From assembly GCA_024654565.1 (NCBI GenBank), contig JANLHM010000001.1, forward strand, positions 1 to 36,904: DNA of 36,904 bases, written 5' to 3'. The number at the start of each line of letters is the position of its first letter. The stretch's first letter is position 1. This stretch comes from Nanobdellota archaeon. GTDB lineage: Archaea > Nanobdellota > Nanobdellia > Pacearchaeales > GW2011-AR1. Shown here one piece after another: positions 1 to 36,904 of the stretch. Position numbers and translations under genes: made by a program. The notes beneath the pieces were generated by a model, which worked only from the letters and a program-made list of their open reading frames with translations, had not been told where the DNA came from and made no database searches.

Positions 1-1
1 T

Positions 2-102
2 AACGGAATTAATGGAACCAATGGGGCTAACGGAATTAATGGAACTAATGGTATGAATGGAACTAACGGAATAAACGGAACTGATGGGATAAATGGAACT
101 AT
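2..102 (+). repeat. 9-nt-scale tandem repeat coding for NGT/NGI tripeptides
   Basis: Imperfect units of the form AAYGGAACT/AAYGGAATT run from the left edge to about 102 and probably continue outside the window. They encode the Asn-Gly-Thr/Ile stretch of the fibrous protein. Such arrays tend to vary in copy number by slippage, and here also to complicate assembly. Confidence 0.8.
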
Positions 103-547
103 TGAAGATCTATCAGATTATGCCCTAAAAAATCAATCAGAAACTTTTGCTGGAAATATAACTACACTCGAGACAGGTTTCTTTGGGTGGCTTGGTTCTT
201 TAACTTCAAGGATAACTAAACTTTGGGTGGAAGACATTGATGCTTCTGGAAATGTGACTGCAAGTCAATTTATTGGTGATGGAAGTTTATTGACTGGAAT
301 TTCTGGAGGAGGAACAACATTTAATCAAGATTTGAATACCACAAATGATGTAATCTTTAATAGTATTAATACTACAAATTTAATCTCTAATGGAAAAGTT
401 CAAGGAGAGTATTATTCGAGTGACGGGTCTCTTGGGATAACAGAGACTGTAAATTATAGGGTTTGTATTACTCCTGGAACGGGTGGAAAATGTGATGCAT
501 GGTGTGTATTACAAATTAAAAATGGTCTTATTGTGGGGTGTGTCTAA
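2..547 (+). CDS. Collagen-like / tail-fibre-like surface protein, C-terminal part (partial)
   Basis: The frame is open at the left edge, so only the last 181 residues are visible and the true start lies outside; the first in-window ATG (53) falls inside the repeat. The first ~38 residues are degenerate NGT/NGI tripeptide repeats (collagen-like spacing, Asn-rich, many NGT sequons). Then comes a region with the motif FIGDGSLLTGI, common in phage tail fibres and bacterial or archaeal surface fibres, and a C-terminal segment with three cysteines around KCDAWC. No C-terminal membrane segment is visible, so anchoring would have to come from the missing N-terminus or a partner. The gene ends 1 nt before the next gene, so the two are probably co-transcribed. 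Inference: trimeric fibrous adhesin or appendage component. Family assignment is by motif only. Confidence 0.75.
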   Translation, partial: NGINGTNGANGINGTNGMNGTNGINGTDGINGTIEDLSDYALKNQSETFAGNITTLETGFFGWLGSLTSRITKLWVEDIDASGNVTASQFIGDGSLLTGISGGGTTFNQDLNTTNDVIFNSINTTNLISNGKVQGEYYSSDGSLGITETVNYRVCITPGTGGKCDAWCVLQIKNGLIVGCV

Positions 548-548
548 A

Positions 549-1298
549 ATGAAATATCTAATAGTATTGTTTATATTTTTATTAATTCCATTATCTCAGG
601 CAGAAACAACATTTTTTGGTCAGGGAAATTTTTTTGTTATTGGTTCTCCAAGTGCACAAGGAGAAGTGGTAGAGGAAGAAGTATATTATCCAAGTGGATG
701 TACTACAAACTGGACTTGTGGGTCTTGGGGTTCTTGCATAGAGGGTGTTCAAACAAGAAGCTGTGTAAAAGAGAGAGAGAATTGTTATGCAAATGTGTAT
801 CTTAAACCTTCTGAAAATCAAAGTTGTTCATCTAACAGATTAATGATAGAGTTTGACTTAGACAGGATTACCATCGGAAATTCAAATGAATTGTCCTCGT
901 TAATCAGTTTTGGAGATTTTGGGGACTTTTCAATTATTGTCGACTTGACTTATACTTTTTTTGATTCCTCTGGAGATGAAGTTTATGTCGAAGAAGAAAG
1001 TGTTACAGTAAATAGGGAGGAAGTTATAAGAAAAAGTTTTGAAAGTCTTAATTTGCCTAATGGAAAATACACTTTGGTTTTAACAGCAGTTTACGGTGGC
1101 AACTTTAAAGATGAATTTAGTCGAGAATTTGAAATAACTTCTCAAAGAGGAATAACGGGAAGAGCTGTTGACTTTATTTCTGGAAACGGTAGTTGGTATG
1201 GATTTGGGTTTTTCATGTTAATTGTGCTCCTTGTAATAATCTACTCTACTCCTTTTGGAAAAAATTTAATTAAACGTTGGAGAAAAAAATATGAATAG
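549..1298 (+). CDS. Exported membrane-anchored protein with thrombospondin type 1-like domain
   Basis: 249 aa from the ATG at 549. A longer frame opens at 483 but overlaps the upstream gene and would bury the signal peptide, so 549 is preferred. Residues 1-18 form a signal peptide ending LSQA. Residues ~50-80 carry a TSP1-like motif (NWTCGSWGSC, then QTRSC) with several cysteines, presumably disulphide-bonded outside the cell. Residues ~95-195 are beta-rich and resemble the membrane-proximal part of the next protein. The motif ITGRAV precedes one membrane helix and a basic tail RWRKKYE, giving a type I topology. It lies 1 nt after the fibre gene and overlaps the next by 8 nt, so translational coupling is likely. 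Inference: cell-surface adhesion or envelope protein. TSP1 assignment is moderate, topology strong. Confidence 0.8.
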   Translation: MKYLIVLFIFLLIPLSQAETTFFGQGNFFVIGSPSAQGEVVEEEVYYPSGCTTNWTCGSWGSCIEGVQTRSCVKERENCYANVYLKPSENQSCSSNRLMIEFDLDRITIGNSNELSSLISFGDFGDFSIIVDLTYTFFDSSGDEVYVEEESVTVNREEVIRKSFESLNLPNGKYTLVLTAVYGGNFKDEFSREFEITSQRGITGRAVDFISGNGSWYGFGFFMLIVLLVIIYSTPFGKNLIKRWRKKYE

Positions 1299-2751
1299 AA
1301 ATCTAAAGAGTTTAATACTCCTCTCAGTGTTTTTGGTTTTGCTTTTGATTACTCCTTTTGTAAGCGCTAAAGATATATATGTTTCAAACAATTGTGTGGA
1401 GCTTTTCCCTTGCTATTCAAATTTATCTCAAGCGGTTTTTTATGCAGACTCTAATGACAAAATAGTAGTAAAAAGTGGAGAACATTTCGTAGACTTTATA
1501 GAAATTGAAAAAGATATAACTATTCAAGGAGAAAATAAGGAAGAGACAATCCTTTATCCTTCCTTCGGAACCACTTGTTGCACAGGGGACTCCCAAGCTT
1601 GGTTTTTAGTGAAAGATAAAGTTATTTTCGAAATCCAAGGTTTAACTTTTGACGGTTCCGGAAAAAAAATAGCCCAAGCCATACGGTCTTTTGGTCAGGG
1701 GAAGATTCATGACAACATTTTTAAAAATATTTCGTGGTCGGACAATCAGGGTGCAGCCGTAGTTGCTTTTGGAGGCGATACCGTTATTAGCTCAAACTCT
1801 TTTTCAGGAATAGGAAGAAATTCGATTTGGGTTGGGAGTTATTTTTCTCAAGATGATTCAGGGGCATATGTTTCAATTGTGGGAAATAATTATCAAATTC
1901 TAAACAATGTATTAAATGGAAAAGGTGAATGTGATTGTATAGATAAAGGGATAGAAGTTGGGGTTGGAACTTCAGGGACAGTGATATCCGGAAATGAAGT
2001 ATTTAATTATAAAGGAAGGTACTCTGCAGAAAGAAGTTATTCTGTTGGAATTTTTGCTTGGAATGTTATTGGGGAAAAATTAGAAATAGAAATTTACAAC
2101 AATTCTATTCATGATTGTGTTCTTCCTATCTATTTGATAAAACAAGGAGGCGGGGCAAATCAAATTAAAATTAGTGGAAACAATATGTATGGGAATGAGT
2201 TTGATGGATTAAATGCAAATCAAGGGAGTAAGATTCCTTTTGAAGGAATAAACTTAAATGATGAAACTTCTGAATTCTCTGGAATCCCTGATTACCTCTT
2301 TGACGTGGAGATCGAGATTCAGGATAAAAGCATTAAAGCTGGAGAAACTTTGAATGTAATTATGAAGTTTGAGAGTTTTGGGACCCTTACCACCAAAGCA
2401 CACATCAATTACATAATTTTAGATGAATCCCGTAAAGAAGTTTACAGTTTGACTGAGGACATTGTTGTCGAAACTGAAGAAGTAATGACGAAGAAGTTTG
2501 AAGGTCTAAACCTCCTGGATGGGGAATACCTTCTTTATGTTAAAGTGGATTATGGAAACGTGAGTGACAGTTTCGAGCAAAGTTTTTTTGTAGGGAGTAA
2601 TATTAAACAAGTTACTCCATCATTATTGTTGGCAAATTTAAGGGGAAGCGCTTATCTGTTTTTTATGGGAGCAATTTTAATTGGGTTTTTATTGGTTCTA
2701 TATCTGAGACACAAAAAAATTAGAAAAGAAGAACTTTCTCGGAAGAAATAG
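1291..2751 (+). CDS. Membrane-anchored right-handed beta-helix surface protein
   Basis: 486 aa. Residues 1-26 are a signal peptide ending FVSA. Residues ~27-310 look like a parallel beta-helix (pectate-lyase/NosD style): recurring short strands with Asn and Gly turns, as in ISGNEVFNYKG and ISGNNMYGNEF. Such folds bind or cleave polysaccharide, but I see no clear catalytic set. Residues ~325-445 form a beta-sandwich-like module whose end (EEVMTKKFEGLNLLDGEY) parallels the upstream protein (EEVIRKSFESLNLPNGKY). One membrane helix and a basic tail follow. It overlaps its upstream neighbour by 8 nt and ends 6 nt before the next gene, fitting a co-expressed surface module. Function beyond surface display is unknown. 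Confidence 0.8.
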   Translation: MNRNLKSLILLSVFLVLLLITPFVSAKDIYVSNNCVELFPCYSNLSQAVFYADSNDKIVVKSGEHFVDFIEIEKDITIQGENKEETILYPSFGTTCCTGDSQAWFLVKDKVIFEIQGLTFDGSGKKIAQAIRSFGQGKIHDNIFKNISWSDNQGAAVVAFGGDTVISSNSFSGIGRNSIWVGSYFSQDDSGAYVSIVGNNYQILNNVLNGKGECDCIDKGIEVGVGTSGTVISGNEVFNYKGRYSAERSYSVGIFAWNVIGEKLEIEIYNNSIHDCVLPIYLIKQGGGANQIKISGNNMYGNEFDGLNANQGSKIPFEGINLNDETSEFSGIPDYLFDVEIEIQDKSIKAGETLNVIMKFESFGTLTTKAHINYIILDESRKEVYSLTEDIVVETEEVMTKKFEGLNLLDGEYLLYVKVDYGNVSDSFEQSFFVGSNIKQVTPSLLLANLRGSAYLFFMGAILIGFLLVLYLRHKKIRKEELSRKK

Positions 2752-2757
2752 CTAAAA

Positions 2758-3315
2758 ATGAAAAAAGTGAAAAAAGTGATAGGGGAATTTTTTGTTATTC
2801 TGATTGTTTTGGTCTTATATTTAAATTTAGCTTCTGCTATGACTGTTCTAATTAACATTCCAGAAAGATATTCAGAGGTCGAGGCAGGACAAAAAGTTTA
2901 TTTTGAGATAGAAGTTAAATGGCCCGAAAACATCGGAAGAAAAGATTTAAGGATGGAATATACTCTTAAAAATAAGGATAATCAGACAATTGCATATCTT
3001 AAGGTTTTGAAAGCAATTCAAACTCAAGCTTCATTTCTTGATTCTATTAGTGTTCCAGAAAGCACGAAATCAGGAGTGTATACGATTTTTCTTACTTTGA
3101 CTGATTATAAAGATTTGAACCAAGAAGTTGCTGCCAGTTTTAGGGTTGTAGAAAAGCAAACAGACAAAAGGTTACTTTATACTTCAATTGTTGTTATTGC
3201 TTTCATACTTATTTCAGTAATTTTTATCTTTTCCTATAAAAAATTAAAAATTTTAATCGAAAAGTTTAAGGTAAGGATGAAGGTAGACGAGATAATAAAA
3301 AAAAGGAAACATTAA
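2758..3315 (+). CDS. Small membrane-anchored beta-sandwich protein
   Basis: 185 aa. A signal peptide (residues 1-27, ending LASA) is followed by a ~115-residue beta-rich extracellular domain, a membrane helix at ~140-162 and a highly basic cytoplasmic tail. The end of the extracellular domain (SGVYTIFLTLTDYKDLNQE) has the same strand pattern as the membrane-proximal modules of the two upstream proteins. It is the last of four tightly spaced surface-protein genes and may be a stripped-down anchor or assembly partner. No enzymatic motif is visible and no named family is recognised. Confidence 0.7.
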   Translation: MKKVKKVIGEFFVILIVLVLYLNLASAMTVLINIPERYSEVEAGQKVYFEIEVKWPENIGRKDLRMEYTLKNKDNQTIAYLKVLKAIQTQASFLDSISVPESTKSGVYTIFLTLTDYKDLNQEVAASFRVVEKQTDKRLLYTSIVVIAFILISVIFIFSYKKLKILIEKFKVRMKVDEIIKKRKH

Positions 3316-3330
3316 GGAATAATTTCGCTT

Positions 3331-3542
3331 GATTCAAAACCTGTGCCGTCTAAAAAATTAGCAATTGGGGACGTCAAGGATTTTTCGGGATTCGAGACCA
3401 ACGGTTCGAATAAATTAATAAATAAATATGTGGGTGCTAGACTCAAAACCTGTGCCGTCTAAAAAATTAGCAATTGGGGACGTCAAGGATTTTTCGGGAT
3501 TCTTTCACCAACGGTTCGAATCAATTTAATATGTGGGTGCTA
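3331..3542. repeat. Two tandem ~105-nt units, each ending with the tRNA-Leu 3' end
   Basis: Unit A (3331-3439) and unit B (3440-3542) share a ~63-nt nearly identical core (3331-3393 and 3440-3502, one clear mismatch near the start) and then a diverged stretch that keeps CCAACGGTTCGAAT. Each unit closes with TGTGGGTGCTA, which is also the complement of the tRNA-Leu 3' end at 3532-3542. On the minus strand the order is tRNA, unit B, unit A. No open frame of useful length is seen. Possible origins are repeated integration or excision at the tRNA 3' end, or local tandem duplication. Confidence 0.75.
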
Positions 3543-3614
3543 GGATTCGAACCTAGGTAAGGATGAACCACAAGAGCCTAAATCTTGCCCGTTTGACCAC
3601 TCCGGCACACCCAC
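3532..3614 (-). tRNA. tRNA-Leu (anticodon UAG)
   Basis: Read on the minus strand, 83 nt fold as a class II tRNA. The 7-bp acceptor GTGGGTG/CACCCAC is perfect with discriminator A. A D-arm (CCG...CGG) holds GTGGTCAAA, the anticodon stem CAAGA/TCTTG encloses TTTAGGC (anticodon UAG), a variable arm of ~13 nt follows, and the T-arm is CTAGG TTCGAAT CCTAG. The long variable arm, discriminator A and anticodon all agree with leucine (CUA/CUN codons). CCA is not encoded. No intron is evident. The 5' end (17 nt) is repeated at 3689-3705 and the 3' end at 3429-3439. Confidence 0.9.
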
Positions 3615-3617
3615 ATA
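3601..3617. repeat. tRNA-Leu 5'-end repeat, copy 1 (within the tRNA)
   Basis: The 17-nt string TCCGGCACACCCACATA covers the tRNA 5' end plus 3 nt of flank. An exact copy lies 88 nt away at 3689-3705, on the 5' side of the tRNA as transcribed. Confidence 0.85.
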
Positions 3618-3622
3618 CATTT

Positions 3623-3697
3623 TGTGCCGTTTTGCCTTTCTGAACAAGAAAGGAGGGGTTGATAAGGGGAAACTTGAGTTCCCATTATTCCGGCACA
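3623..3697. ncRNA. Predicted three-way-junction structured element upstream of tRNA-Leu
   Basis: A 7-bp closing stem (TGTGCCG 3623-3629 with CGGCACA 3691-3697) encloses two hairpins: CCTTTC (3635-3640) with GAAAGG (3648-3653), and GGGAA (3667-3671) with TTCCC (3679-3683), extended after one mismatch by ATAA (3662-3665) with TTAT (3685-3688). The right closing arm lies inside the 17-nt duplicate of the tRNA 5' end. Either strand could fold this way; a minus-strand transcript would place it in the 5' leader of the pre-tRNA. Nothing shows that it is expressed, and it could be a decayed tRNA copy. Confidence 0.35.
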
Positions 3698-3705
3698 CCC
3701 ACATA
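3689..3705. repeat. tRNA-Leu 5'-end repeat, copy 2 (orphan)
   Basis: Exact 17-nt copy of 3601-3617 without a functional tRNA body behind it. The downstream sequence on the minus strand does not form D, anticodon or T arms, so this is a fragment and not a second tRNA gene. Confidence 0.85.
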
Positions 3706-3764
3706 AGACCAAAACTCTTAGAAATCTTCTATATAAAAATGTTTATTATTTCAAAAAAGTAAAA

Positions 3765-4703
3765 TTATTTCTCTTTATTTCTTCTTTCTTTTGACTCTGC
3801 TTCTTTTTGTTTTATTTTTTCTTCAAGTTTAAGTTTTTCTATTAATTCCTTGTACCTATTTCTAATGGTCACTTCAGTTATACCCGCGATGTCAGCTACT
3901 TCCCTTTGAGTTTTCTTTTCATCATTCATAAGAGCTGCAACATAAAGAGCGGCAGCTGCAATTCCTGCCGGGCCTCTACCCGAAGTCAATTCAACGTCTC
4001 TAGCTTGGTCAAGTATTTTTAATGCATCATTTTGCGTCGCTGGAGACAACTTCAAAACTGAAGAAAATCTTGAAATGTAATCTTTTGGTGAACTTTGTTT
4101 TACCTTTATTCCCAATTTTCTTATTATAAATCTGTAAGTTCTTCCAATTTCTTTTCTTTCAACGTCTGAAGCTGTTGCCATTTCGTCAAGAGTTCTTGGA
4201 ATGTTGTAAGAACGGCAGGCTGCATAAAGGCAAGCCGCAATAACTGATTCCATACTTCTCCCCCTAACTAATCCCCTTTGCAAAACATAATTGTAAATTC
4301 TTGAAGCTTCATCTTTTACGACATTAGGGAGGTCAAGGTAAGACGAAATAACTCGCAGTTCGGCCATTGCAAGCCTTAAGTTTCTTTCAATTGACGTTGA
4401 AACTCTTTCCTGCCACTTTTTTAGTCTTAAAAATTTCCTTGTTTGTTTAGGTTCAAGTCGGTAAATGTCAGAAATTTCTCCAACATTAGTTGTTAAACCT
4501 TTGTCAAACTTTTGCATTGAGATTGGTGCTCCACCTCTCCCCTTCTTTTCGCCCTTGTCAAACTTGCCAGATAAATCAATTCCAGTGTCAACCATCTTTT
4601 CTTCAACAACAAGCCCACAATCTTTACAGATAATTTCTCCAAGATGGGTATCAAAAATGAGGTTCACGCCTCCGCATTCAGGACATTCTTTTATGTTTGA
4701 CAT
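3765..4703 (-). CDS. tfb: Transcription initiation factor IIB (TFB)
   Basis: 312 aa, the usual archaeal TFB length. An N-terminal zinc ribbon has Cys at 7, 10, 26 and 29 (CPEC, CKDC). A linker with RGGAPIS and two cyclin-type repeats (about 100-195 and 200-295) follow; the second contains a helix-turn-helix (TQREVADIAGITEVTIRNRY) that contacts the BRE. TFB bridges TBP-bound promoters and RNA polymerase. The C-terminal ~20 residues are a Lys/Glu-rich tail. A TATA box (4729-4736 on this strand) lies 26-33 nt before the ATG, so the transcript is short-leadered or leaderless. The gene diverges from psmA. Confidence 0.95.
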   Translation of the reverse strand: MSNIKECPECGGVNLIFDTHLGEIICKDCGLVVEEKMVDTGIDLSGKFDKGEKKGRGGAPISMQKFDKGLTTNVGEISDIYRLEPKQTRKFLRLKKWQERVSTSIERNLRLAMAELRVISSYLDLPNVVKDEASRIYNYVLQRGLVRGRSMESVIAACLYAACRSYNIPRTLDEMATASDVERKEIGRTYRFIIRKLGIKVKQSSPKDYISRFSSVLKLSPATQNDALKILDQARDVELTSGRGPAGIAAAALYVAALMNDEKKTQREVADIAGITEVTIRNRYKELIEKLKLEEKIKQKEAESKERRNKEK

Positions 4704-4728
4704 TTTTAGAAGATAAATTTACGTAAAG

Positions 4729-4738
4729 TTTATAAAGG
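4729..4738 (-). promoter_or_regulatory. TATA box of tfb
   Basis: On the minus strand CTTTATAAAC precedes the TFB start codon by about 26-33 nt, the normal archaeal BRE/TATA distance for a leaderless mRNA. Confidence 0.6.
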
Positions 4739-4837
4739 AATTCCTTTTATAAAGCTTTCGGTGTGTTTTATCGTCATAAAACGAGAAAAAACTTTCTTAT
4801 TAGCATTGATAAAATCTTTGAAAATTACATCCCAAAA

Positions 4838-4848
4838 ACCTTTTAAAT
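4838..4848 (+). promoter_or_regulatory. TATA box of the psmA-led operon
   Basis: ACCTTTTAAAT lies about 36-46 nt before the psmA ATG, predicting transcription from near 4870 and a leader of roughly 15 nt. It is the first clear box before the long + strand proteasome/exosome gene block. Confidence 0.5.
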
Positions 4849-4883
4849 GAGGCGGACATAAAAAAGATAAAGGAAATTCTAAA

Positions 4884-5606
4884 ATGGAAATGCCAATTGA
4901 CATGCAACACCAGCAGATGGGATATGACAGGACTGCAACAATGTTCTCGCCCGAAGGACACCTTTTGCAGGTAGAATACGCAGAAAAGACTGTCCGACTT
5001 GGAAGTTCAAGCATAGGGATGGTTTGTTCAGACGGAGTTTTTATACTTGCTGACAAAAGAAATGAGGATTCTCTAATAGTTTCAGAGTCTGCACAGAAAG
5101 TTTATGAAATTGACAACCATATTGTTGCAAGCGTTGCAGGAATAATCTCTGATGCCAGAGTATTAATCGATAAAGCACAAGTTTTAGCACAGCAAAGTAA
5201 ACTTACTTATGACTCCCCAATTGAGCCAGAATTAATAATAAAGGAAATTGCAAACATAAAACAGCAATTCACTCAATATGGTGGTGCAAGACCTTTCGGA
5301 GTTGCAGTTATGGTTGCAGGAATTCAGGATGAAAAAGGCAGGCTTTATACAAGTGACATCACAGGAAACTATTATGAATATCATGCAAATGCAATAGGTG
5401 AAGATGATTCAGCTATAAAAGAAGTCTTAAGGGAAAAATACAAAAAAGATTTAACAATTAAAAAGGGAATTGCCGTCGCTGTTGAAGCAATGAAAAAAGC
5501 GAAGGGTGACAAATTTAAAGTAGACAGACTTGAAATTGCATATATAGAAGGCGACAAATCCGAAATAAACAGAGTCGAAGGAAAAAAAATTCTGGAGATA
5601 AAATGA
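4884..5606 (+). CDS. psmA: Proteasome subunit alpha
   Basis: 240 aa, typical length. The N-terminal alpha-subunit signature is intact (residues ~14-33: YDRTATMFSPEG, then QVEYA), followed by SSIGMVCSDGVFILADKR. Alpha subunits form the outer rings of the 20S core, gate substrate entry and bind unfoldases such as PAN; they are not catalytic. Its position ahead of SBDS and the exosome genes matches the known archaeal exosome-proteasome superoperon. No beta subunit gene occurs in this window. The stop overlaps the next start by 4 nt, giving translational coupling. Confidence 0.95.
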   Translation: MEMPIDMQHQQMGYDRTATMFSPEGHLLQVEYAEKTVRLGSSSIGMVCSDGVFILADKRNEDSLIVSESAQKVYEIDNHIVASVAGIISDARVLIDKAQVLAQQSKLTYDSPIEPELIIKEIANIKQQFTQYGGARPFGVAVMVAGIQDEKGRLYTSDITGNYYEYHANAIGEDDSAIKEVLREKYKKDLTIKKGIAVAVEAMKKAKGDKFKVDRLEIAYIEGDKSEINRVEGKKILEIK

Positions 5607-5941
5607 CAATAATCAAAATTGATGGGTACGATATAAAATGTCTAAGTGGAAGTGCTGAATTTTTACCACACATCGTTAATGCGGGAAATCTTCTTGAAAA
5701 CAATTCTCTTCCAGACGAATTTGTGCTTAAGCGTGAATATCTTGGAGAAAAAAAATTCAATCCAAGAAAAGTAAAATTAACTTTGGTAAACAAGATTGGA
5801 GAAGTGAAAGAAAAATCTTTGTACAATTCAGAATTGAGAAAATTCGAATGTTCTGTCGGAGTTAATGAAGCTGATCAAGAATACGCAATTTTTGGAGATT
5901 TAAAAACAGCAAAAGGATGGAAAGAAATAATTTTTTATTAA
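5603..5941 (+). CDS. Uncharacterised 112-aa protein in the proteasome/exosome operon
   Basis: Not recognised. 112 aa, soluble, alternating strand-like segments, no signal peptide or membrane helix, and only two cysteines. The start overlaps the psmA stop by 4 nt and the stop is 1 nt before the SBDS start, so it is embedded in the operon. In other archaea this slot often holds RNase P protein genes (Pop5/Rpp30). I see no resemblance to either, although a fast-evolving relative cannot be excluded by eye. Inference: a lineage-specific partner in RNA processing or proteostasis. Confidence 0.7.
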   Translation: MTIIKIDGYDIKCLSGSAEFLPHIVNAGNLLENNSLPDEFVLKREYLGEKKFNPRKVKLTLVNKIGEVKEKSLYNSELRKFECSVGVNEADQEYAIFGDLKTAKGWKEIIFY

Positions 5942-5942
5942 A

Positions 5943-6617
5943 ATGACTGAAACAACAGCAAGATTAAGAAAAGCAGGGATAGATTTTGAGGTTCTCGTTG
6001 ACTTGGATGAAGCTTTAAAGTTTAAGAAAGGAGAGAGTGACTTTTTGTCAGTTCTTGGAGACAAAGTTTTTAATGATTTAAAAAAGGGAAATCTTGCATC
6101 AAAAAATGATCTTGAAGTTGCCTTCAAAACAACAAACCCAGATGAGATAGGGAAAATAATTGTAAAACAAGGGGACGTCTTAACTGACCAAGCTCATCGT
6201 GATGAAGACAAAGACAAGAAGTTTAAGCAGGTTGTGGACTTTTTATCTAAAAATGCAGTTGACCCAAAGTCAGGCAATCCAATTTCTCCTGAAAGGATAA
6301 AAATTGCTCTTGAACAATCTCACTTAGTAATAAAAAATACCCCTATTGACTCCCAAATAAAAGAAATTCTTGAAAAGATAAGTTCAGTACTTGCAATAAA
6401 AATTGAAACAAAAAGAATCAAAATACTTGTTCCTGCAATTCAAACCGGGAAAGTTTATGGGCTTCTGACCCAATATAAAGAAAAAGAAAACTGGCTTAAT
6501 GACGGGAGTTTGGAAGTAATTGTGAGTATTCCAGCAGGAATTACTCTTGACTTTTATGACAAACTTAACTCCATGACTCATGGTTCGGCTTTAACTGAAG
6601 AACTTATTGAAAAGTGA
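5943..6617 (+). CDS. Ribosome maturation protein SBDS (Sdo1)
   Basis: 224 aa, close to the archaeal norm (~230). The N-terminal FYSH domain (MTETTARLRKAGIDFEVLV, then a KGESDF segment), a central helical domain with QAHRDEDK, and a C-terminal ferredoxin-like domain are all recognisable. In eukaryotes SBDS releases eIF6/Tif6 from the 60S subunit with an EF-2-like GTPase; the archaeal protein is thought to have a related role in large-subunit maturation. Its place between psmA and the exosome genes is the classic archaeal arrangement. A TATA-like sequence follows it, so it may end the first transcript. Confidence 0.93.
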   Translation: MTETTARLRKAGIDFEVLVDLDEALKFKKGESDFLSVLGDKVFNDLKKGNLASKNDLEVAFKTTNPDEIGKIIVKQGDVLTDQAHRDEDKDKKFKQVVDFLSKNAVDPKSGNPISPERIKIALEQSHLVIKNTPIDSQIKEILEKISSVLAIKIETKRIKILVPAIQTGKVYGLLTQYKEKENWLNDGSLEVIVSIPAGITLDFYDKLNSMTHGSALTEELIEK

Positions 6618-6663
6618 AAAGTGAAGATTAAAAAGGAAAAACAAATGCCATTATTAACACAAA

Positions 6664-6673
6664 TGTTTTTAAA
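6664..6673 (+). promoter_or_regulatory. Likely internal promoter ahead of the exosome genes
   Basis: GTTTTTAAAG lies about 25-30 nt before the ATG at 6696 in a 78-nt gap, which is the longest gap between psmA and Rrp42. It suggests that the 110-aa gene and the exosome genes start a separate transcription unit. Confidence 0.45.
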
Positions 6674-6695
6674 GTGAGTTTTCTAAAAAATTAAG

Positions 6696-7028
6696 ATGGA
6701 TGAGATTAAAATTGGAGTTTACACATTAGGGAATGAACTATTTGGTTTTAAAACTGATACTTGTTGGAGTTTATCCTCTAATGAAAAACATTCAAAATTG
6801 ACATATTTGGAAAAAGGAGAAATTCGTAAACCTTTGCTCGAAAATTTAGTATTTTTCTTAAAGTTAAGGAATGAAAGAAAATTAGAAAACGATGAATTGC
6901 TTAAATATGCAAAAGATGGAAGTTTAATAGTAAAAGCACACCCAAGCGAATTAAATAATCAAAAAGAATTGGCAAAGTATAGAGTTTTTTTAAAAGACAA
7001 TAATACATTTGGCTATGAAAAAATATAA
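6696..7028 (+). CDS. Uncharacterised 110-aa protein preceding Rrp4
   Basis: Not recognised. 110 aa with a short beta-rich N-terminus (EIKIGVYTLGNELFGFKTD) and a charged helical remainder; no membrane helix or obvious metal site (one Cys). The stop codon shares one base with the Rrp4 start (TAATG), so the pair is translationally coupled. It has its own TATA-like box upstream. Inference: a lineage-specific accessory of the exosome locus. The coding call rests on tight packing and on length and composition like its neighbours. Confidence 0.65.
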   Translation: MDEIKIGVYTLGNELFGFKTDTCWSLSSNEKHSKLTYLEKGEIRKPLLENLVFFLKLRNERKLENDELLKYAKDGSLIVKAHPSELNNQKELAKYRVFLKDNNTFGYEKI

Positions 7029-7690
7029 TGGAAAGAAAAGTAGTAATTCCCGGGGAAACTATTTGTGAAGGAGAGGATTACCTTCCTGGCGAAAACACTG
7101 AAAAGAAAGAGGGTAAAATTGTTTCTTTAAGGTATGGCCTTTCTGAAGATCAAAATGGACTTATAAAAGTTATTCCTTTGTCAGGAGTTTATTCTCCAAG
7201 AAGGGGAAATGTGGTAATAGGAAAGGTTGAAAATATGAACCAAAATGGGTGGATTGTTGAAATTAATTCTGCAGAAAGTGCGTTTCTTTCAGTGAATGAA
7301 GTTCCAAGGTATGTAAATAAAGATGCTATGGAAGAAGTTTTCAAAATAGGAGATATTGTTATTGCAAAAATTTGGTCTATCGGTAAAAGGGGAATTGATT
7401 TATCTTTAAATGGTAATGACCTTGGAAAAATAAATGACGGAATTATCTTCAAAGTAAATCCAAATAAAGTTCCCAGAATAATTGGAAAAGAAGGAAGTAT
7501 GATTAAGATAATAAAAGAAAATACAAAGTGTGATGTTTCAGTGGGGCAAAATGGATTTGTTTTAATAGAGGGAGAAAACATTGAATCTGAAGTTTTTGCA
7601 AAAAAAGCAATAAACTTTGTAACAGAAAACTCTTTTGTAAGTGGTCTCACTGAAGAATTAACTAAATGGTTTGGAGAAAATAAACAATGA
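7028..7690 (+). CDS. rrp4: Exosome complex RNA-binding protein Rrp4
   Basis: 220 aa, normal for archaeal Rrp4. Order: N-terminal domain with VVIPGE (residues ~5-10), an S1 domain (~60-130, GNVVIGKVENMNQNGWIVEI), and a KH domain (~140-200) with the GxxG loop in RIIGKEGSMI. Rrp4 forms the RNA-binding cap over the Rrp41-Rrp42 hexamer and guides RNA into the central channel for 3'-5' phosphorolysis or tailing. It sits just upstream of Rrp41/Rrp42 as in other archaea, but a 122-aa unknown gene is inserted between. Confidence 0.93.
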   Translation: MERKVVIPGETICEGEDYLPGENTEKKEGKIVSLRYGLSEDQNGLIKVIPLSGVYSPRRGNVVIGKVENMNQNGWIVEINSAESAFLSVNEVPRYVNKDAMEEVFKIGDIVIAKIWSIGKRGIDLSLNGNDLGKINDGIIFKVNPNKVPRIIGKEGSMIKIIKENTKCDVSVGQNGFVLIEGENIESEVFAKKAINFVTENSFVSGLTEELTKWFGENKQ

Positions 7691-8055
7691 AAACTTTAGA
7701 AAAAAAAATTAATTTAGATAAAGATTCTTATAAAGAAGTTTGTAGGGAAGAATTCATTGTAACATTAATATCCATGAAAATTTTGAATGATTACAAGGAC
7801 AAAACTCTTTCATATATGTTATCAAAAGAAGAAGCGTTAAAATATTTTCAACCGTTGATAGAGGAAATCCCTGAAGACAAAGAGATAATTTCAGGCATTT
7901 TTAACGAAGGTCTTCGTTTAAGAGAGATATATTCTGAAACTCCCAATGAAGATTATCTTGAGGTTTTAGAGAGATGCGAAGGAGAAGGTATAGATGTTTC
8001 AAAAATTAAAGAAAAATATAAAGATGTATTTGGGGCCTATAATTTAAAATGGTAA
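7687..8055 (+). CDS. Uncharacterised 122-aa helical protein between Rrp4 and Rrp41
   Basis: Not recognised. 122 aa, almost all helical and acidic, no membrane helix. Its start overlaps the Rrp4 stop by 4 nt and its end overlaps the Rrp41 start by 7 nt, so ribosomes would pass through it between two exosome subunits. In most archaea Rrp4 and Rrp41 are directly adjacent, which makes this insertion notable. Two cysteines lie far apart (CREEF and ERCEGEG). Inference: an exosome-associated regulator or adaptor; no direct evidence of function. Confidence 0.7.
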   Translation: MKTLEKKINLDKDSYKEVCREEFIVTLISMKILNDYKDKTLSYMLSKEEALKYFQPLIEEIPEDKEIISGIFNEGLRLREIYSETPNEDYLEVLERCEGEGIDVSKIKEKYKDVFGAYNLKW

Positions 8056-8768
8056 CAAAATTTAAACGAGCTGACGGAAGGGAAGTTGACGAGATTCGTC
8101 CAATTGAAGCAAAAGTTGGAGTTGTCCCAAGTGCCGATGGGAGTGCAATGTTCAAATCTGGAAACACTATTGCAATTGCTGCAGTTTATGGTCCAAAAAA
8201 GATGCATCCTCAGCACCAGCAAAATCCAGCAAAGGGCCAGCTTAGATGTGAGTACAGTATGCTCAGTTTTTCAGTTTCTGACAGAATTAAACCAGGAAGA
8301 AACAGAAGGGCAATGGAAATAAGTGAAATTACAAAGTGGGCTCTTGAACCAGTTTTAATGCTTGACAAATATCCAAATCAAGTTGTTGATGTTTTTATCA
8401 ATATAATTCAGGCTGATGCAGGAACAAGGTGTGCAGGAATAAACGCTGCGGCAATGGCACTGGCTCATGCTGGAATTCCAATGACTGATATCGTGTCAAG
8501 TGTTGCAATAGGAAAACTTGATAAAACTCTCGTTGCCGATTTAACTAAAGAAGAAGAAGATTTTGAAGAGGGTGAAGGTCCAACGGACATTCCTATAACT
8601 TTGACTCATGAAGGAAAAGTTACTCATATGCAACTTGACGGGAAGATAGGAGTAAAACAATTGGGTGAAGCACTTGACCTTGCAAAAGTTGCTTGTGAAA
8701 AGGTTTATGAAGTTCAGAAAAAAGCTCTTAAAGACGCAATCGATATGAAAAATGGAGGGGAAAAGTAA
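8049..8768 (+). CDS. rrp41: Exosome catalytic subunit Rrp41
   Basis: 239 aa, RNase PH fold. Conserved pieces include RADGREVDEIRPIEAKVGV at the N-terminus, MLSFSVSDRIKPGR with RNA/phosphate-binding Arg residues, and QADAGTRCAGINAAAMALA. Rrp41 carries the phosphorolytic active site of the archaeal exosome and works only as a ring with Rrp42. An acidic insertion EEEEDFEEGEGPTDIPIT (~175-190) precedes the conserved Asp region. It overlaps the upstream small gene by 7 nt and ends 2 nt before Rrp42. Confidence 0.95.
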   Translation: MVTKFKRADGREVDEIRPIEAKVGVVPSADGSAMFKSGNTIAIAAVYGPKKMHPQHQQNPAKGQLRCEYSMLSFSVSDRIKPGRNRRAMEISEITKWALEPVLMLDKYPNQVVDVFINIIQADAGTRCAGINAAAMALAHAGIPMTDIVSSVAIGKLDKTLVADLTKEEEDFEEGEGPTDIPITLTHEGKVTHMQLDGKIGVKQLGEALDLAKVACEKVYEVQKKALKDAIDMKNGGEK

Positions 8769-8770
8769 AA

Positions 8771-9580
8771 ATGGTGGACAAAATTTTAACAACTTTTGAA
8801 CCGACAGGAAACAGAATAAAAGAATACCTGAAGATGGGAAAGAGGTTTGATGAAAGGGGACCCCTGGACTTTCGAGAAATTACAGTTGAAAAAGATATTT
8901 CAAACAAAGCAGAGGGTTCAGTCAGAGTTAAAATAGGGAAAACTGAAGTTATTGTCGGAGTAAAACTTGGAGTTTCAGAACCTTATCCAGATTCACCGAA
9001 TAAAGGAAACCTAATGGTCACTGCTGAAATGCTTCCTTTGAGTTCTCCAAGGTTTGAACCAGGACCTCCAAGATTTGAATCAATTGAACTTGGAAGAGTA
9101 ACTGACAGAGGATTAAGGGAATCCGGGTTTATTGACCTTGAAAAACTTTGTATAAAAGAAGGAGAAAAAGTCTGGACAGTTTTTGTAGATATTTATTCAA
9201 TAAATGATGACGGAAATTTAATGGATGCGTCAACACTGGGTTCAATAATTGCATTAAAAATAGCAAAAATGCCGGTGTATGACGAGAAAGAAAAGAAAGT
9301 TATGTACGGGGAAGAAAATGGGGAAATTCCTCTGACAAAAAATCTTCCAATTGCAGTAAGCGTCCACAAGGTTGGAGATTCTTTTATTGTTGACCCAAGT
9401 AGGGAGGAAGAAGACTTGAGTGAATGCAGAGTAACAATAGCGAACCATAATGGAACAATTTCTTCGCTTCAGAAAAGCAATAGTAAAGAACTTGAAATAA
9501 TTGAAATGAAAAAAGTTTTTGAGATTTCGAATGAAGTTTCTAAAAAACTTTTAAAAGAAGTTGAGAAGTACATAAATTAA
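8771..9580 (+). CDS. rrp42: Exosome non-catalytic ring subunit Rrp42
   Basis: 269 aa, usual length. The RNase PH-like fold is clear from RFDERGPLDFREITVE, GKTEVIVGVKLGV, the long PRFEPGPPRFESIELGR segment and GNLMDASTLGSIIALK. Rrp42 lacks catalysis but completes the hexameric ring and contributes to RNA binding next to the Rrp41 site. A purine-rich GGAGGGG (8755-8761, within the end of rrp41) lies ~10 nt before the ATG and could act as a Shine-Dalgarno, which is unusual in this window. Confidence 0.95.
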   Translation: MVDKILTTFEPTGNRIKEYLKMGKRFDERGPLDFREITVEKDISNKAEGSVRVKIGKTEVIVGVKLGVSEPYPDSPNKGNLMVTAEMLPLSSPRFEPGPPRFESIELGRVTDRGLRESGFIDLEKLCIKEGEKVWTVFVDIYSINDDGNLMDASTLGSIIALKIAKMPVYDEKEKKVMYGEENGEIPLTKNLPIAVSVHKVGDSFIVDPSREEEDLSECRVTIANHNGTISSLQKSNSKELEIIEMKKVFEISNEVSKKLLKEVEKYIN

Positions 9581-9609
9581 AATTCAAAACAGGAAATTTA
9601 TTTAATAAA

Positions 9610-9939
9610 ATGGGAAAAGAAAAATCGGTAACCTTTCTTGCACAAGATAAAGTGTCCATCTCAGTTTACAGAAAAATCTCACAAGAGTATATTCAATCTA
9701 ATCTTGAGGAAAGTTTAAGGGGGCTTAATGAGGCTTCAATGGTTTTAAATTCAGATAAGGAAAAAGACAAAAGAAATGTTGAGTATCTCGTTATGGAATT
9801 AAATCGGAATTTAACAAAATATGAAAAAGGAATATTGGACGCAAAGAAACTTCAAATAAATGTTGAAAATGAAGAAAATAATTTTAAAGAGATGACAAAA
9901 AGACATAAAAAGGCATTTGAGTACATAAATTTACAGTGA
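9610..9939 (+). CDS. Uncharacterised 109-aa coiled-coil protein preceding RpoK
   Basis: Not recognised. After ~20 beta-like residues (SVTFLAQDKVSISVYRK) the rest is one long charged helix compatible with a coiled coil (~25-105). Prefoldin beta genes often occur near this point in archaeal exosome operons, but the paired-helix-with-hairpin pattern and prefoldin motifs are not visible. The stop overlaps the RpoK GTG start by 4 nt. Inference: a small structural or chaperone-like partner. Confidence 0.65.
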   Translation: MGKEKSVTFLAQDKVSISVYRKISQEYIQSNLEESLRGLNEASMVLNSDKEKDKRNVEYLVMELNRNLTKYEKGILDAKKLQINVENEENNFKEMTKRHKKAFEYINLQ

Positions 9940-10313
9940 CAGAACAAATATTTACTAAATACGAAAGAGCAAGAATTCTTGGAGCAAGAGCTCTTCAGAT
10001 TGCAATGAATGCACCTTTACTTTTAAAAATAAAAAACGAAGACCTTGAGAAAGTTGGTTTTGATGCCTTGAAGATTGCAGAAATAGAACTTAACTCAAAT
10101 GTCCTTCCAATTTCTATCCATAAACCAATGCCAAAAAAAAGGGATGGCCAGTTAAAGAGAGTTAAGACCCCAAAGATGGAAGATGCTGAAAAAGAAAAGA
10201 GTGAAGAAAAGCTAGAAAAAGAGATAATTGAAGAAGGAGAGATTATGGAGCTTGCAAAACCCGAGGATGAAATGGACAGCGAAGATTTTGGTGATGATGG
10301 CGCTGAAGAGTAA
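9936..10313 (+). CDS. rpoK: DNA-directed RNA polymerase subunit K with acidic C-terminal extension
   Basis: 125 aa with a GTG start that overlaps the previous stop (GTGA). The first ~65 residues match RpoK/Rpb6: TKYERARILGARALQIAMNAP, then EIELNSNVLPISIHKPMP. RpoK is a small assembly subunit clamping the largest polymerase subunit. Archaeal RpoK is usually ~60 aa; here about 60 extra Lys/Glu/Asp-rich residues end in DSEDFGDDGAEE. That tail is probably disordered and has no counterpart in the standard family. The core identification is strong. Confidence 0.9.
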   Translation: MTEQIFTKYERARILGARALQIAMNAPLLLKIKNEDLEKVGFDALKIAEIELNSNVLPISIHKPMPKKRDGQLKRVKTPKMEDAEKEKSEEKLEKEIIEEGEIMELAKPEDEMDSEDFGDDGAEE

Positions 10314-10408
10314 ATATTTTTTAATCAAATTATTCTTGATAAACAAGAAAAAAGATCTATTTTAAACAAATTCTAAACATTTATTAATAAAATTTGTTTT
10401 ATGTTACT

Positions 10409-11578
10409 ATGATTATAAAAGGGGTTTTTGGAAAAGCAATCAAGGACTCAAGAAATGATTTAACCGTTGAAGTTACAATTGACTCAGACATTGGAAAATT
10501 CAAATCTTCCGCACCAAATGGAAAGTCAAAGGGAAAGTATGAATCAAAGTCTTACATGAAGTCTCTTCAGAAGGATATAGAGTCGCTCGGTAAACTGTCA
10601 GACTACTTTTCAGAAGAGTATATCGAAAAGTTTTCGGATTTAAGAAGAATTGAAGACATTGTTAAAGGTCACATTGGTGCAAACACCCTTTTTGCATTTG
10701 AATCTGCAGTTTTGAAGGCTCTCTCAAAAGAGCAAAAAAAAGAAATTTGGGAGTTAATTAACCCGAATGCAAAAAAGTTTCCCAGGTTTGTAGGTAATTC
10801 TGTTGGTGGAGGGCTTCATTCATCTTCACTAAAAAAACCCGACTTTCAAGAATTTCTTTTAATTCCAGACTCAAAGTCCCCTAAAGAAAATCAAAAAATA
10901 AACCTTGAACTAAAAGAGAAGTTAAGAAATCTATTGAAAAAAAAGGATTCTAAATTTATTGACAAAAAAACAGATGAAGATGCCTGGATGACTTCTCTTA
11001 ACGAAAAAGAAATTTTGGATACCCTTTCAGAATTAAAAGTTCCGGTTGGAGTTGATATTGCTCCATCTGGTTTTTACCAAAGAAAAAAATATCACTACAA
11101 AAACCCAGTTCTTGACAGGACCTCAGAAGAACAATTGATTTACGTTAAAAATTTAATAAAAAATTACTCTCTTTTTTATATTGAAGACCCATTTGAAGAG
11201 GAAGATTTTGAAAGTTTTTCAAAACTTCTTAAGTTATTTCCAAAAGTTTTAGTAGTCGGTGATGACCTGACTGTTACAAATTACAAAAGATTTGAAAAAG
11301 CAATGGAGATGAAATCAATAAATGCAATAATTGTTAAACCAAATCAAAATGGTTCACTTATCGAAGTTGAAAGAGTCGTTAAACTTGCAAAAGAAAAAGG
11401 GATTAAAACAATTTTTTCACACAGAAGCGGAGAAACAAATGAAAGTATTCTTGCCGACCTTGCATTTGGTTTTGGAGCGGATTTTATAAAGTGTGGAATT
11501 ACGGGTCCTGAAAGGACAGCAAAGATTAATAGGTTGATTGAGATAGAAAAAAGTCTAAATTTTAATTCAACCAAGTAA
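10409..11578 (+). CDS. eno: Enolase (phosphopyruvate hydratase), divergent
   Basis: 389 aa from ATG 10409. A TTG five codons upstream is possible, and the ATG at 10401 is out of frame and stops at once. Enolase motifs are ordered: GNSVGGGLH plus QEFLLIP, GVDIAPSGFY, SIEDP-type YIEDPFEEEDF, VVGDDLTVTN, KPNQNGSLIE, SHRSGETNES, and KCGITGPERTAKINRL near the end. It interconverts 2-phosphoglycerate and phosphoenolpyruvate. The protein is shorter than typical (~420-430), and the N-terminal catalytic loop, usually SGAS, reads NGKSKG. Core metal and catalytic motifs remain, so activity is likely. A probable TATA region is ~10376-10386. Confidence 0.9.
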   Translation: MIIKGVFGKAIKDSRNDLTVEVTIDSDIGKFKSSAPNGKSKGKYESKSYMKSLQKDIESLGKLSDYFSEEYIEKFSDLRRIEDIVKGHIGANTLFAFESAVLKALSKEQKKEIWELINPNAKKFPRFVGNSVGGGLHSSSLKKPDFQEFLLIPDSKSPKENQKINLELKEKLRNLLKKKDSKFIDKKTDEDAWMTSLNEKEILDTLSELKVPVGVDIAPSGFYQRKKYHYKNPVLDRTSEEQLIYVKNLIKNYSLFYIEDPFEEEDFESFSKLLKLFPKVLVVGDDLTVTNYKRFEKAMEMKSINAIIVKPNQNGSLIEVERVVKLAKEKGIKTIFSHRSGETNESILADLAFGFGADFIKCGITGPERTAKINRLIEIEKSLNFNSTK

Positions 11579-11608
11579 AGTTCATTAATTATTCATTCTT
11601 TTGTTGGA

Positions 11609-11640
11609 TTAAAAAGAGAAATTAAGGGTTTCTCTTTAAT
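11609..11640. other. Stem-loop downstream of enolase
   Basis: AAAGAGAAA and TTTCTCTTT form a perfect 9-bp stem with a 7-nt loop (TTAAGGG), flanked by further ATTAA/TTAAT pairing with a small bulge. It lies 30 nt after the enolase stop in a 185-nt gap. It may protect the mRNA 3' end or aid termination; archaeal termination does not generally require hairpins, so this is open. Confidence 0.4.
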
Positions 11641-11730
11641 TATCAGGAGTAATGGGCGCACATATTTTTTTATAATTTGGTTCTTCAAGAATTTTCCATA
11701 AAACTTTATTCCGCTCTCAGGTAATAAAAT

Positions 11731-11740
11731 CTTTTAAACT
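11731..11740 (+). promoter_or_regulatory. TATA box of the acyltransferase gene
   Basis: CTTTTAAACT lies 24-33 nt before the ATG at 11764, fitting a leaderless transcript. Confidence 0.5.
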
Positions 11741-11763
11741 TAATTGTTCTTAATTTTTTACAG

Positions 11764-12546
11764 ATGAGTATAAATGAAAAAAAATTGGAGAGAATATTTT
11801 CTGATTTAAATAAAAAATACCTTAAAAAATTTATCGAGAATTATTTTATTTTCGGAGAAAAAAACTTAAGCGGGTTAAAAGACAAAAGAATTTTTTATCC
11901 ATCGAATCATTTGAGTCATTTTGATTCCTTTCTCATTCCTTTAATTTTGAATAATCATGGGCTTCCTCCCTCGTCAATAATTGCGGGAAAAAATCTTGAT
12001 GTGTGGCCTTTAAACAAGATAATCTCAAGGGAAACTGGTGCAATTTTTGTGGATAGAAAAAAAATTGAAGAAGGGAATATGAAAACAAAAAAAGAAGAGC
12101 TCATAAAAATAAAAAAGAGCGTTGAGGATGTAGTTTCAGGGGGAAAAAGTTTAATGGTTTTTTTAGAGGGGGGACGTAGTTACGACGGGAAAATTATGGA
12201 ATCTCCAAAAGAAAGGTACCCAAAAGAATACCTCTCTCAGATTTTAAATCAAAATAAAGACAAGGGTGAATATTTTGGGGTGAACATAGCCATAAATTAT
12301 AAACCCCATACAATTGAAAAACCATTCTTGGAAGCGGTTAAGTTTTTCAAAGGTAAATTTTTCCCATTGTATCTTGGTTTTGATATTCTTGCCTTTCTAA
12401 CCCAACCCATAAGGAAAAAACCAACAGCATATGTAAATTTTGGAGAACCTTACCCATTAAAAGAATTTATTGAAAAGCAAGACTACCGGGGACTTACCAA
12501 TTTTGCAAAAGAAGAGGTAAAAAGATTGTATGAGGAAATAAAGTGA
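11764..12546 (+). CDS. Glycerolipid acyltransferase (PlsB/PlsC-type)
   Basis: 260 aa. The acyltransferase HX4D motif is NHLSHFD (residues 48-54), and the substrate-binding motif is FLEGGRSYDGK (133-143), closer to the FxEGxRS form of glycerol-3-phosphate or DHAP acyltransferases than to FPEGTRS of PlsC. Between them RETGAIFVDR (89-98) matches the usual middle motif. No strong membrane helix, so it is probably peripheral. The family moves acyl groups from acyl carriers to the glycerol backbone. Archaeal membranes are ether-linked, so a bacterial-type enzyme implies ester lipids, lipid scavenging or another acyl acceptor. Probably acquired from bacteria; substrate unknown. Confidence 0.85.
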   Translation: MSINEKKLERIFSDLNKKYLKKFIENYFIFGEKNLSGLKDKRIFYPSNHLSHFDSFLIPLILNNHGLPPSSIIAGKNLDVWPLNKIISRETGAIFVDRKKIEEGNMKTKKEELIKIKKSVEDVVSGGKSLMVFLEGGRSYDGKIMESPKERYPKEYLSQILNQNKDKGEYFGVNIAINYKPHTIEKPFLEAVKFFKGKFFPLYLGFDILAFLTQPIRKKPTAYVNFGEPYPLKEFIEKQDYRGLTNFAKEEVKRLYEEIK

Positions 12547-12568
12547 AAAGAAATCAATAAACCGCATA

Positions 12569-12578
12569 ATTTATAAAC
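12569..12578 (+). promoter_or_regulatory. TATA box of the S19e operon
   Basis: ATTTATAAAC, 90-99 nt before the S19e ATG. Transcription from about 12600 would give a leader of ~65 nt, long for this genome. Confidence 0.55.
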
Positions 12579-12606
12579 CAACTTTTCCCACTAATTTTAA
12601 CTAAAT

Positions 12607-12643
12607 GGCTTAAAGTTTAGGCCAGTCTATTTCCGCAAGGAAA
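12607..12643 (+). promoter_or_regulatory. Structured 5' leader of the S19e mRNA (two hairpins)
   Basis: Hairpin 1 (12607-12623) pairs GGCTTAA with TTAGGCC (one G-U) around a 3-nt loop. Hairpin 2 (12630-12643) is TTTCC-GCAA-GGAAA, a 5-bp stem closed by a GNRA tetraloop. Both lie between the TATA box and the S19e start in an otherwise leader-poor genome, which suggests an RNA-level control site or protein-binding element for the ribosomal-protein operon. No known riboswitch is recognised. Confidence 0.4.
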
Positions 12644-12667
12644 GAAAAAACAGGATAAGAATCAAAA

Positions 12668-13093
12668 ATGACATCGGTCTATGAAATGAATTCACAGGAA
12701 TATAATTTGAAATTAGCTGAAGCACTTAAAAAAGTTCCTGAGTTTAAACAACCAGAATGGTCAAGACTCGTAAAATCTGGGCCTTCAAAAGAGAGACCAA
12801 TTGATGACTTGGATTTCTGGCACAAAAGGGCTGCAAGCGTTCTAAGGCAAGTTTACAAAAAAAAGATTGTAGGTGTAAACAGATTAAGAACAAAATATGG
12901 TTCAAAAAAAAATAGGGGATTTAGACCTGAAGAATTTAGAAAGGCCGGTGGAAAAATAATAAGAACTGTTCTTCAGCAGTCTGACAAAGCAGGTTTTACC
13001 GAAATTGCTAAAGACATAAGAGATGTAAGAAGCAAAAAACCAGGAAGACAATTAACCAAAAAAGGGAAGGAATTTATGGAGGCAATAAAATGA
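12668..13093 (+). CDS. rps19e: Ribosomal protein S19e
   Basis: 141 aa, standard for archaeal S19e. Recognisable segments are KPEWSRLVKSG-like PEWSRLVKSGPSKERP, DDLDFWHKRAASVLRQVY, GVNRLRTKYGSKKNRG and GRQLTKKGKEFMEAI. It is a small-subunit protein required for subunit maturation. It leads a three-ribosomal-protein cluster (S19e, L39e, L31e) behind an unusual structured leader, and its stop overlaps the next start (ATGA). Confidence 0.95.
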   Translation: MTSVYEMNSQEYNLKLAEALKKVPEFKQPEWSRLVKSGPSKERPIDDLDFWHKRAASVLRQVYKKKIVGVNRLRTKYGSKKNRGFRPEEFRKAGGKIIRTVLQQSDKAGFTEIAKDIRDVRSKKPGRQLTKKGKEFMEAIK

Positions 13094-13398
13094 ATGGAAA
13101 TTTTTATGGAGTAAATGATTTTGCAAAATTCAGGGAGGAAATGAGAAAAGCCTACCCCCAAACAAAAAAGTCTTATGAATCAGGAGAGATAATGCATGAA
13201 AAAATTTTTGATTTATACAATTTCAACGACGCAGCGGTACTTGTAACAAAAGTTCCTTATGAGGGAGTTTTAATAACTCCTCTGGAAGAATTTAACTCAG
13301 AAGAGAACATAAAATTAATGAAATCAAGGTTGGAAAAAGAGACGCTATGTGGCCTTTTAAAAAAAGAAAATCCGGGAGCAAATTACTATGGGAATTAA
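13090..13398 (+). CDS. Uncharacterised 102-aa protein between S19e and L39e
   Basis: Not recognised. 102 aa, mixed helix and strand, no membrane segment, single Cys. The start overlaps the S19e stop by 4 nt and the end overlaps the L39e start by 11 nt. In many archaea S19e and L39e lie close together, sometimes with a DNA-binding protein (PDCD5 family) between them; this protein lacks the basic helical PDCD5 pattern. Expression with ribosomal proteins is implied by the overlaps; function unknown. Confidence 0.65.
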   Translation: MNGNFYGVNDFAKFREEMRKAYPQTKKSYESGEIMHEKIFDLYNFNDAAVLVTKVPYEGVLITPLEEFNSEENIKLMKSRLEKETLCGLLKKENPGANYYGN

Positions 13399-13591
13399 AA
13401 ACAGTATAAAAAAAGAGAAACTTTCAAAACTAGGAAGAAGAACTAAGTGGGCTCCTGTTTGGGCAGTGTTAAAGAAGTTTGGTCCAGGTAAAAGAGTTCA
13501 CCCATCAGCAATCACAAGACAAAAGAGATCTTGGAAAAGAACAAAACTCCACATTAAACCAAGAAAGGCAAGACCTAATCACTTCGGATAA
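13388..13591 (+). CDS. rpl39e: Ribosomal protein L39e
   Basis: 67 aa, strongly basic. The core RRTKWAPVWAVLKKFG, then HPSAITRQKRSWKRTKLHI follows the L39e pattern (PxW, HP, RxWxRxKL). Typical L39e is ~51 aa; here about 10 extra residues follow at the C-terminus (KPRKARPNHFG) and a few precede. L39e lines the peptide exit tunnel. Its place between S19e and L31e is the conserved archaeal order. Confidence 0.85.
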   Translation: MGIKNSIKKEKLSKLGRRTKWAPVWAVLKKFGPGKRVHPSAITRQKRSWKRTKLHIKPRKARPNHFG

Positions 13592-13596
13592 AAAAA

Positions 13597-14205
13597 ATGG
13601 CAAAAAAAGAATCAGTTAAAACTGAAAAATTTGAAAGAGAATATGTTATCCCCCTTAGAGAAAAGTGTAGACCTACTCCAAGCTACAAAAAGACTCCAAA
13701 ATCAGTGAAGACAATAAAAGAATTTTTAGTTAGGCATATGAAAATAAGAGACAGAGATTTAAACAAAATAAAAATTGACCTTTACCTAAATGAATACCTT
13801 TGGATGAGGGGAATAAAAAAACCACTTCACAAAGTTAAAGTAAAAGCAGTAAAAGACGGAGAATTTGTAAGAGTTTACTCAGTTGACCTTCCCGAAAGAA
13901 TAAAATTCAAAAAGTCAAGATTGGAAAAAATGGAAAAAGAAGCAAAGGTTGACGCTGAAAAACAAAAAACTATTATGGAAAAAGCAAAAGAAAGCTTGAA
14001 AGGAAAGAAAGAGTCAGCTGAAGAAATTCCTGAAGAAGAAATGAATAAGGAAGTTGGGGAAGAAAAGCAAGAAACTTCAAAGTTATCTCAAGAGCAGATT
14101 GAAAAAGAAGGAGCAAAGGAGATGAAGCATACTGTAAAAACAAAACCTTTAAGACAAAAATCTGCTGAGAGAAAAGGTTACGACATAACTTCAAGAGGAA
14201 GGTAA
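13597..14205 (+). CDS. rpl31e: Ribosomal protein L31e with long charged C-terminal extension
   Basis: 202 aa. Residues ~12-105 match L31e: REYVIPLREKCRP, AIKEFLVRHMK-like IKEFLVRHMKIRD, KIDLYLNEYLWMRGIKKP, VRVYSVDLPERI. L31e sits at the exit tunnel rim near the signal-recognition-particle site. Archaeal L31e is usually 80-100 aa; here another ~95 residues rich in Lys and Glu follow and end in a basic KGYDITSRGR. The extension is probably disordered or helical and is not part of the family. Confidence 0.9.
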   Translation: MAKKESVKTEKFEREYVIPLREKCRPTPSYKKTPKSVKTIKEFLVRHMKIRDRDLNKIKIDLYLNEYLWMRGIKKPLHKVKVKAVKDGEFVRVYSVDLPERIKFKKSRLEKMEKEAKVDAEKQKTIMEKAKESLKGKKESAEEIPEEEMNKEVGEEKQETSKLSQEQIEKEGAKEMKHTVKTKPLRQKSAERKGYDITSRGR

Positions 14206-14206
14206 G

Positions 14207-14569
14207 ATGGACGAAATTAATCAGTATGAGGAAATAAAAGAACCCGTTAAAAAAACGCTTGATTTCCTTAAAACATGTGAAAACCCTGAAGATTACCTTT
14301 CAAACGGAATTTTAAGTTTGGACAATTTTTACCAAACAATTTGGTTAAAAAGTCTTAAATATAATTGGGATAAAGTGGGAATTTCAAGAGAAGAGATGCA
14401 AAAAATTAATTCCTTTGTAAAAGAAGATTGTTCCAAGATGAATTATGATTTTCTATTTAATATAAACCGAGATTTTCCCAATTATTTTTCGAATGTTCAA
14501 AATCCAGATTTTGCAATAAAAGTGAATCAAATTCGAAAAGAAAAAAATCTAGAGATTATTATTTTCTAA
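14207..14569 (+). CDS. Uncharacterised 120-aa helical protein after L31e
   Basis: Not recognised. 120 aa, predicted helical, soluble, two Cys (TCENPED and EDCSKM). It starts 1 nt after the L31e stop and ends the + strand ribosomal-protein run, 3 nt before the convergent Ogg2 gene's stop. In other archaea eIF6 commonly follows L31e; this protein does not look like eIF6 (no repeated GNN/alpha-beta motifs, half the size). Confidence 0.65.
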   Translation: MDEINQYEEIKEPVKKTLDFLKTCENPEDYLSNGILSLDNFYQTIWLKSLKYNWDKVGISREEMQKINSFVKEDCSKMNYDFLFNINRDFPNYFSNVQNPDFAIKVNQIRKEKNLEIIIF

Positions 14570-14572
14570 CAA

Positions 14573-15253
14573 TTACTTCAAAATTTTCCCTGTTTCCATA
14601 TACCAAAGATATAAATCAAGTTCTCCAAGGGAAAGTTCTGACTCTTCAGAAATCTTTCTAAGTACATTTTCAATTTCAATATACTTTTTAGGCGTAAGAC
14701 TTTTGTTTTTTGGTTTTTCAATTAAACTGTGTTTTACAAGTAAGTCAATTATATGAAAATCAATTATTGCAAGGTTTTTGTATCCAATGTTCCTTAAAAA
14801 GTGTGAGGACTCTTTCATTCCGAGACCCTTTATATTTTTTACAATCCATTCCCGGAGGACAATTTCATCATTCACTTCTTCTATCATTTTAATAAGTTCA
14901 TCTTTTTTATTTCTTGCAAGAACTACATAATTTGCCCTTGCATTTGGGAATCTGTGCCCGAGAACTGACAACTTTTTAGAAAGCCCTTTTTCATCTAGAG
15001 TTAAAAATCCATCATTTATTTCCTTTTGTATTTTTATTCCTCCATGCGCAGAAAAGTTTGCAGTCATAAGGCAAAAGCAAAGCTCCTTGAAGACGCCGTT
15101 AATACCAGACCTTCCAACTTCTTCAAATTCAGTGTTCCTTGAATCAACTGTTTTCTTTACTTCAGAATTTCTTAATTCACCTATTTCACTTAATATCTCT
15201 TTCATAAAAAATTTAGATGGAATAGATTTAAATATTTTTTTCTTTAATTCCAT
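14573..15253 (-). CDS. ogg: 8-oxoguanine DNA glycosylase/AP lyase, Ogg2 family
   Basis: 226 aa from the ATG at 15253. An earlier ATG at 15286 abuts the divergent msr start and adds 11 residues not expected for the family (~207 aa), so 15253 is preferred. The HhH-GPD fold has the catalytic Lys in IKGLGMKESSHFLRNIG and Asp in AIIDFHI, plus GELRNSEV, FCLMTANFSAHGGIKIQ and the C-terminal LSLGELDLYLWYMETGK-type ending. Ogg2 removes 8-oxoguanine and nicks the abasic site. Faces the exported methionine sulphoxide reductase gene, forming an oxidative-damage group with nth and alkD. Confidence 0.9.
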   Translation of the reverse strand: MELKKKIFKSIPSKFFMKEILSEIGELRNSEVKKTVDSRNTEFEEVGRSGINGVFKELCFCLMTANFSAHGGIKIQKEINDGFLTLDEKGLSKKLSVLGHRFPNARANYVVLARNKKDELIKMIEEVNDEIVLREWIVKNIKGLGMKESSHFLRNIGYKNLAIIDFHIIDLLVKHSLIEKPKNKSLTPKKYIEIENVLRKISEESELSLGELDLYLWYMETGKILK

Positions 15254-15286
15254 AACTTTAATAAAGGTATATGAATATCTTTTCAT

Positions 15287-16249
15287 ATGTTAAAAAGAAG
15301 GCATTATGCAATATTAGGAATTTTTCTGTTTATTGCAATATTAGTCTTAACACTTGCACCCATGAAAGCCGAAAAATCAATAAAATCAATTAACGAGTAT
15401 GTAACTAAAGAAGGAGGAACTGAGCCTGCTTTCCAAAATGAATATTGGAATGAGCATCGTCCTGGAGTTTATGTGGATTATAATACTGGGGAGCCTCTTT
15501 TCTCAAGTTTAGACAAATATGACTCTGGAACAGGCTGGCCTAGTTTCACAAAACCAATTGACGATTCAAAAATAGAAAAAAAATATGACACAAGTTTGGG
15601 GATAGTGAGAACAGAAGTGAAAACAAACAAGTCCCATTTAGGCCATGTTTTTGATGATGGTCCAAACGGAGGAAGTAGATATTGCATAAATTCAGCAGCA
15701 TTAAAGTTTATCCCATATGAAGACCTTAAAAAGGAGGGATATGGTGAATACAAAAAACTTTTCCCTTATGAGGAAGCAGTTTTAGCTGGAGGATGTTTTT
15801 GGGGAGTAGAATACTTGTTAGAGAATACTTCCGGAGTTGTCGAAACAATAAGTGGATATAGTGGGGGGAATATAAAAAACCCTACATATGAGAAAGTTTC
15901 CACTGGGAAAACTGGCTATGCAGAGTCTGTTTTAGTGATATTCAATCCAGAAATAATTTCATATTCAGAACTTTTAGAAGTTTTTTGGAGACTTCATGAT
16001 CCAACACAATTAAATAAACAAGGCCCAGATGTCGGAACCCAATATCGTTCAGCAATTTTTTACATGAATGAAGAACAAAAAAAAATAGCTGAACATAGCA
16101 AAGAAAATTTTGACAATAAAGGAGTTTTTTCAAAACCAGCTGTTACTCAAATTATTCAATTTAAAAATTTTGAAAAGGCAGAAGATTATCACCAAAATTA
16201 TGTGGAAAACAATCCAAATTATGTTTGCCACGCACTTAGGGAAGAATAG
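15287..16249 (+). CDS. msrBA: Membrane-anchored MsrB-MsrA fusion, peptide methionine sulphoxide reductase
   Basis: 320 aa. Residues ~8-25 are a hydrophobic signal-anchor, so the enzyme probably works outside the membrane. Residues ~33-145 are MsrB (SGTGWPSF at 80-87, SHLGHVFDDGP, catalytic Cys133 in RYCINSAALKF). The four zinc cysteines found in many MsrB are absent. Residues ~160-318 are MsrA with catalytic Cys170 in AGGCFWG and a likely recycling Cys near the C-terminus (NYVCHAL). Together they repair R- and S-methionine sulphoxides. MsrB-before-MsrA order is less common than MsrA-MsrB. Probably of bacterial origin. Its ATG directly abuts an alternative ogg2 start (CATATG). Confidence 0.93.
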   Translation: MLKRRHYAILGIFLFIAILVLTLAPMKAEKSIKSINEYVTKEGGTEPAFQNEYWNEHRPGVYVDYNTGEPLFSSLDKYDSGTGWPSFTKPIDDSKIEKKYDTSLGIVRTEVKTNKSHLGHVFDDGPNGGSRYCINSAALKFIPYEDLKKEGYGEYKKLFPYEEAVLAGGCFWGVEYLLENTSGVVETISGYSGGNIKNPTYEKVSTGKTGYAESVLVIFNPEIISYSELLEVFWRLHDPTQLNKQGPDVGTQYRSAIFYMNEEQKKIAEHSKENFDNKGVFSKPAVTQIIQFKNFEKAEDYHQNYVENNPNYVCHALREE

Positions 16250-16250
16250 A

Positions 16251-16259
16251 TTTAAATAT
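16251..16259 (+). promoter_or_regulatory. TATA box of the DUF5652 gene
   Basis: TTTAAATAT just after the msrBA stop lies 21-29 nt before the ATG at 16280, so the small membrane gene has its own leaderless transcript. Confidence 0.5.
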
Positions 16260-16279
16260 CTTTTATTCCCCAATTAAGA

Positions 16280-16531
16280 ATGGCATACGAAGATTTGTTC
16301 CTTTCTCCATGGTTTCTTGCTATTTTTTTAATTGTAATAGTTTGGGAATTGATATGGAAGGGGATTGGACTTTGGAAATCAGGAAAAAATAATCAGGTTG
16401 CATGGTTTGTGTGCATATTTATCTTTAACACAATAGGAATTCTTCCAATATTGTATCTCTTATTTTTTCAAAAAAAGAAAGTTCAAAAAGTGAAATCAGA
16501 AAAAGTGAAAAAAAGAAAGTTGAAAAAATAA
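16280..16531 (+). CDS. DUF5652 two-helix membrane protein
   Basis: 83 aa. Two membrane helices (~8-28 and ~42-63) flank the conserved pieces IVWELIWKGIGLWKSGKN and NTIGILPILYLLFF, the pattern of the DUF5652 family, followed by a very basic tail of Lys residues. The family is widespread in DPANN archaea and candidate-phyla bacteria with no known function. It has its own TATA box and is convergent with nth. Confidence 0.8.
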   Translation: MAYEDLFLSPWFLAIFLIVIVWELIWKGIGLWKSGKNNQVAWFVCIFIFNTIGILPILYLLFFQKKKVQKVKSEKVKKRKLKK

Positions 16532-16544
16532 ACTAAATAAATTT

Positions 16545-17156
16545 CTATATTCTTTTAATTTCATCAAGTAATTTATTTTTTTCCGTCTTTGAGGTATATG
16601 TTTTCCCAAATCGAACAAGTGTAGGATTAACTTCACTCCAAATACTCTTAGGAAATATCTCTTTAAGAGTTCTCTCAATTAATTCAGGTTTTTCCGAATT
16701 AACCCATCCCAAATAGTTTGAGATATAAGTCACATGTGTGTCTACACCTATCGCATCATGATTAAATTCGGATAAAAATACATTTGCGGTTTTTCTGCCG
16801 ACTCCTGGAAGAGTAATTAGTTTTTCAATTTTTTCAGGTATTTTTGAATTGAATTCTTTTACAATTTTTTCAGAACATTGAATTATATTTTTAGACTTAT
16901 TCTGGAAAAAGTTCACCTTCTTTATTATTTCTTCAACTTCTCTAAGACTTGCTTTTGAAAGTTTTTGGGCTGTTGGGAATTTTTCAAAAAGTCTTTTACA
17001 AACTTCTATTGTAGTTTCATCTCTTGTTCTTGCTGAAAGGATAATCGAAATCAAAGTCTGAAACGGGGTCTCCCACTCTTCTGCTGCAAGGCGTATTTTT
17101 TTTATGTCCTTCTTAAGAAGATTGAGTTGTTTTAGTGCTTTTTCACTTGGGAACAT
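16545..17156 (-). CDS. nth: Endonuclease III (Nth) without Fe-S cluster
   Basis: 203 aa. The HhH-GPD fold is clear: TLISIILSARTRDETT, the hairpin LPGVGRKTANVFL with catalytic Lys122, and GVDTHV with catalytic Asp139. Endonuclease III excises oxidised pyrimidines and nicks the abasic site. Most family members end with four cysteines holding a [4Fe-4S] cluster; here the sequence ends FGKTYTSKTEKNKLL without any of them. The glycosylase core is complete, so activity is plausible with altered DNA scanning. Diverges from the AlkD-like gene with a 32-nt gap. Confidence 0.92.
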   Translation of the reverse strand: MFPSEKALKQLNLLKKDIKKIRLAAEEWETPFQTLISIILSARTRDETTIEVCKRLFEKFPTAQKLSKASLREVEEIIKKVNFFQNKSKNIIQCSEKIVKEFNSKIPEKIEKLITLPGVGRKTANVFLSEFNHDAIGVDTHVTYISNYLGWVNSEKPELIERTLKEIFPKSIWSEVNPTLVRFGKTYTSKTEKNKLLDEIKRI

Positions 17157-17188
17157 AAATTTTTAACGGGATTTTACTTTTAAAATTT

Positions 17189-17884
17189 ATGTTAAAGAGT
17201 TTAATTTTAGAATTAAACAGCCTATATTCAAGGGAGAAGAGTGAACACTCAAAAAGGTTTTTTAAAACGGGAAAGGGGGAATATGGGGAAGGAGATGTTT
17301 TTCTTGGGATTCCTGTCCCAAAAGTAAGAGAAGTTGCTAAAAAATACAAAAACATTTCTTTTCCTAATGTAGAAAAAATTCTTGACTCAAAAATTCATGA
17401 ACATAGGCTAATTGCAGGAATAATTCTAACAAATAATTTCAAAAGTAATCCGGATGAAGTGTTCAATTTTTACATAAAAAATGCAAAAAAGTTTAATAAT
17501 TGGGATTTGGTTGACGTAACTGCCCCAAAAATTGTTGGAAATTTTTTAATAAACAAAAACAGAAAGACTCTTTACAACTTTGCAAAGTCAAAAAACCTTT
17601 GGGAAAAAAGGATTGCAATTGTTTCAACTTATTCATTCATAAAAGAAAAAGACTTTGGGGACACTCTAAAAATTTCTGAAATTTTGCTTTCGGACAAACA
17701 TGATCTCATACATAAAGCAGTAGGATGGATGTTAAGAGAAGTTTGGAAAAAGAATGAAAAAGTTCTTGAAGACTTTATTAAATTAAATTACAAAAATATC
17801 CCAAGAACAACTCTACGGTATGCAATAGAGAGGTTTCCCGAAAACAAAAGGAAAAAATTCTTAAAAGGAGATTTTAAAGATTGA
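17189..17884 (+). CDS. AlkD-like DNA alkylation repair protein
   Basis: 231 aa of helical HEAT-like repeats. Family hallmarks are GVPVPKVRE-like LGIPVPKVREVAKKY near the start, NNWDLVDVTAPKIVG in the middle with the WD residues used by AlkD to handle N3/N7-alkylated bases, and HDLIHKAVGWMLREVWKK and PRTTLRYAIERFPE near the end. AlkD glycosylases release alkylated purines without base flipping. Sits beside nth and near ogg2, supporting a base-excision role. The length fits the family. Confidence 0.9.
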   Translation: MLKSLILELNSLYSREKSEHSKRFFKTGKGEYGEGDVFLGIPVPKVREVAKKYKNISFPNVEKILDSKIHEHRLIAGIILTNNFKSNPDEVFNFYIKNAKKFNNWDLVDVTAPKIVGNFLINKNRKTLYNFAKSKNLWEKRIAIVSTYSFIKEKDFGDTLKISEILLSDKHDLIHKAVGWMLREVWKKNEKVLEDFIKLNYKNIPRTTLRYAIERFPENKRKKFLKGDFKD

Positions 17885-17916
17885 CTTCAGAAATTTAACA
17901 AGAGTTTATTTCTTTA

Positions 17917-18798
17917 TTATTGAAAAGGTCTTTTTTTCACAACTCCGCCTGAAACTTCATTAAGGCTCTGTTCAATTATGAAAGCGGACGGGTCCATTGA
18001 TTTTATTTCAGATTTTATTCTTGAAACTTCAAACCTAGTTACAATGGTGTAAATGATGTCGATGTCAATATTTCTTGAATCTTCTTCAGAGTATCCACCT
18101 TTCCCTTTGTATATTGTGACCCCTTTTTTAAAGTCGCCGATTAATCTCTTTCTTATTCTGTCGCTGTTTTTTGAGATTATAGTTAGACCGATATACTCTT
18201 CAACACCCGTTATAATAAAGTCCATTGTTTTAGATGCAGTTAAGTATATTAAAATTGAGTAAAGTGCAACTTCAACACTCAAAAGGAATGCCGCAAATGA
18301 GAATATAACAACATTTATCGCAAAAAGTATTTCTCCAACACTCATACTCACCTTTTTACTTAAGTAAATTGAAAGGACTTCAGTTCCGTCTAGAACGCCT
18401 CCCCCCCTCATCGAGAGACCAATACCGGAACCCAGTAAAAATCCCCCAAAGACTGAAACAAGAAGTTTGTCTGAAGTGATAACAGGGTATTCCACTATTA
18501 AAAGGCAAATTGAAAGACCCATTATTGCAATAAAAGTTTTTATTGCAAAAACCTTGCTAACTTGTTTTGCCGCAAGAAATATGAATGGAATGTTTATTGC
18601 AAAAATTAAAATTGAAACTGAGATGGGCGTTAAAAAATGAACTAAAAGGGAAACACCTGTTATTCCACCGTCTATAAATCCGTTCGGAATTAAAAATCCT
18701 TTAATTCCAAAACCAGCAACTACTATTCCCAATAGAATAAAAAAATATTCTTTAAATTCCCTTAAGATTGTTTTTATATCCCTCTTTTTCCCCACCAT
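17917..18798 (-). CDS. YitT family membrane protein (DUF161/DUF2179)
   Basis: 293 aa with 5-6 membrane helices (residues ~15-215) and a ~75-residue C-terminal cytoplasmic DUF2179 domain (GVTIYKGKGGYSEEDS, then IIYTIVTRFEVSRIK). Typical YitT pieces are FLIPNGFIDGGITGVSLL, GFLLGSGIGLSMRGGG and LDGTEVLSIYL. Transport substrate is unknown for this family. More usual in bacteria (Firmicutes), so lateral transfer is possible. Stands alone on the minus strand. Confidence 0.9.
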   Translation of the reverse strand: MVGKKRDIKTILREFKEYFFILLGIVVAGFGIKGFLIPNGFIDGGITGVSLLVHFLTPISVSILIFAINIPFIFLAAKQVSKVFAIKTFIAIMGLSICLLIVEYPVITSDKLLVSVFGGFLLGSGIGLSMRGGGVLDGTEVLSIYLSKKVSMSVGEILFAINVVIFSFAAFLLSVEVALYSILIYLTASKTMDFIITGVEEYIGLTIISKNSDRIRKRLIGDFKKGVTIYKGKGGYSEEDSRNIDIDIIYTIVTRFEVSRIKSEIKSMDPSAFIIEQSLNEVSGGVVKKRPFQ

Positions 18799-18874
18799 TG
18801 ATGAAATAGAGTATTTGGGACTTTTTAAAATTTGATAATGATTAAAATTTGGGATGGCTTGTTACTGAATTCAG

Positions 18875-18886
18875 ATATATTTTTAA
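18875..18886 (+). promoter_or_regulatory. TATA box supporting the 18909 start of the PH-domain gene
   Basis: ATATATTTTTAA lies 23-34 nt before the ATG at 18909. A longer frame from a TTG at 18849 would put this box inside the coding region, so it helps to fix the start. Confidence 0.5.
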
Positions 18887-18908
18887 GGTAAGACCACATA
18901 TTCATAAA

Positions 18909-19412
18909 ATGGCTAAGGTTCAATTACATCCAGGAGCACGTTGGGTTTTTAGAATTCGGGCATATTTTTCAATGATTTTTCTTTTTGTATTTTTATTTTT
19001 CTTATCAATTAGTGTTAGCACTGTGTTTGGGTTTTCTTTTTTAGGGTTCATTTTTGCAGACATTATTTTTATTTTAGTTGTAGGAGAGATTTATGCCAGA
19101 ATGTCTTATAACAGGTGGTTTTATGATTTTACGGAAACACATTTAAAAACAGAGAGAGGAATTATATGGAAAAAATATTCTAATGTTCCTTATGAAAGGG
19201 TCCAGAATGTAGATATCCATAGGGGAATTGTTGCAAGAATGCTTGGTTTTTCATCGTTAAACATCCAGACGGCTGGTTTTTCAGTTCCAGTCAGTGGTCA
19301 GGGGGGAGCGGGATCTGAAGGTTTTCTTCCTGCAGTCGAAATGAACCAAGCAGATAAAATACGTGAGTTTTTAATGAAAAAGATTCATGGCAAATCAAAA
19401 TCTGGGTTATGA
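18909..19412 (+). CDS. Membrane protein with bacterial-type PH domain (bPH2, YdbS/YdbT-like)
   Basis: 167 aa from ATG 18909. Two hydrophobic helices (~15-60) follow MAKVQLHPG. The soluble part has the bPH2 pattern RWFYDFTETHLKTERGI, then YERVQNVDIHRGIVAR and LNIQTAG. The family (YdbS/YdbT, PF03703) is membrane-anchored and of uncertain role, in Bacillus linked to surviving antimicrobial peptides or compounds. A Gly/Ser-rich segment (SGQGGAGSEG) interrupts the last strand region. Probably a single-gene transcript. Confidence 0.85.
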   Translation: MAKVQLHPGARWVFRIRAYFSMIFLFVFLFFLSISVSTVFGFSFLGFIFADIIFILVVGEIYARMSYNRWFYDFTETHLKTERGIIWKKYSNVPYERVQNVDIHRGIVARMLGFSSLNIQTAGFSVPVSGQGGAGSEGFLPAVEMNQADKIREFLMKKIHGKSKSGL

Positions 19413-19447
19413 TTCTTCTAACTAAAATTTAAAAGCAATCTTACTTA

Positions 19448-20350
19448 ATGATTCTAATGACAAAGATTGATCTTGAAAAAATAAAGTCGGGTAAGACAAC
19501 TGAAGAACTTCTTGAGTTTTCAATTGTGAACATTAACAAACCAACAGGACCAACAAGTTTTGACGTTTCAGATTTTGTAAGGAAATTAATCGGGGCAAGA
19601 AAAACTTCACATTTTGGTACTCTCGACCCTCAAGTGACAGGAGTTTTACCTATTGCTTTAAACCGTGCATGTAAGTTAACGGGTTTTTTCTTAGGTGAAG
19701 ACAAGACTTATGTAGGGATTGCCAGGTTTCATGAAGAAGTTTCAATTGAAACAATAAAAAAAGCAATAAAAGAAAATTTTTCAGGAGTGATAAAACAGAC
19801 CCCCCCCGTTAAGTCAAGGGTTAAAAGAGAGGAAAGAGAGAGAGAAATTTATTCTTTTGAAATTTTAGAGAAAGAAGGAAAAGATTTTTTATTTGTTTCT
19901 AAAGTACAAGGGGGAACATACATAAGGAAATTAATTGATGACTTAGGTAAAACTCTTAATATGGGGGCCCATATGCTCGAACTAAGGAGAACAAACGCAG
20001 GAATTTTTTATGAAAATGATGAAACTTACCCTTCCATAACTCTTTATGAATTTGAAAAAGCTTTTACAGATTATAAGGCCGGAAATGACAAACTTTTAAG
20101 AAAAATGTTAATCCCTGGTGAAATAGTTTCAGAAGTTTACACTCCCGTAAAAATAAAAGAAAATAACTTAAAGAAAATTTATACGGGTAAACCAATACAC
20201 TTTGAGGACCTTGAAAAAAAGGCGAATTTTGAAAAAGGAAAAATAATCTCAGTTTTTTGTGAAAATAAATTTGTCGGAATGTACAAGGTCTTGAACGAAG
20301 GTGAAGTTTTTGCTAAAGGGGAGTTTGTTTTGCAATCCGTAAAACAATAA
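19448..20350 (+). CDS. cbf5: Cbf5/TruB-type pseudouridine synthase (H/ACA RNP catalytic subunit)
   Basis: 300 aa. Catalytic Asp60 lies in HFGTLDPQVTGVLP, and INKPTGPTSFDV, QTPPVKSRVKR and GGTYIRKLIDDLG are present. The C-terminal ~80 residues form a PUA domain (LLRKMLIPGE through VFCENKFVGMYKV). In archaea the protein isomerises uridine in rRNA with H/ACA guide RNAs, Nop10, Gar1 and L7Ae, and can act on tRNA U55. An alternative ATG three codons downstream (19457) gives MTKIDLEK; both fit. No guide RNA was recognised nearby. Confidence 0.93.
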   Translation: MILMTKIDLEKIKSGKTTEELLEFSIVNINKPTGPTSFDVSDFVRKLIGARKTSHFGTLDPQVTGVLPIALNRACKLTGFFLGEDKTYVGIARFHEEVSIETIKKAIKENFSGVIKQTPPVKSRVKREEREREIYSFEILEKEGKDFLFVSKVQGGTYIRKLIDDLGKTLNMGAHMLELRRTNAGIFYENDETYPSITLYEFEKAFTDYKAGNDKLLRKMLIPGEIVSEVYTPVKIKENNLKKIYTGKPIHFEDLEKKANFEKGKIISVFCENKFVGMYKVLNEGEVFAKGEFVLQSVKQ

Positions 20351-20382
20351 TTTTTAAAAAGATAGGAATATTTTAGTTAGGG

Positions 20383-20583
20383 ATGAAAAGAGGTTCAAAG
20401 TTGATTAGTTTAATCCTTTTGCTAGGTCTCGGAGTCACCGGATGTTTGACACCAAGAATAATTCCTTTTGAAAGATATAATCCCAAATCTTCAATGTTAA
20501 AAGAAGCATATGCCGATTCTTTAACTTATAAAGAAAACCTAAAATTATTTTATGAAAGTTTTAACAAAAAATTGATAAAATGA
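20383..20583 (+). CDS. Small predicted lipoprotein (66 aa)
   Basis: 66 aa. A basic start, a hydrophobic stretch LISLILLLGLGV and a lipobox VTGC (Cys at ~21) predict export and a lipid-modified N-terminal Cys. The mature ~45 residues (TPRIIPFERYNPKSS...) match no family I know. A TATA-like TTTTTAAAAAG (20352-20362) lies ~25 nt upstream. The stop overlaps a further tiny open frame by ATGA. First of a cluster of three lipobox-bearing small frames; archaeal lipoproteins are known but are not made by Lgt/Lsp homologues in most lineages. Confidence 0.6.
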   Translation: MKRGSKLISLILLLGLGVTGCLTPRIIPFERYNPKSSMLKEAYADSLTYKENLKLFYESFNKKLIK

Positions 20584-20672
20584 ATGTTTTAAAGGATCTA
20601 ACCCTTGCAGTACCCTCCTCATTCGCTCTTGGATGCTCAGAAACTTTAATACTTACTTATGAAGAAGAATAA
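20580..20672 (+). CDS. Possible 30-aa mini-protein with lipobox-like motif
   Basis: The frame starts in an ATGA overlap with the upstream lipoprotein stop, encodes 30 residues with a weak hydrophobic stretch and FALGC, and runs 14 nt into the next gene. Overlap and motif suggest a real tiny gene, but at this length a chance frame is quite possible. No homolog recognised. Confidence 0.3.
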   Translation: MNVLKDLTLAVPSSFALGCSETLILTYEEE

Positions 20673-20985
20673 ATCAGTCTTTCATTTTAACATAAAACTG
20701 AAAAATTTCGATGAGGAAAGAATTTATTATTCGCTTGGATTTTTGATTGAAAAATACGGGCCGTATATAAATTTTAATCAAAACGGATATATCGGTAAAG
20801 AAGATTTAGGGGAAAATTTTGAAAGATTAAAAAATTTTGATTTTGAGGATTATGACGGTAGACTTGAAATTTTATTAGACAAATATTTTGGTATGAAAAA
20901 AAGACAGCATAACAAGAACATAGACGAGAAATTTATTTTACAAGTACAAAATAGAAAGAAATATATACTTCATTATATATATTAG
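20659..20985 (+). CDS. Uncharacterised 108-aa protein in the lipoprotein cluster
   Basis: Not recognised. 108 aa, highly charged and aromatic (many Tyr, Phe, Lys, Asp), no signal peptide or membrane helix, so it is probably cytoplasmic. Mixed strand and helix with NGYIGKEDLGENFE in the middle. It lies between two small lipoprotein genes, 3 nt before the second, and is probably co-transcribed with them. Confidence 0.5.
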   Translation: MKKNKSVFHFNIKLKNFDEERIYYSLGFLIEKYGPYINFNQNGYIGKEDLGENFERLKNFDFEDYDGRLEILLDKYFGMKKRQHNKNIDEKFILQVQNRKKYILHYIY

Positions 20986-20988
20986 AAT

Positions 20989-21381
20989 ATGCAAAAAGAA
21001 GGTCGTTTGCATAAAATGCTCGATTCAGTTAAGGCTAAGCTTATTTTGCCAATTGCAGGTTTAATTCTTCTTTCAGGATGTTATTCTGTTGTAAACGTTG
21101 AAAGAATGGGGGCAAGAAAGGTGCCACACGTTTATTTAAGAGATTCAGATAGGGATGGAGTTCCAGATATTTACGACTCTCGTCCGTTCACGTATGACTT
21201 TCCAATTAGGGTCGGGCCTTACCATCCTTACCCATTCTGGCCAGGCTATCAATTTTCCCCCAAAGTAAAAAAATACATTAAACCGCCAGTAAAAGTAAAA
21301 ATAAAGACAAAAGAAAGGACTTCTGACACGAACAAGTTAAGAAATAATAACGGTGAAAGAAGTTCTAAGGGGAGAAGGTAA
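20989..21381 (+). CDS. Lipoprotein with thrombospondin type 3-like calcium-binding repeat
   Basis: 130 aa from 20989, or 121 from the ATG at 21016. A hydrophobic stretch ends in the lipobox LLSGC (residues 27-31 of the longer form). The mature part contains DSDRDGVPDIYDSRP (52-66), a thrombospondin type 3/EF-like loop with the DxDxDG pattern that binds calcium, then an aromatic/Pro-rich stretch (PYHPYPFWPGYQF) and a basic tail. Inference: calcium-dependent envelope lipoprotein. The shorter start gives a more normal signal-peptide length. Confidence 0.65.
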   Translation: MQKEGRLHKMLDSVKAKLILPIAGLILLSGCYSVVNVERMGARKVPHVYLRDSDRDGVPDIYDSRPFTYDFPIRVGPYHPYPFWPGYQFSPKVKKYIKPPVKVKIKTKERTSDTNKLRNNNGERSSKGRR

Positions 21382-21384
21382 CAT

Positions 21385-21474
21385 AACAATTAAAAGTAGA
21401 TTTCCCAAAGTCTATATTTTAAGATATATGTTGTAAAATATACATTCTAAAATCTATTTTGCAAAGTAATTGTT
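21385..21474. repeat. 90-nt imperfect inverted repeat between convergent genes
   Basis: Nested arms pair in register: AACAATTA (21385-21392) with TAATTGTT (21467-21474), TAGATTT (21397-21403) with AAATCTA (21450-21456), and TATATTTTA (21413-21421) with TAAAATATA (21434-21442), around a 12-nt loop. It fills almost the whole gap between the lipoprotein gene and the convergent small membrane gene. It could be a bidirectional 3'-end structure or a decayed MITE-like element; no terminal duplication is obvious. Confidence 0.55.
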
Positions 21475-21479
21475 GCACT

Positions 21480-21722
21480 CTATATATAAATTCTAACAAT
21501 TGAAATAAGTGCAATTAATCCCCAAACTATCTGAAGAGTCATAAGAGGTTTTGATTTCTTAAAGTAAGCATTGTAAAATGTTCCAAAACATCCAAAGACA
21601 TTAATCAACTGGTAAATTAGGCTGTCCCCTAGAACAAAATTGAAACTAACAAGGAAATAGGCAAGTAGAATGAGTATAATTCCAACCCATCCAACAAGGT
21701 CTGCAAAAGCTCCTTTGTTCAT
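21480..21722 (-). CDS. Small membrane protein, CBU_0592-like
   Basis: 80 aa with three hydrophobic segments: VGWVGIILILLAYFLVSF, YQLINVFGCFGTFYNAYF and the C-terminal IVWGLIALISIVRIYI. The pattern GWxGxxLILLAYxLxS, then YQxxNxxGxxG matches small bacterial CBU_0592-like membrane proteins of unknown function. Diverges from trmY with a 51-nt gap and converges on the inverted repeat. Confidence 0.7.
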   Translation of the reverse strand: MNKGAFADLVGWVGIILILLAYFLVSFNFVLGDSLIYQLINVFGCFGTFYNAYFKKSKPLMTLQIVWGLIALISIVRIYI

Positions 21723-21773
21723 ATTTAAAATTATTCAATTAACTTTATAATTCTTGTCTTATTGTTTTTAAGT

Positions 21774-22358
21774 ATGAGGCACTTCATATATTTTTCAGCT
21801 TCAGCTGCAACTTCAGGTAAAGCCCTTTCAGGCGGAGACTTAATGAAAGCGGGAAGGATGGACATTGCAATACACTCTTTTATTCAAGGGGTTTTTTTGT
21901 CTCATGGATTTAGAAAAGACACAACTTTTCATTTTGTTTTTTATGGTATGCCCGACCCCCCTAAACACATTGAAATAACTGTAACTGATGAAGTTGTTGT
22001 TTCAAAAAAAGATGTCGGGGTTTTAATAAAAAAGATACTCTACAAATATAAGCCAGGAGAAAAAACTGAAGTCTTTCCAGGTTGCTTTGTTGAAAAAAAG
22101 TCATTCCTTAAAGTTGTTGAAGATTTAACAAAAAAAGGAATTGAATGCTTCGTACTTGAAAAAAATGGTGAATCAATAAGAGAAATAGAAATGTCAGAAA
22201 GCCCGTGTTTTATATTGGGGGATCACGAAGGCCTTCCAAAGAAAGAAATGAAAAGATTGAAACAGCTTTTGACCCCCGTGTCAATTGGGCCACATATGTA
22301 CTTTGCATCCCAAACAGTTGCAGTAGTTAACAATGAATTAGATTTTAGAGGAATTTAA
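21774..22358 (+). CDS. trmY: tRNA (pseudouridine-54-N1)-methyltransferase TrmY
   Basis: 194 aa from ATG 21774 (MRHFIYF...). A TTG frame start at 21762 is less likely because a TATA box (21742-21751) sits 23-32 nt before the ATG. The archaeal TrmY/DUF358 SPOUT family is seen in SGKALSGGDLMKAGRMDIA, TTFHFVFYGMPDPPKHIE, and the knotted C-terminus FILGDHEGLPKKEM with SIGPHMYFASQTV. It methylates pseudouridine 54 in the T-loop of archaeal tRNA. It fits with cbf5 nearby, since a pseudouridine synthase makes the substrate. Confidence 0.93.
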   Translation: MRHFIYFSASAATSGKALSGGDLMKAGRMDIAIHSFIQGVFLSHGFRKDTTFHFVFYGMPDPPKHIEITVTDEVVVSKKDVGVLIKKILYKYKPGEKTEVFPGCFVEKKSFLKVVEDLTKKGIECFVLEKNGESIREIEMSESPCFILGDHEGLPKKEMKRLKQLLTPVSIGPHMYFASQTVAVVNNELDFRGI

Positions 22359-22376
22359 AATAATTTTATTATCCCA

Positions 22377-22973
22377 TTAATCAAAATAACTTACTAATTC
22401 TTTTAAATCACCGACCTTATACCCTTTTATTGCGCTTCTCATTCTTTTTTTATGGGTCCCATTTTTGAAATTGTGGGCTTCTTCTTTTGCTTCACTAAAA
22501 GGCCTCTCAACCCATCCTTCAGGAGTTGGGATGAAAATACTTTTGATTCCATATTTTGCCATATGGGGTAAACATCTAACACAAGTATATTCTTTATGCA
22601 AAAAAAGTCTCTTTTCGTCATCGAAATATCCTGCCGTATAAATATCTCCTCCCTCAACGTCATATCCTTTTTTAATAGCATCCAACAAAGCTTCAACTTC
22701 TGCATGGTTAGAAAGACCTTGAATTATTTCTCTTTCTAATTTGAAACAACCGTGAACTACTGCCCTATTCCTTCCTTCTCCAAGAATTTTATTATCCTTA
22801 ACTAAAATACTCCCATAAACTTCATTTGCTTGAGACAATGAAGCCCATTTCAAACATTTTTTGTAATACTCGTTTTTTAAGATAGGTGTTCTCTCAATTA
22901 ACCTCTCTATTCTATCCATAAGAATCTTTGGAAAACTTCTTTTAAAAATAAATATCTCTTCTAAAACATACAT
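22377..22973 (-). CDS. Cytidine/deoxycytidylate deaminase-fold protein
   Basis: 198 aa from ATG 22973 (a GTG one codon upstream is possible). The zinc-deaminase motifs are NHAEVEAL (His90, catalytic Glu92) and TCVRC (Cys131, Cys134), in the order of the dCMP/CMP deaminase clade. An N-terminal ~35-residue helical extension precedes the fold, and a basic C-terminal part (THKKRMRSAIKGYK) follows. Substrate cannot be told from sequence: nucleotide, nucleoside or tRNA adenosine/cytidine are possible. Alone on the minus strand. Confidence 0.8.
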   Translation of the reverse strand: MYVLEEIFIFKRSFPKILMDRIERLIERTPILKNEYYKKCLKWASLSQANEVYGSILVKDNKILGEGRNRAVVHGCFKLEREIIQGLSNHAEVEALLDAIKKGYDVEGGDIYTAGYFDDEKRLFLHKEYTCVRCLPHMAKYGIKSIFIPTPEGWVERPFSEAKEEAHNFKNGTHKKRMRSAIKGYKVGDLKELVSYFD

Positions 22974-23009
22974 CACAAAATTTAAAATAAGGTTATTGCT
23001 CTAAGACTT

Positions 23010-23285
23010 ATGAAAAAAGCAGTGAGGCTCTACATTACCGGTCTTGTCCAAGGAATTTTTTTTAGGAGTTTTATAAAAGAGAATGCGGAGAAGTTAAATC
23101 TTAAAGGGTTTGTCAGAAATCTTGAAGACAGCCGTGTTGAAACTTTTTTTGAAGGTAACCCCGATGACGTAAGGAAAATGATTGAATTATGTAAAAAAGG
23201 TCCAAAACACTCTGAAGTAAAAAAAGTTGAAGAAAAAGAAGAAAAGTTTCAAGGATTTAAATCATTCAAAGTTTTGCACATTTAA
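23010..23285 (+). CDS. acyP: Acylphosphatase
   Basis: 91 aa, family length. The signature GLVQGIFFRSFIKENAEKL holds the phosphate-binding loop with Arg19, and GFVRNLEDSRVE holds catalytic Asn37. It hydrolyses acyl phosphates such as acetyl phosphate or 1,3-bisphosphoglycerate. A TATA-like AAATTTAAAAT (22978-22988) lies 22-32 nt upstream. The end is followed immediately by a duplicated piece of the downstream RNase HI gene. Confidence 0.92.
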   Translation: MKKAVRLYITGLVQGIFFRSFIKENAEKLNLKGFVRNLEDSRVETFFEGNPDDVRKMIELCKKGPKHSEVKKVEEKEEKFQGFKSFKVLHI

Positions 23286-23286
23286 A

Positions 23287-23317
23287 ATGATATATACAAA
23301 TAGTGACGGCGGTGCAA
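23287..23317 (+). repeat. Duplicate of the RNase HI gene start, copy 1
   Basis: 31 nt identical except one base to 23355-23385, the first codons of rnhA. It begins 1 nt after the acyP stop and reads MIYTNSDGGA before diverging. GGTGCA (23311-23316) and TGCACC (23331-23336) in the spacer form a small inverted repeat. The frame runs 23 codons to a TGA at 23356-23358 that overlaps the true rnhA start as ATGA. Confidence 0.85.
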
Positions 23318-23354
23318 AGTTTAACAATCATGCACCTTGTCAAAGGATAAAAAA

Positions 23355-23385
23355 ATGATATACACAAATAGTGACGGCGGTGCAA
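23355..23385 (+). repeat. Duplicate of the RNase HI gene start, copy 2 (within rnhA)
   Basis: The 31 nt at the true rnhA start. 30 of 31 positions equal copy 1 at 23287-23317; offset 68 nt. Confidence 0.85.
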
Positions 23386-23771
23386 GAGGTAACCCTGGTC
23401 CATCTGCAATAGGAATTGTTGTAAGGGATAACGACAAAGTTTTAGAAGAATATGCAGAAGTTTTAAAGAAACCAGCAACAAACAATATCGCGGAATATAT
23501 GGCTTTAATTAAAGCTCTTGAAATTGCAGGAAAACACACGAAAGGAGAAATTACATGCATTCTTGACTCTGAACTTGTTGTAAGGCAGTTACTCGGGGAA
23601 TACAGCGTAAAAAATCCATATTTGATGAAACTTTTTCTTGAAGTTCAAAAGCTACAAAATAACTTTGAAAAAATAACGTATAAGCATGTGAAAAGAACAG
23701 ACAAAAATCAAAAGTATGCCGATTACCTTCTTAATCAAAAGCTTGATGAAAAATTTGGGAAGAAGAGATGA
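23355..23771 (+). CDS. rnhA: Ribonuclease HI
   Basis: 138 aa from ATG 23355; a TTG at 23337 would add six residues that the family lacks. Catalytic acidic residues are in place: Asp7 (YTNSDGGARGNPGPS), Glu47 (NNIAEYMALI), Asp71 (ILDSELVV) and Asp123 (KYADYLLN). It cleaves the RNA strand of RNA-DNA hybrids. Archaea mostly rely on RNase HII, but type I enzymes of this short form occur. The start is preceded by a duplicated 5' fragment, and the stop overlaps the next start (ATGA). Confidence 0.93.
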   Translation: MIYTNSDGGARGNPGPSAIGIVVRDNDKVLEEYAEVLKKPATNNIAEYMALIKALEIAGKHTKGEITCILDSELVVRQLLGEYSVKNPYLMKLFLEVQKLQNNFEKITYKHVKRTDKNQKYADYLLNQKLDEKFGKKR

Positions 23772-24211
23772 AAATTTTATTTGTATGTAAATATAACCTT
23801 GGGAGAAGTAGAATGGCGGATTTCTTTTTTAATAATCTAACTAAAAAACATTCGGCCGAAAGTGCTGGAGCTTACACCCATTATTACAAAAAAAATTATG
23901 GGGGAGAAATTCCTAAAGGAGACCAAGTCATAAAATTAATGAATGAACTTGGAATTGATGTTACCAAAAAAAGAGTTAGACAACTAAATAAGAAACTCGT
24001 TGACTCGGCTGACATGGTTATTGCAATAATGTCAGAAAAAAGGGCAAATTTAGATCTCCCGAGTTATACAAGATTAAGCAGAAAGTTTAAACTCTGGAAG
24101 ATTGAAGACGTTAGTGGAACACTAAAAAAGAGCACCCAATATGAAATGCACAAAAAGAATAGGGATGAAATATTAAAGAGAGTAAAAGAATTGATTAAAG
24201 AACTTAGGTGA
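23768..24211 (+). CDS. Low-molecular-weight phosphotyrosine phosphatase-like protein
   Basis: 147 aa. The CX5R loop is FVCKYNLGRSRMA (Cys7, Arg13), and a later Asp in WKIEDVSG (~117-124) could be the general acid, usually a DP pair. Family members are protein tyrosine phosphatases or thioredoxin-coupled arsenate reductases. The additional Cys residues needed for arsenate reduction are not seen, so a phosphatase role is more likely. Overlaps rnhA by 4 nt. Confidence 0.8.
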   Translation: MKILFVCKYNLGRSRMADFFFNNLTKKHSAESAGAYTHYYKKNYGGEIPKGDQVIKLMNELGIDVTKKRVRQLNKKLVDSADMVIAIMSEKRANLDLPSYTRLSRKFKLWKIEDVSGTLKKSTQYEMHKKNRDEILKRVKELIKELR

Positions 24212-24251
24212 AAATTTATTACATAATTTAGTCCCCTCACAACATAAATTC

Positions 24252-24259
24252 TTTTAAAC
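24252..24259 (+). promoter_or_regulatory. TATA box of the 2H phosphoesterase gene
   Basis: TTTTAAAC lies 22-29 nt before the ATG at 24281 and supports that start over the TTG at 24278. Confidence 0.45.
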
Positions 24260-24280
24260 GATTTTTTGTAAAAAGTATTG

Positions 24281-24769
24281 ATGAGATATTTGGTACATTT
24301 TCGCCCGAGTGAAGAGGTTTCTAATCTGATACAAAACCAAAATGGAATTTATGTCCCGAATACTGGATTTCATTCAACAATATATTCATTTCAGATGAAT
24401 CCCGTGTTTGAAGAACAGTTAATCGGAAAATTGTCCGAAATAGAGGCTCATCCATTCAAATATTCTACACTAAAATTTAAGAAATTTGGAAAAAACTCTG
24501 TTGTTTTAAGACTCTCAAAACCACAGGAACTCTTGAACCTTCATAGAAAAGTGGCTTCTGTTGCAAAAGAATATTCTGAGGGTGAAAACCCCAATGAAAG
24601 ATACTTCGGAAAAAACTACAACCCCCACATAACAATTTCAAAAACCCACTTAAAATTCGACAGGAAATGCAAAACTCTTATTGGACTTGAGGACTTTGTT
24701 TCAGAATATCACCTAGTAAGAAAGATACCAAAAGAAAGAGTATTACTAAACTCTTTTGATTTAAAGTGA
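24281..24769 (+). CDS. 2H phosphoesterase (2'-5' RNA ligase-like)
   Basis: 162 aa. Two HxT motifs, FHSTIYSF (His31, Thr33) and NPHITISK (His116, Thr118), are 85 residues apart as in the 2H superfamily (LigT, CPDase, AKAP18-like). These act on 2',3'-cyclic phosphates or 2'-5' linkages in RNA. Subfamily is uncertain. It stands alone with its own promoter and ends before the convergent mscS. Confidence 0.82.
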   Translation: MRYLVHFRPSEEVSNLIQNQNGIYVPNTGFHSTIYSFQMNPVFEEQLIGKLSEIEAHPFKYSTLKFKKFGKNSVVLRLSKPQELLNLHRKVASVAKEYSEGENPNERYFGKNYNPHITISKTHLKFDRKCKTLIGLEDFVSEYHLVRKIPKERVLLNSFDLK

Positions 24770-24795
24770 GTTCTTAATAAGGCCAAGAAGCGCCG

Positions 24796-25881
24796 TTAAT
24801 TCTTTTCTAAGTGTATTGTCTGAGTAGGGAATGCGAAAACTATCCTTTCCTTCTCAAATGCTTCACGAATTTTAAAGTTAATTTCTTGTTGAGTGTCCAT
24901 ATATAAGTTATAATCCGATGAGTTCACATAATAAACAATTTCAAACTGAAGGCTAAAGTCCCCGAAGGCCTTAAAATGAACTCTGTCAAGTCTTGCGTTT
25001 TTTGTGGTTTCAACTGCCTTTTTTACAATATCATTTATTTTCTTTAATTTTTTAGTTGAAGTTGAATATTCAACCCCAATTGAGAAGGCAACTCTTCTCT
25101 CTTCCATTTTTTTGTAGTTGTTTATTCTTGAGTTTGTTAGTTCCAAGTTAGAAATAACTAATTCTTGTCCTTGAAGAGTTTTAATCCTCGTCGTTTTAAT
25201 CCCAATTTTTTCAACAACCCCAAGGTCAGTTCCAACAATTATGAAATCACCTTCTTTAAAGGGCTTGTCAAAGTAAATTGCAAAAGCTGCAAATAAGTCT
25301 CCCAAAACTGATTGGAGGGCAATTGCAATCGCTATTCCCCCAACTCCAAGCCCTGCAATTAATGGCGTTATTTCGATCCCAAAATTTGCAAGGACCATTA
25401 ATAGAAGAAGGACATAAATTGCAACTTTAATAATTACCGCAAAAGACTTTATCATTGAGGTATTCTGAACGTTTTCCGTTTTTTTCCTCTTTTGGATTTG
25501 TAATTCCGTAAAGTGATTAATTACTCTTGAAATCGCGTTTGCAATGTAATAAGCAATAAAAAGAACAAGTAATCCCTGAATTATTTTTCCAAGAATATCT
25601 GGCAGAGTTAAACTCAGACTCCCAATATAAAGAGCAATAAAAAAATAAAATTGCCAGTTTATTGCGTCAACAAAGTCAAAAATGTAGTCATCCCACTTCA
25701 TTTTTGTTTTTTTAGCTTTTTTCTTTAAATAAAAAACAATATATTTACTAAACCCAAGAAATATAAGAAAAAGCGCTAAGAAAATTCCAATTGCAATTAA
25801 ATAACTTTCACCAGAGTTTCCCCAAAACTCAATAAGTTTAAGGTTTTCATACCAAGCCAAAAAATTTTCATGCCACCCCAT
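24796..25881 (-). CDS. MscS-family mechanosensitive ion channel
   Basis: 361 aa from ATG 25881 (a TTG five codons upstream is less likely). Four to five membrane helices precede the pore-lining helix with Gly/Ala-rich packing, IAGLGVGGIAIAIALQSVLGDLFAAFAIYFD, here residues ~180-210 (quoted in parts: GLGVGGIAIAIALQS, then LGDLFAAF). The beta domain FKEGDFIIVGTDLGVVEKIGIKTTRI (start and end conserved) and an alpha-beta C-terminal domain follow. The channel opens under membrane tension to release solutes. The minus-strand 5' region is otherwise empty. Confidence 0.92.
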   Translation of the reverse strand: MGWHENFLAWYENLKLIEFWGNSGESYLIAIGIFLALFLIFLGFSKYIVFYLKKKAKKTKMKWDDYIFDFVDAINWQFYFFIALYIGSLSLTLPDILGKIIQGLLVLFIAYYIANAISRVINHFTELQIQKRKKTENVQNTSMIKSFAVIIKVAIYVLLLLMVLANFGIEITPLIAGLGVGGIAIAIALQSVLGDLFAAFAIYFDKPFKEGDFIIVGTDLGVVEKIGIKTTRIKTLQGQELVISNLELTNSRINNYKKMEERRVAFSIGVEYSTSTKKLKKINDIVKKAVETTKNARLDRVHFKAFGDFSLQFEIVYYVNSSDYNLYMDTQQEINFKIREAFEKERIVFAFPTQTIHLEKN

Positions 25882-26068
25882 AAAAATCCTAACCAAAAAA
25901 TGCTTTTAAAATTTTCGGGTGTTTTTTTTACGAAATTTATTCATTCCCTAGCAACTGAAAACAGAATAAATCGAGTTACATTAAAGTTTAACAATTTTGA
26001 ACACTTCTAGAGTATGGGGCTGATAATTAGGGGATTCTAAAAAAAGCGAACAATCAATCAAGAAAACA

Positions 26069-26077
26069 TTATTAAAT
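26069..26077 (+). promoter_or_regulatory. TATA box of lysS
   Basis: TTATTAAAT lies 21-29 nt before the LysRS ATG. The rest of the 216-nt gap between mscS and lysS holds no gene or RNA that I recognise. Confidence 0.5.
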
Positions 26078-26097
26078 CTCCTTAGCTAGAATATTAC

Positions 26098-27606
26098 ATG
26101 GGTCGTGAAGAACAAATTGTTGAAGAAAGAATAAAGAAAATTCATGAGTTAAAAAAGTCTGGGATAAATCCCTATCCAGATAGATTTCCTTTGCATGAGA
26201 AAAAGAGTTTTTCTAAAGACATAAAGGAAAAGTATTCTAAGTTAAAAGAAGAGGAAAAGGCAAAAACTTCTGAAGTTGTTGCAGGAAGAGTTATGACTAA
26301 AAGAGACTTTGGTAAAATTTCATTTGTAACTCTTCAAGATTTAAAGGGAACAATTCAACTTGTTTTTCAAGATCAAGCTAAAGGAAGTGGAACTCCCGAG
26401 GAAGCCCTTGAACTCTTTAAAAAAGTTGATTCTGGGGACATTGTCGGAGCAGAGGGAAACCCTATGAAAACAAAAACTGGTGAGGTTTCACTTCTTGTTA
26501 AAAAACTCTACATTTTAACAAAGTCAGTTTTGCCTTTACCAGATAAACATAAAGGACTTCAGGACGAGGAAGAGAGGTTAAGAAAAAGATATCTAGATAT
26601 AATAATGAATGAAGACGTGAAAGAAATTTTTATAAAAAAACAGCTTTTCTGGGCAACTATGAGGAATTTACTTATAAAAAAAGGGTTTTTAGAAGTTGAA
26701 ACACCAGTCCTTGAAAATTCAGCAGGTGGAGCTGCTGCAACCCCATTTAAAACTCACCACAATGCGCTCAACTTACCCGTATACTTAAGAATTTCAATGG
26801 GAGAACTTTGGCAAAAGAAACTCCTTGTAGCAGGTTACGAAAAAACCTTTGAAATAGGAAGGCAATTCAGGAATGAAGGAATGGACGCTGAACACTTACA
26901 AGATTACAGTCAAATGGAGTTTTATTGGGGATACGCTAATTATGAAGACGGGATGAAACTTGTTGAAGAAATGTATAAAGAAGTAACAAAAGCAGTTCTA
27001 GGAACTTTAAAGTTTGAAAGAGGAGGGTATAAAATGGATTTATCTAAAAAGTGGGAAATTTATGACTTTGAAAAATTGATTAAAGAAAAAACTGGGGTGG
27101 ACATTTACAAGGCTGACAAAAAAGCAATTGAGAAAAAGTTAAAGGAACTAAAAATCGATTACGACCCGAAGGTTGAAAAGTGGAGACTTGTTGACCTTCT
27201 TTGGAAATTTTGCCGTAAACAGCTTTCAGGACCAGGGTTTTTAACAGGGCAACCTGTTGAACTTACTCCTCTTGCAAAGAGAAATCCCGCTGACCCACGT
27301 AAAGTTGAGCAGTTCCAAGTAATTCTTGCTGGTAGCGAAGTTGGAAATGGTTACTCTGAACTTAACGACCCGCTTGACCAAGAAGAAAGGTTCATTGAAC
27401 AAAGAAAACTCGGTGAAAAGGGAGACTCTGAAGCAATGGAACACGACCAGAGCTTCGTTGAAGCCCTAAAATACGGAATGCCGCCAGCCTGCGGCTTTGG
27501 TGTTTCAGAAAGATTGTTTAGTTTTTTGATGAATCGACCAATTAGAGAATGTGTGGCTTTTCCATTGATGAGACCATCGGAAGAAACACAAGAAAAAAAG
27601 AAATGA
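26098..27606 (+). CDS. lysS: Lysyl-tRNA synthetase, class II
   Basis: 502 aa. An N-terminal OB-fold anticodon domain (VVAGRVMTKRDFGKISFVTLQ region) precedes the class II core. Motif 1 includes GFLEVETPVLEN, motif 2 includes FEIGRQFRNEGMDAEHLQD, and motif 3 is GFGVSERLFSFLMN. It charges tRNA-Lys. Many archaea use the unrelated class I LysRS, so a class II (bacterial or eukaryotic type) enzyme is worth noting. An insertion-like region (~325-385) replaces the usual stretch before EL(N)DP, where SELNDPLDQEERF is intact. Confidence 0.95.
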   Translation: MGREEQIVEERIKKIHELKKSGINPYPDRFPLHEKKSFSKDIKEKYSKLKEEEKAKTSEVVAGRVMTKRDFGKISFVTLQDLKGTIQLVFQDQAKGSGTPEEALELFKKVDSGDIVGAEGNPMKTKTGEVSLLVKKLYILTKSVLPLPDKHKGLQDEEERLRKRYLDIIMNEDVKEIFIKKQLFWATMRNLLIKKGFLEVETPVLENSAGGAAATPFKTHHNALNLPVYLRISMGELWQKKLLVAGYEKTFEIGRQFRNEGMDAEHLQDYSQMEFYWGYANYEDGMKLVEEMYKEVTKAVLGTLKFERGGYKMDLSKKWEIYDFEKLIKEKTGVDIYKADKKAIEKKLKELKIDYDPKVEKWRLVDLLWKFCRKQLSGPGFLTGQPVELTPLAKRNPADPRKVEQFQVILAGSEVGNGYSELNDPLDQEERFIEQRKLGEKGDSEAMEHDQSFVEALKYGMPPACGFGVSERLFSFLMNRPIRECVAFPLMRPSEETQEKKK

Positions 27607-27655
27607 TGGTTGAATCAAATTTGATGAGCCTGGTGAGAATTAAAGGGGATTTAAG

Positions 27656-28519
27656 TTAAATTCTTCTAACTGAAGCACGATTAATGTGAGATAATTCTGG
27701 ATTTTCTTCAATCATTTTTTCAACGAGGGTAAACTCTTTTTCTTTTGAGAAAACAAACCTATTTGAATAATTAACCTGCAAACATCTTTCAAACTCTATG
27801 TTGTCCTCATCAGATTCCACCGCAGAAGGAAAGGATTTACATTTATTTGGATCACATATTAACAAACAGTATTTTGGAGATAAAGGAAAGTATAATTCAC
27901 TTTCAGGAGAAGCGAGTCCAACTCCCCTAAATTTATCTTTTATAGGACTATAAAGTGTAACGGGATTATCTGATGTCCAAAAAGGTTTATTTGTTTTATT
28001 TATAATTAAAATCCATTTTCTTTCATTTATAATTTCAGAAAATTGTTCAAAGGAGATTAAAATAAAATCTCTATTTCTTTTTCTTATTATCTCCGAATCT
28101 AAAGAATCTTCAATTTGTTTTTTAAAATTTGGCCCAATATTTTTTTCAGTTTCTAATAAAATTTTTGGAATTTCTGACCAACTATTTTTTGTGGATTCCG
28201 TCCTTAGAAATTGTAATGAAATAAATTTTGAGATTATTTCTTTATCTTCTTGATTAAGAAAGTTTACGCCTCTTATAATTTTGTCAAAAATTTCATTGTA
28301 TTTTCTTTCGAAATCCGAAAATACTTTTTCTAATATCTGTTCTTCTTTGATTGTTTCATAAAACTCATTTATTTTCCCAATCTTTTCTGGTTGAGTACAT
28401 TTAACCTCTTTAGTTTGTTTATTAAAATTATAAAGAACATCCTTATCTTTGTCAGAAAAGCAAAATTTTCTCAGATAGGTTGCTGAAACTATATGTTGTC
28501 TTTTTACTTTATTTTCCAT
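27656..28519 (-). CDS. DUF4238 family protein, last gene of the AbrB-led operon
   Basis: 287 aa, soluble. DUF4238 features are the N-terminal KRQHIVSATYLRKF (residues ~6-19) and FWTSDNPVTLYSP (180-192), with PLSPKYCLLI later. Function is unknown; the family is scattered in bacteria, often in variable regions. Conserved His9 and the Asp/Asn of SDNP could be active-site residues, but that is inference. The start lies 16 nt inside the end of the TPR-like membrane gene, so it is the last gene of a minus-strand operon beginning near 30274. The 49-nt gap to lysS shows nothing notable. Confidence 0.85.
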   Translation of the reverse strand: MENKVKRQHIVSATYLRKFCFSDKDKDVLYNFNKQTKEVKCTQPEKIGKINEFYETIKEEQILEKVFSDFERKYNEIFDKIIRGVNFLNQEDKEIISKFISLQFLRTESTKNSWSEIPKILLETEKNIGPNFKKQIEDSLDSEIIRKRNRDFILISFEQFSEIINERKWILIINKTNKPFWTSDNPVTLYSPIKDKFRGVGLASPESELYFPLSPKYCLLICDPNKCKSFPSAVESDEDNIEFERCLQVNYSNRFVFSKEKEFTLVEKMIEENPELSHINRASVRRI

Positions 28520-29703
28520 CTTTTCATCCTTGGTAATTTAATTATCGGTTTTCCATAAAATAATCTGAAAATAAATAAAAGCCCCAAAGCATAAATATGA
28601 ATGTTAAAAATTCCGAAAGGGAAATTAGTGTAAAACTCATACATAAAATCATAAATCAAGACTAATGCCACCACAGCAAATATAATTTCAATAAAGAATC
28701 CCCAGTGAATTTTAGAAATTAACAAGATGGCCAATATAGCTAAGAATAAAGAGTAGAAGATTATTTTCCCATAGGTATTCTTCTTAACCTCCAGGTTTAA
28801 CCCACCATCATAGTATGCAATACCCTCGTATTGCCAAGGTGTATCTATCATAACTTTTTCTTTGGATAATATTTTTGGGGTTATGTTAATCTTAGCACGA
28901 TAAATATCTTGGGGGAAATCTCCCACCTCCTCTAATATCAGTTTCTCATTTAAATTAAAGTATCCATTTTGGTCTTTTTCTATTTGCTTACACTGGGATT
29001 CCCCAATAAAATTAATATAACATATTCCTAAGGATTCTGGAAACATTTCTTCAGGCAAGATTTCTATAAAAGGGATTTCTTTATCTAAACTTAAAACTCC
29101 TTCCAAAGTGTATTGATTGTGGCTTGACTTTGAAGGAGCAGGATGTAATTTTAATAATCCAATATTTTCTATTGAAATTGAGATTAATCTAGGTAACACC
29201 TTTAATATCGTCTGATAACCTTTACTTTTGTTTTCCAAATTATATATTGAAAGGTTCTTCTGAGACAATTCCTCTTCCAAATCGGAAAAAATTTTTATTG
29301 CCCCCGTATAATTTCCTGTTGAAACTTCTATATTCGCAAGAAATATTGGCGAAGAAAATTCAACATCATCGGGGTTTAGCCTGTAAATTTCAATAGCCCT
29401 TATGTAGTGCTCTCTAGCGAGATTTAATAGCTCTTGATTATATGCCAGATTCTGCCCGTTAATATAGATAAAAGCCAGATTTTCATAAACAAATGCTAAA
29501 TTATAATTACATCTCCAAATTTTAGGGTCATAAATTTCTGTTTTTAGAACTGCGCAATTATCTTGTAAGATTTCCGAGGCAACTCCATAATTACCCTCTA
29601 AGATTTGATTATTAACCTCAAAGAAAAAATCTTGCGCAGAAATAAAATTAATCGTCAATAAGAAGATTAGACTCAAAAAAAGGTATTTATTGGTGCATTT
29701 CAT
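28504..29703 (-). CDS. Exported TPR-like protein with C-terminal membrane helices
   Basis: 399 aa from ATG 29703; a GTG four codons upstream is less suitable. A signal peptide (~1-23, ending INFISA) precedes helical hairpin repeats resembling TPRs (~25-140: NLAFVYENLAFIYINGQN, then AREHYIRAIEIYRLNP). A beta-rich part with two Cys (LGICYINF and ESQCKQ) follows, and four or so membrane helices end in a basic tail. Inference: an external sensor or receptor domain connected to the membrane. The start forms ATGA with the preceding 51-aa gene and the end overlaps the DUF4238 start by 16 nt. Confidence 0.75.
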   Translation of the reverse strand: MKCTNKYLFLSLIFLLTINFISAQDFFFEVNNQILEGNYGVASEILQDNCAVLKTEIYDPKIWRCNYNLAFVYENLAFIYINGQNLAYNQELLNLAREHYIRAIEIYRLNPDDVEFSSPIFLANIEVSTGNYTGAIKIFSDLEEELSQKNLSIYNLENKSKGYQTILKVLPRLISISIENIGLLKLHPAPSKSSHNQYTLEGVLSLDKEIPFIEILPEEMFPESLGICYINFIGESQCKQIEKDQNGYFNLNEKLILEEVGDFPQDIYRAKINITPKILSKEKVMIDTPWQYEGIAYYDGGLNLEVKKNTYGKIIFYSLFLAILAILLISKIHWGFFIEIIFAVVALVLIYDFMYEFYTNFPFGIFNIHIYALGLLFIFRLFYGKPIIKLPRMKRWKIK

Positions 29704-29855
29704 CCAGCAACCCACTCTCCAGTTTTTGAGTCAATTGCAATAAAAGAACAATGCTCTCTCGAACCCATATTTTCCAAAATAATGTTGCAACCTTTCTCTT
29801 GAAATTCATACGCTAAGGATATTTCTTCAGCACAACCTCGGCAATTTGGCATCAT
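29700..29855 (-). CDS. 51-aa cysteine-containing protein (short gene)
   Basis: A 51-residue frame with CRGC near the N-terminus and further Cys at ~23 and ~36, then IDSKTGEWVAG. Four cysteines suggest a zinc knuckle or disulphides. It ends by ATGA overlap with the TPR-like gene start and follows the two-helix gene by 28 nt, so it fits the operon. The product is not recognised. Too short to be confident by length alone; the overlap is the main support. Confidence 0.55.
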   Translation of the reverse strand: MMPNCRGCAEEISLAYEFQEKGCNIILENMGSREHCSFIAIDSKTGEWVAG

Positions 29856-29883
29856 TTCTTTTTCTCCCTCCAATTCTCAGATT

Positions 29884-30111
29884 TCATTTTTTCTTTATTT
29901 GGAATTTAAAGTACAACATGATGCAAATTAAAATGAATACAAATATTATTGAATAGGCTATCCTGAATTCTCTCGGAATTCCAAAAATGTTAACTAAATC
30001 ATAAAAAGATGCCCCTACTAATCCTGCAATTAGACTCCCCATTATACTTACATTAGCATTAGCAAAAAATAAATTTTTTTCTTTTTGGTTTGGTTTTAAG
30101 TCTTCTTTCAT
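29884..30111 (-). CDS. Small two-helix membrane protein (75 aa)
   Basis: 75 aa with two membrane helices (~22-42 and ~50-69) and charged ends (MKEDLKPNQKEKN, QIKKK). It starts 1 nt after the AbrB-like stop. Two-helix proteins of this size can be toxins, holins or accessory subunits of membrane effectors; nothing in the sequence decides. Second gene of the operon. Confidence 0.6.
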   Translation of the reverse strand: MKEDLKPNQKEKNLFFANANVSIMGSLIAGLVGASFYDLVNIFGIPREFRIAYSIIFVFILICIMLYFKFQIKKK

Positions 30112-30112
30112 C

Positions 30113-30274
30113 TCATTTCTTCTTCAACAAAATCTCCCCTTTCTTTGCTTTAGCTTCAAGTTCATCACCTTCTTTAAATCCAGCTTCTTCAATTAATCCA
30201 GAGGGCAAATTAACCTTGTATTTGTGATAATCCTTCCCTTTATACTCTCTTGACTTTTCTTTTAATATTTTCAT
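30113..30274 (-). CDS. AbrB/SpoVT-like DNA-binding protein (53 aa)
   Basis: 53 aa. The swapped-hairpin AbrB pattern is visible: YHKYKVNLPSGLIEEAGFKEGDELEAKAKKG, here in parts KVNLPSGLIEEAGFKEG and DELEAKAKKGEILL. Such proteins are homodimeric regulators, often the antitoxin of toxin-antitoxin pairs. The coding sequence is short but typical of archaeal AbrB proteins. The stop is 1 nt from the next start. Its promoter region is shared with the divergent R-M genes and holds two direct repeats, which suggests autoregulation. Confidence 0.75.
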   Translation of the reverse strand: MKILKEKSREYKGKDYHKYKVNLPSGLIEEAGFKEGDELEAKAKKGEILLKKK

Positions 30275-30300
30275 AAATTTGGACTATCTTTAAACTTTTT

Positions 30301-30345
30301 AAAGTTTTAGAGACCGAAAAGTATTTAAAGTTTAGAGACCTAAAA
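30301..30345. promoter_or_regulatory. Two direct repeats (candidate AbrB operators) in the divergent promoter
   Basis: AAAGTTTTAGAGACCGAAAA (30301-30320) and AAAGTTTAGAGACCTAAAA (30327-30345) differ by one inserted base and one substitution; start-to-start spacing is 26 nt. An AAACTTT/AAAGTTT palindrome (30293-30307) overlaps the first. The second overlaps the TATA-like TATTTAAAG (30322-30330) of the + strand unit; the first abuts a TTTAAA box of the AbrB gene. Binding could thus control both directions. Inference from position only. Confidence 0.6.
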
Positions 30346-30350
30346 TAATC

Positions 30351-30512
30351 ATGTGGGGGTGTTATGAAAAAGGTTTGTTCTCAGGTTTAATCTTGGGATG
30401 CTTTGGCTTTATTGTAATCACTCTCTTTGAATTCCAAATTGACACTTGTGTTAAGAGAATACAATATTTTTTAAATAAAAGGGGACAAGTGTTAACATGG
30501 GGGAAGGGGTGA
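30351..30512 (+). CDS. 53-aa membrane mini-protein overlapping the methyltransferase start
   Basis: 53 aa beginning MWGCYEKG, with one hydrophobic helix (SGLILGCFGFIVITLFEF) and a basic end. It lies 21-29 nt after a TATA box and overlaps the methyltransferase start by 16 nt, so it is the first reading frame of the R-M transcript. It could be a real small membrane protein or a leader frame governing methyltransferase translation. Confidence 0.5.
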   Translation: MWGCYEKGLFSGLILGCFGFIVITLFEFQIDTCVKRIQYFLNKRGQVLTWGKG

Positions 30513-31543
30513 GAACAGTCGATTTATTTGCAGGTGTAGGCGGAATAAGAATTGGTTTTGAGAGGGCTGGATTTAAAACTGTTTTTGCAAATGATTTTGA
30601 CAAGTCATGTAAGGAAACTTATGACCTAAATTTTTCAGGAACAAAACTAACCGTTGAAGACATTTGGAAATTGGATATAAAAGAGATTCCAGAGTTTGAT
30701 GTTCTGCTGGGAGGGTTTCCATGTCAGGCATTTTCTATCGCAGGATACAGGAGAGGTTTTAGAGATGAAAAAGGAAGGGGAAATTTATTTTTTAGAATTG
30801 CAGAAATTTTGGAAGAGAGAAAACCAAAAGCATTTATGCTTGAGAATGTAAAAAATTTAAAGAGTCATGACGGAGGAAAAACATTTAAGGTTATAGAAGA
30901 AACTCTCAAGAAACTCGGGTACCATATAAAATCAAAAGTTTTGAATAGTATGGCTCATGGGAATATTCCCCAAAACAGAGAAAGAATTTTTATTGTTGGC
31001 TTTTTAGAAAAGGAAAAGGCTGAGGCTTTTGATTTTCCAAAGGAGACTCCACTAAGGTTAAATTTTAGAGATTTCACTTCAAATGAGGCGGAGGATAAAT
31101 ATTATTACAATGACAAACCTCTTTATGAAAAAATAAAGAATGATGTGAATTCCGAGTTTACAGTTTATCAATGGAGAAGAAGATATGTTCGTGCAAATAA
31201 GAAAGGAGTTTGCCCAACCTTAACTGCAAATATGGGTTTGGGGGGACATAATGTACCTATAATAAAAAACCATAAAGGAATAAGGAAACTTACACCAAGA
31301 GAATGTTTTTTACTTCAAGGATTTCCAGAATATTTTAGACTCCCAAATATTGCAGATAGTAAACTGTATCATCAGGCAGGAAATAGTGTTACAGTAACCG
31401 TTATAGAAAGGATTGCTAAAAATATGGGGGATGTTCTAAAAGGTAAGACGATGAATTCACAAAGTAATCTTTCATTTATAGTGGAAAGAGATAATTCAAA
31501 CGGAAATAATAGAATTTTCCCAATGAATACATTAAAGAATTGA
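30497..31543 (+). CDS. DNA (cytosine-5)-methyltransferase
   Basis: 348 aa. All core motifs appear: DLFAGVGGIRIGFERAGF (I), GGFPCQAFSIAGYRRGF with catalytic Cys76 (IV), MLENVKNL (VI), NIPQNRERIFIVGF (VIII), and LTPRECFLLQGFP plus YHQAGNSV (IX-X). The target-recognition region includes VYQWRRRYVRANKKGVCPTL and GGHNVP. It methylates cytosine C5. The neighbouring Bsp6I-type endonuclease and the TRD style suggest the sequence GCNGC. A ~30-residue tail after motif X (TMNSQSNLSFIVERD...) is unusual. Convergent with the endonuclease gene. Confidence 0.93.
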   Translation: MGEGVRTVDLFAGVGGIRIGFERAGFKTVFANDFDKSCKETYDLNFSGTKLTVEDIWKLDIKEIPEFDVLLGGFPCQAFSIAGYRRGFRDEKGRGNLFFRIAEILEERKPKAFMLENVKNLKSHDGGKTFKVIEETLKKLGYHIKSKVLNSMAHGNIPQNRERIFIVGFLEKEKAEAFDFPKETPLRLNFRDFTSNEAEDKYYYNDKPLYEKIKNDVNSEFTVYQWRRRYVRANKKGVCPTLTANMGLGGHNVPIIKNHKGIRKLTPRECFLLQGFPEYFRLPNIADSKLYHQAGNSVTVTVIERIAKNMGDVLKGKTMNSQSNLSFIVERDNSNGNNRIFPMNTLKN

Positions 31544-31557
31544 AACTTCTACTGTTT

Positions 31558-32106
31558 TCATAATTTGCATACTTTAACGGGTTGCAATTTCCTGGGTTTT
31601 ATGATGTTTTCAATAATAGAAAATCTCGGTCTTCTTGACTGTTTTTGTTGTTGCTGAAAAGTCTGACTTTTGTTGACTTTATGTTTGTATATCCAAGATG
31701 GTTCTATTTTGTAAACCTTAAATGAGCCATCGCTCTTTGAAAAATCAAGAAAAAATAATTCATCCCACTCGGATTTCGGACCAAAAGAGGTTAAATCGGA
31801 TTCTACACTTGAAGCTTTTATTTGTATTCTTTTACCAGTGTAAGTATTTATTACGTCATAAGAACACTTACCTTTAGCAAGTTTAACGACTCGGATACAT
31901 TCCGGAAAGAACATACAAAATGCATTTTCACTAATCGCCTCAGGCAAATTTATCCCCCTAGTTGAAATAGATTTTATTGCACGATTTAATCCATTCCAAA
32001 TTTGATATAATCGTTTGATTTTAATTTGATCACCTTTCTCTTTTAAAGTGATTAAAGCTCGAATATCTTTATTGTTGACTTTTAGTTCTTTCCACACAAT
32101 TTTCAT
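31558..32106 (-). CDS. Type II restriction endonuclease, Bsp6I family
   Basis: 182 aa. The catalytic PD-(D/E)XK core has Asp84 in CSYDVINT and the Q-x-K form in RIQIKASSVESDLTSFGP (residues 93-110), followed by WDELFFLDFS and RRPRFSI, characteristic of Bsp6I-like enzymes. Bsp6I cleaves GC^NGC. It is convergent with the methyltransferase, 14 nt apart, completing a type II R-M pair. Upstream are a TATA-like GTTTATAATTT and GGAGGG before the start. Identification by recalled family motifs; specificity is inferred. Confidence 0.85.
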   Translation of the reverse strand: MKIVWKELKVNNKDIRALITLKEKGDQIKIKRLYQIWNGLNRAIKSISTRGINLPEAISENAFCMFFPECIRVVKLAKGKCSYDVINTYTGKRIQIKASSVESDLTSFGPKSEWDELFFLDFSKSDGSFKVYKIEPSWIYKHKVNKSQTFQQQQKQSRRPRFSIIENIIKPRKLQPVKVCKL

Positions 32107-32211
32107 ATTAACTTTAATACACCCTCCTTTTTATTATTTTTCCCCATTCATTAAAAATTATAAACTCATTTCACTTTGCAAGTAGATTATGCAGGGAGAT
32201 TAATATCCATC

Positions 32212-32859
32212 TTATCTCCCCAGACACCACTCACAAGATTTAGTTGGGCAATCTCCTTTTAATAATTTTAGTGCATCCGTCCAAGCCTTTTCTGCCATCT
32301 TTACATCAACATTCATTTTAACTAATTCAGTGTCAAATATCACTTCTCCCGTTTCCATAACTTCTTTTGGAACATAGAACAACAAGAAAAAGAAATCTTC
32401 GGTTTCATATCCATTTTTTCTTAATAAAAAATTGTAAATATTTTGTTGAAGTCTGTAGTGTTCTGCTGTATCTTCTTTTAATGCATATCCCCTTGTTTTG
32501 TAATCCAAAACAATTAATTTCTTTCCATTAACTAAAATGTTGTCAACTGCCCCATGAAGCTCATTTTCTTCTTCATCCTTCCAAGAGATTCCTTTAAAGT
32601 TAGACTGCCAAATCTTCATTTTTTCAGGGTCATTAAAAACTTTCATATTCTTGCAATGCCCATTTTCATAAAGTTCTGGAGGTAATGTTTCTTTATCCCT
32701 AAATTTTTCAAAATGTATCTTTAGGATTCTATCCATTCCAGAAGGGAGGCTCGGAAAAATTCCTGCTGGCCTTTTCCATACTTTATGAAGGGTCAGCCAA
32801 AAACATCTAGGACATTCATTCATTAGGTTTATCGCCGAAGGGGATAGTTTGAAAGGCAT
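32212..32859 (-). CDS. Cas4/RecB-like PD-(D/E)XK nuclease with Fe-S-type cysteines
   Basis: 215 aa. N-terminal LSPSAINLMNECPRCFWL is the usual start of PDDEXK_1 (Cas4/AddB-like) proteins. The active site is VDNILV (Asp106) and LDYKT (Asp119, Lys121), with Gln in HYRLQQNIY. Cysteines 16/19 and 204, 209, 212 (DCPTKSCEWC) match a [4Fe-4S] cluster arrangement. Predicted single-strand DNA nuclease for repair or DNA processing. No CRISPR or other cas gene is nearby, so a CRISPR role is not supported. Confidence 0.85.
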   Translation of the reverse strand: MPFKLSPSAINLMNECPRCFWLTLHKVWKRPAGIFPSLPSGMDRILKIHFEKFRDKETLPPELYENGHCKNMKVFNDPEKMKIWQSNFKGISWKDEEENELHGAVDNILVNGKKLIVLDYKTRGYALKEDTAEHYRLQQNIYNFLLRKNGYETEDFFFLLFYVPKEVMETGEVIFDTELVKMNVDVKMAEKAWTDALKLLKGDCPTKSCEWCLGR

Positions 32860-32915
32860 AAATTCAACAATACCCGCCCCTTTTTATCATTTTCTCTCCA
32901 CTAAAAATCTAACCC

Positions 32916-33605
32916 CTAAATCCCAAAGTCTTTTAGAAATTCTTCTTTTGCGTTTTTGTAACTCGTCAAATCTTCTTTAAACGGGTTCAATGTATATTGC
33001 CAATTTATCATAAGTTTCCACTTTGTTTTGAAACCGTAAAAGTCGTATACTTTCTTTTGAATTATTCGGACAAGCCATGAATTCCAATTGTGTCCAATAC
33101 AAACAAGTCCTGCATATGTGTCTTTTAGTAAATTTTCTTCTCCAAGTGAAACATGCCGGTTTTCAAGCCATGTTAACCTTTCCATAAGTTTTTGATATTG
33201 TGCGTTCATCTGACTCCATCTGATTGAACCAAAGAATATCACTGCGTCAGACTTAAAGAGTTCCTTTGAAATTTTCCAGAGTTCATCATCCTTATTGTTT
33301 ACAGAAGCCCAGCATCTGTGACATCCTGAAGGATTTTTAGTTTTGTCTTTTAAATTACTAGATTTAACGCCACAATTATTTCCCTTTGAAGAAGAAACAT
33401 TCCCTTCACAAGGATAAATTTTAAGTTGAGTGACGTCAATAATTGTTGCCTTTTCTCCAAGTTCACTTTTTATTTTCATTGCAAGAAGGCTTGACTTTGG
33501 AATTTCTTTATTGTTGTCCCACCTGTTTGAAGTTGTAAGGAGTAAAACCTTTTTACGAGTTTTAAGAAATTCAATCATCCTCCTCAATTTTCTTTTTTCA
33601 AACAT
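32916..33605 (-). CDS. NAD(P)H-dependent FMN reductase-like flavoprotein
   Basis: 229 aa. A flavodoxin-like fold with KKVLLLTTSNRW at the first strand, phosphate-loop-like SKSS region, CHRCW with paired Cys, and SDAVIFFGSIRWSQMNAQYQKLMERL typical of the FMN-binding second half. The CHRCW pair might coordinate iron or form a disulphide (as in iron-sulfur flavoproteins). Role: two-electron reduction of quinones or other acceptors; substrate unknown. A TATA-like TTAAAAAG (rc of 33628-33635) is ~25 nt upstream. Confidence 0.8.
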   Translation of the reverse strand: MFEKRKLRRMIEFLKTRKKVLLLTTSNRWDNNKEIPKSSLLAMKIKSELGEKATIIDVTQLKIYPCEGNVSSSKGNNCGVKSSNLKDKTKNPSGCHRCWASVNNKDDELWKISKELFKSDAVIFFGSIRWSQMNAQYQKLMERLTWLENRHVSLGEENLLKDTYAGLVCIGHNWNSWLVRIIQKKVYDFYGFKTKWKLMINWQYTLNPFKEDLTSYKNAKEEFLKDFGI

Positions 33606-33662
33606 ACATTGATATAAAAAATTGAAACTTTTTAATTGTTCCTTATTATTTAAATCGCAATT

Positions 33663-34085
33663 TTATGACAATAAAGAAATACTCAATGCAACAAAACTCC
33701 ACCACGAGACAAAACTAACAATTAATGAGATAGCAATTTTAATCTGAAGCCCAGGGGGTAACAAAATATTTTTTCCTATAAGTTTATCCAAAGCAGGAGA
33801 AATACTGAATGAAAGGAAAGATCCATTAATAACCATAATTAATAGCAATAAACTCTTCCATAAATTGACCCCAACCAATTCCTGATTGAAGGAAAGGATT
33901 ATCCAAGTAATTAATACAATAATTGTTCCTAACCATATCAAAGGTTTAGTTGTGTGATGAGCAGCAATAGTTTCTTGTGTTTTCTTTTTGTCCTTTCTTG
34001 AAAAAAACCCCATCGTGTCAATTACTGTTACCGCCCCAAGTCCAATTATAATTCCCACAAAATGTAAAAAAAGTATCCAATCCAT
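33663..34085 (-). CDS. Four-helix membrane protein (unknown)
   Basis: 140 aa with four membrane helices: LHFVGIIIGLGAVTVID, LIWLGTIIVLITWIIL, SLLLLIMVINGSFLSFSI and IAISLIVSFVSWWSFVAL. Two His near the loop (AAHHTT) and an N-terminal His in LHFVG resemble heme-binding or copper-resistance-type membrane proteins, but I cannot assign a family. It diverges from tspO with a 50-nt gap. Confidence 0.65.
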   Translation of the reverse strand: MDWILFLHFVGIIIGLGAVTVIDTMGFFSRKDKKKTQETIAAHHTTKPLIWLGTIIVLITWIILSFNQELVGVNLWKSLLLLIMVINGSFLSFSISPALDKLIGKNILLPPGLQIKIAISLIVSFVSWWSFVALSISLLS

Positions 34086-34135
34086 CTAAAAACAAATTAA
34101 TCAAAATTTATAAATTGTTTCGTCTTTAATAAAGT

Positions 34136-34600
34136 ATGAAAATAAACTGGAAAGTTCTAGTTGTTTGCCTTGTTTTAACTTTTGCTGTCGGTTTTGTAGG
34201 AAGTTTATTTACTTCCCCAAACACGGGGACTGATTGGTATAACTCAATAAAACCAACTATTACTCCGCCAAATTTCGTTTTTCCAGTTGTTTGGAATGTC
34301 ATTTTTTTATTAATTGCAATTTCACTTTATTTAGTCTGGATTTCATCGAAAAAGAAAGATAAGCCAAAAATTTTATTAGTTTTTGGGGTTAATTTTATCC
34401 TTAATGTTTTATGGAGCTTAATTTTCTTTGAGTTAAGGCTCCCATTAGTTTCTTTTTTTGAACTAATCCTTCTCTTTGGGTCGGTTATATGGATGATTTT
34501 AGTTACCAAAAAAATAAATAAGGTTTCTTCTTGGTTACTTGTTCCATATTTATTGTGGCTTATTTTTGCGGGAATATTAAATTTTCTAATCGCATTCTAA
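34136..34600 (+). CDS. tspO: TspO/MBR family membrane protein
   Basis: 154 aa, five helices. The family signature is KPTITPPNFVFPVVWNVIF (residues ~40-58), with SLYLVW and NVLWSLIFFELRLPLVSF after. Five-helix TspO proteins bind tetrapyrroles and take part in light/redox-linked stress responses. It is rare in archaea, so bacterial acquisition is likely. It ends 1 nt before a conserved unknown gene. Confidence 0.9.
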   Translation: MKINWKVLVVCLVLTFAVGFVGSLFTSPNTGTDWYNSIKPTITPPNFVFPVVWNVIFLLIAISLYLVWISSKKKDKPKILLVFGVNFILNVLWSLIFFELRLPLVSFFELILLFGSVIWMILVTKKINKVSSWLLVPYLLWLIFAGILNFLIAF

Positions 34601-34601
34601 A

Positions 34602-35108
34602 ATGAAAAAGAAAGTAAAAGTAAATGACATCATGCAGAAAAATTATGTTTATTTTTTGACGGAACTAGTTGGGAAAAACTTTGACCCAGAGTTTAAGCCT
34701 GAATTAACTCCAAAAGAAATGCTTGAACTTGGAGTCTTTGGAGGAAAATATATGACTGATTGCACGAAAGAATTTCCTTCGTCGTGGTTTGTAAAAGCTA
34801 AATTTTTTCACGACTTTCATGATCCAAAATTAAATTACTTTAAGGTTAATGCTTCTCAGCCATTAAGTGTTTGGAGAAAAAAAGGATGGATCCACCCAGA
34901 AGACCCACGAGGCTGGTTTCAATGGTATTGCCGTTATTACATGGGGCGTAGAATCTCTGGATATGATGAAGTTCAAATAAAAAGGTGGAAGGCAATTAAG
35001 CGTCACATTTCTCAAATAAAGAAAAATTGTTCCAAGAAAGACTTAACATGTAGAATAAAACAAAGGCAGGCAGTTCTCCACTGGGCATACGACTCAAGAA
35101 AGATTTAA
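34602..35108 (+). CDS. Conserved uncharacterised protein (168 aa)
   Basis: 168 aa. I recognise the conserved style but no name: LGVFGGKYMTDCTKEFPSSWF, ASQPLSVWRKKGWIHPEDP, RGWFQWYCRYYMGRR, QIKRWKAIKRH, and QRQAVLHWAYD. The dense Trp/Tyr/Arg/His and several Cys (CTKE, WYCRY, NCSKKDLTCR) suggest a nucleotide or metal-binding enzyme. Similar sequences exist in bacteria and fungi, so this is likely transferred. Downstream of tspO with a 1-nt gap, thus co-transcribed. Confidence 0.75.
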   Translation: MKKKVKVNDIMQKNYVYFLTELVGKNFDPEFKPELTPKEMLELGVFGGKYMTDCTKEFPSSWFVKAKFFHDFHDPKLNYFKVNASQPLSVWRKKGWIHPEDPRGWFQWYCRYYMGRRISGYDEVQIKRWKAIKRHISQIKKNCSKKDLTCRIKQRQAVLHWAYDSRKI

Positions 35109-35148
35109 TTTTTCAAGTTTAATAAGAATCCAATTACTCTTGAACACC

Positions 35149-35418
35149 CTAATTATATCCTCCACCCAATTCAGGTATATGCTTTTCAATAAATTCTATA
35201 ATCTCTTTTTTATATTCTGGGTTAAGTGAAATTCCCGTGTAATTTGGTTTGTTTTTTATGAGAATCCAACCAGTTTTTTCAAGTTCTTTTATTATTGTCT
35301 TCAAGTTTGGAAATCTCTTAAAATGTTCAAGTCGGTCATACTTTGCTCCCCAATTCTTTTTTGAGTAAGCAAGTTTAAACATAAGTTGTGCTTTCTCTTT
35401 TTCCACGAATTTAATCAA
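35149..35418 (-). CDS. Small winged-helix-like protein (89 aa)
   Basis: 89 aa from a TTG at 35418; the first in-frame ATG is 35382 (MFKLAYSKKNWG). Helical content with LKTIIKELEKTGWILIK and a wing-like NYTGISLNP suggest a winged-helix DNA-binding fold. Diverges from another winged-helix-like gene across an inverted-repeat operator. The start is uncertain; a box ATTTAAATAAAAG (35427-35439) lies upstream. Confidence 0.55.
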   Translation of the reverse strand: MIKFVEKEKAQLMFKLAYSKKNWGAKYDRLEHFKRFPNLKTIIKELEKTGWILIKNKPNYTGISLNPEYKKEIIEFIEKHIPELGGGYN

Positions 35419-35440
35419 TGAAAACTTTTATTTAAATGTT

Positions 35441-35466
35441 TCTATGTTTGACAGTTTAAACATAGA
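35441..35466. promoter_or_regulatory. 9-bp perfect inverted repeat (operator) between divergent regulators
   Basis: TCTATGTTT (35441-35449) and AAACATAGA (35458-35466) are exact complements with an 8-nt spacer. It lies between TATA boxes of the two divergent genes and fits binding of a dimeric winged-helix protein, probably one of the two neighbours, with autoregulation. Confidence 0.7.
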
Positions 35467-35474
35467 TTATAGCA

Positions 35475-35484
35475 ATATTTAAAA
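35475..35484 (+). promoter_or_regulatory. TATA box of the 113-aa winged-helix gene
   Basis: ATATTTAAAA lies 23-32 nt before the ATG at 35507 and 9 nt after the inverted repeat, so an occupied operator could block BRE/TATA access. Confidence 0.5.
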
Positions 35485-35506
35485 ACCCCAAATTCATATA
35501 CAAATT

Positions 35507-35848
35507 ATGGAAAATAAATCGGCGTTCTTGGAATATTTCGGAGACACTCCTAAACTTAGATTTTTGGATTTTCTTATTGGAAATCACTTCTTTGACTTTA
35601 ATATGACTGATATGGCAAAAGAAGCCGGAATAAGTTACAATTCTCTTAAGGATTTTTTTAATGAGTTTGTTAAAAAAGGGATAATAATAAAGACAAGAAG
35701 AGTCGGAAAGTCAGACATGTATAAACTTAATATGGAAAATGAGACTTCAAAAAATTTCATGAAATTTGCATGGTTTTTAACTAAACAAGATTTAGGGATA
35801 GACAGTAATAGTCCTTCAAAAATCAAAGCATCTTTAATTAATAATTAA
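35507..35848 (+). CDS. Winged-helix transcription regulator (113 aa)
   Basis: 113 aa. The N-terminal ~80 residues form a winged helix: LRFLDFLIGNHFFDFNMTDMAKEAGISYNSLKDFFNEFVKKGIIIKTRRVGKSDMYKLN, here in parts NMTDMAKEAGISYNSLKDFF, then GIIIKTRRVGKSDMYKL. This is the classic HTH with wing. A C-terminal helical tail may dimerise. Ligand unknown. It probably binds the adjacent inverted repeat. Confidence 0.75.
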   Translation: MENKSAFLEYFGDTPKLRFLDFLIGNHFFDFNMTDMAKEAGISYNSLKDFFNEFVKKGIIIKTRRVGKSDMYKLNMENETSKNFMKFAWFLTKQDLGIDSNSPSKIKASLINN

Positions 35849-35878
35849 ATCTCTAATTAACTTTCTCACTACAACTTA

Positions 35879-36253
35879 TTAATTTTCAGGTAAACTTTCA
35901 CAAGCTTCCCCGTCGCCATTGTTGTCAAGGCCGTGGATGTCACCGGGAAGGCAAGCGTTGTAAACCGCTTGAGCTTTCGTTCTTGTTGTAAAATTGTTAC
36001 AGTTGTAAAAGTCAACGTCGCAAACAAAGTTATTTGGATTATTCGTATTATTAGACTGATTAATAGATTGATTAGTAGACTGGTTAATAGATTGATTTAC
36101 TGGAATGGAATTGTTCACTTCATTTTTATTATTGAATCCCGGAATCACGACAAAAATTACAAGTATTAAAAGAACAATCACTCCAAAAGTTATTGTTATT
36201 GTTAGGAGCCAATTTCTTTTCTTATCTGGAAGGGTTTCCCCCAAACTATCCAT
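35879..36253 (-). CDS. Exported excalibur-domain protein
   Basis: 124 aa. One N-terminal membrane helix (~15-38), a low-complexity stretch (about 45-75) of SINQS/TNQS repeats that supply several N-x-S glycosylation sites, then a C-terminal excalibur domain: YNCNNFTTRTKAQAVYNAC and DNNGDGEACESLP, with the DxDxDG-type calcium loop and three Cys. The domain normally sits outside the cell and binds calcium, next to nucleases or alone. Inference: type II anchored surface protein. Confidence 0.85.
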   Translation of the reverse strand: MDSLGETLPDKKRNWLLTITITFGVIVLLILVIFVVIPGFNNKNEVNNSIPVNQSINQSTNQSINQSNNTNNPNNFVCDVDFYNCNNFTTRTKAQAVYNACLPGDIHGLDNNGDGEACESLPEN

Positions 36254-36309
36254 TTATTAATTAAGGATTTTGTAATTAAAAACTTATCCTTCTCCCTTAC
36301 CCCTATCTT

Positions 36310-36904
36310 TTACTTTAAAACTTTAAGAATTTCAGAAATGTCATTTATCTCAAAGTCCGCTCCTGACTTTCCTCTTTCAGGAGGGTTTTCATCACCATAT
36401 CTTGCATATATTGTTTTTATTCCTAATTTTTTTGCAGTGTTTACATCCCTTTCAATCCTGTCTCCAACCATTACCGCTTCTTCAGGTTTTATGTTTAGTC
36501 TTCTTAATGCAAGTTTAAATGGAGCGGTGTGGGTTTTTTGTCTTCTTGCATCCGCTTTTGTTATTATCACTTCAAAAAATTCATCTAAATTTAGGGAAGC
36601 AATTCTCATCCACGCTTCCATAATTGGCGCATCACTAACAATTGCTAGTTTATACCCCAATCTTTTAACTTCAATTAAAGTAGGAATTACATTTGTATAT
36701 GGGGCTAGATACGTCTCCCTCATTTTTCTGTAAGCAAGAACTCCGTAAGAAATTAATTTGTAATTTTCTTTACCATAAATTTTTTTTGTAAACTTTTGAA
36801 AAATCCTTTGTGACTCTATTCCATGAAGCTCATAGAGTTCATACATTAATTTTAAAGCATCACTTTTAGACATATTTAATCCAGCTTTAATCATCGCTTC
36901 TATT
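36310..36904 (-). CDS. HAD-superfamily hydrolase, N-terminus beyond the window (partial)
   Basis: The frame is open at the right edge; visible are ~197 residues. Motif II (VSDAP), motif III Lys (TAPFKLALRRL) and motif IV (VGDRIERDV) are present, but the catalytic motif I (DxDxT) is outside. Similar to the archaeal phosphatase-like HADs (IEAMIKAGL follows the motif I helix). An ATG at 36894 is probably internal. Substrate unknown. Confidence 0.85.
   Translation of the reverse strand, partial: IEAMIKAGLNMSKSDALKLMYELYELHGIESQRIFQKFTKKIYGKENYKLISYGVLAYRKMRETYLAPYTNVIPTLIEVKRLGYKLAIVSDAPIMEAWMRIASLNLDEFFEVIITKADARRQKTHTAPFKLALRRLNIKPEEAVMVGDRIERDVNTAKKLGIKTIYARYGDENPPERGKSGADFEINDISEILKVLK

Follow-up and report, generated by a model that had tools for sequence, protein, structure and literature searches.

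The tRNA-Leu(UAG) gene of this archaeon is bordered by stray copies of both of its own ends, and the locus raises the question of what the sequences between these copies and the gene are and how they arrived there. The window, that is, the whole stretch of 36,904 nucleotides analysed, is contig C3:1-36904 of a 772-kb genome assembled in 12 contigs and 87.6% complete (G000). Its tRNA-Leu(UAG) gene is complete and uninterrupted and adjoins a TFB gene (3765-4703), whose protein has relatives carrying the names Candidatus Pacearchaeota and Nanoarchaeota. The explanation that we consider probable is that very short insertion elements without coding capacity have entered this tRNA gene at its 5' and 3' ends, where they ride as leader and trailer, and that their cores move between tRNA genes. 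In the tRNA sense, the order is TATA box, 5' copy, leader unit, tRNA, trailer unit 1 and trailer unit 2, and the features are as follows:

3732..3739, minus strand: probable TATA box TTTTTATA (sequence; TATA survey)
3689..3705, minus strand: outer copy of the tRNA 5' end, 17 nt (exact repeat; empty-site alignment with two sister genomes)
3616..3705, minus strand: leader insertion unit (MFE fold; core also present at further tRNA-Leu loci, direct and inverted)
3531..3615, minus strand: tRNA-Leu(UAG), intact host gene (ARAGORN; Rfam RF00005, 57.5 bits)
3428..3530, minus strand: trailer insertion unit 1, family F3 (repeat; model R2 match 3436-3497, 61.8 bits)
3513..3522, minus strand: anti-T-arm GATTCGAACC of unit 1 (sequence; predicted pairing with the T-arm)
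about 3425..3440, minus strand: tRNA 3'-end copy CTAGCACCCACATATT, 16 nt (repeat; shuffle test)
3327..3427, minus strand: trailer unit 2, tandem copy of unit 1 (repeat; model R2 match 3327-3388, 55.8 bits)

The original prediction had placed an exact 17-nt copy of the tRNA 5' end 88 nt upstream, and this was borne out: the 17-mer TATGTGGGTGTGCCGGA at 3601-3617 has an exact second copy at 3689-3705, and none of 5000 dinucleotide shuffles of the tRNA-Leu(UAG) flanks contained an upstream copy of at least 15 nt (maximum 12; observed 17). The 3'-end copy expected downstream is present as well, but it is 16 nt long and not 11 nt; downstream, only two of the 5000 shuffles had a copy of at least 11 nt (maximum 11). 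The unit of about 105 nt said to occur twice is found as two units of about 103-109 nt with a 67-nt core repeated at 97% identity, but only the first ends in the 3'-end copy; trailer unit 2 ends in GAATCAAGCGAAATT, its 3'-end copy having decayed. Unit 1 starts with the reverse complement of the T-arm, where its anti-T-arm is a perfect 10-nt complement to that of tRNA-Leu(UAG), and ends in the copy of the tRNA 3' end. The short sequence recurring in the units and the spacer was found as ACGGCACA, three times in the tRNA sense (3623-3630, 3451-3458 and 3342-3349), its leader copy pairing with the 5' copy, and the alternative pairings with the tRNA suggested earlier are indeed predicted by folding. 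In the MFE fold, the leader unit is closed by a helix of TGTGCCG (3691-3697) with CGGCACA (3623-3629), with two hairpins inside. The core of this leader, ATAATGGGAAC..TTTCCC(C)TTATCAACCC, recurs in direct orientation at the tRNA-Leu(UAA) of G004, and inverted at the tRNA-Leu(UAG) and tRNA-Leu(AAG) of G004 and at the tRNA-Leu(UAG) of locus L120. In many members of the family, the tRNA-Leu(UAG) gene beside TFB (L131-L135 and similar loci) carries larger leader units with GGGTCAAAC, a D-arm-like segment near their end. The tRNA was the only Rfam match in the window, and no credible match to an archaeal C/D or H/ACA guide RNA was obtained at window or locus level; a tRNA-modification guide RNA was rejected, motifs and spacing being judged by eye and a curated match being absent. 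A BHB intron and a permuted or split tRNA were also rejected, the tRNA-Leu being contiguous.

The comparison of sister species showed that units are gained or lost at a given tRNA. Where the sister lacks the unit, its flank aligns unbroken to the sequence beyond the outer copy, and the outer copy is for this reason taken as the original tRNA end. Such empty sites were found for tRNA-Arg(TCG) (filled in G006, empty in G005 and G007), for the leader of tRNA-Phe (filled in G005, empty in G007, with a flank identity of 81%), for tRNA-Ser(TGA) (filled in G000, empty in G001) and for the leader of the tRNA-Leu(UAG) in the window (empty in G001 and G002), where the similarity of the flank is lower and the alignment is shifted in register by a few bases; judged from this comparison with G001 and G002, the original 5' end beside the promoter is the outer copy at 3689..3705. 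The duplicated ends measure 12-38 nt with variable ends and the inserts 50-110 nt; leader copies stop mainly near tRNA base 15 or 24, and trailer copies begin within the T-arm or close to it. Each unit is a structured, covarying non-coding insert inside a tRNA gene, and the tRNA has been regenerated by duplication of its end. The scar of repeated integration proposed at first holds in so far as the units are insertions that duplicate tRNA ends, as seen from the empty orthologous sites, but it is not one of integrase and att sites, the inserts being this small, gene-free, of conserved structure, present at both ends and flanked by duplications of variable length. A layout common to the related genomes had been named as what would count against such a history; the sister genomes differ at the same tRNA. 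Among 247 tRNAs without a 5' copy, the TATA peak lies 30-34 nt upstream of the tRNA (fraction 0.397), whereas for the 34 tRNAs with 5' copies a TATA box is found 30-34 nt upstream of the outer copy at a fraction of 0.441 and upstream of the tRNA at 0.029. The probable TATA box of the window likewise has normal promoter spacing to the outer 5' copy and not to the tRNA. Because the TATA box is in register with the outer copy, the units are very likely transcribed with the tRNA, probably as leader or trailer, and to this extent the idea of an unusual pre-tRNA arrangement was also well founded.

Searching the genome with the window locus revealed the same layout at tRNA-Leu(CAA), whose acceptor sequence is different and is the one copied there. 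When all copies of at least 10 nt of a tRNA's own 5' or 3' end were counted, other tRNAs being masked, they were found at 11 of the 31 tRNAs of this genome, at 17 of 88 in four genomes of the genus and at 26 of 144 in the family loci beside TFB; the within-phylum comparison with other families gave 3 of 38, and shuffled flanks gave about zero. In the 31 tRNAs surveyed, the 3'-end copies belong to Thr, Gln(UUG), Gln(CUG), Phe, Arg(CCU), Lys and Leu, and the 5'-end copies to two Ser, Ile(UAU) and two Leu. Relatives carry end copies too, at different tRNAs, and the presence of a unit at a given tRNA is sporadic within the genus, e.g., tRNA-Thr(UGU) has one only in G000 among the five genomes examined. 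All archaeal genomes are metagenome assemblies, with a completeness of 75-90% for most. The tRNA-Ile(UAU) of G000 (C5:132524 onward; L018, L030) is preceded, 108 nt upstream, by a 15-nt copy of its 5' end and is followed by a tandem array of hairpin units of about 50-60 nt, which are of the family F2 type also found at Gln and Glu. This genome further encodes a tRNA-Leu with the anticodon AAG (A34), unusual for an archaeon (C1:143768-143852; L003 1501-1585); it is also present in most genomes of the genus, sometimes position-swapped with tRNA-Leu(UAG), and no tRNA-Leu(GAG) was seen.

A four-way-junction fold is common to many trailers from different species (family F1). The order in this trailer fold is an anti-T-arm strand, a short arm, a variable hairpin, a third hairpin, and the T-arm 3' strand with the acceptor copy. 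Nine F1 sequences had 97.2% paired cells as compared to 88.2% when shuffled. The model R1 gave 43 matches in the loci searched, 39 of them distinct, and these 39 sequences had 95.0% paired cells versus 73.9% shuffled and 154 double-change cells versus 40, in an alignment fitted to the R1 model and so biased to structure; sliding the partner by 1-3 columns gave 29-48%. Almost all R1 matches immediately follow the 3' end of a tRNA gene, and many isotypes are represented. At L161 the intact tRNA preceding the unit is gone, at L172 a tRNA-like end stands before the unit with no gene called, and at the Gln locus L171 the core is inverted. For F3, the family of the window, the helix was paired in 93.3% of cells versus 79.2% shuffled, with 15 double-change cells versus 5.4; its covarying helix has 10 pairs and a mostly conserved bulged C, also in a hand alignment, and covariation supports the inner helix and sequence only the closing one. 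The model R2, built from the inner part of F3 with the T-arm segments left out, matched nine places in the own genome, namely Glu, Leu(CAA), both units of the window, Thr, an Asp/Asn-type tRNA, an inverted Leu(UAA) and, twice, a displaced tRNA-Met end. In G003 it matched Asp, Ser, an inverted Leu(UAA), the edge of one contig and, weakly, one place that has no tRNA. Although the T-arm sequence was excluded, the R2 matches thus lie mostly at tRNA genes or tRNA fragments. At the tRNA-Leu(UAA) of G000 (C7:11014-11146; L004, L307), inverted F3-type cores lie in tandem directly 3' of the gene, and G003 has the same (L304).

Within single genomes, the cores are found at several tRNAs. A near-identical core stands at the Arg, Cys, Val and three Leu tRNAs of G040, and G043 and G131 have their own versions, each at several isotypes. 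For 38 units selected through R1, the core identity between different isotypes was 0.841 within a genome versus 0.741 between genomes, a difference as large as this being obtained in 0 of 2000 permutations, and the identity for the same isotype in different genomes was 0.725. The flanking arms match each host tRNA while the cores are common to different tRNAs of the genome. As judged from these identities, the cores have spread among tRNA genes and not by descent with one tRNA; a purely vertical, tRNA-specific trailer was rejected on account of the sporadic presence and the higher core identity within a genome. Gene conversion between units already in place could nevertheless account for part of this within-genome similarity. 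In each host, the anti-T-arm strand fits the tRNA (GATTCG/CGAATC, GATTTG/CAAATC, AAATCG/CGATTC and others), and to explain this match, a simple insertion would have to be followed by selection or templated by the target. Since few mutations separate the arm variants, selection after insertion could suffice; alternatively, the arm may be templated from the target tRNA.

In the mechanism that we propose, leader-type units lie in the D-arm region and trailer-type units within or close to the T-arm, and each insertion has duplicated the terminal 12-38 nt, leaving a complete tRNA and a stray end copy. The outer copy has stayed on the original promoter or 3' flank, so that the unit becomes a putatively transcribed pre-tRNA leader or trailer, from which RNase P and 3'-end maturation would presumably free the tRNA. 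That the odd leaders reflect a lost RNase P was rejected, the RNase P RNA having been found (L015:618-940). Movement may occur by replicative template switching or by recombination anchored on the conserved tRNA arms; repeats varying from 12 to 38 nt argue against a single transposase with a fixed cut and fit either of these routes. The leader fold would lock the stray 5' end in a hairpin, without competition for the tRNA, and selection would retain the copies that leave tRNA folding unblocked. In the folding of leader units, the acceptor helix reached 0.59 versus 0.13 with a scrambled middle (p=2e-4, n=17), and scrambling the middle freed the stray 5' end. Trailers folded at equilibrium used the distal copy whatever the middle (0.01 and 0.03, n=27), and the protection seen in leaders has no trailer counterpart. 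A natural reading of these models would be that the leader copy, being made ahead of the tRNA, needs to be locked away, and that the tRNA is already folded when the trailer copy emerges. The search for a partner enzyme covered reverse transcriptase and tyrosine recombinase. No reverse transcriptase was found as the mover in G000, G002, G005, G043, G097, G049 and G141 (completeness 75-88%), and G043 has 10 R1 matches. A tyrosine recombinase is present in 16 of 16 genomes, mostly as one conserved XerA-like gene, and is therefore uninformative. The XerA-like gene of G000 (C1:176382-176873; L288) lies about 2 kb from tRNA-Leu(CAA), in a neighbourhood kept in several genomes of the genus.

Instead of mobile inserts, the units might be regulatory RNAs or sRNAs cut from the pre-tRNA, or bistable anti-T-arm switches controlling tRNA maturation, their spread being incidental. 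The strong covariation agrees with this, the anti-T-arm pairs equally with the proximal or the distal copy, the acceptor pairing shifts to the distal copy in essentially all of the 27 trailers folded, and the RtT RNA of E. coli, identical in architecture, is reported to arise by release from a tRNA transcript and to be tied to the stringent response (PMC4986893). A regulatory RNA would, however, hardly be present so sporadically at a given tRNA within a genus or leave the host isotype free to vary, and we regard this reading as unlikely. The same mis-pairing at equilibrium is predicted for E. coli tyrV, which makes a functional tRNA, so equilibrium folding alone is no proof of regulation and was rejected as such for a switch. 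Plain tandem duplication or slippage of a tRNA end with its flank, decaying afterwards and without a mobile core, is less probable still. It would account for the clean tandems (87-nt units at Arg(CCU), 67-nt units at Leu(UAA), the Arg(UCG) leader in G003) and for copies that extend into the flank beyond the tRNA, as at Thr, but cores of one family stand at unrelated tRNAs within and across genomes, they covary in structure, they have sequence absent from the neighbouring flanks, and the empty-site alignments reveal that new sequence was inserted.

Scars of integrases, i.e., att duplications left after a virus or plasmid element was deleted, are a very improbable source, even though tRNA genes are the classical integration sites and a recent integrase element does occupy the tRNA-Met of this genome. 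That element spans 8.3 kb (G000:C3:76011-84347; L292), with tRNA-Met at C3:76011, a 368-aa integrase beside it and, at the distal boundary (84332), the tRNA 3' end repeated over 16 nt; it also contains a 247-aa recombinase-like ORF and an 848-aa ORF. It is, however, unlike the units and lies between tRNA-Met and an F3 unit array situated beyond the distal copy, and because it separates the two, the array is probably the older. The inserts of the units consistently measure 50-110 nt, keep a conserved structure and contain no gene remnants; no integrase or cargo genes lie between the unit repeats, no fixed att core or constant repeat was found (lengths 12-38 nt), and units occur on the 5' side too, with repeat ends that vary. 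The SSV/pNOB8-type integrase elements share with the units the insertion at a tRNA end, the direct repeat of that end and the regenerated gene, but the units differ in their size, the lack of integrase and cargo, the use of both tRNA ends, the variable repeat and the conserved RNA-like fold. In Caldiarchaeum subterraneum, a 5' fragment lies upstream of an intact tRNA-Thr and stems from a 1.8-kb element with a putative recombinase (PMC3293823); here, too, insertion inside the gene has repeated the tRNA 5' fragment upstream, whereas the units are tiny, non-coding and widespread. That short tandem repeats were misassembled is scarcely credible: the genomes are metagenome assemblies, but independent assemblies of many species contain non-identical copies with compensatory changes, and this layout is also seen in E. 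coli, whose genome is finished.

Insertion of short mobile units, the reading that we prefer, can be set beside known systems. The tyrT repeat has long been known from older literature, and these 178-bp repeats of E. coli (RtT RNA) are the closest known case, with the same architecture and no sequence match. At tyrT/tyrV, tandem units lie directly 3' of the tRNA with a 178-bp spacing, each ending in a 19-nt 3'-end copy AATCCTTCCCCCACCACCA, and in the tyrV fold a complementary strand pairs with the copy and closes it (GGGGAAGGAT/ATCCTTCCCC), around a multibranched core with a T-arm-like AAGGTTCG. The archaeal units likewise lie 3' of tRNAs, end in a tRNA 3'-end copy, are often tandem, and enclose a branched core between the copy and its complementary strand, as given by the F1 structure and its covariation; they differ in having several core families, many isotypes, insertions at 5' ends too, sporadic presence between sisters and cores common within a genome. 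The RtT model RF00391 gave 4 matches in E. coli, none in the window or 19 archaeal loci, and none in 20 archaeal relatives at E<=1, the own genome included, and membership in RtT was rejected on this ground. RtT RNA has been described as released from tRNA transcripts and linked to the stringent response (PMC4986893), and one study placed RtT-like sequences among BIMEs (PMC2965389). Like prokaryotic MITEs and REP/BIME sequences, the units are short, structured, non-coding and dispersed as copies in one genome, but they stand only at tRNA gene ends, without a fixed target duplication and with arms matched to the host tRNA. The constant target-site duplication and the terminal inverted repeats of a partner transposase that mark a MITE were not found, the duplication length being variable and the enzymes searched for being reverse transcriptase and tyrosine recombinase; tRNA is absent from a review devoted to prokaryotic MITEs (PMC10969869). 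In Methanopyrus kandleri, a species-specific palindrome of about 20 bp lies downstream of about half of the tRNAs (PMC5217627), also a conserved structured sequence just 3' of archaeal tRNAs, but no tRNA-end copy was reported for it.

No description of this class of tRNA-end units was found in the open-access literature. They resemble mobile elements of very small size that carry no genes and find shelter in essential ones. We tentatively suggest a class of gene-free, 50-110-nt mobile elements with cloverleaf or hairpin structure, which would live only inside tRNA genes, rebuild the end that they interrupt, ride on the transcript and adapt their arms to the host, the archaeal and bacterial (RtT) versions possibly being one phenomenon. 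Broken or duplicated tRNAs in short-read annotation of unit loci may mislead. The tyrT repeats of E. coli have so far been an isolated oddity, and the same architecture now extends across an archaeal lineage, at many tRNAs and at both ends. The empty sites together with the covariation make the origin and role of tRNA-end repeats directly testable. Our results suggest that essential tRNA genes may host minimal parasites, which survive by restoring what they break.
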